Shown piece by piece: positions 1-64,000 of a stretch of 64,000 nt of DNA. The notes under the pieces were generated by a model that did no database searches, had not been told where the DNA came from, and saw nothing but the letters and a program-made list of their open reading frames with translations. Position numbers and translations under genes: made by a program. The DNA is from Actinoplanes lobatus. Its GTDB lineage: Bacteria; Actinomycetota; Actinomycetes; Mycobacteriales; Micromonosporaceae. Location: positions 315,001 to 379,000 of the forward strand of contig NZ_JACHNC010000001.1 of assembly GCF_014205215.1 (NCBI RefSeq). The letters run 5' to 3'. Positions within the stretch are counted from its first letter, which is position 1, and each line of letters begins with the position of its first letter.

Positions 1-543
1 GGCGTCGACCTCGAAGCCCTGCTCGGCGACCCGGGCGGCGGGCCGCAGCGAGGCGGCCAGCGAGCGGGTGCCCCATCGGTCCAGCGCCTCCTCCCAGGTG
101 GCCAGGGTGCCGGGCGCGCCGGTGGAGAGCCCGCTCACCCGGGCCTCACTGAAGTCGTACGGCAGCCCGTCCGCCGGGTCGATGAAGTATTTGTCGGTGG
201 CGGTGGCCGGCGCGGTCTCCCGCCCGTCGATCGTCGACACCGACCGTTTCCGGGCGTCGTAGTAGACGAAGAATCCACCGCCGCCGATGCCGGACGAGAA
301 CGGCTCGGTGACGCCGAGCGTGGCGGCGGCAGCGACCGCGGCGTCCACCGCGTTGCCGCCGTGCCGCAGCACGTCGAGGCCGACCGCGGTGGCGGTGGCG
401 TCGACCGTGGCGACCGCGCCGCCGTAGCCGATCGCGGTCGGCTCCTTGACCGGTGTGCCACCGCCGGCCAGGGCCGGTGGGGACGTGACCACGAACCCCA
501 GGGTGGTCAGGGACAGCGCTGTCAGCGCGGGCAGGATCCGCAT
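1..543 (-). CDS. ggt: Gamma-glutamyltransferase, N-terminal part, runs off the window
   Basis: The reading frame opens with MRILPALTALS and an alanine-rich signal peptide that ends near PPALA, so the product is exported. It then shows the family's N-terminal hallmarks: AVATVDATATAVGLDVLRHG, GGNAVDAAVAAAATLGVTEP and SGIGGGGFFVYYD. These match the large subunit of gamma-glutamyltransferase (Ntn hydrolase, MEROPS T3), which cleaves or transfers the gamma-glutamyl group of glutathione-like peptides. Only about 181 codons lie in the window; the catalytic Thr that starts the small subunit after self-cleavage lies beyond the left edge. In an actinomycete, which normally makes mycothiol rather than glutathione, the physiological substrate is uncertain. 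The family call is confident, the substrate is not. Confidence 0.85.
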   Translation of the reverse strand, partial: MRILPALTALSLTTLGFVVTSPPALAGGGTPVKEPTAIGYGGAVATVDATATAVGLDVLRHGGNAVDAAVAAAATLGVTEPFSSGIGGGGFFVYYDARKRSVSTIDGRETAPATATDKYFIDPADGLPYDFSEARVSGLSTGAPGTLATWEEALDRWGTRSLAASLRPAARVAEQGFEVDA

Positions 544-617
544 CGGCCCTCCAGATTGGACAACGTCGGCCATCTATCCCTGCCTACCGGGGATCGGCGC
601 GGCGCACAACCGGTTCC

Positions 618-2177
618 TCATCCGACACCGAACGGTTTCGGCTCGATCGCCGGGCAGGACGCGCCGGACGCGGGCATGGTCAGCCCGATCAGGTAACGAT
701 CGACCGCGCCGCTGACGCACGGGCTGTGCGTGTACGCCACATGCCCCCACCCCTGGTAGGTGAGCAGCCGGGCGGCCGGGCCGAGCTGCCGGGTGACCTG
801 CTGCGCCCAGACGTACGCGGTGGCCGGGTCGTACCGGGAGTTGACCACCAGGACCGGCCCGGGGACGGGCGGGATCGGCCGTTGCGGGTTGACCGGGGCT
901 TCGCGGCCGAGGCAGCCGCCCAGGGCTCTCAGCGCGAGCGGCGAGGCCAGCATCTGCGGGGCCCGGACCGCCAGCGCCCGCATCCGGCCCTGGTAGGCGG
1001 TGAACCCGGCGACCGGCAGCCACCAGTCCTGGCACATGACCGCCCCGAAGCTGTGCGGGGTGAGGTCGGCCGATTCCAGGACCGGCGCGGCGGCCGCCGG
1101 CGCGGGCTCGTACGCGTCTTTCAGGTAGTACGCGAACGAGTACCACTGCGGGTCGTAGAACGCGCTGAACGCCGCCGAGACGAGTTCCCAGGCGCCGATC
1201 CGGGCCGGCGGGTCGTACGGGTCGACCAGCTGCCCGGCCGTGGCCCGCCGCATCAGTTCCGCCCAGATCCGCTTGATGTCCTGGCCGCGCAGCACGCACA
1301 TGGCGTCCCGGGCGCACCAGGCCACGAACTGGTCGAAGGCGGCCTGCACGGCATCGGCGGTCTGGGTGAGGAAGGCGTCCACCCCGGCGCTGTGGTCCAT
1401 CACGCTGTCCAGCACCAGCGCGCGCAGCCGGTCCGGATAGCGTTCGGCGTAGAACAGGCCGAGCAGGCTGCCGTAGGAGGCGCCGTAGAAGCTGATCCGC
1501 TGTTCACCGAGGGCGATCCGGACGGCCTCCATGTCGTGGACCACGCTGATCGAGTCGGCGTGCCGGTAGACCGCCCCGCTGCGGCTCGCACAGTCGGCGG
1601 CCAGCCGGCGGTTGTACTCGCCGGCCTGCCGGAACTGGGCCTCGGTGGTGAACAGGGGCGCCGGATTCCGGTCGACCAGCGCCTGGTCGCAGAGGATCGG
1701 GGCGCTGCGGCCGGCGCCGCGCGGGTCGACCCCGACGATGTCGAAGCGGCGGCGCACGTCGGCGCCGAAGTACTCGTGGTCCAGGACCAGGTTGGCCGCC
1801 GAGACGCCGGGGCCGCCGGGGTTGACCAGCAGCGTCCCGACCCGGGTGGCCCGGTCGGTGGCCAGGCTGCGGGCCAGGGCGATGTCGAGGCGGGGACCGG
1901 ACGGCGCGGACCAGTCGACCGGTACGCGTATGGTGCCGCACTGCACCGTGGCGTCCCCCGCGCACGGTTTCCAGACGATCGGCGGCCCGGTGCCCGGCGC
2001 CTGGCCGGCGTGGGCCGGCTGTGGGGCGTACGCCAGAAGGGTCGTGAGGGTGAGGATCGCGGCCGTGACCCGCCGTGCCAAAGCTCGCAAAGCCCAGACC
2101 TCCGCCCTACGCGGCCCGGCACCACGCGGCCCCATCTTGGGCCGGATCGACCCGGCCGATCCGGCAAACAGCGTCAT
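618..2177 (-). CDS. Secreted alpha/beta hydrolase, S33 tripeptidyl aminopeptidase type
   Basis: A 519-residue alpha/beta-hydrolase of the actinobacterial tripeptidyl-aminopeptidase (SlpD/TAP-like) group. A signal peptide is visible at about residues 30-57, with a hydrophobic run and an AHAG cleavage region. The nucleophile elbow is GASYGS near residue 233. The acid lies in VVNSRYDPATAYVWA and the histidine in GWGHVAYTHSPC, both in the C-terminal TAP-like domain. The family removes N-terminal tri- or dipeptides outside the cell. The ATG at 2177 has a TATATG-like -10 hexamer just upstream and no clear ribosome site, so a leaderless message is possible; an internal ATG about 14 codons later would also keep the signal peptide. 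The gene is divergent from the sugar dehydrogenase at 2239. Confidence 0.85.
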   Translation of the reverse strand: MTLFAGSAGSIRPKMGPRGAGPRRAEVWALRALARRVTAAILTLTTLLAYAPQPAHAGQAPGTGPPIVWKPCAGDATVQCGTIRVPVDWSAPSGPRLDIALARSLATDRATRVGTLLVNPGGPGVSAANLVLDHEYFGADVRRRFDIVGVDPRGAGRSAPILCDQALVDRNPAPLFTTEAQFRQAGEYNRRLAADCASRSGAVYRHADSISVVHDMEAVRIALGEQRISFYGASYGSLLGLFYAERYPDRLRALVLDSVMDHSAGVDAFLTQTADAVQAAFDQFVAWCARDAMCVLRGQDIKRIWAELMRRATAGQLVDPYDPPARIGAWELVSAAFSAFYDPQWYSFAYYLKDAYEPAPAAAAPVLESADLTPHSFGAVMCQDWWLPVAGFTAYQGRMRALAVRAPQMLASPLALRALGGCLGREAPVNPQRPIPPVPGPVLVVNSRYDPATAYVWAQQVTRQLGPAARLLTYQGWGHVAYTHSPCVSGAVDRYLIGLTMPASGASCPAIEPKPFGVG

Positions 2178-2238
2178 TTACCGCATATAGGGCACATCTC
2201 GGCGGGCCATCCGCGGGGATGCGTGGCAGGGTTGGGGA

Positions 2239-3321
2239 ATGGCATCGATCCGCCGGGCCCTCGCGGCGACCAGCGTGGCCGTCCTGACCGCCTGCTCCGC
2301 CAACGGGGAGGCGGCCGCGCCGACGGTGGCGCCGGTGCCGGCCCGCTCGGGTGCTCCGGCGCCCTCGGTCACCTCCCCGCGGACCCCGGACCTCTCCGCG
2401 CCGGAGACCGTGGCCACCGGCCTGGACGTGCCGTGGGGTCTGGCCTTCCTGCCGGACGGCACCGCCCTGGTGGCCGAGCGCGACACCGCCCGCATCCTCC
2501 AGGTGCGACCGGGCGGCGAGCCCACCGAGTTGCGCCGGCTCGCGGCGGTCGACGCCGGCGGCGAGGGCGGCCTGCTCGGGCTCGCGGTCAAGGACGACTG
2601 GGTGTACGCGTACTTCACTGCCGCCGACGACAACCGGATCGTCCGGTTCCGGAGGTCCGGCGGCGACCCGGAGGTGATCTTCGACGGGATCGCCAAGGCC
2701 GGGAACCACAACGGTGGCCGGATCGCGTTCGGCCCGGACGGCATGCTCTACGTCGGCACCGGGGACGCGGGCGAGCGGTCACGCTCACAGGACCGCGACG
2801 ACCCGGCCGGGAAGATCCTGCGGCTCACCCCCGATGGCGACCCGGCGCCCGGCAACCCGTGGTCGGGTTCCCCGGTCTGGAGCCTGGGCCACCGCAACGT
2901 GCAGGGCCTGGCCTGGGACGCACAGGGCCGGATGTACGGCATCGAGTTCGGGCAGAACCAATGGGACGAGGTCAACCTCATCGAGCCGGGGAAGAACTAC
3001 GGCTGGCCCGAGGTGGAGGGCCGCGGCAGCGACGACCGGTACGCGAACCCGATCCTCCAGTGGGGCACCGACGAGGCCTCCCCCAGTGGAGCCGCCGTCG
3101 CCGGCGACACCCTCTATGTCGCCGCGCTCAAGGGCGAACGACTGTGGACGGTGCCGCTCGGCGGCGGCTCGGCGAAGGCCGAGTTCACCGGGAGGTACGG
3201 CCGGCTGCGCACGGTCGCCGTGGCGCCGGACGGCTCGCTGTGGCTGACCACCTCGAACACCGACGGCCGCGGCGACATCCGCGACGGCGACGACCGGATC
3301 CTGCGCTTCCCGGCCCGCTGA
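2239..3321 (+). CDS. PQQ-dependent sugar (glucose/sorbosone) dehydrogenase-like lipoprotein
   Basis: A 360-residue protein with a lipoprotein signal (hydrophobic stretch, lipobox LTAC, Cys near residue 20) and an Ala/Pro-rich linker. The beta-propeller of the glucose/sorbosone dehydrogenase family (Asd/YliI type) follows. Diagnostic stretches are VPWGLAFLPDGTALVAERD, GEGGLLGLAV, HNGGRIAFGPDGMLYVGTGD, LGHRNVQGLAWD and EVNLIEPGKNYGWPE. Family members oxidise aldose sugars with PQQ as cofactor. A ribosome site (GGGGA) directly precedes the ATG. The natural substrate cannot be read from sequence, and many actinobacterial homologues are uncharacterised. Confidence 0.85.
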   Translation: MASIRRALAATSVAVLTACSANGEAAAPTVAPVPARSGAPAPSVTSPRTPDLSAPETVATGLDVPWGLAFLPDGTALVAERDTARILQVRPGGEPTELRRLAAVDAGGEGGLLGLAVKDDWVYAYFTAADDNRIVRFRRSGGDPEVIFDGIAKAGNHNGGRIAFGPDGMLYVGTGDAGERSRSQDRDDPAGKILRLTPDGDPAPGNPWSGSPVWSLGHRNVQGLAWDAQGRMYGIEFGQNQWDEVNLIEPGKNYGWPEVEGRGSDDRYANPILQWGTDEASPSGAAVAGDTLYVAALKGERLWTVPLGGGSAKAEFTGRYGRLRTVAVAPDGSLWLTTSNTDGRGDIRDGDDRILRFPAR

Positions 3322-3325
3322 CCGT

Positions 3326-3979
3326 TCACAGGGCGGCGATCGTCTCCGGGGTCACCTCGGTGATCGCCTTCACCACCAGCGTCGCCCCGGCCAGTGCGTC
3401 CTCGGCCGGTGGGTAGACGCCGTGCGGCACCGCGATCACGGTGAGACCGGCCGCGGCCGCCGAACGCAGGCCGTTGCTCGAATCCTCGACGGCGGCGCAG
3501 ACGCCGGGGGTGAGGCCGAGTTTGCCGACCGCCTCGAGGTAGACGTCCGGCGCCGGCTTGCCGCGCGGCACCTCCTCGGTGGAGAGGGTCACCTCGAAGG
3601 CGCCGGTCAGCCCGGCGGTCTCCAGCACCTGGTCGATCAGGATCCGGGCCGAGGAGCTGGCCAGGGCGAGGCGGTAGCGGGCGCCGAGCGCCCGGACCGT
3701 CTCGACGGACCCGGGAATCAGTGGCAGCGCTTCGCGGTAACGCCCGGCCATCCGGCCCAGGACGTCCGCGGCGACCTCCGGAGCGGTACGGGGTACGCCC
3801 ACCTCGTCGGCCAGGTGTGCCGACCACTCCCCGGTGCTCATGCCCATCATCCGGTCCTGGCTGTCCGGCAGGAACTCCCGGCCGTGCTCGGCCACGTAGC
3901 CGCGCCGGACCTCCTCCCAGACCTCCTCGGTGTCGATGATGACCCCGTCCAGGTCGAAGACGATCGCCTCGATGCTCAC
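3326..3979 (-). CDS. HAD-family phosphatase/phosphomutase (beta-phosphoglucomutase-like)
   Basis: A HAD hydrolase of about 217 residues. Motif I is FDLDGVIIDTEE near the N-terminus, with both catalytic aspartates; motif II is LALASSSAR; motif III/IV is RGKPAPDVYLEA followed by AVEDSSNGLRSA. The DGV variant and the helical cap between motifs I and II are typical of the beta-phosphoglucomutase/phosphoglycolate phosphatase subfamily. The GTG at 3979 is preferred because AGGGTGAT lies six bases upstream; TTG at 3997 and GTG at 3988 are in-frame alternatives. The gene converges on the sugar dehydrogenase with a 4-bp gap. Substrate unknown. Confidence 0.85.
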   Translation of the reverse strand: MSIEAIVFDLDGVIIDTEEVWEEVRRGYVAEHGREFLPDSQDRMMGMSTGEWSAHLADEVGVPRTAPEVAADVLGRMAGRYREALPLIPGSVETVRALGARYRLALASSSARILIDQVLETAGLTGAFEVTLSTEEVPRGKPAPDVYLEAVGKLGLTPGVCAAVEDSSNGLRSAAAAGLTVIAVPHGVYPPAEDALAGATLVVKAITEVTPETIAAL

Positions 3980-4162
3980 ATCGATCACCCTACCCAAAAA
4001 GATTTTGTACGCTCGGTCACACTCCCACGACGCAGGAGCGGCGCTCCCGGCCGGTTCGGTCCGCGCAGATGATCACACTCACCCGATAGGCCAGGGTGCA
4101 GGCGGGTGGCCGGACGGTAGCTTCGGGCGCATCCTTGACGTCGAGCCGGGGAGCCGTCCCAC

Positions 4163-5323
4163 ATGCCAGTGCCGAAAGCCCCGAGATCACCCTCCGTGAG
4201 CGTAGTGATCCCGGTCCCCACCGCGGACCGGCTGCCGATCCTGCTCGGCGCACTGCCTCCGGTGCACGAGGTGATCGTGGTGGTGGGGCCCGGCGAGGAG
4301 ATCGTCCATGGGCTGCCCCGGGCCGCCCGGATGATCCGCCAGACCCGGACCGGGGCCGGCAACGCGCTCGCCTGCGGGGTCGCGGCGGCCACCGGCGACG
4401 TGGTCGTCACGGTGCCCGGCGACGAATCGGCCGACCCGGCCGAGGTGCCCCGTCTCGTCGAGGCGCTGCGTTCCGGCGCCGACGTGGCGGAGGGTGCCCA
4501 CACCCCGGCCCGGTTCACCGACCTGATCCTGCTCTGGTTCATGAGCGTCCTGCTCGGCTGCCGCCCGTCCGACCCCGGCTCCGGTCTGCGGGCGTTCCGG
4601 CGTGACCTGGCCGGCCGGCTGGGGCTGCCCCGGGTGGCCGGGACCGACCCGGACCGCGGCGACGGCCGGGACGGTGAACCGCTGCTCACCGTCCGGTCCC
4701 GGGCCGCCGGCCTGCGGGTCACCGAGGTCCCGGTGGGCCGTCGTCCCGCCTTCACCGGCACCCCGCTGCTCACCGGCTTGTCGGCCGTGTTCCGGGAGTT
4801 CCTGGCCCGGCGCCGGGCGGCGCGGGCCATCACACCGGAGAGCATCGTGGTGCTCACCGCCGGGGCGGCGCGCCCGGCGCCGCCGATCATCGTGGGCCCG
4901 GAACCCGACGGCACGGGGATCAACGCCACCAGGCGCCCGACGATCGACCGGCTGCCCGCCGGTCCGGGGCCGCACCACTGGCCGTCCCCGAACAGCGCGG
5001 ACGGCACCGCCTCCCTCCACGCGGACAGCACCGGGCTGGATCACCCGAACAGCGCCGGGCTCGGATTCCCGGACCGGCGCCGCGGGGAACGCCGCGGCGT
5101 GGAACGCCGTTCCGGCGCGTCCGGCCGTTCGGTCTCGGCGACCGGGCCCGCCTCGCTGCCGCCGGCCGCCCGGCCGGCCGGGGAGATCCCGAACCGGCGC
5201 CGCTGGCGGGAGAACCCGGACACCGCCGGCCAGCCCCGCGGCCAGGTGCGCCCCAACCTGCGCGTGATCAACGGCGAGGGCGGCGGCACCGAGGGCGGCC
5301 GAGGCGACCTCCGCTCGGTGTGA
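4163..5323 (+). CDS. Glycosyltransferase family 2-like protein with disordered C-terminal tail
   Basis: A 386-residue protein. Residues 10-230 look like a compact GT-A (GT2) fold. It starts SVSVVIPVPTADRLPILL, has the nucleotide-sugar region VIVVVGPGEEI, and continues GAGNALACGVAAATGDVVVTVPGDESADP, where the usual DXD metal motif appears as DES. A later block, GSGLRAFRRDL, resembles the acceptor-site segment of polyprenyl-phosphate sugar transferases. The last 120 residues are Pro/Arg/Gly-rich low complexity with an RRRGERRGVERRSG patch. No membrane helix is obvious. The role in cell-envelope glycosylation is inference, and the atypical DXD could mean altered or lost activity. Confidence 0.65.
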   Translation: MPVPKAPRSPSVSVVIPVPTADRLPILLGALPPVHEVIVVVGPGEEIVHGLPRAARMIRQTRTGAGNALACGVAAATGDVVVTVPGDESADPAEVPRLVEALRSGADVAEGAHTPARFTDLILLWFMSVLLGCRPSDPGSGLRAFRRDLAGRLGLPRVAGTDPDRGDGRDGEPLLTVRSRAAGLRVTEVPVGRRPAFTGTPLLTGLSAVFREFLARRRAARAITPESIVVLTAGAARPAPPIIVGPEPDGTGINATRRPTIDRLPAGPGPHHWPSPNSADGTASLHADSTGLDHPNSAGLGFPDRRRGERRGVERRSGASGRSVSATGPASLPPAARPAGEIPNRRRWRENPDTAGQPRGQVRPNLRVINGEGGGTEGGRGDLRSV

Positions 5324-5326
5324 GTG

Positions 5327-6325
5327 TCAGCCGCGGGCGCGGAGCTGCGGCAGGATCTGGTCGGCGTAGAGGCGCATGAACCGCTCCTGGTCCGGGCCGG
5401 GCGCGTGGAACACCAGGTGCTTGAAGCCCATGTCCAGGTACTCGGCGACCTTCGCGGCGTGCTCGGCCGGGTCGGAGGAGACGATCCAGCGGGTCGCGGT
5501 CCGCTCGACCGGCAGGGCGTCGGCCAGCCGCTGCATCTCCACCGGGTCCTCGACGCCGGTCTTCTCCTCCGGGGAGAGGGCCAGCGCGCCCCAGTAGTGG
5601 GTGTCGTTGCGGGCCCGCTCGATGTCGTCGTCGAAGGAGACCTTGACCTCGATCAGCAGGTCCAGGTCGTCGATCTTGCGACCGGCCTTCTCGGCGCCCT
5701 CGGTGACAGCCGGCAGCAGCGTGTCGGTGTAGAGCGGGTGCCCCTTGCCGCTGGTGGTGATGAACCCGTCGGCGATCCGCCCGGCCAGCCGGGTGGCGGC
5801 CGGCCCGGAGGCGCCGATGTAGATCGGCACCGGGACGTCCGGCTTGTCGTAGATGGTCGCGTTCTCGGTCCGGTAGAACTGGCCCTCGTAGGTGACCCGG
5901 TCCTCGGCCCAGAGCTTCTGGATGAGCAGCACGGCCTCCTTGAGCCGGGCGAACCGCTCCTTGCCGTCCGGCCACTGCGTGCCGAGCAGCACCTCGTTGA
6001 GCGACTCGCCGGAGCCGACACCGAGGATCGCGCGGCCCGGCGCCAGGCAGCCGAGCGTGGCGAACGCCTGCGCCACCACGGCCGGGTGGTAGCGGAACGT
6101 CGGCGTGAGCACGCTGGTGCCGATCAGCACCCGCTCGGTACGCGCGGCGAGCGCCCCCAGCCAGGGCAGAGCCGCCGGAGCATGGCCGCCGTCGTGCCGC
6201 CACGGTTGCAGGTGATCACTGACGAAGACCGAGTCGAACCCGAGCTCCTCCGCCAGAATGCCGTACTTGAGGAGCTCCGCCGGCGCGAACTGCTCCGCCG
6301 ACGCCTTGTAGCCGAAGCGAATCAT
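5327..6325 (-). CDS. fgd: F420-dependent glucose-6-phosphate dehydrogenase
   Basis: A luciferase-like (LLM) protein of 332 residues, close to the roughly 336 of mycobacterial Fgd1. It carries that family's signature blocks: GYKASAEQFAP at the N-terminus, VSDHLQPWRHDGGHAP, TSVLTPTFRYHPAVVAQAFAT, GSGESLNEV, KERFARLKE, TSGKGHPLYTD and HLVFHAPGPDQ near the C-terminus. The enzyme oxidises glucose-6-phosphate to 6-phosphogluconolactone and reduces the deazaflavin F420, so it supplies F420H2 to F420-dependent reductases. A second LLM enzyme that would use F420 lies at 11857. The ATG at 6325 is chosen over an adjacent GTG at 6328. It converges on the GT2-like gene with a 3-bp gap. Confidence 0.93.
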   Translation of the reverse strand: MIRFGYKASAEQFAPAELLKYGILAEELGFDSVFVSDHLQPWRHDGGHAPAALPWLGALAARTERVLIGTSVLTPTFRYHPAVVAQAFATLGCLAPGRAILGVGSGESLNEVLLGTQWPDGKERFARLKEAVLLIQKLWAEDRVTYEGQFYRTENATIYDKPDVPVPIYIGASGPAATRLAGRIADGFITTSGKGHPLYTDTLLPAVTEGAEKAGRKIDDLDLLIEVKVSFDDDIERARNDTHYWGALALSPEEKTGVEDPVEMQRLADALPVERTATRWIVSSDPAEHAAKVAEYLDMGFKHLVFHAPGPDQERFMRLYADQILPQLRARG

Positions 6326-6344
6326 CACCGAAGCCTATCCCCGG

Positions 6345-8150
6345 TCATCCGGCCGCGCGGTAAGCCTTTCCAGCTGCCGTGGGGCTGTCCGCATCGGTGT
6401 AGAGGCCGAAGTCGGCGCTGTCACCGACGGCCGGCAGCCCGAACCAGGCGTACCGCTCGACGTACGACCGTTTCTCCAGGCCCGCGGTGGCGCCGTTGAT
6501 GAACCGGACCTTCTGCGCGTCGCTCGGGTAGCGCGGCGTGCCGCCGAAATTGATCAGACCGAACTCGGTGACCCAGATCGGCTTGCCGTAGCGCTTGTGG
6601 ACGGTGTCGACGTAGCCGAGGAACTGGTTCACCGCGGCGGCGCTGAAGTCCGAGCCGTACCAGTGCAGGGCGATCGCGTCGACCCGCAGCCCCTTCGCCG
6701 CGGCGCCGGTCATGAACCGGTCGAGCCAGCCGCCGGCCGTGTCGCCGCCGAACGCGACGGCCGGGCTGACCAGCCTCATCCCGGTCGCTTCGAGGCGGGG
6801 CCAGGCGGCCAGCGCGGCCTCGACGGTCACGTTCGACTGCTCGGCCAGGTCCGGCTCGTTGAAGCCGAGCAGCACGTCGCCCTCGGCCTTCGCCCGCTTC
6901 AGGGTCGCGTCGGTGACATCGGCGGCGCCCCAGATCATCGGCACGAACTCGACGCCGGCCGGGCCGGGCACCTCGTCGTCGGCCGGTCCCCAGTCGTAGT
7001 ACCAGCCCGCGCCGACGTCCTTGAGCGCGCCCTTCGAACCGGCGAACTTCCACACCCCGGCGCCCTTCTTCGGCGAGCGGGCGGCGGGCACGGCGGTCGC
7101 CTTCCTCGACGGCGACTTCGTGGTGGGCACGGCCGAGGGCGACAGCGACGGCGCGGGAGAGGGCGCGGCCGGGGTGGTGGAGACCTCCGGTGCGGCGACG
7201 ACCGCCGCGGGTCTGGGCGGCTCCGCCGGTTCCCGGTACGTGTGAGCCAGCGCGCCGCCGCCCGTCACCAGGCCCGCGGCGAGCACCCCGGCCAGCACCT
7301 TCGACGTCACGGCGCCACCGGTCTTCACCGCCACCGTCGCGTTCGCGGCCGGCGTACCCGTACCGGAAAGGGTGTTGATCTGGATCTTGCCGAAGGCGGA
7401 GCCGAGGCCGGGCGGCAGCGGCACCAGCGCCATGCCGGCGAGCAGGCGCTCGGCCTCCACCATGTCCTGCCAGGCGGGCGCACACCGCCGGCAGTCGCGG
7501 GTGTGCCGGGCGATGCGTTTGCGCCAGAGCGGGCCGGGGCGCCCGTCCCAGCCGGACAGGGTCGCGGACAGCTCCGGGCAGCGCGGCGGGCGCAGCGCCC
7601 GGACCACCGCGCGGGCGGTCTCCAGCTGGCCCTTCATCCGCTGGATCCGGACCGCGGCGTGCTGGCGGCCCAGGCCGGTGGCCTCGACGATCTCGTCGCG
7701 GGTGAGTTCGCCGGACGCCTCCAGCCACCAGAGCGAGAGCAGTTCCCGGTTCTCCTCGTCGAGCCAGCGGGTCGCCTCGGCGGTCTCCCGGCGCTGTCCG
7801 GAGAGCTCCAGGCGGGTGATCGCCAGGTCGGTGAAGTCGGCGCCGGGATCGCGCAGCTCGGGATCCAGCTCCACGGCCGGCGGCCGGCTCCGGAAGCGCT
7901 CCCGCACCTGGCGCACGGTGATCGCGACCAGCCAGGAGCGGAACGCCGCCGGATCGCGCAGCTCGCCGAGGTTGCGCAGCACCCGGAGCATGACCTCCTG
8001 CACCACGTCGTCGGCGTCGGCGTGCCCCTCCAGTGCCCGGCCCACGATGGTGTAGACCAGCGGCAGGTAGCCGGCGACCAGGCGGTCGACCGCGGCCGGG
8101 TCGCCCGCGCGGGCGGCCGTCACGATCGCGATGCCGGGCTGTCGTGTCAT
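6345..8150 (-). CDS. ECF sigma factor fused to zinc-finger, membrane anchor and GH128-like glycoside hydrolase
   Basis: A 601-residue, four-part protein. Residues 1-185 are an ECF sigma factor. Region 2 contains ADADDVVQEVMLRVLRN and RSWLVAITVRQVRERFR; region 4 contains LTRDEIVEATGLGRQHAAVRIQRM. Residues 190-225 form a ZAS-like zinc finger (C191, H216, C220, C223; the HTRDCRRC motif). Residues about 283-303 are one hydrophobic helix. A Pro/Ser/Thr/Ala-rich spacer of about 60 residues follows. Residues 365-601 resemble the Asl1/GH128 glycosyl-hydrolase core, with candidate catalytic Glu in GFNEPD (E432) and in IWVTEFG. The expected topology is sigma inside and hydrolase outside. A good ribosome site (GAAGGG) precedes the ATG. 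The architecture suggests a membrane-tethered regulator that senses or cuts glucan. Release by proteolysis is a hypothesis. Confidence 0.85.
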   Translation of the reverse strand: MTRQPGIAIVTAARAGDPAAVDRLVAGYLPLVYTIVGRALEGHADADDVVQEVMLRVLRNLGELRDPAAFRSWLVAITVRQVRERFRSRPPAVELDPELRDPGADFTDLAITRLELSGQRRETAEATRWLDEENRELLSLWWLEASGELTRDEIVEATGLGRQHAAVRIQRMKGQLETARAVVRALRPPRCPELSATLSGWDGRPGPLWRKRIARHTRDCRRCAPAWQDMVEAERLLAGMALVPLPPGLGSAFGKIQINTLSGTGTPAANATVAVKTGGAVTSKVLAGVLAAGLVTGGGALAHTYREPAEPPRPAAVVAAPEVSTTPAAPSPAPSLSPSAVPTTKSPSRKATAVPAARSPKKGAGVWKFAGSKGALKDVGAGWYYDWGPADDEVPGPAGVEFVPMIWGAADVTDATLKRAKAEGDVLLGFNEPDLAEQSNVTVEAALAAWPRLEATGMRLVSPAVAFGGDTAGGWLDRFMTGAAAKGLRVDAIALHWYGSDFSAAAVNQFLGYVDTVHKRYGKPIWVTEFGLINFGGTPRYPSDAQKVRFINGATAGLEKRSYVERYAWFGLPAVGDSADFGLYTDADSPTAAGKAYRAAG

Positions 8151-8275
8151 CGAGACCCTTCCGTGGAAACTCGGGCTTCAGGCCGTGGGGAGGAAACCGA
8201 ACCCCTGCGAAGCAGCGCAGGGGTGCCCGATCCGCCGTCAAGGCGGATAGGCGTGGGTGGTGAACCACCGCTAGG
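8151..8275 (+). repeat. Cluster of three hairpins ahead of tnpB, candidate left end of the element
   Basis: Three stem-loops follow one another: CCCCTGCG/CGCAGGGG (8202-8209 with 8216-8223), TCCGCC/GGCGGA (8231-8236 with 8242-8247) and GGTGG/CCACC (8256-8260 with 8265-8269). Sub-terminal hairpins are what single-strand IS200/IS605 transposases recognise, so this is the likely left end. The exact boundary cannot be set without an empty-site comparison. The interval also holds the promoter of the sigma-hydrolase gene on the other strand. Confidence 0.45.
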
Positions 8276-9484
8276 GTGATCGCCGACGTGGATGAGACGG
8301 TGCGTTACACCTACCGCCTGCGGCCCGGCCGTCAGGCGCGGGCCGCGCTGCTCGACGAGTGGGGCCGCTGCCGCTGGTTGTGGAACGAGGCCGTGCACCA
8401 GCAAAAGTCCGGCCGCAAGCCGACGTTCGGGAAGCTGTCGACATTGCTGACCGAGGCCCGGGGCGGTAACGCCTGGCTGCGGGCCGGGTCGCAGGTCGCC
8501 CAGCAGCAGACGCTGCGCACCTACGGAACCGCCCTGACCCACTCGTTCAAGGTCAAGGGCCGGGGCCGTCCGAAGAAGAAGCGCAAGAAGGACGCGCTGC
8601 CCAGCCTGGAGTACACCACTCGCGGTTTTCGGATCAAGGACGGGCGGTTGCGCCTGCCGAACAAGGTCACCGTGCCGGTCGTCTGGTCCCGGCAGCTGCC
8701 GTGCGACCCGACCAGCGTGCGGGTCTACCAGGACAGCCTCGGCCACTGGTATGCGTCGTTCGTGGTCACCCGCGAGCAGGCCGCCGTCCCGGATCCGGAC
8801 CTGCCGGGCATCGGCGTGGACTGGGGCGTGAAGACCACCGCCACCACCACCGACCCGGCTTTCGACCTGCCGCACCTCGGCCACCGGCGCCGTTCTGCCG
8901 CCGAGCTGGCGAAAGCGCAGCGCAGGATGGCCCGCCGTCGCCGGCCGAAGAACCAGACCCCGTCGAAGGGCTACCAGCAGGCCAAGAAGCAGGCCGCCCG
9001 GATCGCGAAGAAGGCGGCCCGACAGAACACCCACGACGCCCGCGTCTGGGCGAAGAACGTCACCGCGCATCACAGCCTGATCGCCGTGGAGGACTTCAAG
9101 CCGAAGTTCCTTGCGAAGTCCCGGATGGCCCGTAAGGCCGCCGACGCCGCGATCGGCGCAGCGAAGCGAGAACTTGTCGAGCGTGGCAAGCGGGCGGGCC
9201 GGAAGGTGGTGCTGGTACCGCCCGCCTACACCACGATGACCTGCTCCGAGTGCGGCGAGAGAGCCAATCACCGCCTCGGACTGGGCGTAAGAGTCTTCGA
9301 GTGCCCGGCCTGCGGATACACCGCCTGCCGCGACCTCAACGCCGCGAGGACGATCCTCGCCACGGCTGAACGCGACCGTGCCAGTGCCGACGACGTCAGA
9401 CATCAGATCGCCTCCTTCCGGGAGCGTGGATCAGGTGCGGTCCGAGCTGGGAATCCCCCGGATTCATCCGCAGGGAGTCGTTAA
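8276..9484 (+). CDS. tnpB: TnpB, RNA-guided endonuclease of an IS200/IS605-type element
   Basis: A 402-residue TnpB that looks complete. The N-terminal WED/REC-like part (YRLRPGRQARAALLDEWGRC) is followed by the RuvC core. The acidic residues are D182 (GIGVDWGVKTT), E272 (IAVEDFKP) and D353 (CRDLNAARTI). The zinc ribbon has Cys 323/326 (CSECG) and 343/346 (CPACG). A very basic segment lies at 205-250. All catalytic residues are present, so nuclease activity is plausible. TnpB uses an RNA transcribed from the 3' end of its own gene and the flanking DNA to cut the donor site and keep the element in place. It starts with GTG at 8276; a second GTG at 8288 is possible. Confidence 0.9.
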   Translation: MIADVDETVRYTYRLRPGRQARAALLDEWGRCRWLWNEAVHQQKSGRKPTFGKLSTLLTEARGGNAWLRAGSQVAQQQTLRTYGTALTHSFKVKGRGRPKKKRKKDALPSLEYTTRGFRIKDGRLRLPNKVTVPVVWSRQLPCDPTSVRVYQDSLGHWYASFVVTREQAAVPDPDLPGIGVDWGVKTTATTTDPAFDLPHLGHRRRSAAELAKAQRRMARRRRPKNQTPSKGYQQAKKQAARIAKKAARQNTHDARVWAKNVTAHHSLIAVEDFKPKFLAKSRMARKAADAAIGAAKRELVERGKRAGRKVVLVPPAYTTMTCSECGERANHRLGLGVRVFECPACGYTACRDLNAARTILATAERDRASADDVRHQIASFRERGSGAVRAGNPPDSSAGSR

Positions 9485-9486
9485 GT
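9395..9486 (+). ncRNA. Predicted omega-RNA (reRNA) scaffold at the 3' end of tnpB
   Basis: In this family the guide RNA overlaps the last part of tnpB and runs through the right end. Here 9454-9476 can fold as TCCC/GGGA and CGGA/TCCG around a TTCA loop, with a small internal mismatch, just before the tnpB stop codon. If the right end is near 9484-9486, the guide would be the bases from about 9485 to 9505. The 5' limit is a guess based on typical length. Confidence 0.35.
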
Positions 9487-9619
9487 CTGCTCCTGCCCTC
9501 CGGGCGCGGGTCGCACCGATGAGGGAGACGGGCCGCGGGCACCATGGATAACACGTTTCGGCGCCGTGATCACCATTCGGCCGTGGTTAGCCGGACGGCG
9601 GATCGGGCACAGAAAAGTC

Positions 9620-10012
9620 ATGCGCATGTCGGTCCGGCTCAATCTGCCCCGCGAGGTGGACAGCGTTCCGGCGGTGCGCCGCCTGTTGCGTTGCGCCCTG
9701 ACGATCCTGCGAGTGGATCGCCAGGCCGGCGCGGATCTGGAGATCGCCCTGACCGAGGCGTGCGCCAACGTGGTGAAGCACGCGGCCGGGGCGGAGAACT
9801 TCGAGGTGCACCTCGACGTGGGTGAGGACCGCTGCTCCATCGACGTGGTGGACGACGGCACCGGTTTCGATCCCGCGGTGGACGCCGTTCCGTCGGCGGC
9901 GAGCGAGCGGGGTCGTGGCCTCTTCCTGATCCGGGCGCTGGGCGAGAACGTGCGCATGCAGTCGGGCCCGCGCACCGGGAGCCTGATCCACTTCGAGAAG
10001 TCCTTCGCCTGA
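9620..10012 (+). CDS. HATPase-domain anti-sigma regulatory factor (RsbW/SpoIIAB-like)
   Basis: About 130 residues from the ATG at 9620 and almost entirely one GHKL ATPase domain. The N box is ALTEACANVVKHA, the G1 box VVDDGTGFDP and the G2 box ERGRGLFLIRALG. These single-domain kinases bind a sigma factor or phosphorylate an STAS-domain antagonist in partner switching. The SpoIIE-type phosphatase 120 bp downstream would be the opposing enzyme. No sigma factor or STAS antagonist is adjacent, so its partners lie elsewhere. Earlier in-frame starts (from 9566) give a short basic N-terminus not typical of the family; GAAAAG lies near the chosen ATG, and another ATG follows at 9626. Confidence 0.8.
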   Translation: MRMSVRLNLPREVDSVPAVRRLLRCALTILRVDRQAGADLEIALTEACANVVKHAAGAENFEVHLDVGEDRCSIDVVDDGTGFDPAVDAVPSAASERGRGLFLIRALGENVRMQSGPRTGSLIHFEKSFA

Positions 10013-10050
10013 GGTAGCGGGTATCGCGCCGGGCCACCCGCACGGGGGGT

Positions 10051-10080
10051 GGTTCCGGCGCGAATTGCTTGCCGTATAAC
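10051..10080 (+). promoter_or_regulatory. Putative promoter of the SpoIIE-phosphatase gene
   Basis: GGTTCC at 10051-10056 and TATAAC at 10075-10080 are separated by 18 bases, 55 bases ahead of the start codon. The GGTT...GTAT pattern also resembles SigB-type promoters, which would suit a stress-response phosphatase. Read by eye only. Confidence 0.35.
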
Positions 10081-10134
10081 AAACACCTGTCGTTGTTGCC
10101 CGGTCGAACGTGACGTCGTGGAGAGGAGTCCGGA

Positions 10135-11274
10135 ATGTCCGATCAACCGGCGCCCCTCGGCTCGCTGCTGCGGGCCGCGCCGCCCGACCGGCTGCCCGAG
10201 GTGGCCGCCGAGCATCTGCGCCGCCATTACGCCGCCGGCGCCGTCGAGGTGCTGGTGCCCGACCTCACCTTCACCCGGCTGTCCCCGCTGCTCGGCCCGG
10301 ACGAGCACCCCGACGCCGCCGCGCTGCGCTGCTTCGGCAGCCAGCGTCCCGGCGCCGAGCGGGCCAACGGCGGCCCGGTCCGCCTGCACCTGCCGCTGAG
10401 CTGCTGGGGCGAGCGGGTCGGGGTGCTGCGCCTCGAACTGCCCGAGAGGCCCGGCGGGGATCTCGGCGACCGGCTCGCCGCCGACGCCGACGAACTCGCC
10501 ACCGCGCTGCGCGCCGCCTCGCCCGCAACCGACCGCTACCGGCGGGCGCAGCGGCGGGCCCGGCTCACGATGGCCGCCGAGCTGCAGTGGGACCTGCTGC
10601 CCGGGCGGTCCCTCGGCGACGAGCGGTTCCTCATCGCGGGTCAGCTGGAGCCGGCGTACGACGTGCGCGGCGACCACTTCGACTGGGCCCTCGACGGCGA
10701 CCGGCTGACCGTCACGGTGCTCAACGGCTGCGGCGACGGGATGGAGGCCGCCCTGCTCACCTCGCTGGCGGTCAACGCCATGCGCAACGCCCGCCGGTGC
10801 GGCGCCGACATCGTGGAGCAGGCCGAGCTGGCCTCCGACGCGGTGCACTCCCGGTACGGCGGCGCCCTGCACACCGCCACGCTGCTCCTGGAGATCGACC
10901 TGGTCGGCGGTGGGGTGGCCGCCGTGGACGCCGGTTCGCCGCACTGCCTGGTCGCCCGCGGCGGCGGGACCGAGAGGGTCCCGCTGGAGGAGCAGCTGCC
11001 GCTCGGCATGTTCGGCGAGGCGCACTACGAGATCCAGCGGTTCCGGCTGGAGCCGGGTGACCGGATGCTCGTGGTCAGTGACGGCGTCCACTCGGCCACA
11101 CCCCGCGGGCTCGCCCGGTACGGCGCGTCCGCCCTGTTCAGCGCGGTTCGCCGGACACGGTTGCAGCCCGCCACCGAGGCGGTGGGTACGGTGATGAGGG
11201 GCCTGCGCGACTATCACGCCGGCGCCGAGCCGGAGGATGACGCCGTGACCGTCTGCCTGGACTGGCGACGCTGA
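10135..11274 (+). CDS. SpoIIE/RsbU-type PP2C serine phosphatase
   Basis: A 379-residue protein. Residues 20-125 form a divergent GAF-like sensor region. A short coiled segment (RYRRAQRRARLTMAAELQWDLLP) then leads into the PP2C/SpoIIE catalytic domain. Metal-site motifs are altered but recognisable: VRGDHFDW for the usual VGGDxYD, NGCGDGMEAALL for the GHG loop, VVSDGVHSATP and PEDDAVTVCLD. The family dephosphorylates STAS-domain anti-anti-sigma factors and so frees sigma factors from the HATPase kinase, whose candidate is encoded immediately upstream. A strong ribosome site (GAGAGGAG) precedes the ATG. Confidence 0.87.
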   Translation: MSDQPAPLGSLLRAAPPDRLPEVAAEHLRRHYAAGAVEVLVPDLTFTRLSPLLGPDEHPDAAALRCFGSQRPGAERANGGPVRLHLPLSCWGERVGVLRLELPERPGGDLGDRLAADADELATALRAASPATDRYRRAQRRARLTMAAELQWDLLPGRSLGDERFLIAGQLEPAYDVRGDHFDWALDGDRLTVTVLNGCGDGMEAALLTSLAVNAMRNARRCGADIVEQAELASDAVHSRYGGALHTATLLLEIDLVGGGVAAVDAGSPHCLVARGGGTERVPLEEQLPLGMFGEAHYEIQRFRLEPGDRMLVVSDGVHSATPRGLARYGASALFSAVRRTRLQPATEAVGTVMRGLRDYHAGAEPEDDAVTVCLDWRR

Positions 11275-11292
11275 GATTTTCTCGGCTTCGAC

Positions 11293-11318
11293 GTTTCGAA
11301 ATCTCCCCCGGCAGGTAT
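11293..11318 (+). promoter_or_regulatory. SigB-like promoter motif ahead of the marR gene
   Basis: GTTT at 11293-11296 and GGTAT at 11314-11318 are spaced like the GTTT-N13-17-GGGTAT consensus of actinobacterial SigB-type promoters. It lies in the 74-bp gap after the phosphatase gene. This would place the MarR regulator under the kind of sigma factor that the upstream pair controls; that link is inference. Confidence 0.3.
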
Positions 11319-11348
11319 AGGTGTAAGTTCACGGGTCCGCGACTGGCG

Positions 11349-11834
11349 ATGACGGGAAACGGGATGGAGCACGCCACCGAGATCGCCGCGGCTGTCGAGT
11401 CGTCGGTGGAGTCACTGGTGGGCGTCCTCGAACGGGCCAGACTGGCCCAGCAGCCCGCGGTGCCGCCGGCCCAGCTCCGGGTGCTGACCATCGTCGCCGG
11501 CAACCGGCACACCAACATGAGCCGGCTGGCCGAGGCCCTCGACGTGGTGCCGTCCTCGGCGAGCCGCCTCTGCGACCGGCTGGAGGCCACCGGCCTGCTG
11601 CGCCGGGTCGCCGACCCCCGGGACCGTCGCGAGGTGCGGCTGCTGCTCACCTCGGCGGCCCGGCGGCTGCTGACCGACCTCCGCGAGCGCCGGCAGGCCG
11701 CGCTGGCCGAGGTGCTGGAGCGGATGCCGGTCGCCGCGCGCGAGGACCTGCTGCGCGCCCTCCAGGCCTTCTCGGCGGCGGCCGGGCACCCCTCGGCCGA
11801 GGAACACCCGGAGAGCGGCCGGCAGACGGCCTGA
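11349..11834 (+). CDS. MarR-family transcriptional regulator
   Basis: A 161-residue winged-helix regulator. Recognition segment: LAEALDVVPSSASRLCDRLEATGLLRRV, followed by the wing PRDRREVRLLLT. Helices flank both ends for dimerisation. The N-terminus is acidic and helical (AAAVESSVESLVGVLERAR). An ATG at 11364, preceded by GGGAAACGGG, is an alternative start. Its ligand and targets are unknown. Its position downstream of the HATPase/SpoIIE pair suggests a regulatory group for a general stress response. Confidence 0.85.
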   Translation: MTGNGMEHATEIAAAVESSVESLVGVLERARLAQQPAVPPAQLRVLTIVAGNRHTNMSRLAEALDVVPSSASRLCDRLEATGLLRRVADPRDRREVRLLLTSAARRLLTDLRERRQAALAEVLERMPVAAREDLLRALQAFSAAAGHPSAEEHPESGRQTA

Positions 11835-11856
11835 GCCGCCGCAGTAGGCTTCCGCC

Positions 11857-12735
11857 GTGCGTATCGGCATCGTCATCCTTCCCGACCGGCGCTGGGCCGA
11901 CGCGAGCCGGCGCTGGCGGCTCGCCGAGGAGTTCGGCTTCGACCACGCGTGGACGTACGACCACCTCGGCTGGCGCGATCTGGTCGACGGCCCGTGGTTC
12001 GACGCCGTACCGACCCTCACCGCCGCCGCCATGGTCACCTCCCGGATCCGCCTCGGGACGTACGTGGCCTCGCCGAACTTCCGCCACCCGGTGCACTTCG
12101 CCCGGGAGGTCACCGCCCTGGACGACATCTCCGACGGCCGGCTGATCCTCGGCCTGGGCGCCGGCGGCATCGGCTTCGACTCGGCCGTCCTCGGCGCCCC
12201 GGAGCTGACGCCGCGCGCCCGGGTGGACCGTTTCGCCGAGTTCCTGGAGCTCTTCGACGGCATCCTGCGGCAGCCGGCGACCACCTGGTCCGGTTCCTGG
12301 TATTCGGCGGTCGACGCGCGCAACGATCCGGGCCCGGTGCAGCAGCCGCGACCGCCGTTCGTGGTCGCCGCCAACGGCCCGCGGGCGCTGCGTCTCGCCG
12401 CCCGGTACGGCGACGGCTGGGTGACGACCGGCCCGCAGGCGGACAGCGCCGAGGAATGGTGGCGGGCGGTGGCCGAAATCCGGGACCGTTTCCACGCGGC
12501 CATGGAGTCCGCCGGCCGCCCGCTGGAATCGGTGGACCGTTACCTGAACCTGGACTCGTCGCCGGTCTACTCGATGACCAGCGTGGATGCCTTCACCGAC
12601 GCGACCGGGCGGGCCCGGGAGCTGGGATTCACCGACGTGATCACGCATTGGCCGCGGGAGTCCAGCTGGTACGCGGGCGACGAGAAGGTGCTGGAGGCGG
12701 TCGCCGCGGAGCTGCCCCGCCTCACTAATCGGTAA
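11857..12735 (+). CDS. LLM-class F420-dependent oxidoreductase
   Basis: A 292-residue luciferase-like TIM-barrel protein with a GTG start. Characteristic blocks are FGFDHAWTYDHLGWRDL, TSRIRLGTYVASPNFRHPVHFAREV, LDDISDGRLILGLGAGG and PPFVVAANGPRALRLAARYGDGW. Members use F420H2 (sometimes FMN) to reduce or oxidise small molecules. F420H2 would come from the glucose-6-phosphate dehydrogenase at 5327. The gene starts 22 bp after marR and may be co-transcribed. Substrate not predictable. Confidence 0.85.
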   Translation: MRIGIVILPDRRWADASRRWRLAEEFGFDHAWTYDHLGWRDLVDGPWFDAVPTLTAAAMVTSRIRLGTYVASPNFRHPVHFAREVTALDDISDGRLILGLGAGGIGFDSAVLGAPELTPRARVDRFAEFLELFDGILRQPATTWSGSWYSAVDARNDPGPVQQPRPPFVVAANGPRALRLAARYGDGWVTTGPQADSAEEWWRAVAEIRDRFHAAMESAGRPLESVDRYLNLDSSPVYSMTSVDAFTDATGRARELGFTDVITHWPRESSWYAGDEKVLEAVAAELPRLTNR

Positions 12736-12884
12736 AGCCGGGTCCCATTCGGACCGATTGCGATTCCCTCGATGATCGAGTGGGATTTATCACGGTCTCC
12801 GGCAGCCGGTCCGTTTACCGCCGGTTATCGCCGGCTCCACACACCGAGATCGACGGTCTCGCACCGCGTCAAGGCAACGTCACG

Positions 12885-12916
12885 CACCGTGCCGGTGAGG
12901 GGCCGCCGGCACGGTG
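12885..12916 (-). terminator. Strong hairpin terminator downstream of lsr2
   Basis: A perfect 11-bp stem, CACCGTGCCGG (12885-12895) with CCGGCACGGTG (12906-12916), and a 10-base loop, 15 bp past the lsr2 stop codon. It would end lsr2 transcription. The preceding 150 bp after the oxidoreductase gene hold nothing else recognisable. Confidence 0.7.
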
Positions 12917-12930
12917 ACAACCGTTGGGAA

Positions 12931-13281
12931 TCAGCGCCCGTGCGCCGCCCGGTAGGCGTTGCTGACCTCCTGCGGAATGCGGCCCCGCTCGGAGATTTTG
13001 TGCCCGTTCCGGATCGCCCACTCCCGGATCAACCGGTTCTCGTCGCGGGAACCCGCGGTGCGGACGGGGGCGGCGCCACGCGACGGGATACGCCCCGACG
13101 TGGTGCGTCCCAGCCGGGTGCCCGCGGAGATGAACGGGTCCAGGGCCTTACGCAGCCTTCCGGCATTGGCCTCGGAAAGGTCGATCGTGTAGCTGACGCC
13201 GTCCAGACTGAACTCGACCGTCCGATCTGCCTTCTTGCCGTCCAGATCGTCGATCAGGGTGGTGATTACCTGCCGCGCCAT
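12931..13281 (-). CDS. lsr2: Lsr2 nucleoid-associated protein
   Basis: 116 residues with the full Lsr2 plan. The N-terminal dimerisation beta-sheet starts MARQVITTLIDDLDGKKADRTV and continues EFSLDGVSYTIDLS. A flexible Arg/Ser/Gly linker follows, then the C-terminal DNA-binding domain IREWAIRNGHKISERGRIPQEV, whose RGR is the AT-hook-like clamp for AT-rich minor grooves. Lsr2 silences horizontally acquired AT-rich DNA in actinobacteria and is the functional counterpart of H-NS. GGGAG stands ahead of the ATG. The upstream region is AT-rich by local standards and carries a 13-bp palindrome. Many actinomycetes have two paralogues; this short-linker form could be either. Confidence 0.95.
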   Translation of the reverse strand: MARQVITTLIDDLDGKKADRTVEFSLDGVSYTIDLSEANAGRLRKALDPFISAGTRLGRTTSGRIPSRGAAPVRTAGSRDENRLIREWAIRNGHKISERGRIPQEVSNAYRAAHGR

Positions 13282-13362
13282 AACGACTCCCGAGAAGAAT
13301 TAATCAACCGAACCCGGTGAGGCTCATTCACGACGGTGGAGGCCGCCGCCGCCGACCTACGC

Positions 13363-13375
13363 TGAGTGACACTCA
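13363..13375. promoter_or_regulatory. 13-bp palindrome in the lsr2 upstream region, possible operator
   Basis: TGAGTG-A-CACTCA is a perfect 6-1-6 inverted repeat, 82 bp upstream of the lsr2 start and 175 bp upstream of the gene at 13550. The 268-bp interval 13282-13549 shows no coding potential and no clear terminator. Confidence 0.35.
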
Positions 13376-13549
13376 AGGTGGGTCCCGAATAAGCCTCAGT
13401 CTGGCGCGCGGAAGGGCCATGGCGCAACTCCCCACCGCGATCCGGCAATTCTTTTCGCCCCGGTTATCGGAATGGAACCTGGGAATTGGAGCAGAATCCG
13501 GGAAAGCCCGGTTGACCGGAACCCGGCGTCTCGCGTTAGGGTCGGCGCC

Positions 13550-13981
13550 ATGCAGGACGAGCAGGCCGCCTGGCGGGAGCAGCAGCGCCGGGCCGTTGCC
13601 GTTCGCGCCGCCGCCCTCGAGGCGGACCGGAGCGCGGAGGCGCGGCAGGCCGCCGCGCTGCTCGACGACTTCGTGCGCCGTGCCGCCGAGGCCGGCCTGG
13701 CCCCGCACACGCTGGCCGCCCGCAGTCTCGACGGCCGGTCGACCTACCGGACGCACATCCGCGGGTGGTACCTGAAATCCGACCGCTCGGTGGCCGTCGG
13801 CGACGACGGGGAGTACTACGTGCTCACCGTGACGCCGTCGCTGCGGGCCCGGTTCACCGGCGCCGACCTCTCCCCCAGCATGCCGCGGCTGATCGTGGGC
13901 GCGGGCGGGCGCGACGGGGATTCGATCCCCCTGGCCACCCTGCTGGAGAAGCGGCTGACCGCCGGGGACGTCTGGCCGTGA
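13550..13981 (+). CDS. Hypothetical protein coupled to the D,D-carboxypeptidase gene
   Basis: A 143-residue soluble protein I do not recognise. The first 50 residues are a charged helix (MQDEQAAWREQQRRAVAVRA and onward) rich in Ala, Arg and Glu. The second half looks beta-rich (GWYLKSDRSVAVGDDGEYYVLTV) and ends DSIPLATLLEKRLTAGDVWP. No signal peptide or membrane helix is visible. Its TGA overlaps the GTG of the next gene (GTGA), so the two are translationally coupled and probably work together, perhaps in envelope metabolism. The ATG at 13550 is preferred over an upstream in-frame ATG (13472), which would add 26 unstructured residues. Confidence 0.7.
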   Translation: MQDEQAAWREQQRRAVAVRAAALEADRSAEARQAAALLDDFVRRAAEAGLAPHTLAARSLDGRSTYRTHIRGWYLKSDRSVAVGDDGEYYVLTVTPSLRARFTGADLSPSMPRLIVGAGGRDGDSIPLATLLEKRLTAGDVWP

Positions 13982-15195
13982 GAGCTCTCGTGGCGGCGTG
14001 CGCGGCCGTGCTTCTCGTGCTCACCGGAGTCCCGGCGACGGCGTCGGCCGCCCGCGCCGAGATCCCGTGCCCCAAGCCGAAGATCGCCAAGCCCAGCGCG
14101 CCGCCCCGGCCCACCCCGCCCGCCGAGGTGGCCGAGGACATGCGGGTCGGCGGCGACGACCTCGCCACCCACGGCCTGGTCGTCCCGGAGAACAGCCCGA
14201 AGCCGCCGGCCCTGACCGCCACCACCTGGCTGGTGGCCGACCTGGAGACCGGCGAGGTGCTCGGCGCCTGCGGCCCGCACGTCCACCAGACCCCGGCCAG
14301 TGTGCAGAAGATGCTGCTCGCCGCGACCGCGATCGATCAGCTCGACCCGGCTCAGAAGATCACCGTGACCCGCGGCGACCTGGACATCGAGCCCGGCAGC
14401 TCGGCGGTCGGCCTCGTGGTCGGCGGGCAGTACACGATCGCGACCCTCTGGCTCGGGCTGATGCTCAACTCGGGCAACGACGCCGCCAACGCGCTCGCCC
14501 GGCTGGCCGGAGGCGGCGGCAAGGACGGCCTCGCCACGACGGTCGCCGCCATGAACGCCAAGGCGGCCGCGCTCGGCGCACGCCAGACGCACGCGGTCAC
14601 CCCGTCCGGGCTGGACGGCAAAGGGCAGTTCACCAGCGCGTACGACCTGGCGCTGATCGCCCGGGTGTGCTTCGCCAGCGACGACTTCCGCAAGTACGTG
14701 CTGACGAAGACGGCCCGGCTGCCCGCGCAGAAGAAGCCGAAGGTGGGCGGCTTCCAGTTCCAGAACGAGAACAAGCTGATCTACAACTACCCGGGCGCGC
14801 TCGGCGGGAAGACCGGGTTCACCACCCTCGCCCGGCACAGCTACGTCGGTGCGGCCACCCGCGACGGCCGCACCCTGGTGGCCACCCTGCTGGGCGCCGA
14901 GGCGCGGCCGCTGCGCGGCTGGGAACAGGGCGCCAAGCTGCTCGACTGGGGGTTCTCGCTGCCGGCCGGGTCGTCGGTGGGCAACCTGGTCACCCCGGAG
15001 GAGGTGGCGGCCTCCAGTACGCCCCGGGTGGAGAAGACCACGGCCGCCGGCGGCGGTGGGGCCGGCAACGAGCGGCCGTCCGCGCCGGCCGGGCTGACCG
15101 TCGCGGCGGCGGCCTCGGTGGCGGTGCTGCTCACCGGCACGCCGCTGCTGCTCCTGATCGCCGTCCGGCGACGCCGCCGGATGGCCCGCTCCTAG
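13978..15195 (+). CDS. D-alanyl-D-alanine carboxypeptidase (S11, DacA/PBP5 type)
   Basis: 405 residues from the GTG that overlaps the upstream stop codon. A signal peptide (residues 1-25) and a Pro-rich stretch precede the serine-peptidase S11 domain. Active-site motifs are SVQK (S108, K111), SGN (165-167) and KTG (278-280). A C-terminal hydrophobic helix (about 372-395) ending in RRRRRMARS anchors the enzyme with the catalytic domain outside. It trims the terminal D-Ala from peptidoglycan pentapeptides and so limits cross-linking. Actinobacterial homologues share this single C-terminal anchor. Confidence 0.92.
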   Translation: MRALVAACAAVLLVLTGVPATASAARAEIPCPKPKIAKPSAPPRPTPPAEVAEDMRVGGDDLATHGLVVPENSPKPPALTATTWLVADLETGEVLGACGPHVHQTPASVQKMLLAATAIDQLDPAQKITVTRGDLDIEPGSSAVGLVVGGQYTIATLWLGLMLNSGNDAANALARLAGGGGKDGLATTVAAMNAKAAALGARQTHAVTPSGLDGKGQFTSAYDLALIARVCFASDDFRKYVLTKTARLPAQKKPKVGGFQFQNENKLIYNYPGALGGKTGFTTLARHSYVGAATRDGRTLVATLLGAEARPLRGWEQGAKLLDWGFSLPAGSSVGNLVTPEEVAASSTPRVEKTTAAGGGGAGNERPSAPAGLTVAAAASVAVLLTGTPLLLLIAVRRRRRMARS

Positions 15196-15250
15196 GATCC
15201 GCTCCTAAGACCCGCTCCTAAGACCCGCCGTCAGGATCCGCTCCTAGGAT
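15186..15250. repeat. Five tandem 13-bp repeats at the dacA 3' end
   Basis: Units of 13 bp, CCGCTCCTAGGAT or CCGCTCCTAAGAC, start at 15186, 15199, 15212, 15225 and 15238. The fourth is diverged (CCGCCGTCAGGAT). A sixth, weaker unit may follow at 15251. The array covers the last codons of the carboxypeptidase gene and the gap to the converging DUF456 gene. Confidence 0.85.
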
Positions 15251-15269
15251 TCGCCCTTGAGCGAAGCCC

Positions 15270-15770
15270 TCAGGCAAACGCCAGGCCGAAGAGCCAGATC
15301 ACCGCGATCGCCAGCGCCGCCGCCAGCTCCACCAGCAGGGCCAGGCCGACCGCCCCGAGCGCCGAGCGGGTCGACGGCCAGGCCCGCTCCACGCCCAGCC
15401 GGCTCAGCTCGACCAGCCAGATCCCGAGCACGAAGCCGAGGATCAGGCCCACGAACGGCACCACGAAGAAGCCGACGATGCCGAGCACCCCGCCGGCCAG
15501 CAGCGCCGACGTGGGCACGCCGCTGTCCTTGAGCTTCTTCCCCGGCCACAGGTACTTGATCACCAGGCCCAGGCCGGTGAGCACCGTGGCGAGCACCGCG
15601 ACCACGAGCCGGGCGCCGCCGCCGCCGTCGCCGAGGACCGCCCAGAGCATCACCCCGGACCAGGTCAGCAGCAGGCCGGGAAGCACCGGCACCAGGACCC
15701 CGACCACGCCGGTCAGGATCACCAGGCCGGAGATGAGGGCGATGGCCGAACCGGTGTCGCTCAAATCCAT
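15270..15770 (-). CDS. DUF456 family membrane protein
   Basis: 166 residues, almost all hydrophobic, with about four to five membrane helices. The conserved DUF456 start GVVGVLVPVLPGLLLTWSGV is at residues 20-39. A cytoplasmic KYLWPGKKLKDSG loop and a glycine-rich pair of helices (GGVLGIVGFFVVPFVGLILGF) follow. The function of DUF456 is unknown; the glycine-zipper-like pattern suggests helix packing or channel-like assembly. The ATG at 15770 with AGGGTG upstream is preferred over a longer charged N-terminus. The gene is convergent with dacA. Confidence 0.8.
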   Translation of the reverse strand: MDLSDTGSAIALISGLVILTGVVGVLVPVLPGLLLTWSGVMLWAVLGDGGGGARLVVAVLATVLTGLGLVIKYLWPGKKLKDSGVPTSALLAGGVLGIVGFFVVPFVGLILGFVLGIWLVELSRLGVERAWPSTRSALGAVGLALLVELAAALAIAVIWLFGLAFA

Positions 15771-15973
15771 GCGCACACCCTGCCGTACCGCTTCCGAACC
15801 CTCAACCGAGGCCCTCGCCCGCCGATCCAAGAGCCGTCACGGAGCAGGCCGGTCCGATGCAACCGCCAGACAACCGTAAGTGACCGGAGCGTGCACCCCC
15901 CGCACTCGAAAGTTTCTCCTGTCAGCCGGTGCCCACCCAGCCAGGGGCGCCGACGAACAACCGGGGGAAACGA

Positions 15974-16891
15974 ATGACCAGCACCGCGACGACCGCCGCC
16001 GACCTGATCGCCGACACCGCCTCGCCCGTGCTCTCCGCCGCCGAGCAGGAGGAGCTGATCCGCACGCACATGCCGCTGGTCGGCCACCTGGTCCGCGACA
16101 TGCTCTCCCGGATCCCGAACCACATCCACCGCGACGACCTGACCAGCGCCGGCCTGCACGCCCTGGTCACCGCGGCCCGCGGCTGGGACCCGGCCCGCGG
16201 CGTCCCGTTCCACCGCTTCGCCGCCACCCGCATCCGCGGCGGGCTCCTCGACGAGCTGCGCGCCCTGGACTGGGCGACCCGTTCGGTGCGGTCCAAGGCC
16301 CGCAACACCGACGTGACCCGTCAGAACCTCACCACCACGCTGGGCCGTACGCCCACGCCGGAGGAGCTGGCCCAGGCGCTCGGCACCACCACCACCGACC
16401 TGCACCAGACCGACACCGACGTGCAGCGGGCCACCGTCCTGTCGTTGCAGGGCTTCACCACGAGCAGCGCCGACGACCTGGTCACCGAGCCGACCCCGGG
16501 CCCGGAGGAGATGCTGCTGCGCCGTGAGCAGATCGGCTACCTGCACCACGCCATCGGCTCGCTGCCGGACCGCCTCCAGACCGTGGTGAACGAGTACTTC
16601 CTCGCCGAGCGCCCGATGGCGGAGATCGCCGCCGACCTGGGTGTCACCGAGTCGCGTGTCTCACAGCTGCGCGCCGAGGCCCTCTCGCTGCTGCGCGACG
16701 GCCTGAACACCCACCTGAACCCGGAGCTGGCCCCGGTCCCGGAGAACCCGGACAGCATCACGGCCCGCCGCCGCGCCACGTACTACGCCAACATCGCCAG
16801 CAACACCTCGATGCGCAGCCGCCTGGCGATGACCAACGCCAACGGCCACACCGCGATCGGCCGCGGCGTCAAGTCCGCTCCGGCCGCCTGA
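15974..16891 (+). CDS. FliA/WhiG-type alternative sigma factor (first paralogue)
   Basis: 305 residues with sigma regions 2, 3 and 4. Region 2 is MPLVGHLVRDMLSRIPNHIHRDDLTSAG with GVPFHRFAATRIRGGLLDELR. Region 3 includes LGRTPTPEELAQALG. Region 4 ends AEIAADLGVTESRVSQLRAEAL. The set matches the FliA/WhiG group (motility and sporulation sigma factors). A C-terminal extension of about 45 residues after region 4 (ARRRATYYANIAS...) is shared with the paralogue at 20053. In Actinoplanes, FliA-family factors control zoospore flagella and sporangium functions; a similar role here is inference. The start at 15974 follows GGGGGAAA. Confidence 0.9.
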   Translation: MTSTATTAADLIADTASPVLSAAEQEELIRTHMPLVGHLVRDMLSRIPNHIHRDDLTSAGLHALVTAARGWDPARGVPFHRFAATRIRGGLLDELRALDWATRSVRSKARNTDVTRQNLTTTLGRTPTPEELAQALGTTTTDLHQTDTDVQRATVLSLQGFTTSSADDLVTEPTPGPEEMLLRREQIGYLHHAIGSLPDRLQTVVNEYFLAERPMAEIAADLGVTESRVSQLRAEALSLLRDGLNTHLNPELAPVPENPDSITARRRATYYANIASNTSMRSRLAMTNANGHTAIGRGVKSAPAA

Positions 16892-16897
16892 CACACG

Positions 16898-16931
16898 ATC
16901 GGGCCCGGCGTCCTCCGGCGCCGGGCCCGAT
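16898..16931 (+). terminator. Rho-independent-type terminator after the first sigma gene
   Basis: A perfect 13-bp stem, ATCGGGCCCGGCG (16898-16910) with CGCCGGGCCCGAT (16919-16931), and an 8-base loop, starting 6 bp past the stop codon. No long T tract follows, as is usual in actinomycetes. It lies between converging genes and may act in both directions. Confidence 0.8.
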
Positions 16932-17002
16932 TCGTTGCCCTCCCACCCTCCCCGAGGGTCCTTCTCCGGCCCTTTCCCGGTACGCCGGGCGCGCGCCCGT
17001 GG

Positions 17003-19285
17003 TCAGGCCAGCGAGGCGAGCACCTTCGGCAGGTCGGTGGTGTGCAGGACGCCGAGGCTGCGGGTGGCCCGGGTGACCGCGACGTACAGGTCGGAGAGGC
17101 CACGCGGGCTCTCGGCGATGATCGCGTCGGGGGCCACCACCAGCACCGAGTCGAACTCGAGACCCTTCGCCTGGCGGACGGTCATCAGCACCACGTGGTT
17201 CAGCAGGTCGGGCTGCTCCCCCACGGCCGCGCCGGGGACGGCGGCCACCAGCTCGGCGCCCAGGGACGGCTCCAGGCTCTCCGGGACCAGGACACCGAGA
17301 CGGCCCTCCTCGATCAGGGACGCCTCCTTGCGTACCACCGTGACGAGCTCCTCGACGAGCGCGGCCGGCGGCACCCGGCGCGCCCACGGCGTCACGCCGG
17401 CCGAGCGGACCGACCGCGGAGGCCGTAGCGCGGGATCGACCGCGGCCAGCACGTCGGCCGCGACCGCCATCACCTCGGACGGCGTCCGGTAGTTGACGCT
17501 CAGCTCGACGATCCGCCAGCGCTGCGCCACGTACGGCTCGAAGACCTGCTCCCAGGTGGTGGTCCCGGCCAGCTCGGAGGTCTGCGCGACGTCACCGACC
17601 GCGGTCATCGAACGGCTCGGGCAGCGGCGCATGAGCAGCCGCCAGGCCATCGGCGACAGCTCCTGCGCCTCGTCGACGATCACGTGCCCGAACACCCAGC
17701 TGCGGTCGGCGGCGGCCCGTTCGGCGGCGGTCCGCGTGTCGATCACCTCGTGCCGCTCGACGAACGCGCCGGCGTCGACCACGTCGAGCGCGGAGAGGAT
17801 CTCGTCCTTCTCGGCGCCCTCGTCCTCGAAGTCCAGCGACCGGGAACCCTCGACGATCTCCAGCACGCCTTCCGCGTACTCGATCGCGGCCTTTCTCTGC
17901 CGTTGCTGCTCACGCACCTTGAGCGTGTCGTCGACGCCGAGCAGCTCGGCCAGCTCGTCGAGCAGCGGCACGTCGGCCGGTGTCCAGCCGTGGCCGCGTT
18001 CGCGCAGCAGCGTGGCCGGCAGACCGGCCGACTCCAGCCGGCCGGCGTCGGAGAGCAGGTCGCGCAGCACCTGGCGCGGGGTGAGCACCGGCCAGAAGTC
18101 GAAGAGCGCCTGCTGTACGTCGATGTCCTCGCGCAGCTCACGGCGGGTCTCCGCGAGGTCGGCCGCGGAGAGCAGGTTCTCGCCGCCCAGTGGGTCGGCG
18201 CCGATCCGCTCGGCGATCTGCAGGGAGAGCTGGTGGATGGCCTCGGTCACGAAGACCTGCCGGGCCACGTTGTGCGGCCTACCGGACCGGCGGGCCGCGG
18301 CCCGGGCGGCGAGCAGCACCTCCCGCTCGATGCGCAGCGGATAGCCGTCGTGGTCGACCTCGACGAAGGTGTCCGGCACGGTCTGCCGGTCGGCGACCGC
18401 GTTCTCCAGGGCGTCGAGGATGCCCAGGCCGCCCTTGACCGCGGCGACCGTGGGCGGTTCGGCGGCGTGCGCGCGGACCCCCGGGAACATGTCACCCAGG
18501 GTGGCCAGCAACACACCGGTCTCGGCAAGTGACGGCAGCACCTGGGAGATGTAGCGCAGGAACGTGGTGTTCGGCCCGAGGATCAGCACACCGGTACGGG
18601 TGAGCTGCTCCCGGTAGGTGTAGAGCAGGTAGGCCGCCCGGTGCAGTGCCACCGCCGTCTTCCCGGTGCCCGGACCGCCCTGGACCACCAGCACACCGGG
18701 CAGTCCGGAACGGATCACCTCGTCCTGTTCGGCCTGGATGGTCTCGACGATGTCGCGCATCCGGCCGGTCCGCTTGGCGGTGAGCGCGGACAGCAGCGCC
18801 GCCTCACCTGTCACGTCCTCCCGGCCGCTGCCGTCGCCGGCCTCGATGTCGAGCACCTCGTCGTCGATCCCGGTGAGCACCCGGCCCCGGGTGCGCAGGT
18901 GCCGCCGCCGGGTCACCCCCTCCGGGCTGACCGCGGTGGCCAGATAGAACGGCCGGGCGGCCGGGGCCCGCCAGTCCACCAGAAGGGGATCCTGGTCACG
19001 GTCCTCGGCGAAGAGCCCGAGCCGGCCGATGTAGCGGGGATTACTGGCGGAGAAGTCCAGCCGGCCGAAGCAGAGGCCGTTCTCCACCGAATTGAACTGG
19101 GCCAGCTGTTCGGCGTAGTGGCCGCGGGTGGCCTCCCGCTGGGTCCGGCCCTGCGGGGTTCCGCCCGCTTCCAGCAGGATCGCGCGCAACCTGCTGTCGG
19201 CCTGGTCACGCAATTGATCCAGCCGCTGGTAGAGCGTGGTCAAGTACGCCTGCTCAGAATCGATGTCGGCGTTCGAGCTTGACAA
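17003..19285 (-). CDS. HelD/HelR-like RNA polymerase recycling ATPase (SF1 helicase fold)
   Basis: About 760 residues. An N-terminal coiled coil (SEQAYLTTLYQRLDQLRDQA) precedes an SF1 helicase core: Walker A VVQGGPGTGKTAVALHRA, motif VIVDEAQELSPM, motif III GDVAQTS, and late motifs VLMTVRQAKGLEFDSVLVV and YVAVTRATRSL. The block FGRLDFSASNPRYIGRLGL is characteristic of actinobacterial HelD. HelD proteins pry RNA polymerase from DNA; the HelR subgroup in Streptomyces displaces rifamycins and gives tolerance. A TTG at 19285 preceded by AAGGGG fits translation better than the ATG at 19309, where no ribosome site stands. Alternative sigma genes lie on both sides. Confidence 0.87.
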   Translation of the reverse strand: MSSSNADIDSEQAYLTTLYQRLDQLRDQADSRLRAILLEAGGTPQGRTQREATRGHYAEQLAQFNSVENGLCFGRLDFSASNPRYIGRLGLFAEDRDQDPLLVDWRAPAARPFYLATAVSPEGVTRRRHLRTRGRVLTGIDDEVLDIEAGDGSGREDVTGEAALLSALTAKRTGRMRDIVETIQAEQDEVIRSGLPGVLVVQGGPGTGKTAVALHRAAYLLYTYREQLTRTGVLILGPNTTFLRYISQVLPSLAETGVLLATLGDMFPGVRAHAAEPPTVAAVKGGLGILDALENAVADRQTVPDTFVEVDHDGYPLRIEREVLLAARAAARRSGRPHNVARQVFVTEAIHQLSLQIAERIGADPLGGENLLSAADLAETRRELREDIDVQQALFDFWPVLTPRQVLRDLLSDAGRLESAGLPATLLRERGHGWTPADVPLLDELAELLGVDDTLKVREQQRQRKAAIEYAEGVLEIVEGSRSLDFEDEGAEKDEILSALDVVDAGAFVERHEVIDTRTAAERAAADRSWVFGHVIVDEAQELSPMAWRLLMRRCPSRSMTAVGDVAQTSELAGTTTWEQVFEPYVAQRWRIVELSVNYRTPSEVMAVAADVLAAVDPALRPPRSVRSAGVTPWARRVPPAALVEELVTVVRKEASLIEEGRLGVLVPESLEPSLGAELVAAVPGAAVGEQPDLLNHVVLMTVRQAKGLEFDSVLVVAPDAIIAESPRGLSDLYVAVTRATRSLGVLHTTDLPKVLASLA

Positions 19286-19309
19286 AGTCGCCCCTTTTCG
19301 TGCTATCAT
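19279..19309 (+). promoter_or_regulatory. Putative promoter for the 19486 lipoprotein, overlapping the helR 5' end
   Basis: TTGACA at 19279-19284 and TATCAT at 19304-19309 are both close to sigma-70 consensus, with a TG two bases ahead of the -10 and a long 19-base spacer. It points away from helR yet covers its start region, so the two transcripts would interfere. It predicts a 5' leader of about 170 bases before the lipoprotein gene. Confidence 0.45.
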
Positions 19310-19348
19310 TCCGGCGTTCGGCAGCCATTCTTATGGTTGCCCTTTTTT

Positions 19349-19373
19349 GTTTGCCGCAACGCTTTCGGCAAAC
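19349..19373. promoter_or_regulatory. Inverted repeat between helR and the lipoprotein gene
   Basis: GTTTGCCG (19349-19356) and CGGCAAAC (19366-19373) form a perfect 8-bp inverted repeat. The inner TTGCCGCAA (19351-19359) is itself a 4-1-4 palindrome. It lies 64 bp upstream of the helR start and equals the core of the rifamycin-associated element as I remember it, though the flanks differ. Confidence 0.4.
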
Positions 19374-19485
19374 GACCAGAATAGCGGAGGCACCGCAGGT
19401 TACGGCCCCGGGCGGGACTGTCCGGAACCCGTCATCGCCCCCGGCGGCCCGTTACGCCAGGCCCGTCGATGGGATTAACCGGGAC

Positions 19486-20001
19486 ATGGACAGCAACCAC
19501 CCGTATCGACGTCTGGGCGCCCTGGCCCTCGCCGCGGCCGCCATCCTCACGTTCTCCGCCGCCTGCTCCGAGGACAGCGAGGCCCCGGCCGGCAACGCCG
19601 CGGCGGCGGCCGCCGGCGGTCCCGAGCCGAAGACCCTGGAGGGCGCGAAGGTCGCCGCCCAGACCGTCTTCGACCGGTTCAGCGGTGGCGACTTCGCCGG
19701 CGCGTGGGAGATGTACACGTCGTCCGGCAAGCAGGCGATCAGCAAGGACGACTACGTCAAGCTGAACACCACCTGCTCCCGCAAGGGCCTGGCGATCCAG
19801 CTCACCAGCGCCCGGATGGAGGGCACCGACCGGGCCGTGGTGATCGCGAAGCAACTGGTGGCGGCCCAGTCGTACACCATGGTCTACGAGGCCGACGCGT
19901 GGCGGCTGGAACCGGCCAAGGAGGGCCTGACCCTCTACAAGCTGGGCGCCGACAAGGCGATCGCCGCGCAGAAGAAGGCCGGCACCTGCGCGGGCGGCTG
20001 A
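19486..20001 (+). CDS. Putative lipoprotein with NTF2/DUF4878-like domain
   Basis: 171 residues. The lipoprotein signal runs to a Cys near residue 24 (FSAACSED). An Ala/Gly linker follows, then a compact alpha/beta domain: TVFDRFSGGDFAGAWEMYTS, SKDDYVKLNTTC, VIAKQLVAAQSYTMVYEADAWRLEPAKE. The pattern of an early helix pair and a closing sheet with YEADAWRL resembles small NTF2-like or DUF4878 export domains. No catalytic residues are evident. Function unknown; it is probably tethered on the outer face of the membrane. The ATG at 19486 is the only start that gives a proper signal peptide. Confidence 0.75.
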   Translation: MDSNHPYRRLGALALAAAAILTFSAACSEDSEAPAGNAAAAAAGGPEPKTLEGAKVAAQTVFDRFSGGDFAGAWEMYTSSGKQAISKDDYVKLNTTCSRKGLAIQLTSARMEGTDRAVVIAKQLVAAQSYTMVYEADAWRLEPAKEGLTLYKLGADKAIAAQKKAGTCAGG

Positions 20002-20007
20002 TCTTCC

Positions 20008-20036
20008 GGGGCCCGCCGCGATCCGCGGCGGGCCCC
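20008..20036. terminator. Bidirectional hairpin terminator between lipoprotein and second sigma gene
   Basis: A perfect 12-bp stem, GGGGCCCGCCGC (20008-20019) with GCGGCGGGCCCC (20025-20036), and a 5-base loop. It lies in the 51-bp gap between two converging genes. Confidence 0.8.
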
Positions 20037-20052
20037 GTGCCCCCGGCACTGT

Positions 20053-20907
20053 CTAGGCGGCCGCCAGCGGCAGGCCGTCCGGGCCGGTCAGATCGAGCCG
20101 GGTACGCAGGGTGCCCCGGCTGGCGATCTTGTCGTAGTAGGCGGCCCGGCGCCGGGCCACACAGCCCTCCTTCGGCGGGCTCTGCGCCGCCATGGCCGGG
20201 TCGAGGTGGGTGTTCAGCCCGTCCCGGAGCAGGACCAGCGCCTCGGCACGCAACTGCGACACCCGCGACTCGCTGACCCCCAGATCGGCCGCGATCTGGA
20301 CCATCGGCCGCTCCTCGAAGAAGTAGCCCTGCACCACCGTGCGCAGCCGCTCCGGCAGCGACTCGACGGCATGCCGCAGATAGCCGAACCGCTCCCGGCG
20401 CAGCAGCATCTCCTCCGGCCCGGCGCCCGGCTCGGTGACGATGTCGTCGGCGGTCGCGGTCGCGAAACCCTGGAGGCTGAACACGGTGGCCCGGTGCACG
20501 TCGCCCTCGCCGTGCTCGATGTCCTCCACGGTGCAGCCCAGCTTGTCGGCGATCTCCTGCACGGTGGGCGTCCGGCCCAGCTCGGCCATCAGCTCCTCGC
20601 GGGCGGAGTCGACACGGCGGGCCCGCTGGCGTACCGAGCGGCTGGCCCAGTCCAGGCCCCGCAGCTCGTCCAGCAGGGCGCCGCGTACCCGGGCGGCGGC
20701 GAAACGGGCGAACGGCACCCCACGCTCGGCGTCGAAGCCACGGGCCGCCGAGACCAGCGCCGCATAGCCGGCGGAAAGCAGATCGTCCCGGTTCACGTGC
20801 GACGGCACGCGGGCCAGCATCTCCCTCACCAGGTGCCCGACGAGCGGCATGTTCGCCCGGACGATGTCCTCGCCACGCCGCTCGATGAAAGGCGCTTCAC
20901 CACTCAT
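20053..20907 (-). CDS. FliA/WhiG-type alternative sigma factor (second paralogue)
   Basis: 284 residues, collinear with the sigma factor at 15974. Region 2 is MPLVGHLVREMLARVPSHVNRDDLLSAG and VRGALLDELRGLDWASRSVR; region 3 is LGRTPTVQEIADKLG; region 4 is MVQIAADLGVSESRVSQLRAEAL. It shares the paralogue's unusual C-terminal extension (ARRRAAYYDKIAS...), which points to a local duplication or a conserved regulatory tail. AGGAG precedes the ATG. By family it should control a motility or development regulon. No anti-sigma (FlgM-like) gene is adjacent. Confidence 0.9.
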   Translation of the reverse strand: MSGEAPFIERRGEDIVRANMPLVGHLVREMLARVPSHVNRDDLLSAGYAALVSAARGFDAERGVPFARFAAARVRGALLDELRGLDWASRSVRQRARRVDSAREELMAELGRTPTVQEIADKLGCTVEDIEHGEGDVHRATVFSLQGFATATADDIVTEPGAGPEEMLLRRERFGYLRHAVESLPERLRTVVQGYFFEERPMVQIAADLGVSESRVSQLRAEALVLLRDGLNTHLDPAMAAQSPPKEGCVARRRAAYYDKIASRGTLRTRLDLTGPDGLPLAAA

Positions 20908-21067
20908 CAGGGGGTCTCCTCAGGTACCGGCCGGCAGGGGATCTCCGGCGCTGAGGAAAAAGATGCGGCGCGCTGAGTGCCGCGGGGTTCACCTTGAGGT
21001 GCGAAGTGGTTGCGGAGGGTGCGCGGGTAGAATGATCAGTAATCGACCACCCGGAGTACCCATCTTC

Positions 21068-22762
21068 ATGCAGACCTTCCTCGAGCTCGGCGTGCCCGCC
21101 GTCCTCACCACGGCACTGGACCGGCTCGGGATCACCACCCCGTTCCCCATTCAGGCGGCCACCCTTCCCGACTCTCTGGCCGGCCGCGACGTGCTGGGCC
21201 GAGGACGTACCGGTTCCGGCAAGACGTACGCGTTCGCCATCCCGGTCGTGGCCCGCCTGGCCGCGTCCAAGGCGCCGGCCCGGCCCGGCCGCCCGCGTGC
21301 GCTGATCCTCGCGCCCACCCGGGAGCTGGCCACCCAGATCGAGGCCACCGTGCGCCCGCTCGCCGACGCGGCCGGGCTGCGCACCCTCGTCGTCTTCGGC
21401 GGCGTCGGGCCGAACCCGCAGATCAAGGCCCTGAAAGCGGGCGTCGATGTGCTGGTGGCCTGCCCCGGCCGGCTCGACGACCACATCCGTGGCGGACACG
21501 CCTCACTGGAGGGCGTCGAAGTCACCGTCCTCGACGAGGCCGACCACATGGCCGACCTCGGCTTCCTGCCGGTGGTGCGGCGGCTCATGTCGCAGACCCC
21601 GTCCGGCGGCCAGCGGCTGCTCTTCTCGGCCACCCTGGACAACGGGGTGGACGTGCTGGTGCGGTCCTTCATGCACAAGCCGGTGACCCACCATGTGGAC
21701 TCGGCCGCCCAGGCGCCCGTCGAGATGGACCACCACGTGCTGCACGTCCGCGACGACGACCGGTTCGGCGTGCTCGTCGAGTTGCTGGCGGCGCCCGGCC
21801 GTTCGGTCGTCTTCACCCGGACCAAGCGGCGGGCCAAGGTGCTGACCCGGCAGCTCAACGCGGCCGGGGTGCCGGCCGTCGAACTGCACGGCAACCTGGC
21901 GCAGAACGCCCGCAACCGCAACCTGTCGGCGTTCTCCGACGGCACCGCGGGGACCCTGGTCGCCACCGACATCGCGGCCCGCGGCATCCACGTCGACGAC
22001 GTGGCGCTGGTCATCCACGCCGACCCGCCGGTCGAGCACAAGGCCTACCTGCACCGCTCCGGCCGTACCGCCCGGGCCGGCGCCCGCGGCACGGTGATCA
22101 CGCTGATGACCGACGAGCAGCAGGCCGACGTCCGTGACCTGGCCCGCAAGGCCGGAATCCGGCCGGTGACCACCCGGACCCGGCCGGGCGACACCCTGCT
22201 CGCCGAACTCGCGCCGGGCGAGCGCACCTTCAGCGCCCCGGTGACCGCCGCGCCGGCGTCCCGTCCGGCCCCGTCCCGCCCGGCCTCCCCGGAGGCTCCG
22301 GCCGAGGGCACGGCGGGCCGCTCCCGTCGTCCCCGCCGCGGCCGCGGCGCCTCCTCCGAGTCCTCACCGGCCGCGGCGCAGCCGTCCGCTCCGGCGGCCA
22401 CGGGCCGGTCCCGAACGGCGGCCCCGGCGCAGGAAGCCGGCGGTCGGCCCCGGACAGCGGGCTCGGCGCAGGAAGCCGGCGGGCAGGGTCAGGGCCGGGC
22501 GCAGAGCCCGGGCCGGCGGCGTGGCGCTCGCCGGGCGGCCGGATCCGGTCAGTCACCCGAATCCGGCCAGGCCCAGCGGGAGCCGGGCACGTCCCGCGGC
22601 TCCGGCCAGGCTCAGCGCGGGTCGGGCACATCGCGCGGGGCGGGCCAGGCGCGCGGTTCCGCTTCCACACCCCGATCCGGTACGCCCCAGCAGCGCACCA
22701 CCTCGGGCGGAGGCGCCGCCGCGTTCTCGACCCGTTTCAGCGACCGCCGTTCGGGCCGCTGA
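21068..22762 (+). CDS. DEAD-box RNA helicase with low-complexity C-terminal tail
   Basis: About 564 residues. The helicase core (residues 1-375) has the Q motif TPFPIQAATLPDSL, motif I GRTGSGKT, motif Ia PTRELATQ, motif II LDEADHMADLGF, motif III FSATLD, motif V ATDIAARGIHVDDV and motif VI HRSGRTARAG. The last 190 residues are Ser/Gly/Ala/Arg/Gln/Pro-rich with loose repeats (SGQAQREPGTSRGSGQAQRG), typical of disordered RNA-binding or condensate-forming tails in RhlE-like helicases. It probably remodels mRNA or ribosomal RNA structure. ATG 21068 aligns with family starts; an ATG at 21032 is possible. Confidence 0.9.
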   Translation: MQTFLELGVPAVLTTALDRLGITTPFPIQAATLPDSLAGRDVLGRGRTGSGKTYAFAIPVVARLAASKAPARPGRPRALILAPTRELATQIEATVRPLADAAGLRTLVVFGGVGPNPQIKALKAGVDVLVACPGRLDDHIRGGHASLEGVEVTVLDEADHMADLGFLPVVRRLMSQTPSGGQRLLFSATLDNGVDVLVRSFMHKPVTHHVDSAAQAPVEMDHHVLHVRDDDRFGVLVELLAAPGRSVVFTRTKRRAKVLTRQLNAAGVPAVELHGNLAQNARNRNLSAFSDGTAGTLVATDIAARGIHVDDVALVIHADPPVEHKAYLHRSGRTARAGARGTVITLMTDEQQADVRDLARKAGIRPVTTRTRPGDTLLAELAPGERTFSAPVTAAPASRPAPSRPASPEAPAEGTAGRSRRPRRGRGASSESSPAAAQPSAPAATGRSRTAAPAQEAGGRPRTAGSAQEAGGQGQGRAQSPGRRRGARRAAGSGQSPESGQAQREPGTSRGSGQAQRGSGTSRGAGQARGSASTPRSGTPQQRTTSGGGAAAFSTRFSDRRSGR

Positions 22763-22793
22763 CCCGCGCCTCAACACCCCTGAAACAACCCGC

Positions 22794-22823
22794 ACAGCCA
22801 GCCGGATCCGTCCGGCTGGCTGT
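22794..22823 (+). terminator. Hairpin terminator after the DEAD-box gene
   Basis: A 13-bp perfect stem, ACAGCCAGCCGGA with TCCGGCTGGCTGT, and a 4-base TCCG loop, 31 bp past the stop codon. Confidence 0.85.
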
Positions 22824-22858
22824 CGGCGTTACCCCGGCGACCCCTGAAACAGCGCCCA

Positions 22859-23622
22859 CGGCCATGAAACCTCTGTGATCGAGGTCCGCGTTTCGCTTTT
22901 TCCGGTACGCGTGTCCTCGTCCCGCCTCATCCGTCCCGTCCCGCCCATTCCGGCCTCTGCCGCCCCCGCCGGGCGTAGATCGGTGGCCGGGCAGGCCGCC
23001 CCGGTCGCCGCCTCTGCCTCTTTGCCGCCGGTCACGGCCGGGGCGTCGGCTCTCGCCCTCGGCGACCGGGTCACGCTGGGCGGATGGTCGCGGTCTTGCC
23101 TGCCAGGCACCCGGGTTGCCGCTCCCGGCCGTTGCGCCGGTCACCCACCCGGTGGCTTTCGCGCGCGCTCACCCCGAACCTGACCGGCCGAAACTCCCCG
23201 TAAGCGCGGGACCCCGTTCACCGGCCCCTGTGGTATCTCGAGATGGCTGGAACAGCACCGATCTACCACGCGCCTCCACACGCTCACCGCCACGCTCACG
23301 GTGAGTGACTCCCGACGGACTCCCGAGGCGCGACCGGCGTCAACCGCCACCACCCACCCGGCGCGACCGGCGTGACGGCCGCAAGCAACACCCCCGGATG
23401 CCTGGCAATCACCACCCCAACCACCCACCCCGGCGGGACCGGCGGCACATGCGGGGGTATCCGACCGATCTACGCCCGGCGGGCGCGGCACAAGCCCGGA
23501 GCGGGCAGCGAGCACGCGCCGACCGGACGGAACGGCCCCGATGAGGCGGGACGACGTCGCGCGTACCGAAAAAGGGGCGGAAGCGAAACACGGACCTCGA
23601 CCACAGAAGATTCTCTGGCCGG
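22859..23622. repeat. 764-bp imperfect inverted duplication in a gene-free interval
   Basis: The interval 22763-23689 has no convincing gene. Its centre is flanked by two long arms in opposite orientation, about 22859-23145 and 23345-23622. Best-matching blocks, read against the other strand: 22877-22900 with 23581-23604 (22 of 24), TCGTCCCGCCTCAT (22917-22930 with 23541-23554, identical), 22958-22984 with 23464-23490 (one mismatch) and 23101-23115 with 23393-23407 (one mismatch). The middle (23146-23344) is unique. It could be a MITE-like element or two opposed copies of a dispersed repeat. Confidence 0.75.
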
Positions 23623-23689
23623 ACAAAGAGGATGAATCCGGATGTTGGCTGGGTGTCAGGGCTGTCGCGGACGTGACCGGCGGGTGGGA

Positions 23690-24253
23690 TCAGGGGTACG
23701 AGACGGCGTCGGCGGTGTGCGGGGTGGGAACGGCGGGGATGCGCAGGGCGCACAGGTCGAGTTCGACCCGGATGTGCCGGGCGATCAGCGGGCGGCCGGC
23801 GGTGACGCCGGCCGCGACCCGGTCGACCAGGCAGACGGCCGTGAGGCGGTAGCCGTCGCCGACCGGGATGGCCGGATGCACGTTCAGGGTCACGTCGCAG
23901 CAGCCGCCGCGCACCGCCAGTACGCCGGTCATCCGCCAGCCCTCGGGATCCAGGTGCAGGCCGGTGCTGCGGAAGCCGATCTCCGGATGGTTCACGGTGT
24001 CCAGAAAGCGGCGGCCCCGGACGTCCCGGTCACGGCGCGGGTCGTCGGTGGTGAAGCTGGACGCGTCCAGTTCGGCGGAGGCGATCGAGCGTTCCGGGTC
24101 GGCGGCCACCGTGACGGTGCCGCCGGTGAGGGCCATCGTCCCGGTCACCGGCCGCAGGCCGAACACGTGGGCGGCGGTGATCCGGCAGGACGAGCGGGCC
24201 GGGTCCAGGAGGTAGGTGCCGGGCCGGATGCCGGTGAGCTGATTCGTCGTCAT
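23690..24253 (-). CDS. YceI family protein
   Basis: 187 residues forming the lipocalin-like YceI barrel: GTYLLDPARSSCRITAAHVFG at the start, TGTMALTGGTVTVAADPERS, DDPRRDRDVRGRRFLDTVNHPEIGFRST and a beta-rich end. YceI proteins bind polyisoprenoids or related lipids; the biological role is often unknown. There is no signal peptide, so it is cytoplasmic here. The start at 24253 gives the canonical N-terminus. The gene lies 40 bp downstream of the LAL regulator on the same strand and may share its transcript. It has more cysteines (a CC pair in RGGCCDV) than is usual for the family. Confidence 0.87.
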   Translation of the reverse strand: MTTNQLTGIRPGTYLLDPARSSCRITAAHVFGLRPVTGTMALTGGTVTVAADPERSIASAELDASSFTTDDPRRDRDVRGRRFLDTVNHPEIGFRSTGLHLDPEGWRMTGVLAVRGGCCDVTLNVHPAIPVGDGYRLTAVCLVDRVAAGVTAGRPLIARHIRVELDLCALRIPAVPTPHTADAVSYP

Positions 24254-24293
24254 GGGAACAGGCTGTCGCGGACCGGGCGCGGGCACCTCAGTG

Positions 24294-27191
24294 TCAGTAC
24301 TGAGTTCCGGCACCGGGGCGCAGGCGCGCGGCGAGCTGGGTGCGGTTGGTGACGCCCAGCTTGGCCAGGGTGTTGCGGACGTGCGTCTCCACGGTCCGCT
24401 CGGAGATGTGCAGGCGGTCGGCGATCAGGCGGTTCGGCAGACCCTCGGCGGCCAGGGTGGCGATCTCCCGCTCCCGGACGGTCAACTCGTCACGGGTCAG
24501 TTCGGCCGCCGCGGCGACCAGGGCGGGCAGGGCCAGGCGGCGGGCGATGGCGAGAGCCTGACCGGCAAGGGTACGGGCGAGGCGCGGATCGGCATCGTGA
24601 ACGCTCACGGCGTACCCCAACAACGACTGCGCGGCGAAAGGCGCGGCACCGCAGCGCTCCTCCCGGGAGATCGCGTCAGTGAAGTGCCGGGCCGCCGCCT
24701 CCCGGTCGCCGAGCGCGGCGGCCATCAGGCCGAGCGGGCGGGCGATCGCGCCGTAGCAGGCGGTCATCGCGTTGAGGAACCGGTCCGCGCGGGGAAGCAC
24801 CAGGGCGTACGCGGCGGCGGTGAGATCCGGGTCGCCGAGCCAGGCGGCCAGCTCCCCGGTGCTCAGCGCCACGAAGGTGTGCCGGCCGTCCCGGGGAAGG
24901 TCCGGCAGCATGGCGCGAAGGCGGCGGGCGCACTCGGTTCCGGCCACCCGGTCGCCGGCCTGGATCGACAGGCGGGCGAGGTTCGCGGTGACGATCGGCT
25001 CGGCGCCGAAGTCGGCGATCGCACCGGGCAGATCGGACGGCCACGGTGGTGGCTCGCCGCTGAACGGGGCCAGGCAGGTGAGGAAGGCCGAGTGCAGTTC
25101 CCGGGCGGGCTGCTCCTCGAACGTCCCGGCCAGGGCGAACGCCTCGTCCGCCGTCTCGCGGGCCGCCTTGATGCGGCCGCTGAGCAGCAGACGGGCGGCG
25201 CGGGCCCGCAGCAGGTGCCAGCGGGCCACCGGCCAGCCGATCCGGTCCGCGAGAGCGGCCAGGCCGGTGATCTCCACGTCGTAGGCGGGCAGGTCCCCGA
25301 GAGTCAGCAGGGCGTCGAGCCGCCAGAGACGGCCCCAGAGCTCGGCGTCCGCCCGGCCGGAGACGGCGGCCAGGCGGCAGCTGCGCCCGGCCAGATCGAG
25401 GACCTCGCCGGTGTCGGCGAACGGGTCCAGCACCTCGTGGCGGGCGTGTACGGCGGCGGCCATCGCGCGGGGGTCGCCGGTTCGCTCGGCCAGCGCCATC
25501 GCCTGGCGGCTGAGGTCCTCGGCGCGGGCGTGGTTCCCGGTCTCCACCAGCAGGAACGCGTAGTGGGCCAGCAGCTCGGCGCGGTCCGCCTGACCGCCAT
25601 CGAAGCCGGACGGGCCTTCGAAGCCGGACAGGCCTTCGAAGCCGGACAGGCCTTCGGCGCCGGACAGGCCTTCGGCGCCGGACAGGGTCAAGGCCCGTTC
25701 GCAGAGGCGGGTGAGGGCCGGGGCGACCTGGCCGCCGTAGCCGCGGACGACCAGGGCGGCCGCGGTGGCCAGGCCGGGACGCCGTTCGGCCTCGGCCAGA
25801 TCGAGTACGGCGGCGCAGTCCGCGACGGCCAGCGTGAGCAGGCCGTCGCGGCTGGCGGCGCGGGCCCGGTTCAGCCGCAGTTCGGGGTCGGCCGGGAAGA
25901 GGTCGAGGGCCTGTCCGAGCCAGGTGGCCGCGGCGTGATGGTCGAGCCGGCGGCCGGCCTCCAAGGCCGCTGCCTCGCAGGCGTCCCGGGCGGCCTGACG
26001 GGATTCGTCGTCCACCGCGCAGCGGATCCGGTGCCGGGCCGTCTCGGCGGGGTCGGCACCGGAGCCGTGCAGGGTGTCGGCGATCCGGCGGTGTGCGGTG
26101 ATCCGCTCGGTCCGGGACAGTTCGGCGTAGCGGGCCTCGCGGAGCAGCTCGTGGGTGAACCTGAGGCGGGCCGGCGCCAGCCGGTCCTCGGCCAGCACCC
26201 CGGCCTCGATCGCCTCGGCGAGAAGCGACTCGATGTCGGCGGCCGTGATGCGAGCCGGCGGGGAGGCGGCCGTGATGCGAGCCGGCGGGGAGGCGGCCGT
26301 GATGCGAGCCGGCGGGGAGGCGGCCGTGATGCGGGTGAGCAGGGGGACGTCGATCTCCGGGCCCAGGGCGGCGGCGAGGCCGAGGAGGTCGCGGCAGGCC
26401 GGGGTGAGGGTGGCGGTCCGGCGGCCGGCCAGGCGGAGCAGGCCGTCGGGCGGGTCGACGGCGGTGGCCGGGCGGCGGAGGCGGCCGGTGAGCAGGCGGG
26501 CCAGTTCTCGGGTGTAGAGCGGGTTCCCGCCACCGAGCCGGTGCACCACCGGCGGCCAGGAGGGGTGTACCGGGCCGTCGGTGTGCCGGGTCAGGTAGTC
26601 GGTGACGGCGGCCTGGTTCCACGGCCGGAGGGCGAGGGTCTCGGCGCCGGGGAGATCGATCTCCAGGGCGCGGGCGGTGACGACGACCAGGATCGGAGTG
26701 TCGGCCACGTCCCGGGTCAGGGCGGCGAGCAGGGCGAGTGAGGCGGGGTCGGCCCAGTGCAGGTCCTCCAGGACGAGGATCAGGCCACCGTCGGTGGAGG
26801 CCGCCGCGGCCCGCAGGAGCTGGACGGTGGCGTGGATGGCCCGGAACCGCACGGTCGCCGGCGGCTCGCCGGGGTCGCCACCCGCCGCCGGCAAGGGGCC
26901 GGACCCGGGAAGAACGGGGCCGGGAGACGTTGAGGCGGGGCCGGGCAGGCCGTGGTCGAGCAGGCGTGACCACGGCCAGAACGCGGGCGCCCCCTCGCCC
27001 GGGTCGGCGCGGCCGGTCAGCACGGTGGCCCCGGCGGCCGTCGCCCGGGCGGAGAACTCCTCGACGACCGCCGTCTTGCCGATGCCGGCCTCGCCGGTGA
27101 TCAGCACGACGGCGCCCGAGCCGGTGGCGGCCGCGGCGCGCAGCCGGTCCAGGGCGACGACCTCGGTCACCCTGGCGACCAGGCGGCTCAT
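24294..27191 (-). CDS. LAL-type LuxR regulator with AAA ATPase domain
   Basis: 965 residues. The N-terminal ATPase has Walker A LITGEAGIGKTAVVEEF and Walker B LILVLEDLHWADPAS. A long alpha-helical TPR-like middle follows, and the C-terminal LuxR helix-turn-helix reads LTVREREIATLAAEGLPNRLIADRLHISERTVETHV. This is the large ATP-binding LuxR (MalT/LAL) architecture, in which an inducer and ATP drive oligomerisation and activation. Two in-frame minisatellites expand the protein: three 9-residue ITAASPPAR units and five 6-residue SGxEGL-type units. Start ATG 27191 begins MSRLVARVTEVV, as in homologues. Confidence 0.9.
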   Translation of the reverse strand: MSRLVARVTEVVALDRLRAAAATGSGAVVLITGEAGIGKTAVVEEFSARATAAGATVLTGRADPGEGAPAFWPWSRLLDHGLPGPASTSPGPVLPGSGPLPAAGGDPGEPPATVRFRAIHATVQLLRAAAASTDGGLILVLEDLHWADPASLALLAALTRDVADTPILVVVTARALEIDLPGAETLALRPWNQAAVTDYLTRHTDGPVHPSWPPVVHRLGGGNPLYTRELARLLTGRLRRPATAVDPPDGLLRLAGRRTATLTPACRDLLGLAAALGPEIDVPLLTRITAASPPARITAASPPARITAASPPARITAADIESLLAEAIEAGVLAEDRLAPARLRFTHELLREARYAELSRTERITAHRRIADTLHGSGADPAETARHRIRCAVDDESRQAARDACEAAALEAGRRLDHHAAATWLGQALDLFPADPELRLNRARAASRDGLLTLAVADCAAVLDLAEAERRPGLATAAALVVRGYGGQVAPALTRLCERALTLSGAEGLSGAEGLSGFEGLSGFEGPSGFDGGQADRAELLAHYAFLLVETGNHARAEDLSRQAMALAERTGDPRAMAAAVHARHEVLDPFADTGEVLDLAGRSCRLAAVSGRADAELWGRLWRLDALLTLGDLPAYDVEITGLAALADRIGWPVARWHLLRARAARLLLSGRIKAARETADEAFALAGTFEEQPARELHSAFLTCLAPFSGEPPPWPSDLPGAIADFGAEPIVTANLARLSIQAGDRVAGTECARRLRAMLPDLPRDGRHTFVALSTGELAAWLGDPDLTAAAYALVLPRADRFLNAMTACYGAIARPLGLMAAALGDREAAARHFTDAISREERCGAAPFAAQSLLGYAVSVHDADPRLARTLAGQALAIARRLALPALVAAAAELTRDELTVREREIATLAAEGLPNRLIADRLHISERTVETHVRNTLAKLGVTNRTQLAARLRPGAGTQY
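25601..25690. repeat. Five 18-bp in-frame tandem repeats inside the LAL gene
   Basis: Units begin at 25601, 25619, 25637, 25655 and 25673, with pattern CGAAGCCGGACAGGCCTT and a CGGCGCC variant in the last two. They encode a six-residue Ser-Gly-(Ala/Phe)-Glu-Gly-Leu motif between predicted helices. Confidence 0.85.
26245..26325. repeat. Three perfect 27-bp tandem repeats inside the LAL gene
   Basis: Three identical units start at 26245, 26272 and 26299, and the start of a fourth follows at 26326. Each adds the nine residues ITAASPPAR after the ATPase domain. Perfect identity implies a recent expansion. Confidence 0.9.
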
Positions 27192-27252
27192 CCGGTCACG
27201 CCGGCGGTCGGGCGCTCGCTCATGCGGGTCATTCTCCGCCGGGCGGGCCTGG

Positions 27253-27903
27253 TCAGTCCTCGGGCACGCGGACCGTGAGCTCCTCCCCGAGGGTGAAACC
27301 GGCGCACAGCTCGAGTTCGTCGCCGCTCCAGAAGCGGCCCGGGTCGTACCAGTTGGCTTTGCGGCCGCGCGGCAGCAGGCCCATGTCCTCATAGGTCACC
27401 GCGACCACTTCGGCGCAGTACGCCTTCTCCAGGGTGGCGTCGCTGACCTCGCCGTCCTTCCACGGCAGGCGGATCTGCGGCACCCGGCCGCGGATCCAGC
27501 GGAAGGCCAGCTGCGAGGTGGACGGGAACGGCGTGCCGTCCAGGCGGGCCACGGTCTTGAGCGCCCTGTCCTCCATCGTGCGGGTGACGCCCGGGTCGAG
27601 CTGCCGCAGCCAGCCGCGCTGACCGTACCGGCGGGCCCAGACGGTGACCGCGTCGCGCAGGTCGTGCAGCTGGACGCCGCGCTGGAAGCTGCCGGACCAC
27701 ATGTCCGGAAGGGATCTGCCCAGCTCGGCGTGCCACATCAACGGCGGCATGTCGTCGATCACCAGGGACATGCCGACGTGGTTCACCGGGCTGTTGGTGA
27801 GGGTCTGGATGGCCCGGTCCGGGCCGGAACGGCCCCGGAAGATCCAGATGTCACCGGTACGGGTCAGGTCGATGGCCTCGTCGAGGCTGAGTTCGGCAAC
27901 CAC
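27253..27903 (-). CDS. Permuted papain-like (YiiX/NlpC-P60-like) protein
   Basis: 216 residues from a GTG at 27903. The order TGDIWIFRG, then SPVNHVGMSLVI with a candidate catalytic His, then KAYCAEVVAVTYEDMGLL with a candidate Cys, is that of circularly permuted NlpC/P60 proteins such as YiiX, in which the histidine precedes the cysteine. Such enzymes act as amidases, peptidases or lipid acyl hydrolases. No signal peptide is seen, so a cytoplasmic or membrane-surface role is likely. No clear ribosome site precedes the GTG. A small divergent gene starts 19 bp away. Family assignment is moderate, substrate unknown. Confidence 0.65.
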   Translation of the reverse strand: MVAELSLDEAIDLTRTGDIWIFRGRSGPDRAIQTLTNSPVNHVGMSLVIDDMPPLMWHAELGRSLPDMWSGSFQRGVQLHDLRDAVTVWARRYGQRGWLRQLDPGVTRTMEDRALKTVARLDGTPFPSTSQLAFRWIRGRVPQIRLPWKDGEVSDATLEKAYCAEVVAVTYEDMGLLPRGRKANWYDPGRFWSGDELELCAGFTLGEELTVRVPED

Positions 27904-27921
27904 GGTGTCTATTCTCGGCTG

Positions 27922-28095
27922 ATGCGGTGGTGGAAGATAGCGGGACTGGCGGGACTGGCGGGAGTCGCGGCGACCGGTGTGGTGATCGCCCGGGCGGAGC
28001 GCAGGCGCCGTGCCTACACTCCGGAGGAGATCCGGGGCAGGTTGCACGCGCGCGTCGCCGAGACGACCACCAGGCCTGAGGTGGACAAGCCCTAG
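27922..28095 (+). CDS. Small single-span membrane protein
   Basis: 57 residues: an N-terminal membrane helix (MRWWKIAGLAGLAGVAATGV), a basic ARAERRRRAY stretch and a soluble tail, YTPEEIRGRLHARVAE. Very similar short proteins occur in actinomycetes as far as I recall, usually unannotated. The arrangement suggests a membrane-anchored helper with a cytoplasmic amphipathic helix. It is divergent from the papain-like gene and overlaps the end of the App1 gene on the other strand by 4 bp. Confidence 0.65.
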   Translation: MRWWKIAGLAGLAGVAATGVVIARAERRRRAYTPEEIRGRLHARVAETTTRPEVDKP

Positions 28096-29141
28096 GAGAT
28101 CAGGTCCGTGTCGCGCAGCAGCGACCACAGGCCGGCGCCGTCCGGCGCGGAGAACCAGGTCTTGCCGCCGGAGGGCACGACCTCGGCGGTTTCCGACGGG
28201 CCGGGGATGGCGCCGGCGAGCACGGCCTGGGTCGGGGAGAGCCGGCGGATCGCCACGGCGGCCACGTTGTCCGGGTGCTCCCGGGCGAACTCGGAGTAGA
28301 TCTCCTGGTCGTGCTGCCCGTCGTCGCCGATGAGCAGCCACTTCACGTCCGGGAACTCGGCGGCAAGGCGGCGCAGCGACTTGCGCTTGTGCTCCTGGCC
28401 GCTGCGGAACCAGCGGTCCGGGGTGGGGCCCCAGTCGGTGAGCAGGATCGGGCCGGCCGGGTAGAGGTGGCGGCTGAGGAACCGGGTGAGGGTGGGCGCC
28501 ACGTTCCACGCGCCGGTGGAGAGGTAGACCACCGGGGTGCCGGGGTGGGCGTTGACCATCCGCTCGTAGAGCACCGCCATGCCGGGGACCGCGGCGCGGG
28601 CGTGCTCGTCGAGGACGAACGTGTTCCACGCGGCGAGCAGCGGCCGGGGCAGGGTGGTCACCATGACCGTGTCGTCGATGTCGGAGATCACACCGAACTT
28701 GACTGTGGGGTCGATCACCCGGATCGGGGCGTCGACCGGAACGGTGCCCTCGGTGGAGAGTTTCGCGCTCCCCCAGCCCGGGTCGAGGTCGCCCTTGACC
28801 ATGACGTCGAGGTAGCCGCTGCGGTCGGTGCGCGCCTCGGTGACGGTCCCCCCGACCTCGATGCGGACCAGGGCGTTGCTCACCGGGGTGGTGGTGAAGC
28901 TGCGCCAGCCGCGGATCTTCTCCCGCTTGCGGCGGACCCGTCCGGGGCGGCTGAGCAGCACACGGGCCATCACCCGGGCCCAGCCGGGAGCGCCGTAACC
29001 GGTGTACGCGGTGATGTACGGCTTCCAGCCGCGACCGCGCAGGCGGCGCTCGACGATCTCGTGCACGGCGTCCTCGATCAGTGCGGCCCGGTGAATCCGG
29101 ACCACAGGCGAGGAACCACCTGCGGGAGTAATCGTCACCAT
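28092..29141 (-). CDS. App1-type phosphatidate phosphatase (HAD fold)
   Basis: 349 residues. The N-terminal half has a beta-sandwich-like region (NALVRIEVGGTVTEARTDRSGYLDV). The C-terminal half is the DUF2183/App1 domain: catalytic DIDDTVMVTTLPRPL, then VVYLSTGAWNVAPTLTRFL, LLTDWGPTPDRWFRSGQEHK and LLIGDDGQHDQEIY. Yeast App1 hydrolyses phosphatidic acid; bacterial members are presumed lipid phosphatases. AAGGAGG lies immediately before the ATG. The second codon is GTG with better spacing, so translation may begin there. No membrane helix is present. Confidence 0.87.
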   Translation of the reverse strand: MVTITPAGGSSPVVRIHRAALIEDAVHEIVERRLRGRGWKPYITAYTGYGAPGWARVMARVLLSRPGRVRRKREKIRGWRSFTTTPVSNALVRIEVGGTVTEARTDRSGYLDVMVKGDLDPGWGSAKLSTEGTVPVDAPIRVIDPTVKFGVISDIDDTVMVTTLPRPLLAAWNTFVLDEHARAAVPGMAVLYERMVNAHPGTPVVYLSTGAWNVAPTLTRFLSRHLYPAGPILLTDWGPTPDRWFRSGQEHKRKSLRRLAAEFPDVKWLLIGDDGQHDQEIYSEFAREHPDNVAAVAIRRLSPTQAVLAGAIPGPSETAEVVPSGGKTWFSAPDGAGLWSLLRDTDLIS

Positions 29142-29238
29142 CGCCTCCTTGCCGCGCCTGTACCGCCGTCCCGCCCGGCCAGGTTACCGGGCGGTCGTCA
29201 CAGTCCGCTGGGAACGGTGCGCGGCCCGGACGTGGACA

Positions 29239-29943
29239 TCAGGCGGCGGCGTGGAGTTCCGCCGGTGTCCACTGCTCGGTCCACCAGTGCCTTTCGGCGG
29301 TCTCGGCCGCGGGGCCGGCCAGCCGGGCGGCGGCCGCGTCGGCACGCAGAGTGCGCAATGTCTCGGCGGCGGCATCGGCCCCGCGCCAGGCGGCCCGCTC
29401 CCGTTCGACGGCTTTCCGGTACGCCTCGAGGCGGAACGCCCGAACCGCGTTGCGCAGGATCGGCTCCTGCTGGACGGGGTGCAGTCGCGGGTTCCAGCCG
29501 CGGTGCGCGAACACGTCGGCGAGCTGGGCGATCGACAGTTGCCGGGAGCGGCACAGCTCGGTGGCGACGCGGTGCAGGTAGCGCTGGCGGTGGACGTTCT
29601 CCCCCGGCTTGCGGCGGCGGCTCATCAGCGGGAAGGCGGTGGCGGCGGCGATCCGGCGGGCCGCGTCGGAGGCCTCCTCGTACGCCTGCCAGGCATCGTC
29701 GACGTCGGTCTGGGCGGTCAGCCACTCGGTGCGGCGGCGCTGGGCGGTCTCGGCGGCCTCGGCGGCGGCCGCCTCCAGAACGGCGGCGAGCCGGTTGTCG
29801 TCGGTCACCGGTACGGCCGGGGCCCGCACTCCGCGGGGCAGCGCCGCCACGGCGACCGCGATCGCCAGGGCGAGCGGGATCATCAGCCAGAACGCGGTGG
29901 CCTGCGGCACCGCTCCGAGAATGGTCTGTAGGACGGGTTCCAT
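29239..29943 (-). CDS. Hypothetical membrane-anchored helical protein
   Basis: 234 residues. One N-terminal membrane helix (about 15-37, FWLMIPLALAIAVAVAALP) is followed by an Ala/Glu/Arg-rich helical body. Recognisable stretches are TEWLTAQTDVDDAWQAYEEA, RRRKPGENVHRQRYLHRVA and FAHRGWNPRLHPVQQEP. Strong GGAGG stands upstream. The topology would put the helical domain in the cytoplasm. I do not recognise the family. It is divergent from the sirtuin gene. Trp-rich positions near the C-terminus (RHWWTEQWTPAEL) are a possible interaction motif. Confidence 0.65.
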   Translation of the reverse strand: MEPVLQTILGAVPQATAFWLMIPLALAIAVAVAALPRGVRAPAVPVTDDNRLAAVLEAAAAEAAETAQRRRTEWLTAQTDVDDAWQAYEEASDAARRIAAATAFPLMSRRRKPGENVHRQRYLHRVATELCRSRQLSIAQLADVFAHRGWNPRLHPVQQEPILRNAVRAFRLEAYRKAVERERAAWRGADAAAETLRTLRADAAAARLAGPAAETAERHWWTEQWTPAELHAAA

Positions 29944-30058
29944 GGAGCACCTCCAAGTCAAATTACTCGCAGCCGAATCGGCGCGCACCGGCCGAAGTCG
30001 CCACGGCCACCCGTACGAGGTTCTCGATCCGTCACCCGTGCGAGGGACCATGTGTGTC

Positions 30059-30913
30059 ATGGACCTACAGGTGGTGGAGCAGTTGGGGCGGCTGGACGCG
30101 CTCGTGGCCGAGGGCGGTGTGGTGGTGCTCAGCGGCGCCGGCCTGTCCACCGACTCGGGCATCCCGGACTACCGGGGCCCGTCCGGTTCGGCCCGCCGGT
30201 CCACCCCGATGACGTACCAGACGTTCACCGGCGATCCGGTGGCCCGGCGGCGCTACTGGGCGCGCAGCCATCTCGGCTGGCGGACGATCGGGGGCGCCCA
30301 CCCCAACGACGGCCACCGGGCGGTGGCCCGGCTCCAGGTGAGCGGCCTGGTCGACGGGGTGATCACGCAGAACGTGGACGGCCTGCACCAGGCGGCCGGC
30401 GCGCGGGACGTGATCGAGCTGCACGGCAACCTGGCCCGGATCGTCTGCCTGGACTGCGGTGCGCTCTCCGGCCGGGACGAGCTGGAGGAGCGGCTCACGG
30501 CGGCCAACCCGGGGTTCGCGGCGGTGGCGACCACGGTCAACCCGGACGGGGACGTGGAGCTGGACGACGCCGAGGTGGCCGGGTTCTCGGTGGTGGACTG
30601 CCGGGCCTGTGACGGGGTGCTGAAGCCGGACGTGGTCTATTTCGGCGAGACCGTCCCGGCGGACCGGGTGGCCCGCGCGTTCGCTCTTCTCCAGCAGGCC
30701 CGCACGCTGCTCATCCTGGGTTCGTCGCTGACCGTCATGTCGGGCCGCCGGTTCGTGCTGCGCGCGGTCCGGGACGGGATCCGGGTGGCGATCGTGAACC
30801 GGGGTGTCACCCGCGGGGAGCCCTATGCCGATCTGGTGATCGACGCCCCACTCGGGGTCATTCTCCCGAACCTGTCGATAAATGCGGATTCAACAGCGCG
30901 GTTACCGTCTTGA
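30059..30913 (+). CDS. NAD-dependent protein deacylase, Sir2 family
   Basis: 284 residues with a complete sirtuin core: VVVLSGAGLSTDSGIPDYRG for NAD binding, TQNVDGLHQAAG, catalytic H122 in ELHGNLARIVC, a zinc site with C130/C133 and C181/C184 (CLDCG ... CRACDG), and GSSLTVMSGRRFV. Sirtuins remove acetyl or longer acyl groups from lysines using NAD+; acetyl-CoA synthetase is a common bacterial target. ATG 30050 (nine bases earlier) is an alternative start; the ribosome-site spacing does not settle the choice. It stands alone upstream of the LacI operon. Confidence 0.92.
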   Translation: MDLQVVEQLGRLDALVAEGGVVVLSGAGLSTDSGIPDYRGPSGSARRSTPMTYQTFTGDPVARRRYWARSHLGWRTIGGAHPNDGHRAVARLQVSGLVDGVITQNVDGLHQAAGARDVIELHGNLARIVCLDCGALSGRDELEERLTAANPGFAAVATTVNPDGDVELDDAEVAGFSVVDCRACDGVLKPDVVYFGETVPADRVARAFALLQQARTLLILGSSLTVMSGRRFVLRAVRDGIRVAIVNRGVTRGEPYADLVIDAPLGVILPNLSINADSTARLPS

Positions 30914-30969
30914 AATCGAAATAGGTCGCTCGGCACGTTGACGTGACCGCCCTCACTGAGGTTGACTGC

Positions 30970-30995
30970 CGGAACCGGTACCGAAACCGGTTCCG
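30970..30995. promoter_or_regulatory. LacI-type operator upstream of the lacI-like gene
   Basis: CGGAACCGG (30970-30978) and CCGGTTCCG (30987-30995) form a perfect 9-bp inverted repeat with an 8-base centre that repeats the ACCG motif. It follows a TTGACT (30962-30967) that could be a -35 box, a position suited to autorepression. No second copy is visible before the binding-protein gene at 32222. Confidence 0.6.
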
Positions 30996-31036
30996 AAACG
31001 CGAAGGCAACACCACTGGCAACATCGAGGAGCGAGC

Positions 31037-32032
31037 GTGGCCATCACCATCGCCGACGTGGCGGCCCGGGCCAAGGTCAGCAAGACCACCGTGTCCCGGG
31101 TTCTCAACGGCAAGGGTGAGCTGGACGAGACCACCGCCGCGCGGGTCCGGGCGGTCATCGACGAGCTCGGCTACGTGCCCAGCGCCCGGGCCGTCAACCT
31201 GGCCCGCGGCCGCACCCGGGTGGTCGCCATGCTGGTCCCCTCGCTCACCTGGCCCTGGATGGGCGAGGTGGTGCAGGGTGCGGTCGACGTCCTCGAAGCC
31301 GAGGAGTACGGCCTGCTGCTCTTCACCTGCAACCGCGGTGAGGACTCGATGCGCCAGTTCGGCGCGCAGGTGGCGGCCAAGTCCTTCGACGGGCTGCTGG
31401 TCATCGAGCCGGAGGGCACCCTCGACTACATCGCCACGCTGCACGCCCGGGGACTGCCGATGGTCCTGATCGACGATCGCGACCAGCAGGCGGGCCGGAT
31501 CCCGAGCATCGGCACGACCAACCACACGGGCGCCGGCGCGGCCGCCCGCCACCTCCTCGCGATCGGGCGCCACCAGCCGCTCATGATCACCGGCCCGTCC
31601 CAGTTCGGCTGCACCCAGCAACGCCGGGACGGGTTCGCCGCGGTCTACGCCGAGGCGGGCCACCCGGTGAGCGAGGAGCGGATCATGCTCGGCGACTTCA
31701 CCTTCGATGTCGGCGCCCAGGCGATTCACCGGGCGATCGCGGCCGGTGTCGAGTTCGACGCCGTCTTCTGCCACAACGACATCTCCGCGGCCGGCGCCAT
31801 GCAGGCCCTGCTGGAGACCGGCCGCCGCATCCCGGAGGACGTCGCGGTCGTCGGCTTCGACGACATCCCGATGGCGGAGCACACGCAGCCGCCGCTGACC
31901 ACGGTCCATCAGCCCATGCGGGAGATGGGCGAGGCGGCGGCCCGCGCGCTGCTCGCCCACTTCGAGGGCACTCCGCTGCCCAACCGGCCGACGATCATCC
32001 CGGCGACCTTCACGGTCCGCTCCTCCACCTGA
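31037..32032 (+). CDS. LacI-family repressor of the beta-glucoside operon
   Basis: 331 residues from a GTG with GAGGAG upstream. The N-terminal helix-turn-helix and hinge read [23 protein letters not shown] and [17 protein letters not shown]. The periplasmic-binding-like core follows ([20 protein letters not shown] through [22 protein letters not shown]). The gene immediately precedes the transport and GH1 operon on the same strand, so it most likely represses it and is relieved by a beta-glucoside or glucose-containing disaccharide. Related CebR/BglR regulators in streptomycetes respond to cellobiose. The inverted repeat at 30970-30995 is the probable autoregulatory site. Confidence 0.92.
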
Positions 32033-32221
32033 AGCGCCACGCGAAAACCTGACCACGACACGTAACCCGTACCCCACATAGGTCCTCGCGCCGCCCGGCC
32101 GCCCACGGCCGGCGATCGGTGGCACCCGGGGCCGGCCGACGGCCGGTCACGCGATGCCGCACGCCCTCGGGCACCCCTCTCACCCCTTTTCACCGCGCTG
32201 ATTTCCGCAAGGAGCATTTCG

Positions 32222-33907
32222 ATGCAGAGAAGAAGGATTTTCGCCCTCGCCCTGGCCGGTGTGCTCGCCGGTGGCGGACTGGCCGCCTGCGGCGACTCGC
32301 CGAACGACAACAAGAACGCCGCGAACGGCGGCAAGGTGGACTTCCTGTCGATCGGCATGCCCAACGGCACCGTCACCGAGAACAACAACCCGTTCATCGG
32401 GACCTCGGCCGGCGCCTCGCTCGGCTACCGCTGGATGATCTACGAGCCCCTCGGCCAGTGGAACAACACCCGGCCCTCCGAGCCGCTTACCCCGTGGCTG
32501 GCCAGCGAGATCAAGTGGTCCGCCGACTACAAGACCGTCGACCTGGTGATCCGGGACGGCGCCACCTGGTCCGACGGCAAGCCGCTGACCGCCGAGGACG
32601 TGGTGTTCACGCACACCATGATCAAGGGCAACGAGGCGCTCAACATCTTCGCCATTCCGTACGACTCGATCACCGCGGACGGCAACAAGGTCAAGATGAC
32701 CTTCAAGACCTCCCAGTTCACCACGCACCACAAGGTCATCGGGCAGACCCCGATCGTCCCCAAGCACATCTGGGAGAAGATCGCGGACCCGGCCACCGAC
32801 ACCATCAAGGAGCCGGTCGGCAGTGGCCCGTACGTCCTGAAGTCGTTCTCCCAGCAGGCCACGATCCTTACCGCCCGTGAGAGCGGTTACTGGGGTACCA
32901 AACCGGCTGTCAAGGAGCTTCGCTACACCTCCTTCGCCGACAACAACGCGCAGGCGACCGCTCTCTCGAGCGGCGCCTCGGAGTGGAGCTTCGTCTTCAT
33001 CCCGAACTACCAGCAGACCTTCGTCGCCAAGGACCCGGAGCACTACAAGGTCTGGGCGCCGGGCGTGCTGGGCATCCACGGCCTCTACATCAACACCACC
33101 AAGAAGCCGTTCGACGACCCGAAGCTGCGGCAGGCCATGAACATGGTCGTCAACCGCAACGACATCTTCGTCCAGGCCGAGGCCGGCTACTTCCACCCGG
33201 AGATCAAGAGCGTCACCGGCCTGCCGGAGGGCGCGGGTGACGCCTACATCGCCGACGAGTACAAGGGCAAGACGTTCTCGGTCGACGCGGCCGGGGCCAA
33301 GAAGCTGCTCGAGGAGTCGGGCTACAAGTACGACGGCACCAAGCTGCTGGACAAGTCCGGCAAGCCGGTGACCATCAAGCTGACCGACCCGGGGCCGTGG
33401 TCCGACTACCAGACCACGCTGGAGATCATCAAGAGCAACCTGGCCGAGATCGGCATCGAGGCCACGGTGGAGAAGCCGAACCAGAACGTCTGGGACGCCA
33501 ACGTGCAGAAGGGCGACTTCGACGCCACCCTGCGCTGGACCAACGGCGGCTCGACCCCGTTCGACATCTACCAGACGGTGATGGACGGCGACCTCTACAA
33601 GCCGCTCGGCACCGCCGCCCAGCAGGGCAACTTCGGCCGCTTCCAGAGCCCGGAGGCGACCGCCGCGCTCAAGGCGTACTCGAACGCCACCGATGAGGCG
33701 ACCCGCAAGACGGCGCTCGCGACGATCCAGAAGATCTTCGTGGAGCAGGCCCCGATGCTGCCGGTCGGCTCGGACAACGTCGGTGGCGCGTACAGCACCA
33801 AGAACTGGGTCGGCTGGCCGTCGGACGCCGACTCGTACGCCCCGCTCCAGCCCACCCAGGCCGGTGCGCTGACGGTCGTGCTCAAGCTCCAGCCCGCCAA
33901 CTCCTGA
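32222..33907 (+). CDS. ABC transporter substrate-binding lipoprotein, family 5
   Basis: 561 residues. Lipoprotein signal with lipobox LAAC (Cys about 23), followed by the SBP_bac_5 fold: [50 protein letters not shown] and [19 protein letters not shown]. Family 5 usually binds oligopeptides, but cello-oligosaccharide binders exist in it. The setting between a LacI regulator and a GH1 beta-glucosidase makes a beta-glucoside or cello-oligosaccharide the likelier ligand. AAGGAG lies before the ATG. The 189-bp gap upstream holds only GC-rich inverted repeats and no second LacI-type operator. Confidence 0.9.
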
Positions 33908-33920
33908 TCGCCCCTCGCGC

Positions 33921-33949
33921 GGGCGCCCCGGTCCGTTCCCGGGGCGCCC
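33921..33949 (+). terminator. Intra-operon hairpin after the binding-protein gene
   Basis: GGGCGCCCCGG (33921-33931) pairs with CCGGGGCGCCC (33939-33949) across a 7-base loop, 14 bp past the stop codon and before the ATPase gene. Such hairpins commonly cause partial termination or protect the 3' end, giving more binding protein than membrane components. Confidence 0.7.
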
Positions 33950-33977
33950 GCCCTCCCCTGTACGAAGGAACTCCGGC

Positions 33978-35026
33978 ATGACGTCGATCCCGGACGCGAA
34001 GGCGCCGGCCGACGAGGTGGTGCTCGAGGCGATCGGCCTGACCAAGCACTTCCCCGTCCGCCGGCGGCTGCGTGATCTCTTCTCCAACCGGCATGACGCG
34101 GTTCACGCCGTCGATGACGTGAACCTCACCCTCCGACGCGGTCAGGTGGTGGCCCTGGTCGGCGAGTCCGGCTCGGGCAAGTCCACGGTGGCCCGCCTGC
34201 TCGCCCAGCTCTATCCCCGTACCGGTGGTGACATCCGGCTGCACGGCGAGTCGACCAAGGTGAAGGCGGGTACGGCGTTCCGCCGCTACTGCGCCCGGGT
34301 TCAGATGATCTTCCAGGACCCGTTCGCGTCGCTGAACCCCGTGCACACCATCCGCTACCACCTGACCCGGTCGCTGAAGGTCCACGGCAACGCCGGGTCG
34401 ACCGACGCCGAGCTGGAGCAGGCACTGCACGCCCTGCTCGAAAAGGTCGCGCTCACCCCGCCGGAGCGGTACCTCGACAAGTTCCCGCACGAGCTGTCCG
34501 GTGGCCAGCGGCAGCGGGTCGCGATCGCTCGCGCGCTCGGCGCCGAACCGGAGGCCCTGCTCGCCGACGAGCCGGTGTCCATGCTGGACGTGTCGATCCG
34601 GCTCGGCATCCTGAACCTGTTGCGTGATCTCAAGGAGCGCCTCAACCTGGCGATCCTCTACATCACCCACGACATCGCGTCGGCCCGGTACTTCGCCGAC
34701 CAGACGATGGTCATGTACGCGGGCCGGATGGTGGAGGGTGGCGACAGCGAGACGGTCACGCAATCGCCGGCTCACCCGTACACCCGGCTCCTGATCGAAA
34801 GCGCCCCGGACCCGGACCGGCTCACCGGCGTCGCCGACGCCGCCTCCCCGAAGGACAACGGCGAGCCGCCGAGCCTGATCCGGCCGCCCAGCGGATGCCG
34901 CTTCCACCCGCGCTGCCCCTCCGCGATGCCGCGCTGCTCGACCGACCTGCCGGTGCCGTTGCAGATCGGTGACGCGCCCGGCCACTGGGCCGCCTGCTGG
35001 CTGTACGACACCGAAGAGGTGGCGAA

Positions 35027-35030
<4 letters not shown>
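33978..35030 (+). CDS. ABC transporter ATPase, oligopeptide/oligosaccharide type (DppF-like)
   Basis: 350 residues. Walker A is [16 protein letters not shown], the Q-loop region [12 protein letters not shown], the signature [16 protein letters not shown], and Walker [15 protein letters not shown] with [11 protein letters not shown] after it. The C-terminal oligo_HPY extension with [15 protein letters not shown] is typical of the peptide/nickel/cello-oligosaccharide subfamily and can hold an iron-sulfur cluster. It powers import of the substrate captured by the lipoprotein at 32222. Its TGA overlaps the next gene's GTG (GTGA), so the two are coupled. Confidence 0.93.
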
Positions 35031-36007
<977 letters not shown>

Positions 36008-36011
36008 CGCG

Positions 36012-36985
36012 ATGACCGCTTCCGCTGTGACGATCGAGCAGGTGGCGCCGGTCGCGGCGCCCGCGAAACGGCAACGGTTCCGGTTCGTGGCCAACAAGAA
36101 GGCGGCCGTCGGACTGTTCATCCTGGCGATCTACGGGATCCTCGCGGTCATCGGGCCGTGGATCACCCCGTACGACCCGGGCGCCCGTGGCGACCAGCTG
36201 GTCCAGCCGCCGTCCGCCGAGCACTGGATGGGCACCACCCACCTGGGCCAGGACGTGTTCAGCCAGCTGCTGGAAGGCACCCGCAGCGTCATGTTCGTCG
36301 GCTTCTTCGCCGGCATCGTGGCGACCGTGCTGTCGGTGATCATCGGCGTGACCGCCGGTTACGTCGGCGGCAAGACCGACGAGGTGCTCTCCGCGATCTC
36401 CAACGTCTTCCTGGTGATCCCGGCGCTGCCGCTGATCATCATCATCACGTCCACCCTGGACAACGCCGAGGACTGGCTGATCGCCCTGGTCATCGGCCTC
36501 ACCTCGTGGTCCTGGAACGCCCGTGTGCTGCGGGCGCAGACGCTGTCGCTGCGGCGGCGCGACTTCGTCGAGGCGGCCCGCGCCACCGGCGAGCGGACCT
36601 GGCGGGTGATCACCTTCGAGCTGCTGCCGAACCTGACCGCGGTGATCGCCTCCGGTTTCGTCGGCACCGTCATCTTCGCGGTCCTCTCCGAGATCACCCT
36701 GGCGTTCATCGGCGTCACCTCGGCCACCACGTGGAACTGGGGCACCATCCTGTTCTGGGCGCAGGGCCAGCAGGCGCTCGCGCAGAACGCCTGGTGGTGG
36801 TTCGTGCCGGCCGGTCTCGCCATCGCGGTCCTCGGCACCGCCCTCGCGCTGGTCAACTTCGGCATCGACGAGTTCGTCAGCCCCCGGCTCCGCAGCGCCG
36901 GAAAAACCAAGATCAAGACCAACACCGGGCGTACGGTACGGATGCGCATCGGCTTCACCCCGGTCATCCGTAAGGAGCCCCTGCC

Positions 36986-36989
<4 letters not shown>
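36012..36989 (+). CDS. ABC transporter permease (DppC-like)
   Basis: 325 residues. The N-terminal cytoplasmic extension (RFRFVANKKAAVGLFILAIYG) precedes the membrane part and the marker segment HWMGTTHLGQDVFSQLLEGTR. The EAA loop reads RRRDFVEAARATGERTWRVITFELLPNL. It pairs with the permease four bases upstream. The 3' end overlaps the following ATPase gene by GTGA. The basic C-terminal tail of about 40 residues after the last helix is longer than usual. Confidence 0.93.
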
Positions 36990-37962
<973 letters not shown>

Positions 37963-37963
<1 letters not shown>

Positions 37964-39279
37964 TGGCGTTCACCTGGGGCGTGGCCACCTCGGCCTATCA
38001 GATCGAGGGCGCGGCCGCGGAGGACGGGCGCACACCGTCCATCTGGGACACCTTCGCCCGCTCAGTTGTGGGCGAGACCGGGGACGTGGCGTGCGACCAC
38101 TACCACCGGATGCCGGCCGACGTGCAGCTGATCAAGAGCCTGGGGGTGAACGCGTACCGGTTCTCCACCTCGTGGACCCGGGTCCAGCCGAACGGCCGCG
38201 GTCCGGCCAACCGTCGCGGGCTCGACTTCTACGACCGGCTGGTGGACGAACTGCTGGGCAACGGGATCGACCCGTGGCTGACGCTCTACCACTGGGATCT
38301 GCCGCAGGAGCTGGAAGACGCGGGCGGCTGGACCAACCGGGACACGGCGTACCGGCTCGCCGACTATTCGCAGCTGGTTCTCTCCGCGTTGGGCGACCGC
38401 GTACAGAACTGGTCCACGGTCAACGAGCCCTGGTGTGTGGCCTACCTGGGTTATCAGTACGGGGTCTTCGCGCCGGGACTCCGGGACGCCGGCGCGGCCG
38501 TCGCGGCCACCCATCACCTGCTGCTGGGGCACGGACTGCTGGCTTCCATGCTTCGCCCGATGGACAAAACGGTCAGCATCCCGTTGAACATCGGCACGGC
38601 CACGCCCGCCTCGGACGATCCGGTCGACATCGCGGCGGCCTGGCGGGCCGACGGCAACGTGGCCCGGATCTTCCTGGACCCGCTGCGCCACGGTCGCTAC
38701 CCGGCCGACGTGGTGGAGGATCTCGCGGCCCGCGGCTACGAGCTGCCGATCCGGGACGGCGACATGGAGATCATCTCGACGCCGATCGACCTGCTCGGGG
38801 TGAACTTCTACTTCGGGCAGGACTTCGCCGGGCGCGACCTCGACGGCAACACCGTCGACGCCGACGGGCTGCCGGTCGTGCGGGAGATCAAGCCGGACGT
38901 GCCGCAGACCGACCTGGGCTGGCCGGTCACCCCGGACCGGTTCACCACCCTGCTGCTGCGGCTGCACCGCGACTACGGATATCCGCTCGTCGTCACCGAG
39001 AACGGCGCGGTCTACGAGGACCACCCGGACGGTGACGGGTTCGTCGAGGACACCGACCGGACCGCGTACCTCGCGGCCCACGTCGACGCGGTCGCCGCGG
39101 CCCGCGCCCAGGGCGCCGACGTGCGCGGCTATTTCGCCTGGTCGCTCATGGACAACTTCGAGTGGGCCGAGGGCTACGCGAAACGGTTCGGCCTGGTGCA
39201 TGTCGATTACGAGACCCAGACGCGTACTCCTAAACGAAGTGCGCTCTGGTTCCGTGATCGCATAGCGTCCGGAATATGA
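37963..39279 (+). CDS. GH1 beta-glucosidase
   Basis: 438 residues, no signal peptide, so intracellular. N-terminal signature FTWGVATSAYQIEGA; acid/base E155 in STVNEPWCV; nucleophile E346 in LVVTENGAVYED; the C-terminal WSLMDNFEWAEGYAKRFGLVHVDY is the classical aglycone-side block. It hydrolyses beta-glucosides or cello-oligosaccharides brought in by the upstream transporter and releases glucose. Length matches family members (about 440-470). It is translationally coupled to the upstream ATPase and overlaps the following methyltransferase gene by ATGA. Confidence 0.95.
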
Positions 39280-40100
39280 CCGACTATCTCTCGATCAACC
39301 GGGCCAATTGGGACGATCGCGCGACCGCCCATGCGAACTCACCCGATTACCGCGTCGCCAGGTTCGCCGAGGATCCGGCGCACCTGAGCGACGTGGTGCG
39401 GTTCGACAGACAACGCCTCGGCGACGTGGCCGGGCTGCGGGGCGTGCATCTCCAGTGCCACATCGGCACCGACACCGTCTCGCTGTCCCGGCTCGGCGCC
39501 GACATGACCGGCCTCGACTTCTCCGGCGCCTCGCTGTCCGAGGCGCGCGCCCTCGCCGTCTCCGCGGGCGCGAAGATCAACTTCATTCAGAGCGATGTGT
39601 ACGCCGCACGCGACGCCCTGGACGGGGAGTTCGACCTGGTCTACACCGGGATCGGGGCGCTCTGCTGGCTGCCCTCCGTCGAACGCTGGGCGCAGACCGT
39701 GGCGTCGCTGCTGGCGCCGGGCGGCCGGCTGTTCATCCGCGAAGGGCACCCGGTGCTGTGGGCGCTCGACTACGACCGGACCGACGGACTGCTCAGCCTC
39801 ACCGAGCCGTACTTCGAACTGGAACAACCGCAGGTGTACGACGAGGCGTTCACCTACGTGGCCACCGACCACGTCTTCACCCACACGGTGACCCACGAGT
39901 GGAACCACGGCATCGGCGAGATCATCACCGCCGTACTCGAAGCCGGCCTCACGCTGACCGGGTTCGAGGAGCACCAGACCGTGCCGTGGAACGCCCTGAA
40001 CGGCCGGATGCGCGACCTCGGCGACGGCGAATGGCAGCTCGCCGAGAAACCCGCACGACTGCCGCACACCTACACCCTCCAGGCCCGCAAGCCCGTTTAG
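39276..40100 (+). CDS. Class I SAM-dependent methyltransferase
   Basis: 274 residues. A helical N-terminal segment (YLSINRANWDDRATAHANSP) is followed by a Rossmann methyltransferase: VHLQCHIGTDTVSLSRLGADMTGLDFSG corresponds to motif I and post-I, YTGIGALCWLPSVERWAQTVASLLAPGG to motifs II-III. The HIGTDT replaces the usual GxGxG glycine loop, as in a known SAM-methyltransferase subfamily with LQCHxGxD. Overlap with the GH1 gene (ATGA) implies co-translation. A role in the same sugar pathway, or as a passenger, cannot be decided; the substrate is unknown. Confidence 0.85.
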   Translation: MTDYLSINRANWDDRATAHANSPDYRVARFAEDPAHLSDVVRFDRQRLGDVAGLRGVHLQCHIGTDTVSLSRLGADMTGLDFSGASLSEARALAVSAGAKINFIQSDVYAARDALDGEFDLVYTGIGALCWLPSVERWAQTVASLLAPGGRLFIREGHPVLWALDYDRTDGLLSLTEPYFELEQPQVYDEAFTYVATDHVFTHTVTHEWNHGIGEIITAVLEAGLTLTGFEEHQTVPWNALNGRMRDLGDGEWQLAEKPARLPHTYTLQARKPV

Positions 40101-40105
40101 TGATC

Positions 40106-40146
40106 GCCTCCAACGGGGTACCCGCTGGACATCCCCGTTTGGAGGC
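40106..40146 (+). promoter_or_regulatory. Hairpin that covers the ribosome site of the small gene at 40151
   Basis: GCCTCCAACGGGG (40106-40118) pairs with CCCCGTTTGGAGGC (40133-40146) with a single bulged T. The 3' arm contains GGAGG (40141-40145), the ribosome-binding site of the following ATG. It starts 6 bp after the methyltransferase stop codon, so it could act as a terminator, a translational switch, or both. Confidence 0.65.
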
Positions 40147-40150
40147 TCTC

Positions 40151-40351
40151 ATGCGCATCGGTGCTGTTCTCATCGTCATCTGGCTCGTGCTCGGCGTGAT
40201 CGCCGCCTACGAGCGCGGCTACTTCTCCGACAGCGAGGACGCCAGCTGCGCGGAGGCCGGCACGGTCATCGTCACCACGCTCGCCGGCCCGCTGAACTGG
40301 ATGGGCGTCAACCCGAAGGTGAACTGCGACGTCCCCGAACCGAGCCGGTGA
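40151..40351 (+). CDS. Small membrane-anchored protein, conserved in actinomycetes
   Basis: 66 residues: an N-terminal hydrophobic helix (MRIGAVLIVIWLVLGVIAAYERGYF), then CAEAGTVIVTTLAGPLNWMGVNPKVNC with two cysteines that could pair. I recall similar short proteins in many actinomycetes without known function. A perfect ribosome site (GGAGG, 5 bp before ATG) lies inside a hairpin. The gene is too short for confident homology by eye, but composition, start signal and helix are convincing. Confidence 0.7.
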   Translation: MRIGAVLIVIWLVLGVIAAYERGYFSDSEDASCAEAGTVIVTTLAGPLNWMGVNPKVNCDVPEPSR

Positions 40352-40360
40352 CCCTCGTCC

Positions 40361-40858
40361 TCACCTCAGGAAACCCCGCTCGTCGACGTGCCGGGTGGGC
40401 TCGCCGAAGAACAGCTCCGGATCGGCCGGGCCCACCGCCAGATTGAGGGTGTCCTGCCGGTACTCCCACCGGCCACCCTCGATCAGCGGCCACGACATCC
40501 GGTAGTTCACCTGCCAGCGCAGCCACTGCCCCGGGCCCAGCCACACCCCGGGCGGCCGGCGATCCCGGCCCGGGGCGCCGTGCCGGGCGAGCAGCAACTC
40601 CACCCGCACCCCCTTGTCCGCCCGCACCAGCCGCAGACCCGACCGGCCCATCGCCGGCTCCCGCTCCGGCGCCACCACGTCGATCGACTCGACCGGCACG
40701 AAGTCATTACGCTCCGTTATGGACACCTCGTGCACGACACCGGACCGGCGACCCGGCAGACGGAACCCCACGGGCACCGCGTTACGCCGCGCCGCACCCG
40801 GGCCACCCCGCGATCGTTTGGTCCACTCGGTGCTCACCCACTGCGCCACGACGTCCAC
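40361..40858 (-). CDS. Hypothetical protein, beta-rich
   Basis: 165 residues from a GTG preceded by GAAGGGGGA. No family recognised. The sequence alternates short beta-like stretches (VSTEWTKRSRGGPGAARRNA, HEVSITERNDFVPVESIDVV, LRWQVNYRMSWPLIEGGRWEY) with no signal peptide and no membrane helix. Tryptophans are frequent in the second half. It converges on the small gene at 40151 with a 9-bp gap and is divergent from the aldo/keto reductase. Probably a real gene because of codon bias and start signal. Confidence 0.6.
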   Translation of the reverse strand: MDVVAQWVSTEWTKRSRGGPGAARRNAVPVGFRLPGRRSGVVHEVSITERNDFVPVESIDVVAPEREPAMGRSGLRLVRADKGVRVELLLARHGAPGRDRRPPGVWLGPGQWLRWQVNYRMSWPLIEGGRWEYRQDTLNLAVGPADPELFFGEPTRHVDERGFLR

Positions 40859-40991
40859 CGTTCCCCCTTCCCGCCACGATGTCCCCACTGCTCCGGCATC
40901 GATATCTTCGCTGCTCCGGCAATATGAGAGCACGAATTATTCACCTGCTGGACTTTCCCCCATCGACGGCACGCCGAAGAGAATCCACCAC

Positions 40992-41022
40992 TTGATCTGG
41001 AGCGCGCTCCAGGTTCTACGGT
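40992..41022 (+). promoter_or_regulatory. MerR-type promoter ahead of the aldo/keto reductase
   Basis: TTGATC (40992-40997) and TACGGT (41017-41022) are separated by 19 bases, the overlong spacer typical of MerR-activated promoters. A perfect 16-bp palindrome, CTGGAGCGCGCTCCAG (40997-41012), fills the spacer. No merR gene is adjacent in this window. Confidence 0.75.
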
Positions 41023-41058
41023 CGATACCGGCAAGCCCGCCACGAGGGGAGAACAGTG

Positions 41059-42012
41059 ATGGAACTGCGTGACTTCGGCCGCCTGGGACAGATCAGCGCG
41101 CTGACTCTGGGTGGTGGCGGCATCGCCGGTGTGTGGGGCGGAACCGACCGCGGCGAGGCCGTCGCGACCATCCACGCGGCACTCGACGCCGGCATCACCA
41201 TGCTCGACCTGGCCCCCAGCTACGGCGCCGACCACGAATCCGAGCGCGCCGTCGCCGAGGCCCTCCGCCTACGGCCCGCCCCCGACGTCATGATCACCAG
41301 TAAGGTGCAGCTGCCCGACGGCGCCTCCGCCGCCCGCATCCGCGGCAGCCTCCAGGCCAGCCTCACCCGGCTGAACCGCGACCACCTGGACGTGCTCCTG
41401 CTGCACACCCAGTTCCGCCGTACCGGAACCACCCTGCACGAGACGGTCTCCCCCGAGGAGTACCACGACGAGATCGTCCCCACCTTCGAGGCGCTCCGCG
41501 ACGAGGGCCTGATCCGGGGCTGGGGCATCACCGCGGTCGGCGACCCCGCCCCCATCATCGAGGCGTTCCGGCACGACCCGCGCCCCGACGCCGCCCAGAT
41601 CGTCGTGAACCCCCTGAACCAGAACGGCGACCTGTGGATCCACGGCGACACGGTCCGCCCCGACAACGCCGCCCTGATCTCAGCCGCCACCGCGGCCGGC
41701 GTCGCGGTGACCGCCATCCGCGTCGTCGCGGCCGGCTCCCTGACCAGCTCCCTGGACCGCGACGTCCCGCCCACCCATCCGGCGGCCGTCGACTTCACCC
41801 GGGCCGAGCCCTACCGCAAGCTGGCCGCCGAACTCGGCGAGACCCCGGCCGCGCTCGCCCACCGCTACGCCCTCTCCATCCCCGGAGTCTCCACAGTGAT
41901 CCTGGGCGTCAAAAACCGCACCGAACTGACCGAATGCCTGGCCGCCGCAGCCCGGGGCCCCCTCTCCCCCGAAACCCTGACAGCCCTAACCACCTTGACC
42001 CCCACCTCCTGA
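41059..42012 (+). CDS. Aldo/keto reductase
   Basis: 317 residues, TIM-barrel AKR. The catalytic tetrad can be placed: Asp and Tyr in TMLDLAPSYGADHES, Lys in MITSKVQLPDG, His in LDVLLLHTQFR. The NADPH-binding end is SIPGVSTVILGVKNRTELTECL. It reduces aldehydes or ketones; in actinomycetes such genes under MerR control often respond to electrophiles. AGGGGAG lies upstream; an adjacent GTG at 41056 is an alternative start. The gene ends at the edge of the hairpin-rich, gene-free region. Confidence 0.9.
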   Translation: MELRDFGRLGQISALTLGGGGIAGVWGGTDRGEAVATIHAALDAGITMLDLAPSYGADHESERAVAEALRLRPAPDVMITSKVQLPDGASAARIRGSLQASLTRLNRDHLDVLLLHTQFRRTGTTLHETVSPEEYHDEIVPTFEALRDEGLIRGWGITAVGDPAPIIEAFRHDPRPDAAQIVVNPLNQNGDLWIHGDTVRPDNAALISAATAAGVAVTAIRVVAAGSLTSSLDRDVPPTHPAAVDFTRAEPYRKLAAELGETPAALAHRYALSIPGVSTVILGVKNRTELTECLAAAARGPLSPETLTALTTLTPTS

Positions 42013-42096
42013 CCGCATCCCCTGCCCCACTCCCTGATCCCCCACTCCCTTCCCCTCCCTCGCCCTCTTCCCACGCTTACCACCGCACCCCCAGGA

Positions 42097-42235
42097 CGCG
42101 ATCTTGGACGCTTCCTCACCCCCACATCCCCCAAGATCGCGCGCAGCGAGATGACAACTCCCGCAAAGCCACCCACCACCCCGCGATCTTGGACGTCTCA
42201 CCACCGCGAAAGGCGGCAATTCGTCCAAGATCGCG
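42097..42235. repeat. REP-like two-hairpin module, copy 1
   Basis: Two palindromes that share the CGCGATCTTGG core. The first: 42097-42107 with CCAAGATCGCG at 42131-42141. The second: 42182-42195 with 42222-42235, a 14-bp stem whose loop contains a smaller CCGC/GCGG hairpin. The spacer between them is homologous to that of copy 2. This is noncoding. Confidence 0.85.
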
Positions 42236-42304
42236 CCCAGACGGCCAGGAAGGCGCTGCACAGGAACCTTTCGCCCACGCACCTCGCCCTCACCCTCGCC
42301 CTCA

Positions 42305-42346
42305 ACCACCCGCCCTCGACCACCCGCCCTCGACCACCCGCCCTCG
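42305..42346. repeat. Three 14-bp tandem repeats between the REP-like modules
   Basis: ACCACCCGCCCTCG is repeated exactly at 42305, 42319 and 42333, and a partial copy follows. Cytosine-rich on this strand; noncoding. Confidence 0.85.
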
Positions 42347-42397
42347 ACCACCCCGCCCACCCTGCCCTCGCCCACGCTCACCACCGCGGCCCTGAGA

Positions 42398-42545
42398 CGC
42401 GATCTTGGACGCTTCCCCACCCGCACGGGTGGCCGATCCCCCAAGATCGCGCCGGGCAGGATGGCGACTCTCGCGAAGCACCCCGCCGCCCCGCGATCTT
42501 GGACGATTGGCCACCTCGGGCGGTGGTCAATCGGCCAAGATCGTG
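42398..42545. repeat. REP-like two-hairpin module, copy 2
   Basis: First palindrome: CGCGATCTTGG at 42398-42408 with CCAAGATCGCG at 42441-42451. Second: 42492-42502 with 42535-42545 (one mismatch), extended inward by GATTGGCCACC against GGTGGTCAATC. Same order and spacing as copy 1, so the pair is a tandem duplication that has since diverged. Confidence 0.85.
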
Positions 42546-42552
42546 GCTGGAG

Positions 42553-42909
42553 GAGCGGGGAGAGCGGCCGGTGGAGCGGGGAGACCGGCCGGTGGAGCGG
42601 GGAGAGCGGCCGGAGGAACGGGGAGAGCGGCCGGTGGAGCGGGGAGACCGGCCGGAGGAACGGGGAGAGCGGCCGGAGGAACGGGGAGAGCGGCCGGAGG
42701 AACGGGGAGACCGGCCGGAGGAACGGGGAGACCGGCCGGAGGAACGGGGAGACCGGCCGGAGGAACGGGGAGACCGGCCGGAGGAACGGGGAGACCGGCC
42801 GGAGGAACGGGGAGACCGGCCGGAGGAACGGGGAGACCGGCCGGAGGAACGGGGAGACCGGCCGGAGGAACGGGGAGACCGGCCGGAGGAGCGGGGAGAC
42901 CGGCCGGTG
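42553..42909. repeat. Minisatellite: 17 tandem copies of a 21-bp unit
   Basis: Unit GAGCGGGGAGACCGGCCGGTG or GAACGGGGAGACCGGCCGGAG, from 42553 to 42909. The first seven and the last copy vary (A/G, G/C, T/A at three positions); copies 8-16 are identical. Because the unit is a multiple of three every frame stays open, which creates an artificial repeat protein. Position and composition argue for noncoding DNA. Confidence 0.9.
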
Positions 42910-43021
42910 GGGTTCGGAGCTGAGGGCGCGGGCGGGCGATGCGGGTGTTGGCTTCTCTGGTGGAAGGGAGCGACTCGGCTCGTGTGTGTTCGCGTTCTAC
43001 TCGGACGGCAGAATGGGCGAC

Positions 43022-43513
43022 ATGCCTGATCAGCTTTCCGGACTGGTTGAGTCTCCCGGCGCCCGGCCGGTGGTCGGTGTCGGCATGGTCCTTCTGCGAC
43101 CGGATGGCGCCGTGCTTCTGGGGCGACGGATCAAGCGGGGCGAGACGCCGACCTGGTGCCTACCCGGCGGCCATCTGGAACTTGGTGAATCCTTCGAGCA
43201 TGCCGCCGGACGGGAGACCCTCGAAGAAGCCGGTCTCACCGTCGCCCGCCCAAGAGCTTTCGGAGTCGCTCTCAATCTTGTCGAGGGCGGACTCGCCGCC
43301 GGCGTGGTAGCCGACTTCACCACCGGCGAGCCCCACCCGCTGGAACCTCACGTCTTCGAACGCTGGGAGTGGCACTCTCCGGCCCGCTTGCCGCAGCCGC
43401 TCTTCCCCGCCACTGCGGCCCTGCTCTCCCTGTGGTGGCAGACGCCACCCCCACCCGGCTGGCGAACCCACCGCTTCACCGACCACACCGAACCGGCCGT
43501 GCGATCGGAGTGA
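43022..43513 (+). CDS. Nudix hydrolase
   Basis: 163 residues. The complete Nudix box runs from GGHLELGESFEHAAGRETL to EEAGL, matching GX5EX7REUXEEXGU, preceded by LGRRIKRGETPTWCLPGG. The family hydrolyses nucleoside diphosphates linked to another group, often for housecleaning. The C-terminal third (HVFERWEWHSPARLPQPLFPA) is typical of the 8-oxo-dGTPase-like group. The ATG at 43022 is used; an ATG at 43013 is also in frame, and neither has a strong ribosome site. The minisatellite ends 113 bp upstream and could affect its expression. The 294 bp after it (43514-43807) hold only the parC terminator. Confidence 0.87.
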   Translation: MPDQLSGLVESPGARPVVGVGMVLLRPDGAVLLGRRIKRGETPTWCLPGGHLELGESFEHAAGRETLEEAGLTVARPRAFGVALNLVEGGLAAGVVADFTTGEPHPLEPHVFERWEWHSPARLPQPLFPATAALLSLWWQTPPPPGWRTHRFTDHTEPAVRSE

Positions 43514-43753
43514 GCGCCGACCTCCGACGAAATGAGCAACGGCCTGCCTACGGGCCGCCTCGGCGATGCTCAGGACAGCGAAGGTGGAGCATCCGGACGG
43601 TGACCACCGATCTCAGCCCGCCGGCCGCGCCGCGGGCGCAACCACCCACCCACCTCGCGCGGCTCGGCGGAACGGCGTAGCTCTACGGGACACTCCCACC
43701 CGTACCGCTGAAGGGTTTGCGGAAAGCCCTGCCGGGCAAGAGTCGGCTCCGCC

Positions 43754-43794
43754 CCGAACCGCCCTGGCCGGAAAGCGGGCCCCGGACGGTTCGG
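43754..43794 (-). terminator. Terminator hairpin downstream of parC
   Basis: CCGAACCG (43754-43761) pairs with CGGTTCGG (43787-43794), enclosing a further GGCC-based stem. It lies 14 bp past the parC stop codon on the minus strand. Confidence 0.6.
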
Positions 43795-43807
43795 AGAGGA
43801 CGGACGA

Positions 43808-46327
43808 TCAGTCGCGCTCGATCAGGTGGCCGATGATCTGTGGGCCCATCATGACCGCGACCCCGGACCCGTCCCGGCGCGCGTCCGGTTCGGGGAGTTC
43901 CACCGGGTCGCCGGTGTTGCTGGCGCCGACCGGCCGCGGCCCGATCCAGGCGACCACGAGCCGCGACTCGCCCTTGAGGAAGCGCTGCACCCGCACGCCG
44001 CCGGTGGCCCGGCCCTTGGCTGGGTAGGAGGCGAACGGCGACACCTTCACCTGGGTGCCCGTGGAGGTGACGACCATCGGCGCGCCGTGGGTGTCGTCCG
44101 TCGTGGACACGGCGTTGAAGGAGATCACCTCGGCGTCGGCGCCGACGTTGACGCCTGCCATGCCGCCGCCCTTGAGGCCCTGTGGCCGGACCAGTTTGGC
44201 CGGGAAGCGCAGCAGGTTCGCGTCGGAGGTGACGAAGACGAGCGCCTCGCCCCCGTCGGTGAGCCAGCTGGCCTGGAGGACCTCGTCGCCCTCCTTGAGG
44301 GTGATCACCTCGAACTCGTCGGACCGCACCGGCCACTCCGGGGCGCACACCTTGACGATGCCCATTTTCGTGCCCATGGCGATGCCCGGGGAGCCCTCAG
44401 CCGCGAGCGGCGCGAGACCGACCACCCGTTCGCCCTGGTGCAGGGGGACGAGTTCGGATGCGGACATGCCGCCGCGCAGCGAGACCGTCCCCGATTGCTC
44501 GGGCAGGACGGGCAGCGGCAGCACGTCGGTCTTGAACGCCCGGCCCCGGTTGGTGATCAGCAGGACGCGCCCGCGGGCCGTCGAGTGGATGACGGCGCGG
44601 ACCGCGTCGTGTTTGACCCGGCCGCTGCGGCTGTGGGCCTCGGTGGATTCCTCGCTCTCCGCCGCGGTCCGGGCGATGAGCCCGGAGGCGGAGAGGATGA
44701 CCTGGCAGGGGTCGTCGGCGACCTCGAGCGGACCGGCCGGCACCGAGGCGGCGAGGACCTCCTTGAGGTCGCCGTCGATGAGGGTGGTGCGCCGGGCCGC
44801 GCCGAACTCCTTGGCGACGGCGGCCAGCTCGTCGGAGACGAGCTTCTTCAGCACGGTCTCGTCGTCGAGGATGCGGCTGAGCTCGGCGATCTCGTTGCGC
44901 AGCCGGTCCTGTTCGGCTTCCAGCTCGATCCGGTCGAACCGGGTGAGCCGCCGCAGCGGGGTGTCGAGGATGTAGGTGGCCTGGATGTCGGAGAGCCCGA
45001 ACTCGCTCATCAGCCCGGCCTTGGCGGCGGCCGCGTCGTCGCTGGCCCGGATGAGCGCGACGACCCGGTCGATGTCGATGAGCGCGATGAGCAGACCGTC
45101 GACGAGGTGCAGCCGGTCCTCGCGCTTGGTGCGCCGGAACAGGGTGCGGCGGGTCACCACGTCGTAGCGGTGCTGGACGAAGACCTCGAGAAGAGCCTTC
45201 AACCCGAGCGTACGAGGTTGCCCGTCGACGAGGACCAGGTTGTTGATGCCGAACGAGCTCTCCAGCGGGGTGAGCCGGTAGAGGTCGGCGAGCAGGGCCT
45301 GCGGGTTGACGCCGACCTTGCACTCGATGACCAGGCGGGTGCCGTGCTCGCGGTCGGTGAGGTCCTTGACGTCGGCGATGCCGGTGAGCCGGGCGGCCTG
45401 ACGCTGGCCGCGCCGCGGGCCGGAGGTGATGACCTTGCCCTTCACCTCGTCGGTGATCGCCTCGATGATCTTCTCGGCGCCGACGCCGTAGGGCAGTTCG
45501 GTGACGGTGATGGCCTGCCGGCCGCGGCCGCCCTCGAGCGGGCCGGTCTCGGCGCGGGCCCGCAGGCGCACGACGCCGCGGCCGGTCTCGTACGCCCGCC
45601 GCACCTCGTCGAGGCCGAGCAGCTGGCCGCCGGTCGGCAGGTCGGGGCCGGGGACGTAGCGCATCAGCTCGTCGAGGTCGGCCGCGGGTTTGCGGATCAG
45701 GAGCCGGGCGGCGGCCACGACCTCGCCGAGGTTGTGCGGGATCATGTTGGTCGCCATCCCGACGGCGATCCCGGACGTGCCGTTGACCAGCAGGTTCGGG
45801 AAGGCGGCCGGGAGCACCCTGGGCTCCTGCTCGGAACCGTCGTAGGTGGGCTTGAAGTCGACGGTGCCCTCGCCGAGCTCGCCGACCAGCAGCATGGCCT
45901 CGCGGGACATGCGGGCCTCGGTGTACCGCGCGGCGGCCGGGCCGTCGTCGGGTGAGCCGAAGTTGCCGTGGCCGTCGATGAGCGGCGTGTTGAGCGAGAA
46001 GTCCTGGGCGAGCCGGACCAGGGCGTCGTAGATCGCGACGTCGCCGTGCGGGTGGTACTTACCCATGACGTCGCCGACCACGCGGGCCGATTTCACATAC
46101 GGCCGGTCGGGGCGCTGGCCCTGCTCGGACATGGACCAGAGGATCCGGCGGTGGACCGGCTTGAGACCGTCCCGCGCGTCGGGCAGGGCCCGGGAGTGGA
46201 TGACCGAGTACGCGTACTCCAGGTAGGAGTCCTCCACCTCGGTGACCAGCGGGTTGTCGATGACCCGGGCGCCGGCCTGGTCGAACGCTGACAGATCGAC
46301 GCGCTTGTCGGTTTTGCGGCGTGCCAT
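43808..46327 (-). CDS. parC: Type II topoisomerase subunit A (ParC/GyrA-like)
   Basis: 839 residues. The breakage-reunion domain contains SYLEYAYSVIHSRALPDARDGLKPVHRRILW, KYHPHGDVAIYDALVRLAQDF and the catalytic tyrosine in AARYTEARMS (about residue 138). The C-terminal half has pinwheel-type blades (GRVKHDAVRAV, GRVLLITNRGRAFK). No clear canonical GyrA-box (QRRGGKG) is seen, which suggests topoisomerase IV rather than gyrase; the symbol is given on that basis. It relaxes or decatenates DNA with the B subunit encoded 14 bp upstream. GAGAGG precedes the ATG. A separate gyrA-gyrB pair near dnaA would be expected elsewhere. Confidence 0.85.
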   Translation of the reverse strand: MARRKTDKRVDLSAFDQAGARVIDNPLVTEVEDSYLEYAYSVIHSRALPDARDGLKPVHRRILWSMSEQGQRPDRPYVKSARVVGDVMGKYHPHGDVAIYDALVRLAQDFSLNTPLIDGHGNFGSPDDGPAAARYTEARMSREAMLLVGELGEGTVDFKPTYDGSEQEPRVLPAAFPNLLVNGTSGIAVGMATNMIPHNLGEVVAAARLLIRKPAADLDELMRYVPGPDLPTGGQLLGLDEVRRAYETGRGVVRLRARAETGPLEGGRGRQAITVTELPYGVGAEKIIEAITDEVKGKVITSGPRRGQRQAARLTGIADVKDLTDREHGTRLVIECKVGVNPQALLADLYRLTPLESSFGINNLVLVDGQPRTLGLKALLEVFVQHRYDVVTRRTLFRRTKREDRLHLVDGLLIALIDIDRVVALIRASDDAAAAKAGLMSEFGLSDIQATYILDTPLRRLTRFDRIELEAEQDRLRNEIAELSRILDDETVLKKLVSDELAAVAKEFGAARRTTLIDGDLKEVLAASVPAGPLEVADDPCQVILSASGLIARTAAESEESTEAHSRSGRVKHDAVRAVIHSTARGRVLLITNRGRAFKTDVLPLPVLPEQSGTVSLRGGMSASELVPLHQGERVVGLAPLAAEGSPGIAMGTKMGIVKVCAPEWPVRSDEFEVITLKEGDEVLQASWLTDGGEALVFVTSDANLLRFPAKLVRPQGLKGGGMAGVNVGADAEVISFNAVSTTDDTHGAPMVVTSTGTQVKVSPFASYPAKGRATGGVRVQRFLKGESRLVVAWIGPRPVGASNTGDPVELPEPDARRDGSGVAVMMGPQIIGHLIERD

Positions 46328-46341
46328 TGGTAGCGAACCTC

Positions 46342-48399
46342 TCAGGCGTCGATCGTCTCTTGGTCGATCCGGCCGGCGGCCTCGATCAACCAGTTCTTCC
46401 GGGGCTCGACCCGTTCACCCATCAGCAGTTCGAGGGTGGCTTCGGCTCGTTCGGCGTCCTCGATGGTGATCCGCCGGACGGTCCGCTCGGCGGGGTTCAT
46501 CGTGGTGTCCCACAGCTCGTCGGCGTCCATCTCGCCGAGGCCCTTGAACCGGGGCACCGGCTTCTGCACCTGGCGGCCGGAGCGCTCCAGCCGGCCGACG
46601 GTGCTCTCCATCTCCTGCTGGGTGTAGGTGTAGAGGGTCTCCGAATTGCGGCCCTTGGTGACCACCTTGTGCAGCGGCGGCATGGCGGCGAAGAGCCGGC
46701 CGTGCTCGATGACGGGCCGCATGTACTTGGCGAACAGGGTGATCAGCAGGGTCCGGATGTGCGAGCCGTCGACATCCGCGTCGGCCATGATCATGACGCG
46801 GCCGTAGCGCATCTGGCCGATGTCGAAGGTGCGGCCCGAGCCGGCGCCGAGCACCTGCACGATGGCCGAGCACTCGGCGTTGTCGAGGACCTGCTGGAGG
46901 CTGGCCTTCTGGACATTCAGGATCTTGCCGCGGATCGGCAGCAGGGCCTGGTATTCCGAGCTGCGGGCCATCCGGGCGGTGCCGAGGGCCGAGTCACCCT
47001 CCACGATGAACAGCTCGGAGCGGTCGATGCCGATGGCCCGGCAGTCGACCAGCTTGGCCGGCATCGACGCGCCCTCCAGGGCGGTCTTGCGGCGGGCCGC
47101 GTCCTTCTGCTGCTTCTGGGTGAGCCGGACGCGGGCCGCGTCCACCACCTTCTGCAGGACTGTCCGGGCCTCGGTCTTGGTGCGCCGCCCGTCGATCCAC
47201 TCTTTGAGGTACGCCTCGACGAGCCCCTGCATGACCCGGGTGACCCCGGCCGTGGACAGCTCGTCCTTGGTCTGCGAGGTGAACTGCGGCTCCGGCACCC
47301 GCACGTGGATGACCGCGGTCATGCCCTCCAGGAAGTCGTCCAGGACGGGCGGCTCCTCCTTTGGCTTGAGCAGCGCGCGGGCGTTGCGGACGGCCTCGGT
47401 GAGGGCCCGCACCAGGGCCCGCTCGAAGCCCTTGCGGTGGGTGCCGCCGTGCATGTTGCGGATGGTGTTGGTGAAGCACTCGACGTTGCGCTCGTAGCCG
47501 GTGCCCCAGCGGAAGGCGACCTCGATCTGGGCGGTCCGGACGACATTGGACTGCATCACGCCGTTGGCGTCGGCGGCGTTCTCCTTGTACGTCCCCTCGC
47601 CGGTGACCATGAGGACACCGGAGACCGGCTTGTCCGCGGCCGGGGTGAGGAACTCCACCATGTCGGCCAGGCCGTTCGGGTAGTGGAACGTCTCGGTGGC
47701 CGGCTCCTCGGCGGTCGCGTCGAAGAGTGTGTACTGAACGCCGGGGACCAGGAACGCGGTGTTGCGCAGCTTGGTCCGCACGGAGTCGACGTCGAGGCGG
47801 GCACTGGTCTCGAAGTAGCGGGCGTCGTACCAGTACCGGATCGAGGTGCCGCCGGGCTCGCCCCGCTTCATCCGGCGGACCACCCGCAGGCCGGGCTCGC
47901 GGGTGAACGACGCGTCCGGGCCCGGGCCGTCGAAGACGCCGGGGACGCCGCGCTGGAACGAGATCTCGTGGACCTTGCCGTCCCGCTTCACGGTGACGTC
48001 GAAGCGGTGCGACAGGGCGTTGACCGCCGAGGCGCCGACGCCGTGCAGACCGCCGGAGGTCTTGTAGCCGGAGCCGCCGAACTTGCCGCCGGCGTGCAGC
48101 CGGGTGAGCACCAGCTCGACGCCGCTCAGGCCGGACTTGGCGTGCACGTCGGTCGGGATGCCACGGCCGTCGTCGTCGACCTGCACCGAGCCGTCGGCGT
48201 GCAGGATCACCGCGATCGTGGTCGCATGCCCGGCGACACCCTCGTCGGTGCAGTTGTCGATGATCTCGTTGGCCAGGTGGTTGATGCCCCGGCTGTCGGT
48301 GGAGCCGATGTACATGCCTGGGCGTTTCCGGACAGCGTCCAGCCCTTCCAGGTGTGTGAGGTCGTCAGCCCCATACAAGGTCTCTGGCTGTGCGGTCAC
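46342..48399 (-). CDS. parE: Type II topoisomerase subunit B (ParE/GyrB-like)
   Basis: About 685 residues. The GHKL ATPase has HLEGLDAVRKRPGMYIGST, EIIDNCTDEG, DDDGRGIP and GGLHGVGASAVNAL. The TOPRIM domain has ELFIVEGDSALG and MIMADADVDGSHIRTLL. The C-terminal RFKGLGEMDADELWDTTM contacts subunit A. It supplies ATP-driven strand passage. A GTG at 48399 with GGGAG nine bases upstream and a TAGGCT -10-like hexamer further up is preferred over the ATG at 48423, which has no ribosome site. Operon with parC downstream. Confidence 0.87.
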   Translation of the reverse strand: MTAQPETLYGADDLTHLEGLDAVRKRPGMYIGSTDSRGINHLANEIIDNCTDEGVAGHATTIAVILHADGSVQVDDDGRGIPTDVHAKSGLSGVELVLTRLHAGGKFGGSGYKTSGGLHGVGASAVNALSHRFDVTVKRDGKVHEISFQRGVPGVFDGPGPDASFTREPGLRVVRRMKRGEPGGTSIRYWYDARYFETSARLDVDSVRTKLRNTAFLVPGVQYTLFDATAEEPATETFHYPNGLADMVEFLTPAADKPVSGVLMVTGEGTYKENAADANGVMQSNVVRTAQIEVAFRWGTGYERNVECFTNTIRNMHGGTHRKGFERALVRALTEAVRNARALLKPKEEPPVLDDFLEGMTAVIHVRVPEPQFTSQTKDELSTAGVTRVMQGLVEAYLKEWIDGRRTKTEARTVLQKVVDAARVRLTQKQQKDAARRKTALEGASMPAKLVDCRAIGIDRSELFIVEGDSALGTARMARSSEYQALLPIRGKILNVQKASLQQVLDNAECSAIVQVLGAGSGRTFDIGQMRYGRVMIMADADVDGSHIRTLLITLFAKYMRPVIEHGRLFAAMPPLHKVVTKGRNSETLYTYTQQEMESTVGRLERSGRQVQKPVPRFKGLGEMDADELWDTTMNPAERTVRRITIEDAERAEATLELLMGERVEPRKNWLIEAAGRIDQETIDA

Positions 48400-48505
48400 G
48401 AGGCGGCACTCCCGATCGGCCATGGGTGGTCAAGACGGCGCGAGCCTACCCGGCGCCTCCGACACTTCTGCCCCAGGCGAGGCAGGTCTAGACCATGCCG
48501 TGGCA

Positions 48506-48537
48506 AAAATAGGGAGAAAAGACCACAAAAGTGGTCT
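48506..48537 (-). terminator. Canonical intrinsic terminator of the cyclase gene
   Basis: On the minus strand the stop codon runs straight into GACCAC-TTTT-GTGGTC, followed by TTTTCTCCCTATTTTT. A hairpin with a true U tract is rare in this high-GC setting. It separates the cyclase gene from the topoisomerase operon. Confidence 0.85.
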
Positions 48538-49144
48538 ACGACACGACGGCCAGCGGCGCGGCTTGCGGCTGCAACGCTCGCCAGAGGTCCAGCGGGTAGG
48601 ACTTGCCCGGAACCGACACCGGCGGCAGTTCCTGGTAGGCGATGAGCTCGTCGGTCACCTCCCGGGTGGCCGAACAGACCACCACGGTGCCGTGCGGCGC
48701 GTACGCCTGCAGCCGGGCCGCCGTGCTCACCACGCTGCCGCTGATCATCCCGTAGCCGCCGTCGAAGGCCGCCAGCGGGTCGACGATCACCTCGCCGGTG
48801 GCCAGCCCCACCCGGGTACGGACCGGGAACCTGCCGGCCAGGAGTCGCCCCCTCAACGTCTCCTGGACCGACAGGCCCGCTCGTACCGCGGAGGCCGCCG
48901 CCTCGGGCCCGAAGCCGTCCTCCGCGGCGCCGAACACCGCCATCACCGCGTCACCCACGTACTTCTCGACGATGCCGCCGCACTCGTGGACCACCTCGGA
49001 CACGACCGAGAAGTAGTCCCGTTGCAACGCCCGCACCTCCGCGCAGTCCAGCCGGTCCACCAGAGCGGTGAAGCCGACGATGTCGATGAACAGCACGGTC
49101 ACGTTCTGGCGCCGCTCCTGTACGGCGGTAGTGATGGTGGTCAT
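48536..49144 (-). CDS. Class III adenylate/guanylate cyclase, stand-alone catalytic domain
   Basis: 202 residues, one catalytic domain. Metal-binding aspartates sit in VLFIDIVGFTALVDRL and in EKYVGDAVMAVFG. The dimer-arm and transition-state region is GLATGEVIV, then GSVVSTAARLQAYAP. No sensor, HAMP or membrane segment is present. Class III cyclases act as dimers with shared active sites, so it must homodimerise or pair with another subunit. The divergent LAL regulator at 49319 resembles the ATPase/TPR part that is often fused to such cyclases in actinobacteria. cAMP as product is likely but not provable here. Confidence 0.85.
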   Translation of the reverse strand: MTTITTAVQERRQNVTVLFIDIVGFTALVDRLDCAEVRALQRDYFSVVSEVVHECGGIVEKYVGDAVMAVFGAAEDGFGPEAAASAVRAGLSVQETLRGRLLAGRFPVRTRVGLATGEVIVDPLAAFDGGYGMISGSVVSTAARLQAYAPHGTVVVCSATREVTDELIAYQELPPVSVPGKSYPLDLWRALQPQAAPLAVVS

Positions 49145-49318
49145 GTCTCACGCTCCCCCAGATCACTGCGTTGACCGGGAGTACGGTGCCAGCCCAGGAC
49201 AAGACGCGGATCCGCAGAACTACCTATCTCTGCAGCATCGATTTCCGTCGTTTTTGTGACGCAGAACAGTCCGAACCGACGACAACGTGATAGGCCGATA
49301 CGGATTAGGCTGCCGGGC

Positions 49319-52129
49319 ATGGCCAGACAGGGGGACGACGGGCCGCTTGTCGGGCGCACCGGCACGCTGACCGACATCCAGTCCTACCTTCGCGACGTCG
49401 GTCCCGGCGGGACAGCCGCGGTGTTCGTGACCGGGGAGAGCGGCATCGGCAAGAGCCGGCTGCTGCGGGAGACCGCCGACGCCTTGCGCGGGACGGGCTT
49501 CGCGGTGCTCTTCGGCACATGTCTCGACATCGGGGACGCGTCGCCGCTGCACCCGGTGCTGCAAGCGTTGCGCCGGCACGACGGCAGCGGCCCGAACGCG
49601 GCCGCCGACGACGCCGGCGCGCTGCTCGACCGGGTCTCGCGCGACCTGCGCCGGATCGCCGGCGACCAGCAACTGCTGCTCGTGCTCGACGATCTCCAGT
49701 GGGCCGACCGCAGCACCCGGCAGTTGCTGCTCTACCTGCTCGCCGGTCTCGGTGACGTCCGGGTCTCGGTGCTCGCCGCGATCCGGGCCGAGGCGCTGCA
49801 CGGCACCCACCCGCTGCGCCGGGTGCTGGCCGAGCTGCGCCGTCTGCGCTCGGTGCGGGTGGTCGACCTGGCCCCGCTCAACCAGGCCCAGACCCACGAG
49901 CTGGTGGCCGCGATCGTCGGCCGCACGGTCGCCGTGGAGGACGCGGAGCGGGTCTTCAAGCGCAGCGGCGGCAACCCGTTCGTCGTCGAGGAGCTGGCCC
50001 GTGACCTGCGTGACGGCCGGATCGAGCTGTCCGACACGCTGCGCGAGATCTTCCTGTCCAGGGTGGACGAGCTGCCGCCGCACGCGCACACCGTGGTGCA
50101 CGCCATCGCGGCCGGTGTGGAGCCGGTGGAGCACGCCGTGCTGGCCGGGGTCGTGCCGCTGCCCGAGGAGCAGCTGATCGAGGCGATCCGGGCCGCCGTG
50201 ACGCACCGGTTCGTGGCCCGTGACGGCGACGGTTACAAGCTGCGGCACCGGCTGGTCGCCGAGGTGCTGGAGCAGGAGGTGCTGCCGGCCGAGGCGGCGT
50301 CGCTGCACCGGCGGTACGCCGAGGCCCTGGAGTCGATCGACGGCGAACCGGACAACGCCCGCCTGGCCTACCACTGGCAGCGGGCCGGCGAACCGAGCCG
50401 GGCGCTGCCCGCCGTGGTGGCCGCCGCCCGCACCGCCGAGAGCATGTACGGCTTCGCCGAGGCACACCGCTACTGGACGATCGCGCTGCAGCTCACCGAC
50501 GAGGCCGACCGCCGCCGCACCGAGCTGCTGGCGAACGCCGCCGAGTCGGCCCACCAGTGCGGCGAGCACCTGCTGGCGCTGGCCCGGCTGGAGGAGCTGG
50601 CCGGCCGGCCGGACGCCCCCGGTCAGGCCGGGGTGCACCTGCGGCGGGCCCGCTACCTGGCGGCCGCCGGGCGCTCGGCGACCGCCGAGACGGAGTACCA
50701 CCGCGCGCTCGAGGCGCCCGACTGCACCCCGCGCCAGCGCGCCTCGGCCGCGGCCTACCTGGCCGAGCTGCTGCTGCACCTGGGCCGGTACGCGGACGCC
50801 AACCAGCACGCCCGCGAGGCCCTGGAGCTGGCCGCGGTGAACGGGGCGACCGCCGACCTGGTCCGGGCGAGCGCCGCGCTCGGCTTCAGCGCGGCCTTCC
50901 GTGAGGATCCGGACGCCGGCCTGGCCGTCATCCGGCACGGTGTGGAGATCGCCGAGCGGTCCGGGCACCCGGACGACCTGGGCGTCGCCTACCTGCACCT
51001 CGCCGAGCTGCTGGCCGGCCCGCTGAACAGCGTCGAGGAGGGGGTCCTGGTGGCCCGCCGCGGCGCGGAGAGGCTCTCCTCGCTCGGCGTCGGCCGGACC
51101 TACCAGACCAGGCTACTGGCGATCGCCGCGAACGGACTGTTCAGAATCGGACAGTGGGCCGAGGCGGACGCCGTGCTGGACTCCGCGATGCGCAATCGTC
51201 CGTCCGGCGCCGACGCGGTCGAGCTGCTGCTGGCCCGGTGCCGGCTGTGGGTCGGTTTCGGCGAGCTGGACAACGCCCGCCGCAACCTGGACGCGGCGGC
51301 CACCCTGCTGGCCGGCGGCGGCGCCCGGCACGTGCTGCCGATGCTGACCCTGCGGGCCAGCATGGCGATCTGGCTGGGCGAACACGGCGACGCCCGGGCC
51401 GCGGTGCAGCGTGGGCTGACCGAGTCCCGCTCCGACGACCTGGTGCTGCTCGCGGTGCTGGCCTGGCACGGGCTACGGGCCGAGGCGGAGGCGCACGTGG
51501 CCGGCCAGCCGGTCGACGCGGGTGCGGTCCGGCGCCTGCGAACGGTGATGGACCGCCTGGTCAAGGGGGTGGTGGACGCGCCGCCCGCGGTCCGGGCGGT
51601 GGTCGACGGCTACCTCGACCTGTGCACCGCCGAGCTGAGCCGGGTGGAGGACCGCCACGATCCGGAGCCGTGGGCACGGGCGGCGGCGGTCTGGGACCGG
51701 CGCCAGCAGCCCTACCCGGCGGCCTATTCGCGGCTGCGGCACGCCGAGGCGTCGTTGCAGCGCCGGGTCCGGCGGGCGACGGCGATCTCCGGGCTCCGCC
51801 AGGCCTACGGGACCGCGACCGCGATGGGCGCCCGGCCGCTCGCCAGCGAGATCGTGGGGGTGGCCCAGCGGTTCCGGGTCACGCTCGCCGACGACGCGGA
51901 GACGGTGCCGATGGCGGTGCCCGAACAGCCCGCCGACGAGTTGTCCTCGCTGACCGGCCGGGAGCGCGAGGTTCTGGCCGCGGTGGCCGAGGGCTTGACT
52001 AACCGGGAGATCGGTGAGTTGCTCTTCATCAGCGAGCGCACCGTGGGAGTCCATCTCGGGCACATCTTCGACAAACTGCAGGTGCGTACCCGGGTCCAGG
52101 CCAGTCGCGTCTTTCTGACAGCGGCCTGA
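49319..52129 (+). CDS. LAL-type LuxR regulator with AAA ATPase domain (second)
   Basis: 936 residues. The N-terminal ATPase shows GPLVGRTGTLTDIQSYL, Walker A TGESGIGKSRLLRE and Walker B LLLVLDDLQWADRS. A long region of TPR-like helices (residues 350-850) follows, then the C-terminal helix-turn-helix LTGREREVLAAVAEGLTNREIGELLFISERTVGVHL. It differs from the regulator at 24294 in length and lacks the minisatellites. A GTG at 49256 would add 21 basic residues; the ATG at 49319 gives the usual N-terminus. The shared 174-bp upstream region with the cyclase gene suggests joint control. Confidence 0.9.
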   Translation: MARQGDDGPLVGRTGTLTDIQSYLRDVGPGGTAAVFVTGESGIGKSRLLRETADALRGTGFAVLFGTCLDIGDASPLHPVLQALRRHDGSGPNAAADDAGALLDRVSRDLRRIAGDQQLLLVLDDLQWADRSTRQLLLYLLAGLGDVRVSVLAAIRAEALHGTHPLRRVLAELRRLRSVRVVDLAPLNQAQTHELVAAIVGRTVAVEDAERVFKRSGGNPFVVEELARDLRDGRIELSDTLREIFLSRVDELPPHAHTVVHAIAAGVEPVEHAVLAGVVPLPEEQLIEAIRAAVTHRFVARDGDGYKLRHRLVAEVLEQEVLPAEAASLHRRYAEALESIDGEPDNARLAYHWQRAGEPSRALPAVVAAARTAESMYGFAEAHRYWTIALQLTDEADRRRTELLANAAESAHQCGEHLLALARLEELAGRPDAPGQAGVHLRRARYLAAAGRSATAETEYHRALEAPDCTPRQRASAAAYLAELLLHLGRYADANQHAREALELAAVNGATADLVRASAALGFSAAFREDPDAGLAVIRHGVEIAERSGHPDDLGVAYLHLAELLAGPLNSVEEGVLVARRGAERLSSLGVGRTYQTRLLAIAANGLFRIGQWAEADAVLDSAMRNRPSGADAVELLLARCRLWVGFGELDNARRNLDAAATLLAGGGARHVLPMLTLRASMAIWLGEHGDARAAVQRGLTESRSDDLVLLAVLAWHGLRAEAEAHVAGQPVDAGAVRRLRTVMDRLVKGVVDAPPAVRAVVDGYLDLCTAELSRVEDRHDPEPWARAAAVWDRRQQPYPAAYSRLRHAEASLQRRVRRATAISGLRQAYGTATAMGARPLASEIVGVAQRFRVTLADDAETVPMAVPEQPADELSSLTGREREVLAAVAEGLTNREIGELLFISERTVGVHLGHIFDKLQVRTRVQASRVFLTAA

Positions 52130-52230
52130 CCAGGCAATCGTTATCTCGCCGTGACATGCGTACGCGGAATACGTAGTTCTACCGATCCGATCGGCGGACC
52201 CCCGGTGGAAGTGTGAGCCGCACGGGGGAG

Positions 52231-52262
52231 CACCGCCCGGCGACCAGCTTCGTCGGGCGGTG
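52231..52262 (+). other. Imperfect hairpin in the leader of the DUF5995 gene
   Basis: CACCGCCCGGCGA can pair with CGTCGGGCGGTG across a short loop. It lies 102 bp after the LAL gene and 43 bp before the DUF5995 start, and may terminate the former or shape the latter's leader. Confidence 0.45.
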
Positions 52263-52304
52263 CTGGGGGCCCTCCGCTGCACTGCATCATTCACGGAGGA
52301 ACCC

Positions 52305-53075
52305 ATGACCCAGCCCATCTGGGGCCCCGTTCAGCAGGAAATGTCCGACATCCTGCAACGGCACCCCGACGACGTGCCCGGAGTGGTAGACCAGCTAGCG
52401 AAACTGCAAGAGGTCCTGTGCCAGATACCGCCGTTGCTCCATAGCAACCCGCTGGCCGACTTCAACAAGCTCTACCTCACGATCACCGAGAACGTGCTCG
52501 AGCGTCTCTACGCCGGCAAGTTCAAGGACCCGGCGTTCCTGGCCCGCCTGGACGTCGAGTTCGCGGCGCGCTATTTCGACGCGCTGCGCTACTGGACCGA
52601 AGGCAGCCCGGCCTGCCCGGGTGTGTGGGCAGGCCTGTTCTGCCGCGTGCCGGGACCGGATGCCCGCCCGCTCCCGTCGGCGGTCGCCGGCGTCAACGCG
52701 CACATCAATTTCGATCTGCCGTTCGCGCTGGTCACCACCTTCGACCACCTGGGCAGCGACCCGGTGGACGGCAGCGACCAGCACCACGACTACCTCCAGG
52801 TCAACGACATCTTCGCCGAGGAGATCCCGGGGCTGCGCCGCGGTTATCTCGATCGCTGGCAGCTGCTCATCGACACGATGAACGGCGACCTCGACGACTG
52901 GTGGCAGGGCGAGATGGTGGAATACACCCGCAATGTCGCCTGGCGCAACGCTCAGAAGATCTGGGCTCTGCGCCACGACATGATCGAGCTCGACAAGGAA
53001 CGGCGGCGGCTCGACAAGACCGCCACCGGTCTCGGCAAGCTCCTCCTGTCGCCCTTCGGCGAATTCCTGCAGTAA
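52305..53075 (+). CDS. DUF5995 family protein
   Basis: 256 residues, all-helical in appearance. The DUF5995 mark is AVAGVNAHINFDLPFALVTTF with conserved His and Asn, followed by HHDYLQVNDIFAEEIP. Other features are LADFNKLYLTITENVLERL and NVAWRNAQKIWALRH. The family has unknown function; the conserved HIN...D and HHDY residues suggest a metal site. GGAGG precedes the ATG. No signal peptide. The neighbouring lipoprotein gene converges on it. Confidence 0.85.
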   Translation: MTQPIWGPVQQEMSDILQRHPDDVPGVVDQLAKLQEVLCQIPPLLHSNPLADFNKLYLTITENVLERLYAGKFKDPAFLARLDVEFAARYFDALRYWTEGSPACPGVWAGLFCRVPGPDARPLPSAVAGVNAHINFDLPFALVTTFDHLGSDPVDGSDQHHDYLQVNDIFAEEIPGLRRGYLDRWQLLIDTMNGDLDDWWQGEMVEYTRNVAWRNAQKIWALRHDMIELDKERRRLDKTATGLGKLLLSPFGEFLQ

Positions 53076-53122
53076 TCGCCCCGAGACTCGGCCGCGCGGG
53101 GGGCGTGGCCGGGTCGGGGACC

Positions 53123-53165
53123 GTCGGCTGAGGCCGGCCCAAGGGGCGGGCCGGTCTCAGCCGAC
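53123..53165. terminator. Bidirectional hairpin between DUF5995 and lipoprotein genes
   Basis: GTCGGCTGAG (53123-53132) pairs with CTCAGCCGAC (53156-53165), continued inward by CCGGCCC/GGGCCGG after one mismatch. It overlaps the last codons of the converging lipoprotein gene. Confidence 0.8.
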
Positions 53166-53651
53166 GACGATCAGGCGGGCCGCGGTGGCAGAGCCGTCGC
53201 GGACCCCGCCCACGCCGACCGTCGCGCCCACGGTCACGGCGTCACGCTCGGTCTTCTCCCGCTTCACCCGGTCGACCACACGCAACGGGTCACCGAAGGT
53301 CCATGAGCCCTCGAACCCGTCGGACGACTTCACGGTGAACCGGTCACCCTCCACCGCGGTGACCTCGCCACGCTGGACCACGATCGTGCGTGTGCCGCCG
53401 TCACGTGCCTCCACCACCACCTCGCCGTGCAACGCGTTCTTCCGCAGCAGCTTGCGGACGGCGTGCGGCCGCACCTTGCCGGGAGCGGTGGACGGGCCGT
53501 CGGCGAGCACCTCGGTGAAGCCGACCTCCTGGAGGGCCACCGCCTCGGCGGCCGTGTCCACATCGGGCGTGTCCACATCGGGGCCGCCACAGCCGGTCAG
53601 GGCCACGGTCAGGACGATGCCCGCCATCAGGATCTTCAGGTTACGAGTCAT
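53157..53651 (-). CDS. Hypothetical lipoprotein
   Basis: 164 residues. Lipoprotein signal MTRNLKILMAGIVLTVALTGC (Cys about 21). A PDVDT-PDVDT direct duplication follows, then a domain with a histidine-containing helix (PHAVRKLLRKNALHGEVVV) and a beta-barrel-like part with GEVTAVEGDRFTVKSSDGFEGSWTF and DAVTVGATVGVGG. The second part resembles small DUF5666/OB-like domains that are found in lipoproteins next to histidine kinases. It lies 35 bp downstream of the histidine-kinase gene on the same strand, so it may be part of that operon. Start ATG 53651; GTG 53657 is also possible. Confidence 0.7.
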   Translation of the reverse strand: MTRNLKILMAGIVLTVALTGCGGPDVDTPDVDTAAEAVALQEVGFTEVLADGPSTAPGKVRPHAVRKLLRKNALHGEVVVEARDGGTRTIVVQRGEVTAVEGDRFTVKSSDGFEGSWTFGDPLRVVDRVKREKTERDAVTVGATVGVGGVRDGSATAARLIVVG

Positions 53652-53686
53652 GCCCACGATCCTGGGCGGCCCGCGATCGAGCCGTG

Positions 53687-55141
53687 TCAGCCCATTGTTC
53701 GGGAACGGTAAAGCTCCACGGTGAACATGGCGCCGCCCTCCGGGGCGTGCCCCGCCGTGATCCGCCCACCGAGCCGGGTCACGAGACGGGCCGCCAGCGC
53801 CAGCCCGAGCCCGCTGCCCACCTCACGCACGCCCCGGTAGCGCCGGTTCAGCTCGCCCCGCTCGAACGCCACGGCCAGATCGTCATCGGTGAAACCGGGC
53901 CCACCGTCACGAACCTCGACGATCCCGCCGCTCAGCCGACCGGAGGCCGCCACGAGACGGCCCTCCCGATCGCGAGCCTCCACGAACCGGCCCTCCCCGT
54001 CGCCGGTCGGCCGGGCCGCCAGGATCAGCGGCGCGCCCGCCGGGACCACCCGCAACGCGTTCTCGCAGAGGCCGTCGAGCACCTGCCGGATCCGCCCGGC
54101 ATCGGTGTGGACGACGACCGGGCCGTCCGGTGTCTCGACAGTCAGCGACGGACCGTCGGCGCCGCACCGGGCCGCCCACGCCCGCCCCGCGTCGCGGACC
54201 AGCTCGGCGAGGTCCACCTCGGTCACGTCCAGCGGCAGGTCCGCGGCCTCCAGGCGGGAGAGCACCAGCAGGTCGGAGATCAGCCGGTCCAGCCGCTGGG
54301 CCTCGCCGAGCATGGTGGCGCCCGCACCGGCCGTGTCGTCGCCGGTGATCACCTGATCGGCGAGCGCCTCCGCGTAACCCCGGATGGTGGCCAGCGGGGT
54401 GCGCAGCTCGTGCGACACCGACAGCAGGAAGTCACGCTCCCGGCCCTCGCTGGTCTGGAGGGCGGCGGCGAGCTGGTTGAACGCGTCGGCGAGCCGGGCC
54501 GCCTCGGACGGGCCGGCCCGGGAGATCCGCACCGAACGGTCCCCCGAGGACAGACGGGTGGCGGCGGCCGCGGCCCGCGCGATCGGCCGGGTCACGAAGC
54601 GGGCCAGCACCGTGCCGGCGAGGACTCCGCCGGCCAGGCCGATGACCAGCGCCACCCAGACCCCGCCGAGCACCCGGGCGGCCAGGTTGGTGGCGACCTT
54701 GCGGGTCAGCACGACGCCGCCGGCCCGGCCGGGCAGCGGCCGGGCCGCGACGAACGACAGCCGCCCGGAGACCCTGCCGCGGATGTCGACGGTCTCGCCC
54801 GCGGCCACCCGGCGCACCACCCGTGGCGGAAGCCCGGCACGGTCGGCGCGGCCGTTGCGGATCAGGTAGATCTCGACGCCCTCGGCGCGCAGCCGGTCGA
54901 CGATCCGGGCGCGGACGGCGGGACGCTCGTCGGTGAGCAACTCGACCGCGAGCACGGTCTGGTTCATCAACTCGGTGCGGACCTGGGTGTTCACCGACCG
55001 GATCGCGATCGGCAGGGCCACCATCGTGGTCGCGATCACCGAGACGAGCGCGGTGGCCGTGGTGACCAGAACGGCGCGACCGGCCAGCGTGCCGAAGAAG
55101 TGCCGCACGGCGGGGCCCCACGCCCGAGGTGGCTTACGCAT
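53687..55141 (-). CDS. Sensor histidine kinase (OmpR-type pair)
   Basis: 484 residues. Two membrane helices (about 20-45 and 155-178) frame an extracellular sensor of about 100 residues. HAMP, then HisKA with LLSVSHELRTPLATIRGYAEAL, then HATPase with the N box GLCENALRVV, G1 EVRDGGPGF and G2 VGSGLGLALAARL. An Arg/Glu-rich loop (EGRFVEARDREGRLVAASGR) interrupts the ATPase and is unusual. Phosphate goes to the regulator encoded just upstream; their coding regions overlap by 8 bp (ATGCGTAA). The signal is unknown; envelope stress is a reasonable guess. Confidence 0.9.
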   Translation of the reverse strand: MRKPPRAWGPAVRHFFGTLAGRAVLVTTATALVSVIATTMVALPIAIRSVNTQVRTELMNQTVLAVELLTDERPAVRARIVDRLRAEGVEIYLIRNGRADRAGLPPRVVRRVAAGETVDIRGRVSGRLSFVAARPLPGRAGGVVLTRKVATNLAARVLGGVWVALVIGLAGGVLAGTVLARFVTRPIARAAAAATRLSSGDRSVRISRAGPSEAARLADAFNQLAAALQTSEGRERDFLLSVSHELRTPLATIRGYAEALADQVITGDDTAGAGATMLGEAQRLDRLISDLLVLSRLEAADLPLDVTEVDLAELVRDAGRAWAARCGADGPSLTVETPDGPVVVHTDAGRIRQVLDGLCENALRVVPAGAPLILAARPTGDGEGRFVEARDREGRLVAASGRLSGGIVEVRDGGPGFTDDDLAVAFERGELNRRYRGVREVGSGLGLALAARLVTRLGGRITAGHAPEGGAMFTVELYRSRTMG

Positions 55142-55835
55142 CGGCGGAATACCCCACTCCGCGGACCGTCCGGATGAGGACGGCGGCCGGGCCCAGCTTG
55201 GCGCGGACCTGCGCCACGTGCACGTCGACCGTCCGGGTGCCGGCGTGCGAGGCGTAACCCCAGACGGCGGCCAGCAGCTCCTCCCGGGTGAAGACCCGGC
55301 CGGGCCGCCCCACCAGGTGCGCGAGCAGGTCGAACTCGGTCGCGGTGAGGGTCAGCGACCGCCCCTGGAGCGCGGCGGTCCGGCGGCCGGGATCCAGGGT
55401 GAGCGGGCCCAGGCTGCGCACCCGCTCCGCCCCGGCCGGGCCGGCCGCGCGACGCAGCAGCGCCTTGACCCGGGTGACCAGCTCGCGTGGGCTGAACGGT
55501 TTGGTGACGTAGTCGTCGCCGCCCAGCTCCAGCCCGAGGATGCGGTCGACCTCGTCGTCCCGCGCGGTCAGGAAGATCACCGGGGTCCAGTCGTCGTCGG
55601 CGCGCATGCGGCGGCAGATCTCGGTGCCGTCCATGCCGGGCAGGGCGATGTCCAGAATGCACACGACCGGCCGCAACCGCCGGGCGGCGACCAGGCCGGC
55701 CGCGCCGTCGTGCTCGACCTGCACCCCGAAGCCCTCCCGGCTCAGGTAGAGCCGGACCAGGTCGGCGATCGGCCGCTCGTCCTCGACCACGAGGACCAGC
55801 CCTCTGCCCACCGCGCCCGTCACGGCACCCATCAT
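55134..55835 (-). CDS. OmpR/PhoB-family response regulator
   Basis: 233 residues. The receiver has acidic pocket VVEDERPIADL, phospho-acceptor Asp in CILDIALPGMDG and Lys in DDYVTKPFSPRELV. The winged helix is LTLTATEFDLLAHLVGRPGRVFTREELLAAVWGY with RTVDVHVAQVRAKLG. Start: two adjacent ATG codons (55835 and 55832) or a GTG a little further in. It shares an operon with the histidine kinase downstream. The 446-bp upstream region carries the unusual operators and repeats listed separately. Confidence 0.92.
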   Translation of the reverse strand: MMGAVTGAVGRGLVLVVEDERPIADLVRLYLSREGFGVQVEHDGAAGLVAARRLRPVVCILDIALPGMDGTEICRRMRADDDWTPVIFLTARDDEVDRILGLELGGDDYVTKPFSPRELVTRVKALLRRAAGPAGAERVRSLGPLTLDPGRRTAALQGRSLTLTATEFDLLAHLVGRPGRVFTREELLAAVWGYASHAGTRTVDVHVAQVRAKLGPAAVLIRTVRGVGYSADA

Positions 55836-55959
55836 GCCGCGCGGCGGGGCGCGGAAACGTACGAGGAAGGTAAGACCCGACCGGGTGATGTGTGTGTTCC
55901 GCCCGTCTTGTGCGACATCTGGAGACCCTGGTCGGCCTGACCTGCACCCGGGCATTTGT

Positions 55960-56018
55960 GGAAACGCTCCCAAAAACGTCGTGGAAGCGCTTTCTTCCCG
56001 TGCTATAAAGGCGACAGC
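55960..56018 (+). promoter_or_regulatory. Two LacI-type operator-like palindromes with a TATAAA box, no gene behind them
   Basis: GTGGAAACGCTCCC and TGGAAGCGCTTTC lie close together. Both centre on the CG/GCGC core of the LacI/CcpA/CebR type. A TATAAA follows about 20 bp later, pointing rightwards. No open frame of credible composition follows until the next minus-strand genes, so the promoter looks orphaned, unless it acts on the response regulator leftwards. Confidence 0.5.
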
Positions 56019-56092
56019 GGCGGGGCGCCCGCGAGCGTGGACGCCGCGTGCCCAGCGCCGTTGCGCCCGTCGGCAGCTCCCGCCCCCGAGCC

Positions 56093-56127
56093 GGGCGAGG
56101 CGTCGCACACGGGGGGATGCCTCGCCC
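56093..56127. other. 9-bp hairpin downstream of the orphan promoter
   Basis: GGGCGAGGC (56093-56101) pairs perfectly with GCCTCGCCC (56119-56127) around a 17-base loop containing a run of six G. It could end transcription from the orphan promoter. Confidence 0.5.
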
Positions 56128-56142
56128 ACCATCGTCACCGGG

Positions 56143-56280
56143 CCGCCCGCGAAAGCCGCGGGCGGCCCGCGAAAATGCCGGCGAAGCCGTAGGCGGCCGC
56201 GAAAAAATGCCAGCGAAGCCGCGGGCGAAGCCGTTGGCACCCCGCGAAAATCGCAGCGAAGCCGTGAGCGGGCCGCCCGT
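56143..56280. repeat. Degenerate tandem repeats of about 30-45 bp
   Basis: Three to four imperfect copies built on CCGCGAAAATGCCGGCGAAGCCG, each with a GCGAA pair and an A-run: about 56167-56196, 56197-56240 and 56241-56272, after a shorter copy at 56147. They abut the end of the NarL-type regulator gene. Noncoding. Confidence 0.65.
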
Positions 56281-56281
56281 G

Positions 56282-56929
56282 TCAGCGGCCCAGGCCCGCC
56301 TCGCGCGCCCGCAGGATGGCCTCGGTCCGGTCGGCGACCTGGAGTTTCGCGAAGACGTTGGAGACGTTGTTGCGGACCGTCTTCGGTGACAGGTAGAGCG
56401 CGGCCGCGATCTGCGCGTTGCTGCGGCCCGCCGCCAACAGCTCGAAGATCTCCCGCTCCCGGGCGGTGAGCTGCGGAAACGCGTCGGTCGGCTGCGGCGG
56501 CCCGGCGGCGAAGAACTCGGCGATCCGCTGGGCCAGGGTGGCGCCGAAGATCGCGCCGCCGGCCGCCACCGTGCTGATGGCGCGGACGATCTCCTCCTGC
56601 TCGGCGCCCTTGACCAGATAGCCGCGGGCGCCGGCCCGGATCGCCGCGAAGACCGTGCCGTCGTCCTCGGACATGGTCAGCACCACGACGCCGACCCCGG
56701 GCGCGTCCACGGCCAGGCGGCGGGTGGCCTCCACCCCGTTGAGCCGGGGCATCTGCACGTCCATCACCACGACGTCCGGCAGCAGCCGGGTCGCGGCCGC
56801 GACCGCCTCCACCCCGTCCGCCGCGGTGCCCACCACCTCGAGGCCGTCGACCGAGGTCAGCAGCATGGCCAGGCCGTCGCGGAAGATCGGGTGATCGTCG
56901 GCCACCAGAACCCGGATCGGTTCGGTCAT
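56282..56929 (-). CDS. NarL/FixJ-family response regulator
   Basis: 215 residues. The receiver has RVLVADDHPIFRDGLAMLL, phospho-acceptor Asp in VVVMDVQMPRLNG and Lys in GYLVKGAEQEEI. The LuxR helix-turn-helix is LTAREREIFELLAAGRSNAQIAAALYLSPKTVRNNVSNVF. Start ATG 56929 overlaps the histidine-kinase stop (ATGA), so kinase and regulator are coupled. Probable targets are the divergent membrane-protein gene and its own operon, whose shared upstream region has repeated TGTCCCG boxes. Confidence 0.92.
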   Translation of the reverse strand: MTEPIRVLVADDHPIFRDGLAMLLTSVDGLEVVGTAADGVEAVAAATRLLPDVVVMDVQMPRLNGVEATRRLAVDAPGVGVVVLTMSEDDGTVFAAIRAGARGYLVKGAEQEEIVRAISTVAAGGAIFGATLAQRIAEFFAAGPPQPTDAFPQLTAREREIFELLAAGRSNAQIAAALYLSPKTVRNNVSNVFAKLQVADRTEAILRAREAGLGR

Positions 56930-58968
56930 GTGAGCACTCCCAGGGGCAGGCGGGCGCGGACATGGGTGCCGCGGTCGCCGGGGCACTCTATCCGGCAGTC
57001 GCCGCCCAGCTCGGCGGCGCGTTCCCGGAGCGAGACGAGGCCGACGCCGCTCGGCGTGCCGGCCGGGATGCCGACGCCGTCGTCGGTGATCTCGACGGTC
57101 AGGTCGCCGCCGGCCACCTCCAGCCGGACCCGGCAGGAGGTGGCCGAGGCGTGCCGGGCCACATTGGCCAGTGCCTCCGAGGCGATCCGGTACGCCGCCA
57201 CCTCCACCGCCGCGGGCAACTGGTCGAGGTCGCCGCCGCCGTCGACCGTCACGGTGAGACCGGGCGCCCGCAGCCGGGCCGCCTGCTGCCGGACCGCGCC
57301 GAGCAGGCCCACGTCGTCGAGCGCGGGCGGCCGCAGGTCGTGGACCAGCCGCCGTACGTCGGCGACCGCCGCCGTGGCATCCTCCCGCGCCTGTCTGAGC
57401 AGCCGGTCGGCCTCCTCGGGACGGCGGGCGGCGAGGTTGCGGGCGGTGTCGATGCGCAGCGCCACCCCGCCCAGCGTGGGGCCGAGCCCGTCGTGCAGGT
57501 CACGGCGCAGCCGGCGGCGTTCCTCCTCACGGGCCGCGACGATCAGTTCCCGGCCGCGCTGCAACTCGCCGACCAGGTGGGCGTTGCGGGCGGCGACCGC
57601 GGCCTGCCGGACCATGTCGGCGAGCAGCCGTTCGTCGCGCTGGGACAGTGACACCCGGGGCCCGGCGGCGGGCAGGACGACCCGGCCCACGGTGTCCCCC
57701 CGGTACGTGATGGGCAGGGTGGTGGTGCGCCCGGCCGGCACGCCCTGGGTGGCCACCACCTTCTCCCCGCCGGGCCGGTCCACCTCGACGATCACGTACG
57801 GCGACCGGAACGCCTCGGCCACCGCCCGCGCCACGGCGAGCAGCTCGTCCTCCGGCGAGGTGGACCGTTCCAGCTGTTCGGCGAGCCCCGCCACCACCCG
57901 GTACGGGTCGTCGCGCCGCCCCAGGACGAGCCGCCGCACCAGCAGCCACAGCCGGTGCCGCAACGGCCCGTACCCGGCGGTGACCAGCAGGACCGCGACC
58001 ACCGCGGCGTCGCGTTCCGGCAGGCTCTGCCCGAGGAACAGCCCGGTGGCGCCGAGCACGCACGCGTCCACGGCCAGGACGGTGGCGGCCATCGCGGCGT
58101 ACAGGACGGTGCCGCCGAGCAGCCGGTCGACGTCGAGCAGGGTGGGCCGGGCGATCGCCACCACGACGGCCGCGCCGGTCAGGCCGACGGCCGGGGCCAG
58201 CGCCACCGACGACAGCTCGGGCACCACCAGGACGGAGACGACCACCAGCAGGTCGATGATCGCGGCCCAGAGCAGCCAGCGCATCCGCAGCCGGTCGTAG
58301 CCGTCCGCCTGCCGGAACCGCCGCACCACCACCGCGACCGGCACGATCATGCCGAGCGGGATGGCCAGGAACGACACCTGGAAGATCGCCACCCACCAGC
58401 CGTCCGGCAGCGGGATCGAGGTGGGGTCGAGGTTCAGCCCGGCGAACTCGGCCGGCATCGGCTCGCCGGCCCGCTGCTGGGCCGCCGCGGCCGGGATGGC
58501 CAGGGAGAGCAGCGGCATCAGGCAGGACGCGACGAGGCTCAGATAGGCGGCGATCCGCCATCGGCCGCCGGGCAGCCGCCCGGCCGGGTAGATCAGCAGC
58601 AGCAGCGGCAGCCAGGTCAGCAGGGCCGCGCCGAGCCGCTGGTAGATCCAGAACGCGGCGGAGGCGCCGGGCAGGTCGTTGAAGGTGGCGTAGGCCAGCC
58701 AGGTGCCGGCCGCCGCGTCCAGGCACCAGTGGATCCCGGAGAGGCAGAGCAGCCAGGCGATCGGGTGCCGGGGCAGGCGGCGCAGCAGCAGCGCGCCGGG
58801 CACGGCCAGGCCGAGGCCGGCGATCCCGGCGGTCCACGCCACCTCGGTGACGATCCGCTCCCGGTGCTCCGACGGCACCTGGAGATCGAGCAGCGAGGCC
58901 ACGATCAGGGACCCGGCCGACACGGCGACCACTGCCACGGCCGCGGGCGTTGCCTTCTTCACCGGCAC
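56926..58968 (-). CDS. NarL-type sensor histidine kinase with multi-span membrane sensor
   Basis: About 680 residues. The N-terminal half has roughly ten membrane helices (AVAVVAVSAGSLIVASLLDL, GIAGLGLAVPGALLL, LLTWLPLLLLIYPAGRLPGG and others). A GAF-like segment lies at about 395-500. The HisKA_3 dimer helix contains the phospho-His in EEERRRLRRDLHDGLGPTLGG; the ATPase ends DDGVGIPAG with VGLVSLRERAAELGG. This is the actinobacterial NarL-partner kinase type. GTG 58968 is a best guess; GTG 58962 is also in frame and no strong ribosome site is seen. It is divergent from the membrane protein at 59097. Confidence 0.9.
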   Translation of the reverse strand: MPVKKATPAAVAVVAVSAGSLIVASLLDLQVPSEHRERIVTEVAWTAGIAGLGLAVPGALLLRRLPRHPIAWLLCLSGIHWCLDAAAGTWLAYATFNDLPGASAAFWIYQRLGAALLTWLPLLLLIYPAGRLPGGRWRIAAYLSLVASCLMPLLSLAIPAAAAQQRAGEPMPAEFAGLNLDPTSIPLPDGWWVAIFQVSFLAIPLGMIVPVAVVVRRFRQADGYDRLRMRWLLWAAIIDLLVVVSVLVVPELSSVALAPAVGLTGAAVVVAIARPTLLDVDRLLGGTVLYAAMAATVLAVDACVLGATGLFLGQSLPERDAAVVAVLLVTAGYGPLRHRLWLLVRRLVLGRRDDPYRVVAGLAEQLERSTSPEDELLAVARAVAEAFRSPYVIVEVDRPGGEKVVATQGVPAGRTTTLPITYRGDTVGRVVLPAAGPRVSLSQRDERLLADMVRQAAVAARNAHLVGELQRGRELIVAAREEERRRLRRDLHDGLGPTLGGVALRIDTARNLAARRPEEADRLLRQAREDATAAVADVRRLVHDLRPPALDDVGLLGAVRQQAARLRAPGLTVTVDGGGDLDQLPAAVEVAAYRIASEALANVARHASATSCRVRLEVAGGDLTVEITDDGVGIPAGTPSGVGLVSLRERAAELGGDCRIECPGDRGTHVRARLPLGVLT

Positions 58969-58982
58969 ATGGTGACAGCCCG

Positions 58983-59029
58983 GGTGTCCCGCGGTCGCTG
59001 GGCGGATGTCCCGGATGACCCGGGACACC
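58983..59029. promoter_or_regulatory. Repeated TGTCCCG boxes in the kinase/membrane-protein divergent region
   Basis: GGTGTCCCG (58983-58991) and CGGGACACC (59021-59029) are a perfect 9-bp inverted pair. Another TGTCCCGG lies between them (59007-59014), and looser CGGGAC copies follow at about 59033 and 59070. Such clustered boxes suit dimer binding by the NarL-type regulator. Confidence 0.5.
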
Positions 59030-59096
59030 GCGCGGGACGGCGCCGGTGACGCGGAGCCCTGCCGGCCCGGGACGCGTCCCGGAAAGTGTTACCCCC

Positions 59097-59726
59097 ATGA
59101 CTGTTCACATCACCCCCGCACCGGCCCGCACCGACGAGCCGGGCGCCGCCTCGATCAGCGTCCGGGCGGTTCGCCGGACCGGCTGGGCGCTCGCGGCCGG
59201 CGCCACCATATGGTCGGGCATCTACTTCGCCTTCGACCCACAGTCCACCGACCCGGACGTGATCACGATGGTGGACCTGTTCGCCGTACCCGCTCAGCTC
59301 GCTCTCCTGGCGCTGGTCGTGGTGCAGCTGCGGACCGGCGCCACCGGCGTCACGAAGTTCGCCCGGGGCATGCTGCGCACCGAGATGGTGCTGCTCACCC
59401 TGGCGACCGTGTGGAGCGTGCTGCACGGCGCGGTCCCCGCGTTCCGGGACGACCAGTGGCTGGCGATCCTCGACGTGTTCTGGCCGCTGTCCATGCTCGG
59501 CATGTTCGTCATCGGCGTGAAGATCGCCGTCGCCGGCCGCTGGAAGGGCCTGGCCCGCTGGTGGCCGCTCGGCGCCGAGAGCTGGGTGTTCATCACCCTC
59601 CCGGCGATGGGGATCTTCGGCGTGACGGTCGGCCGCCTGGTCGGCGCCACGCACCTGCTGATCGGCTACGCCGCCCTCGGCGTCCTGCTCGCGCTGCGCC
59701 CGCACCTCACCGGCGCCCGCGACTGA
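59097..59726 (+). CDS. Hypothetical multi-span membrane protein
   Basis: 209 residues with about six membrane helices. Recognisable pieces are RRTGWALAAGATIWSGIYFAF, MVDLFAVPAQLALLALVVVQL, MLRTEMVLLTLATVWSVLHG, FWPLSMLGMFVIGVKIAVAG, RWWPLGAESWVFITLPAMGIF and THLLIGYAALGVLLAL. I do not recognise the family; it may be a small uncharacterised integral protein of the DUF998-like sort. The divergent NarL system is its likely regulator because they share a 128-bp control region. ATG 59097 gives the simplest N-terminus. Confidence 0.75.
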   Translation: MTVHITPAPARTDEPGAASISVRAVRRTGWALAAGATIWSGIYFAFDPQSTDPDVITMVDLFAVPAQLALLALVVVQLRTGATGVTKFARGMLRTEMVLLTLATVWSVLHGAVPAFRDDQWLAILDVFWPLSMLGMFVIGVKIAVAGRWKGLARWWPLGAESWVFITLPAMGIFGVTVGRLVGATHLLIGYAALGVLLALRPHLTGARD

Positions 59727-59790
59727 TCAACCCCGTCGGTGGTCGCCCTCCCGCGCGGAGTGCGGCCACCGTTCGCTTCCGAAACCCTTC

Positions 59791-59988
59791 CCGGTACGGG
59801 CTACGCCAACCCGCCGCAGCAGACCCGCGAGCACCTGCCGGGTCCGGACCGTGCCGCGCCCGCCGGGCGTGAGTGCGGGGCCGGGCCGTGAGGGTGCGTG
59901 GGCAGCTCAGCCCGGCGGGCGCGGCGCCGGGCGCGCCCCGGCAGCGGCTCGCGGGTCTGCTGCGGCGGGTTCGCGTGGCCCGTACCGG
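59791..59988. repeat. 198-bp palindromic element with near-perfect 42-bp terminal arms
   Basis: The 42 bases 59791-59832 match the reverse complement of 59947-59988 at 40 positions. Complementarity continues inward with mismatches, notably CCGCGCCCGCCGGGC on the left against GCCCGGCGGGCGCGG on the right. AAATTGTCTTTT follows the right arm. No gene is present in 59727-60044. It could be a MITE-like insertion, or form a very large RNA hairpin acting as terminator of the upstream gene. Confidence 0.8.
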
Positions 59989-60044
59989 AAATTGTCTTTT
60001 CTGGATGCGGTGTGCCGGCGGCGGTTGCGGGAAGACTGAGTGGC

Positions 60045-61025
60045 ATGGCCTATGTCGATTCGGGTGAGTTCACCCGTGACCAGCGGTACATCGCCACCCG
60101 GATCACCGCGGACGGGCGCGACGGATTTCCGGTGGAGGCGGGGCGGTACCGGCTCGTGGTGAGCCGGGCGTGCCCGTGGGCGAACCGGGCGATCATCGTG
60201 CGCCGGCTGCTCGGGCTGGAGGACGCGCTGTCGATGGCGGTGTGCGGGCCGACGCACGACGAACGTAGCTGGACGTTCGACCTGGATCCGGGCGGGCGGG
60301 ATCCGGTGCTCGGGATCGAGCGGCTGCGGGAGGCGTTCGTCAAGCGGTATCCGGACTACGACAGGGGCATCACCGTTCCGGCGATCGTGGACGTGCCGAC
60401 CGGCGCGGTGGTCACCAACGACTTCGCGCGGATGACGATCGACATGTCGCTGGAGTGGACGGCGTTCCATCGGGAGGGCGCGCCGGATCTCTACCCGTCG
60501 TCGCTGCGGGACGAGATCGACGAGGTGAACGAGGTCGTCTACGAGGAGGTGAACAACGGCGTCTACCGGGCCGGGTTCGCGGGGTCGCAGGAGGCGTACG
60601 AGGAGGCCTACGACCGGCTGTTCCGGCGGCTCGACCGGCTGTCCGAGCGGCTGGAGTCGCGGCGTTACCTGGTCGGGGACACGATCACCGAGGCGGACGT
60701 CCGGCTGTTCACCACGCTGGCCCGGTTCGACGCGGTCTATCACGGCCATTTCAAGTGCAACCGGCACAAGCTGACCGAGATGCCGGTGTTGTGGGCGTAC
60801 GCGCGTGACCTGTTCCAGACGCCCGGGTTCGGCGACACCATCGACTTCACGCACATCAAGCGGCACTACTACGAGGTGCACCGGGACATCAACCCGGCCG
60901 GCATCGTGCCGGCCGGGCCGGACCTCTCCGGGTGGCTGACCCCGCACGGGCGTGGGGCGCTGGGCGGGCGGCCCTTCGGGGACGGGACCCCGCCCGCCTC
61001 AGAGCCCGTGCAGCAACTCGCGTAG
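60045..61025 (+). CDS. Glutathionyl-hydroquinone reductase-like GST (Xi class)
   Basis: 326 residues. The thioredoxin-like N-terminus carries the redox motif in VSRACPWANRAIIVRRLLGL, with the catalytic Cys in CPWA. The helical C-terminal half has SSLRDEIDEVNEVVYEEVNNGVYRAGFA, TITEADVRLFTTLARFDAVYHGHFKCNRHKL and HYYEVHRDINPAGIVPAGP, a run specific to Xi-class GSTs (YqjG/ECM4). They reduce glutathionyl-hydroquinones; actinomycetes mainly make mycothiol, so the donor is probably different. The 3' end overlaps the converging marR gene by 27 bp. Start ATG 60045. Confidence 0.9.
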   Translation: MAYVDSGEFTRDQRYIATRITADGRDGFPVEAGRYRLVVSRACPWANRAIIVRRLLGLEDALSMAVCGPTHDERSWTFDLDPGGRDPVLGIERLREAFVKRYPDYDRGITVPAIVDVPTGAVVTNDFARMTIDMSLEWTAFHREGAPDLYPSSLRDEIDEVNEVVYEEVNNGVYRAGFAGSQEAYEEAYDRLFRRLDRLSERLESRRYLVGDTITEADVRLFTTLARFDAVYHGHFKCNRHKLTEMPVLWAYARDLFQTPGFGDTIDFTHIKRHYYEVHRDINPAGIVPAGPDLSGWLTPHGRGALGGRPFGDGTPPASEPVQQLA

Positions 61026-61490
61026 CAGGGCGCTGAGCTGCGCGCTCTTCTCCGGCGGCAGGTGGGCGAGGAGGCGCTGCTGCTCGGCCAGGCCGGCGGT
61101 GACCGCCTCGTCGGCGAGGGCGCGGCCGCGCTCGGTGAGGCGGACCAGGATGGCCCGGCGGTCGTTGGGGTCCGGTGAGCGGGTGACCAGGCCGGCCTTC
61201 TCCAGGCGGTCCAGCCGGGCCGTGGTGCCGCCGGTGCTGAGCATCATCGACGCGGCCAGGGCGCCCGGCGACAGCTGGAACGGTTCGCCGGAGCGGCGCA
61301 GCGCGGCCAGCACGTCGAACTCGGGGCGGCCGATGCCGAAGCGGCTGTAGGCGCGCTCGGCGACGTCGCCGGCCAGCTTGCTGAGGCGGAAGATCCGGCC
61401 GAAGACGCCCATGGCGGCGGTGTCCAGGTCGGGGCGTTCGCGGGCCCACTGTCCGAGGATGCGGTCGATGTCGTCGGTCACGTTGTCCAT
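60999..61490 (-). CDS. MarR-family transcriptional regulator
   Basis: 163 residues. The winged helix has GRPEFDVLAALRRSGEPFQLSPGALAASMMLSTGGTTARLDRLEKAGLVTRSPDPNDRRAILVRLT; only the family signature is given here, over residues about 56-120. It is divergent from an EamA transporter gene with a 73-bp shared region that contains a near-perfect 18-bp palindrome. The usual logic is repression of the transporter and of itself until a small ligand binds. Start ATG 61490. Confidence 0.9.
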   Translation of the reverse strand: MDNVTDDIDRILGQWARERPDLDTAAMGVFGRIFRLSKLAGDVAERAYSRFGIGRPEFDVLAALRRSGEPFQLSPGALAASMMLSTGGTTARLDRLEKAGLVTRSPDPNDRRAILVRLTERGRALADEAVTAGLAEQQRLLAHLPPEKSAQLSALLRELLHGL

Positions 61491-61520
61491 TCTCTTGATG
61501 ACAAGCTTCTCGACAAAGTT

Positions 61521-61538
61521 TATCTTGATATCGAGATA
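61521..61538. promoter_or_regulatory. MarR operator between marR and the EamA gene
   Basis: TATCTTGATATCGAGATA is an 18-bp palindrome with only one mismatched pair, in the centre of the divergent region. Its AT content contrasts with the surroundings. It fits the size of a MarR dimer site. Confidence 0.75.
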
Positions 61539-61563
61539 CTTTACGTCGAGGGAGATGGTGGCG

Positions 61564-62499
61564 ATGCGGCGGGTCCTGCTGCTCACGGCGGTCACGCCCC
61601 TGGTGTGGGGGACCACCTATGCGGTCACCACCGAGTTCCTGCCACCCGACCGGCCACTGCTCGCCGGGCTCCTGCGGGCGCTGCCGGCCGGGCTGGTGCT
61701 GCTCGCGCTCACCCGGCGGCTGCCCCGCGGCGCCTGGTGGTGGAAGTCGGCGGTCCTCGGAGCGCTCAACATCGGGATCTTCTTCGCGTTGCTGTTCGTC
61801 ACGGCGTACCGGCTGCCCGGCGGCATGGCGGCCGTCCTCGGCGCGGTGCAGCCGCTGCTCGTCGCCGGGCTGAGCGTCCTGCTGCTGCACGAGCGGGTGG
61901 CGCTGCGGACCGTGCTGGCGGCCCTGATCGGCGCGATGGGCGTGGCGCTCGCCGTGCTGACCGCCGCCGCCCGGCTCGACCCGGTCGGCGTCGCCGCCGG
62001 GCTGATCGGCGCCGCGTCGATGGCGCTCGGCCTCATCCTCACCAAACGGTGGGGCCGGCCCTCGGTGTCGCTGCTCACCGCCACCGGCTGGCAGCTCACC
62101 GCGGGCGGCCTGCTCCTGCTGCCGGTCACCCTCCTGGTGGAAGGCCCGCCGCCCGCCCTCACGGCGCCCAACCTGCTGGGGTACGCGTACCTGTCACTCG
62201 TCGGGACGGCCCTGGCCTACACGGTCTGGTTCGCCGGGGTGGAGCGCCTTCCCGCCGCCCGGGTCTCGCTGCTGAGCCTGCTCTCCCCGGTGATGGCCAC
62301 GGCGGTCGGCTGGGCGGCGCTCGGCCAGACCCTCACAACGGTGCAGCTGACCGGCATGACACTCGCCTTCGGCGCCGTCGTCTGGGGCCAGTCGGCGCAT
62401 GTCCGCCGTGGTGACCGCCCGGTCCGGAAAGCCGGTGCGGGCCGCCCGGAGCATGGCACTGCCGACCTCGTCGGGGACCAGCGGGCGATCAGCGTGTAG
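61564..62499 (+). CDS. EamA (DMT) family transporter
   Basis: 311 residues with ten membrane helices in two EamA repeats: LLTAVTPLVWGTTYAVTTEFLPP opens the first, VGVAAGLIGAASMALGLIL the second, and AYTVWFAGVERLPAARVSLLSLLSPVMA is a signature near the end. Members export metabolites, amino acids or drugs. Control by the adjacent MarR suggests export of an inhibitory small molecule. GGAG nine bases upstream supports the ATG at 61564; an in-frame ATG lies at 61555. The last 35 residues are hydrophilic and probably unstructured. Confidence 0.9.
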   Translation: MRRVLLLTAVTPLVWGTTYAVTTEFLPPDRPLLAGLLRALPAGLVLLALTRRLPRGAWWWKSAVLGALNIGIFFALLFVTAYRLPGGMAAVLGAVQPLLVAGLSVLLLHERVALRTVLAALIGAMGVALAVLTAAARLDPVGVAAGLIGAASMALGLILTKRWGRPSVSLLTATGWQLTAGGLLLLPVTLLVEGPPPALTAPNLLGYAYLSLVGTALAYTVWFAGVERLPAARVSLLSLLSPVMATAVGWAALGQTLTTVQLTGMTLAFGAVVWGQSAHVRRGDRPVRKAGAGRPEHGTADLVGDQRAISV

Positions 62500-62585
62500 G
62501 CGGTGTTGTAAACGATCACCCGCATGCCTCCGGTGTGCCGCCCGCGGGGGCGGAAAACGTCGTACCCGGGGCCTAGGGTCGGGGC

Positions 62586-64000
62586 GTGCCCGTTGAACAA
62601 CGATGGTCCACCGCTCAGGTCGAGGCGCTCGCGCCCGACCCCGCCTCGCTGCGCAACGCACGCGGTGTCACCGGCCAGTTCGCCACCACCGGGCTGCTCG
62701 GCGACGTCCTTTGGGGAGTGTGCCGGGGCTACCAGGTGGCGGCCGACCTGTCCGGGCCGGCGTTCAAGTGCTCCTGCCCCAGCCGCAAGATCCCCTGCAA
62801 GCACGTGCTGGGGCTGCTGCTGCACTGGTCGTCGTCCGGGGCCGGCGCCGCTGAGGCTCCCGAGTTCGTCACCCGGTGGGTGGCGGCGCGGGCCGCGCGG
62901 ACGTCACGGTCCCCCGCCGCGGCGCCCGATCCGGTCGCCGCCGCGAAACGGGCGCAGGGCCGCGCCGACCGGGTCGCCGGCGGCATGACCGAGCTGCGCC
63001 GATGGCTCGACGACCAGGTCGAGCAGGGTCTGGCCGCGGCCGGGCGGTCCGGGCCGGCGGCGTTCGAGGCGATGGCCGCCCGCCTGGTCGACGCGCAGGC
63101 GCCCGGCGCGGCCGGGGCGGTGCGCCGGCTCGGCACCATCGCCGGGATCGGGCCGCAGTGGGCCGACCGGCTGCTCGGCGAGCTGGCGCTGCTGCGCCTG
63201 CTGGTCTCCGGGCACGCCCACCTCGACACCCTCGACCCGGGGCTCGCGGCCACCGTCCGCTCCCGGATCGGGTTCCCGACGGCGACCGAGGAGGTGCTGG
63301 CCGGGCCCCGGGTCACCGACCGCTGGCAGGTCCTCGGCCAGGTCGAGGTCGACGACGGCGCGCTGACCAGCCGGCGGACGTGGCTGCACGGTTCCGGCAG
63401 CGACCGGTTCGCGCTGGTGCTGTCGTTCGCGGCGCCCGGCCAGCCGCTGCCGGCCGACCTCGTCCCGGGCACCGCGTTCCGCGGCGACCTCTGCTTCCAT
63501 CCGGGCTCCGTGCCACTGCGCGCGCTCGTGGCCGAGCGCGCCTCCGCGGCCGAGCCGTTCGGCTCACCGGACGGCGCCGGCCCGGTCCGGGCGGCTCTGT
63601 CCCGCTGGTCGGCGCTCCTGGCCGCGGAGCCCTGGCGGTCCGACGCACCCGTGCTCCTGTCCGGCGTGCGCCCGTCCGGCGCCCACCTGGTCGACGCCGC
63701 GGGCGACGCGTTGCCGCTGGCCCCGGGCCATCGCGAGCCGTGGTGGCTGCTCGCCGCCGCGGGCGCCGCCCCGGCCACGGTGGCCGCCGAGTGGTCCCCG
63801 GCCGGATTACGCCCCCTGGCCGCGTGGGTCGACGGCGCTTTCGTGCCCGCCGCCCCGCCGATCCCGGACCCGTCCGCCTCGCGTGCTCCGGAGCTGCCTC
63901 CGGAGCTGCTGACGGCCGCCCTGGTCGGCACCGGCCGCCGCCCGTGGTCCGGCCACGCCGTCCAGGTCGGGCCGCTGAACGCCGACCTCGGCCCGCCGGC
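62586..64000 (+). CDS. SWIM zinc-finger protein, runs off the window
   Basis: At least 471 residues from a GTG at 62586. The SWIM motif CxCx6CxH is complete: C62, C64, C71, H73 (FKCSCPSRKIPCKH). After a linker of about 20 residues comes a helical region (DRVAGGMTELRRWLDDQVEQGLAA). A large domain then reads AHLDTLDPGLAATVRSRIGFP and DRWQVLGQVEVDDGALTSRRTWLHG. SWIM fingers bind DNA or proteins; in actinomycetes such genes usually head a cluster with a MoxR-type ATPase and a VWA protein, which would lie beyond the right edge. Function unknown. Confidence 0.85.
   Translation, partial: MPVEQRWSTAQVEALAPDPASLRNARGVTGQFATTGLLGDVLWGVCRGYQVAADLSGPAFKCSCPSRKIPCKHVLGLLLHWSSSGAGAAEAPEFVTRWVAARAARTSRSPAAAPDPVAAAKRAQGRADRVAGGMTELRRWLDDQVEQGLAAAGRSGPAAFEAMAARLVDAQAPGAAGAVRRLGTIAGIGPQWADRLLGELALLRLLVSGHAHLDTLDPGLAATVRSRIGFPTATEEVLAGPRVTDRWQVLGQVEVDDGALTSRRTWLHGSGSDRFALVLSFAAPGQPLPADLVPGTAFRGDLCFHPGSVPLRALVAERASAAEPFGSPDGAGPVRAALSRWSALLAAEPWRSDAPVLLSGVRPSGAHLVDAAGDALPLAPGHREPWWLLAAAGAAPATVAAEWSPAGLRPLAAWVDGAFVPAAPPIPDPSASRAPELPPELLTAALVGTGRRPWSGHAVQVGPLNADLGPP

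Follow-up and report, generated by a model that had tools for sequence, protein, structure and literature searches.

Which signal would a sigma factor read through a glycoside hydrolase placed outside the cell, and which genes would it switch on in response? The question is raised by one gene in the 64,000-nt stretch of Actinoplanes lobatus DNA analysed here (the window), whose single reading frame runs from an ECF sigma factor through a zinc anti-sigma-like module, a predicted membrane segment and a linker to a GH128 domain (Table 1). Our reading, to which we assign a probability of roughly two in three from sequence comparisons, is that the product is a single-chain transmembrane switch, in which the outer GH128 domain would sense beta-1,3-glucan and the sigma part would drive its own gene together with glucanase genes.

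Table 1. Features of the locus, in window coordinates, with the basis of each assignment
Feature	Position	Strand	Basis
Whole fused gene, 601 aa: ECF sigma, zinc anti-sigma-like module, membrane segment, linker, GH128	6345..8150	-	
Sigma region 2, residues 24-89	7884..8081	-	Pfam PF04542; AlphaFold helices 18-88
Putative sigma region 4, residues 118-186	7593..7799	-	TIGR02937 span 20-177; AlphaFold helices 118-186
Predicted zinc anti-sigma-like module, residues 191-238 (C191, H216, C220, C223)	7437..7580	-	Conservation; AlphaFold helices 192-238
Predicted single membrane segment, residues 281-303	7242..7310	-	Hydropathy; AlphaFold shows no helix
Pro/Ser/Ala-rich linker, residues 304-361	7068..7241	-	14 Pro in 305-362; pLDDT <50 to 355
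GH128 subgroup-I domain (predicted beta-1,3-glucanase), residues 359-601	6348..7076	-	
E432 (NEPD), candidate catalytic Glu	6855..6857	-	Aligns with E102 of AmGH128_I, offset 330
E529 (WVTEF), candidate catalytic Glu	6564..6566	-	Aligns with E199 of AmGH128_I
Predicted own promoter, GTTATC-N17-GTCTCC	9524..9552	-	No second exact match in the 10.4 Mb genome
IS605-type tnpB-only element between promoter and sigma start codon	8157..9487 (approximate)	+	Other genomic copies
tnpB gene of the IS605-type element	8276..9484	+	Pfam Cas12f1-like_TNB and OrfB_IS605

Domain architecture of the fused protein

The ORF at 6345-8150 begins with ATG on the minus strand and encodes 601 aa with no internal stops. 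The one-chain architecture is confirmed: sigma factor and GH128 domain share one intact frame, as the initial annotation had claimed, and the fusion is kept in relatives. That the transcription-factor part is an ECF sigma factor also holds, since NCBIfam TIGR02937 (sigma70-ECF) matches residues 20-177 with 58.2 bits against a curated cut-off of 42.9, and Pfam Sigma70_r2 (PF04542) matches residues 24-89 with 52.4 bits against a cut-off of 24 (E 4.7e-14). Sigma region 4 had no Pfam match up to E 1 in the 601-aa protein. Among the structure matches listed, which mostly concern the GH128 domain and so barely probe the sigma part, the best sigma entry is SigW of the SigW/RsiW complex (5wuq, E 2.3e-4).

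The predicted zinc motif consists of H216-x3-C220-x2-C223 plus C191, and its three cysteines are the only ones in the protein. H216, C220 and C223 are invariant in all 71 aligned rows (the window's protein and 70 loci, see below) and C191 in 70, with one gap; this conservation speaks for the zinc module that had been proposed, although no zinc-finger model matched the protein in Pfam up to E 1. The single membrane helix of the initial annotation is favoured by hydropathy, with Kyte-Doolittle values of at least 1.6 in 68 of the 71 rows (median 1.93) and a mean net charge of +2.3 before and -0.3 after the segment, so that the missing helix named there as a refuting result did not come about. The predicted helix is weak in the window's own protein, however, where the best 19-mer around residues 281-303 has a borderline mean of 1.63, and the AlphaFold model forms no helix there, residues 241-355 including the segment having pLDDT below 50. 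The segment is joined to the GH128 domain by nothing more than the Pro-rich linker, about 58 residues long, and Pfam returned no third family in the protein up to E 1.

Pfam Glyco_hydro_cc matches residues 380-597 of the outer domain (E 7.1e-52), which has the same fold as AmGH128_I (6uaq) and is 57% identical to it over 240 residues. E432 and E529 fall on E102 and E199 of that enzyme, the positions changed in its deposited mutants (E102A; E199Q and E199A), and are invariant in 71 of 71 rows, in agreement with the GH128-like domain with two candidate catalytic glutamates first noted at this locus. By way of these AmGH128_I residues, we take E432 to be the acid/base and E529 the nucleophile. 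The conservation of both glutamates rules out a degenerate GH domain as far as the catalytic residues are concerned.

Conservation of the fusion

The three nearest proteins, all from other Actinoplanes, are 90-95% identical over their full length, and sigma and GH128 parts occupy a single ORF at 70 of 79 distinct loci, a set that represents the best of 360 relatives from a scan of genome contigs and is thus biased to full-length matches. Because of this full-length conservation and the 70 fused loci, a chance fusion or a sequencing error is ruled out; the initial annotation had warned both of an error joining two genes and of a fusion missing from close relatives, and neither came true.

The nine remaining loci comprise seven with GH128 and no sigma part, of which one (L079) begins at a contig end and may have its sigma part missing from the data, one with a broken frame (L070) and one that is split (L082). 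At the split locus, a single ORF encodes zinc motif, membrane stretch and GH128, and another ORF upstream of it encodes the sigma part; the locus was scored as a fusion on a 17-residue match and is counted among the 71 aligned rows and in the promoter count below. The alignment does not contain L070, the seven GH-only loci or L087, which has both sigma and GH128 and a long upstream extension.

Among the genera that have the fusion are Actinoplanes, Cellulomonas, Sanguibacter, Lentzea, Umezawaea and Actinosynnema, as well as Asanoa, Nonomuraea, Herbidospora and Streptosporangium. Distances between sigma parts correlate closely with distances between GH parts (Mantel r 0.948 over 70 rows, with 0 of 500 permutations as high), which indicates that both halves travelled together.

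The predicted promoter and its interruption

The stretches upstream of the orthologues share GTTATC-N16/17-GTCTCC, a motif that was derived from the upstream regions of the sigma-GH128 family, other targets coming afterwards. With GTCTCC or ATCTCC allowed and no control set, 64 of 71 relatives have it with at most one mismatch and 69 with at most two; in those with at most one, its median distance upstream of the start is 42 nt. One-mismatch sites in this genome (N16 spacing only) number 27 vs 3 for the control, six of the 27 being inside or at copies of a tnpB element.

The window itself holds such an element between the predicted promoter and the sigma gene: about 1.37 kb separate the end of the motif, which is antisense to tnpB, from the sigma start codon, and the sigma ORF is intact. 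At the corresponding locus of A. flavus (L010), whose protein is 94% identical, the site is empty, and promoter, ribosome-binding stretch and ATG sit in one short leader. At least nine near-full copies of the element, including the window's, and several end fragments besides are present in the genome, a lower bound obtained from 40 scored candidates out of 348. Since the element separates promoter from gene, autoregulation may be weakened or lost in this strain.

Divergent from the sigma gene, window positions 9566-11274 carry genes for an RsbW-like ATPase and a SpoIIE phosphatase, and the start of the ATPase gene can be recognised by eye upstream of the orthologue in several Actinoplanes.

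Genes that share the promoter in Actinoplanes

Across the window's genus, taken as Actinoplanes in the wide sense judged from the closest named proteins, the exact motif occurs at 141 places in 60 of 60 genomes, compared with 4 for the reversed pattern. We classed the next gene at each place by blastp against four references, after removal of two duplicate sites, and obtained 53 copies of the sigma gene itself (52 direct, plus the window's with the tnpB element between), 25 GH16 genes, 22 SARP genes, 12 DUF1996 genes and 29 others. Ten next ORFs of this last class were scanned, and one encodes a GH64 beta-1,3-glucanase with CBM6; the 29 sites of the class are counted as unexplained or unrelated.

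The 25 GH16 proteins share 52-100% identity with the GH16 protein of L147. That protein carries a ricin-type lectin domain, and its best relatives of solved structure are glucanases, most of which go by the name beta-1,3-glucanase or laminarinase. A GH16 relative was found in 60 of 60 genomes. When one best match per genome is counted, so that second copies with a site (e.g. L207) fall outside, the motif is present with at most two mismatches in 35 of the 60, its end always 67-75 nt upstream of the matched start, and the other 25 have three or more mismatches; 1.4% of 3000 random windows, drawn from the flanks of L010-L041, which contain the own promoter, reach two mismatches or fewer. The GH16 gene of this genome has GTTATC-N17-GTCGGC at the same place, a -10 variant with two mismatches. 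Between -35 and -10, 27 of the 35 GH16 promoters within two mismatches (L307-L366, counted by eye) carry TTCCGGAA, which may be an operator for another regulator.

To our knowledge, neither SARP nor DUF1996 genes are known beta-glucan genes. The 22 SARP-type genes encode BTAD/AAA regulators (e.g. L144-L146, L154-L155), and their spacers are often identical or nearly so. In this genome, the motif was absent in front of the DUF1996 genes, two two-mismatch matches lying elsewhere in the regions examined, and DUF1996 was accordingly rejected as a target in this strain. A separate arrangement is seen at L389:1885-5924 (G000:C1 near 8236000), where a DUF1996-F5/8C gene stands directly after a GH16-F5/8C gene and before one for a LacI-type regulator; it forms a second link between DUF1996 and beta-glucan. 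The proposed switch would give bacterial DUF1996 proteins a possible functional context.

The motif in other genera

In 12 genomes of the Lentzea group, where only the ATCTCC form was searched, the pattern occurs 19 times and the control 0 times, before the own sigma gene (11 sites), DUF1996 genes (6) and other genes (2). The DUF1996 proteins of this group are 34-37% identical to the Actinoplanes reference, and one of the 12 genomes, that of L055, has the GTCTCC form. Fourteen genomes of other genera contain the exact motif 17 times, with one control match, and the sites precede the own gene in 11 cases, F5/8C-GH128 genes in two, a DUF1996 gene in one and other genes in three. Both F5/8C-GH128 genes, in Nonomuraea (L060) and Streptosporangium (L068), adjoin the sigma gene and have the motif 206 and 354 nt, respectively, before the chosen start codon; their proteins begin with an apparent signal peptide, judged by eye. 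A possible short leader ORF starting MATR lies between promoter and GH128 gene in each (L060:13400-13730, L068:9300-9770). Members of three beta-1,3-glucanase families (GH16, GH64 and GH128) thus have the same promoter motif as a sigma factor with an outer domain from just such a family.

Paralogues with other outer domains

At E 0.001 or below, the genome holds 12 matches to the query, the query itself included, and four further proteins (L002-L005) have the same frame with a different outer domain: a right-handed beta-helix in L002, AbfB in L003 and L004, and Lcl_C in L005. A gap of 4 nt separates the start of L004 from a preceding GH43-AbfB gene; sensor and enzyme therefore have an accessory domain in common and are probably encoded in one operon. 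L005 (1468-2751; G000:C1 near 1998150) aligns with query residues 119-349, from region 4 through the membrane segment, ends in Lcl_C and, as called, has no sigma region 2; it is possibly a regulator without promoter melting, or its start is wrongly called. No exact copy of GTTATC-N16/17-GTCTCC precedes L002-L005, nor was one seen by eye in their 250-nt upstream stretches or upstream of AbfB-type orthologues (6 of the 18 loci passing the frame test). A promoter common to all the paralogues is thus not supported, the exact motif occurring once in the genome.

Proposed mechanism and alternative readings

At rest, the sigma domain would be held at the membrane and masked by the fused zinc anti-sigma-like module; this masking, and the release that would follow, we infer by likeness to ECF52/ECF53, ECF243 and RsgI proteins. 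The outer GH128 domain would bind, and probably cut, beta-1,3-glucan of fungal, plant or bacterial origin, whereupon regulated proteolysis at or near the membrane segment would free the sigma part to transcribe its own gene and beta-1,3-glucanase genes from GTTATC-N16/17-GTCTCC. The enzymes made, presumably secreted, would be the GH16 protein with its ricin-type lectin domain in Actinoplanes and GH64 and GH128 proteins in single or few relatives, with the SARP-type regulator and DUF1996 proteins as further putative targets. Beta-1,3-glucan is the probable ligand because of the GH128 domain and the shared promoters. The earlier guess at beta-glucan thus draws strength from the promoter common to GH16, GH64 and GH128 beta-1,3-glucanase genes, while the ligand itself stays a prediction, and the first interpretation of the fusion is, as a whole, partly supported.

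The GH128 domain may instead be a lectin-like binder whose catalysis is a relic without part in signalling, a possibility that we regard as real without favouring it. Very low activity with binding retained is reported for the GH10 domain of RsgI6 (PMC4711584), and in paralogues from the same genome AbfB or beta-helix domains take the place of GH128; a mere binder is harder to reconcile with the alignment of E432 and E529 to residues mutated in an enzyme 57% identical, or with the invariance of both glutamates and of Y498 in the 71 rows, where conservation of H496 and W497 reaches at least 97%. We offer more tentatively, as somewhat doubtful, the proposal that substrate turnover by a working glucanase, and not mere binding, frees a sigma factor that induces the same enzyme class, with the paralogues as a plug-in family. 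If that were true, each outer domain (GH128, AbfB, beta-helix) would set both the polysaccharide read and the enzymes made.

It is unlikely, in our estimate, that another sigma factor or regulator reads the motif and that this protein is connected with the glucanases only indirectly. The 12 query matches in the genome provide candidate readers, and TTCCGGAA in most GH16 spacers fits an additional regulator, but the four paralogous genes have no exact motif in front and the own and DUF1996 promoters of the Lentzea group both take the ATCTCC form. Moreover, ECF sigma factors commonly regulate their own gene.

Quite improbable is a ligand made by the cell itself, such as the extracellular polysaccharide of the sporangium matrix, with a role in development and not in feeding or mycolysis. 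In Actinoplanes missouriensis, glycoside hydrolases secreted by the bacterium dissolve the sporangium matrix (PMC12691653), the ECF52 member SCO4117 controls development (PMC5826349), and the SARP-type regulator has the shared promoter at 22 places. Against this, PMC12691653 also has GimA and GimB activated by TcrA, the promoter-sharing enzymes match beta-1,3-glucanase families, and the fusion extends beyond Actinoplanes to Cellulomonas, Sanguibacter and Lentzea. The Gim hydrolases (PMC12691653) and the SsdA/SipA sigma system of A. missouriensis were set aside as different systems.

Least probable of all, and very much so, is a protein that acts mainly as a surface-anchored glucanase with a constitutive or expression-setting sigma part and little sensing, for which complete active-site residues and an own-gene promoter would suffice to raise the enzyme dose, but which sits badly with an invariant zinc motif, with sigma and GH parts that co-vary over 70 sequences, and with paralogues that swap the outer domain and keep the frame, as fits a sensor slot.

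Comparison with known systems

The architecture belongs to an already described kind. Some ECF52/ECF53 proteins have predicted GH and carbohydrate-binding domains, experimental validation lacking, according to a 2024 review (PMC10766802), so that the precedent named in the initial annotation, with fused zinc finger, membrane helix and predicted carbohydrate or GH domains, is found in print. These actinobacterial proteins, of which SCO4117 is the studied ECF52 member, resemble the present one in that a single chain joins an ECF sigma factor and a zinc anti-sigma-like module to an outer domain related to carbohydrates; both the fused zinc motif and such an outer domain (GH128) are present here. 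Their one or two membrane helices would have a counterpart in the single predicted segment. They differ in that the accessible text names no GH128 member, glucanase promoter or ligand. Among the literature matches listed, titles and abstract openings describe no such promoter, glucanase regulon or GH128-bearing sigma factor, and the portion of PMC10061750 at hand mentions GH128 only as the enzyme of its fungal member. AmGH128_I (6uaq) shares the fold and both catalytic glutamates, whereas here the domain is tethered to a sigma factor via the membrane segment. Single-chain ECF sigma factors of the IutY type (ECF243) likewise have a transmembrane regulatory extension and are freed by proteolysis (Prc, RseP); their signal, in contrast, is a siderophore (aerobactin), and the part of the source available mentions no GH domain.

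There is also a functional likeness to SigI6/RsgI6 and the other SigI/RsgI pairs of Clostridium thermocellum, in which an outer GH or CBM domain senses polysaccharide and SigI6 regulates itself and xylanase genes, much as in the circuit proposed here. Those systems consist of two separate proteins from other sigma and anti-sigma families with an autoproteolytic periplasmic domain, in place of the single 601-aa ORF, and the weakly active GH10 of RsgI6 contrasts with the conserved active-site residues of GH128. A predicted ligand, a precise promoter and a short target list turn what was a domain curiosity into a testable system. If our reading of a glucan-sensing switch is right, it bears on how soil actinomycetes detect and lyse fungi, offers a starting point for made-to-order polysaccharide sensors, and gives actinobacteria a one-chain equivalent of the RsgI biomass sensors of clostridia.
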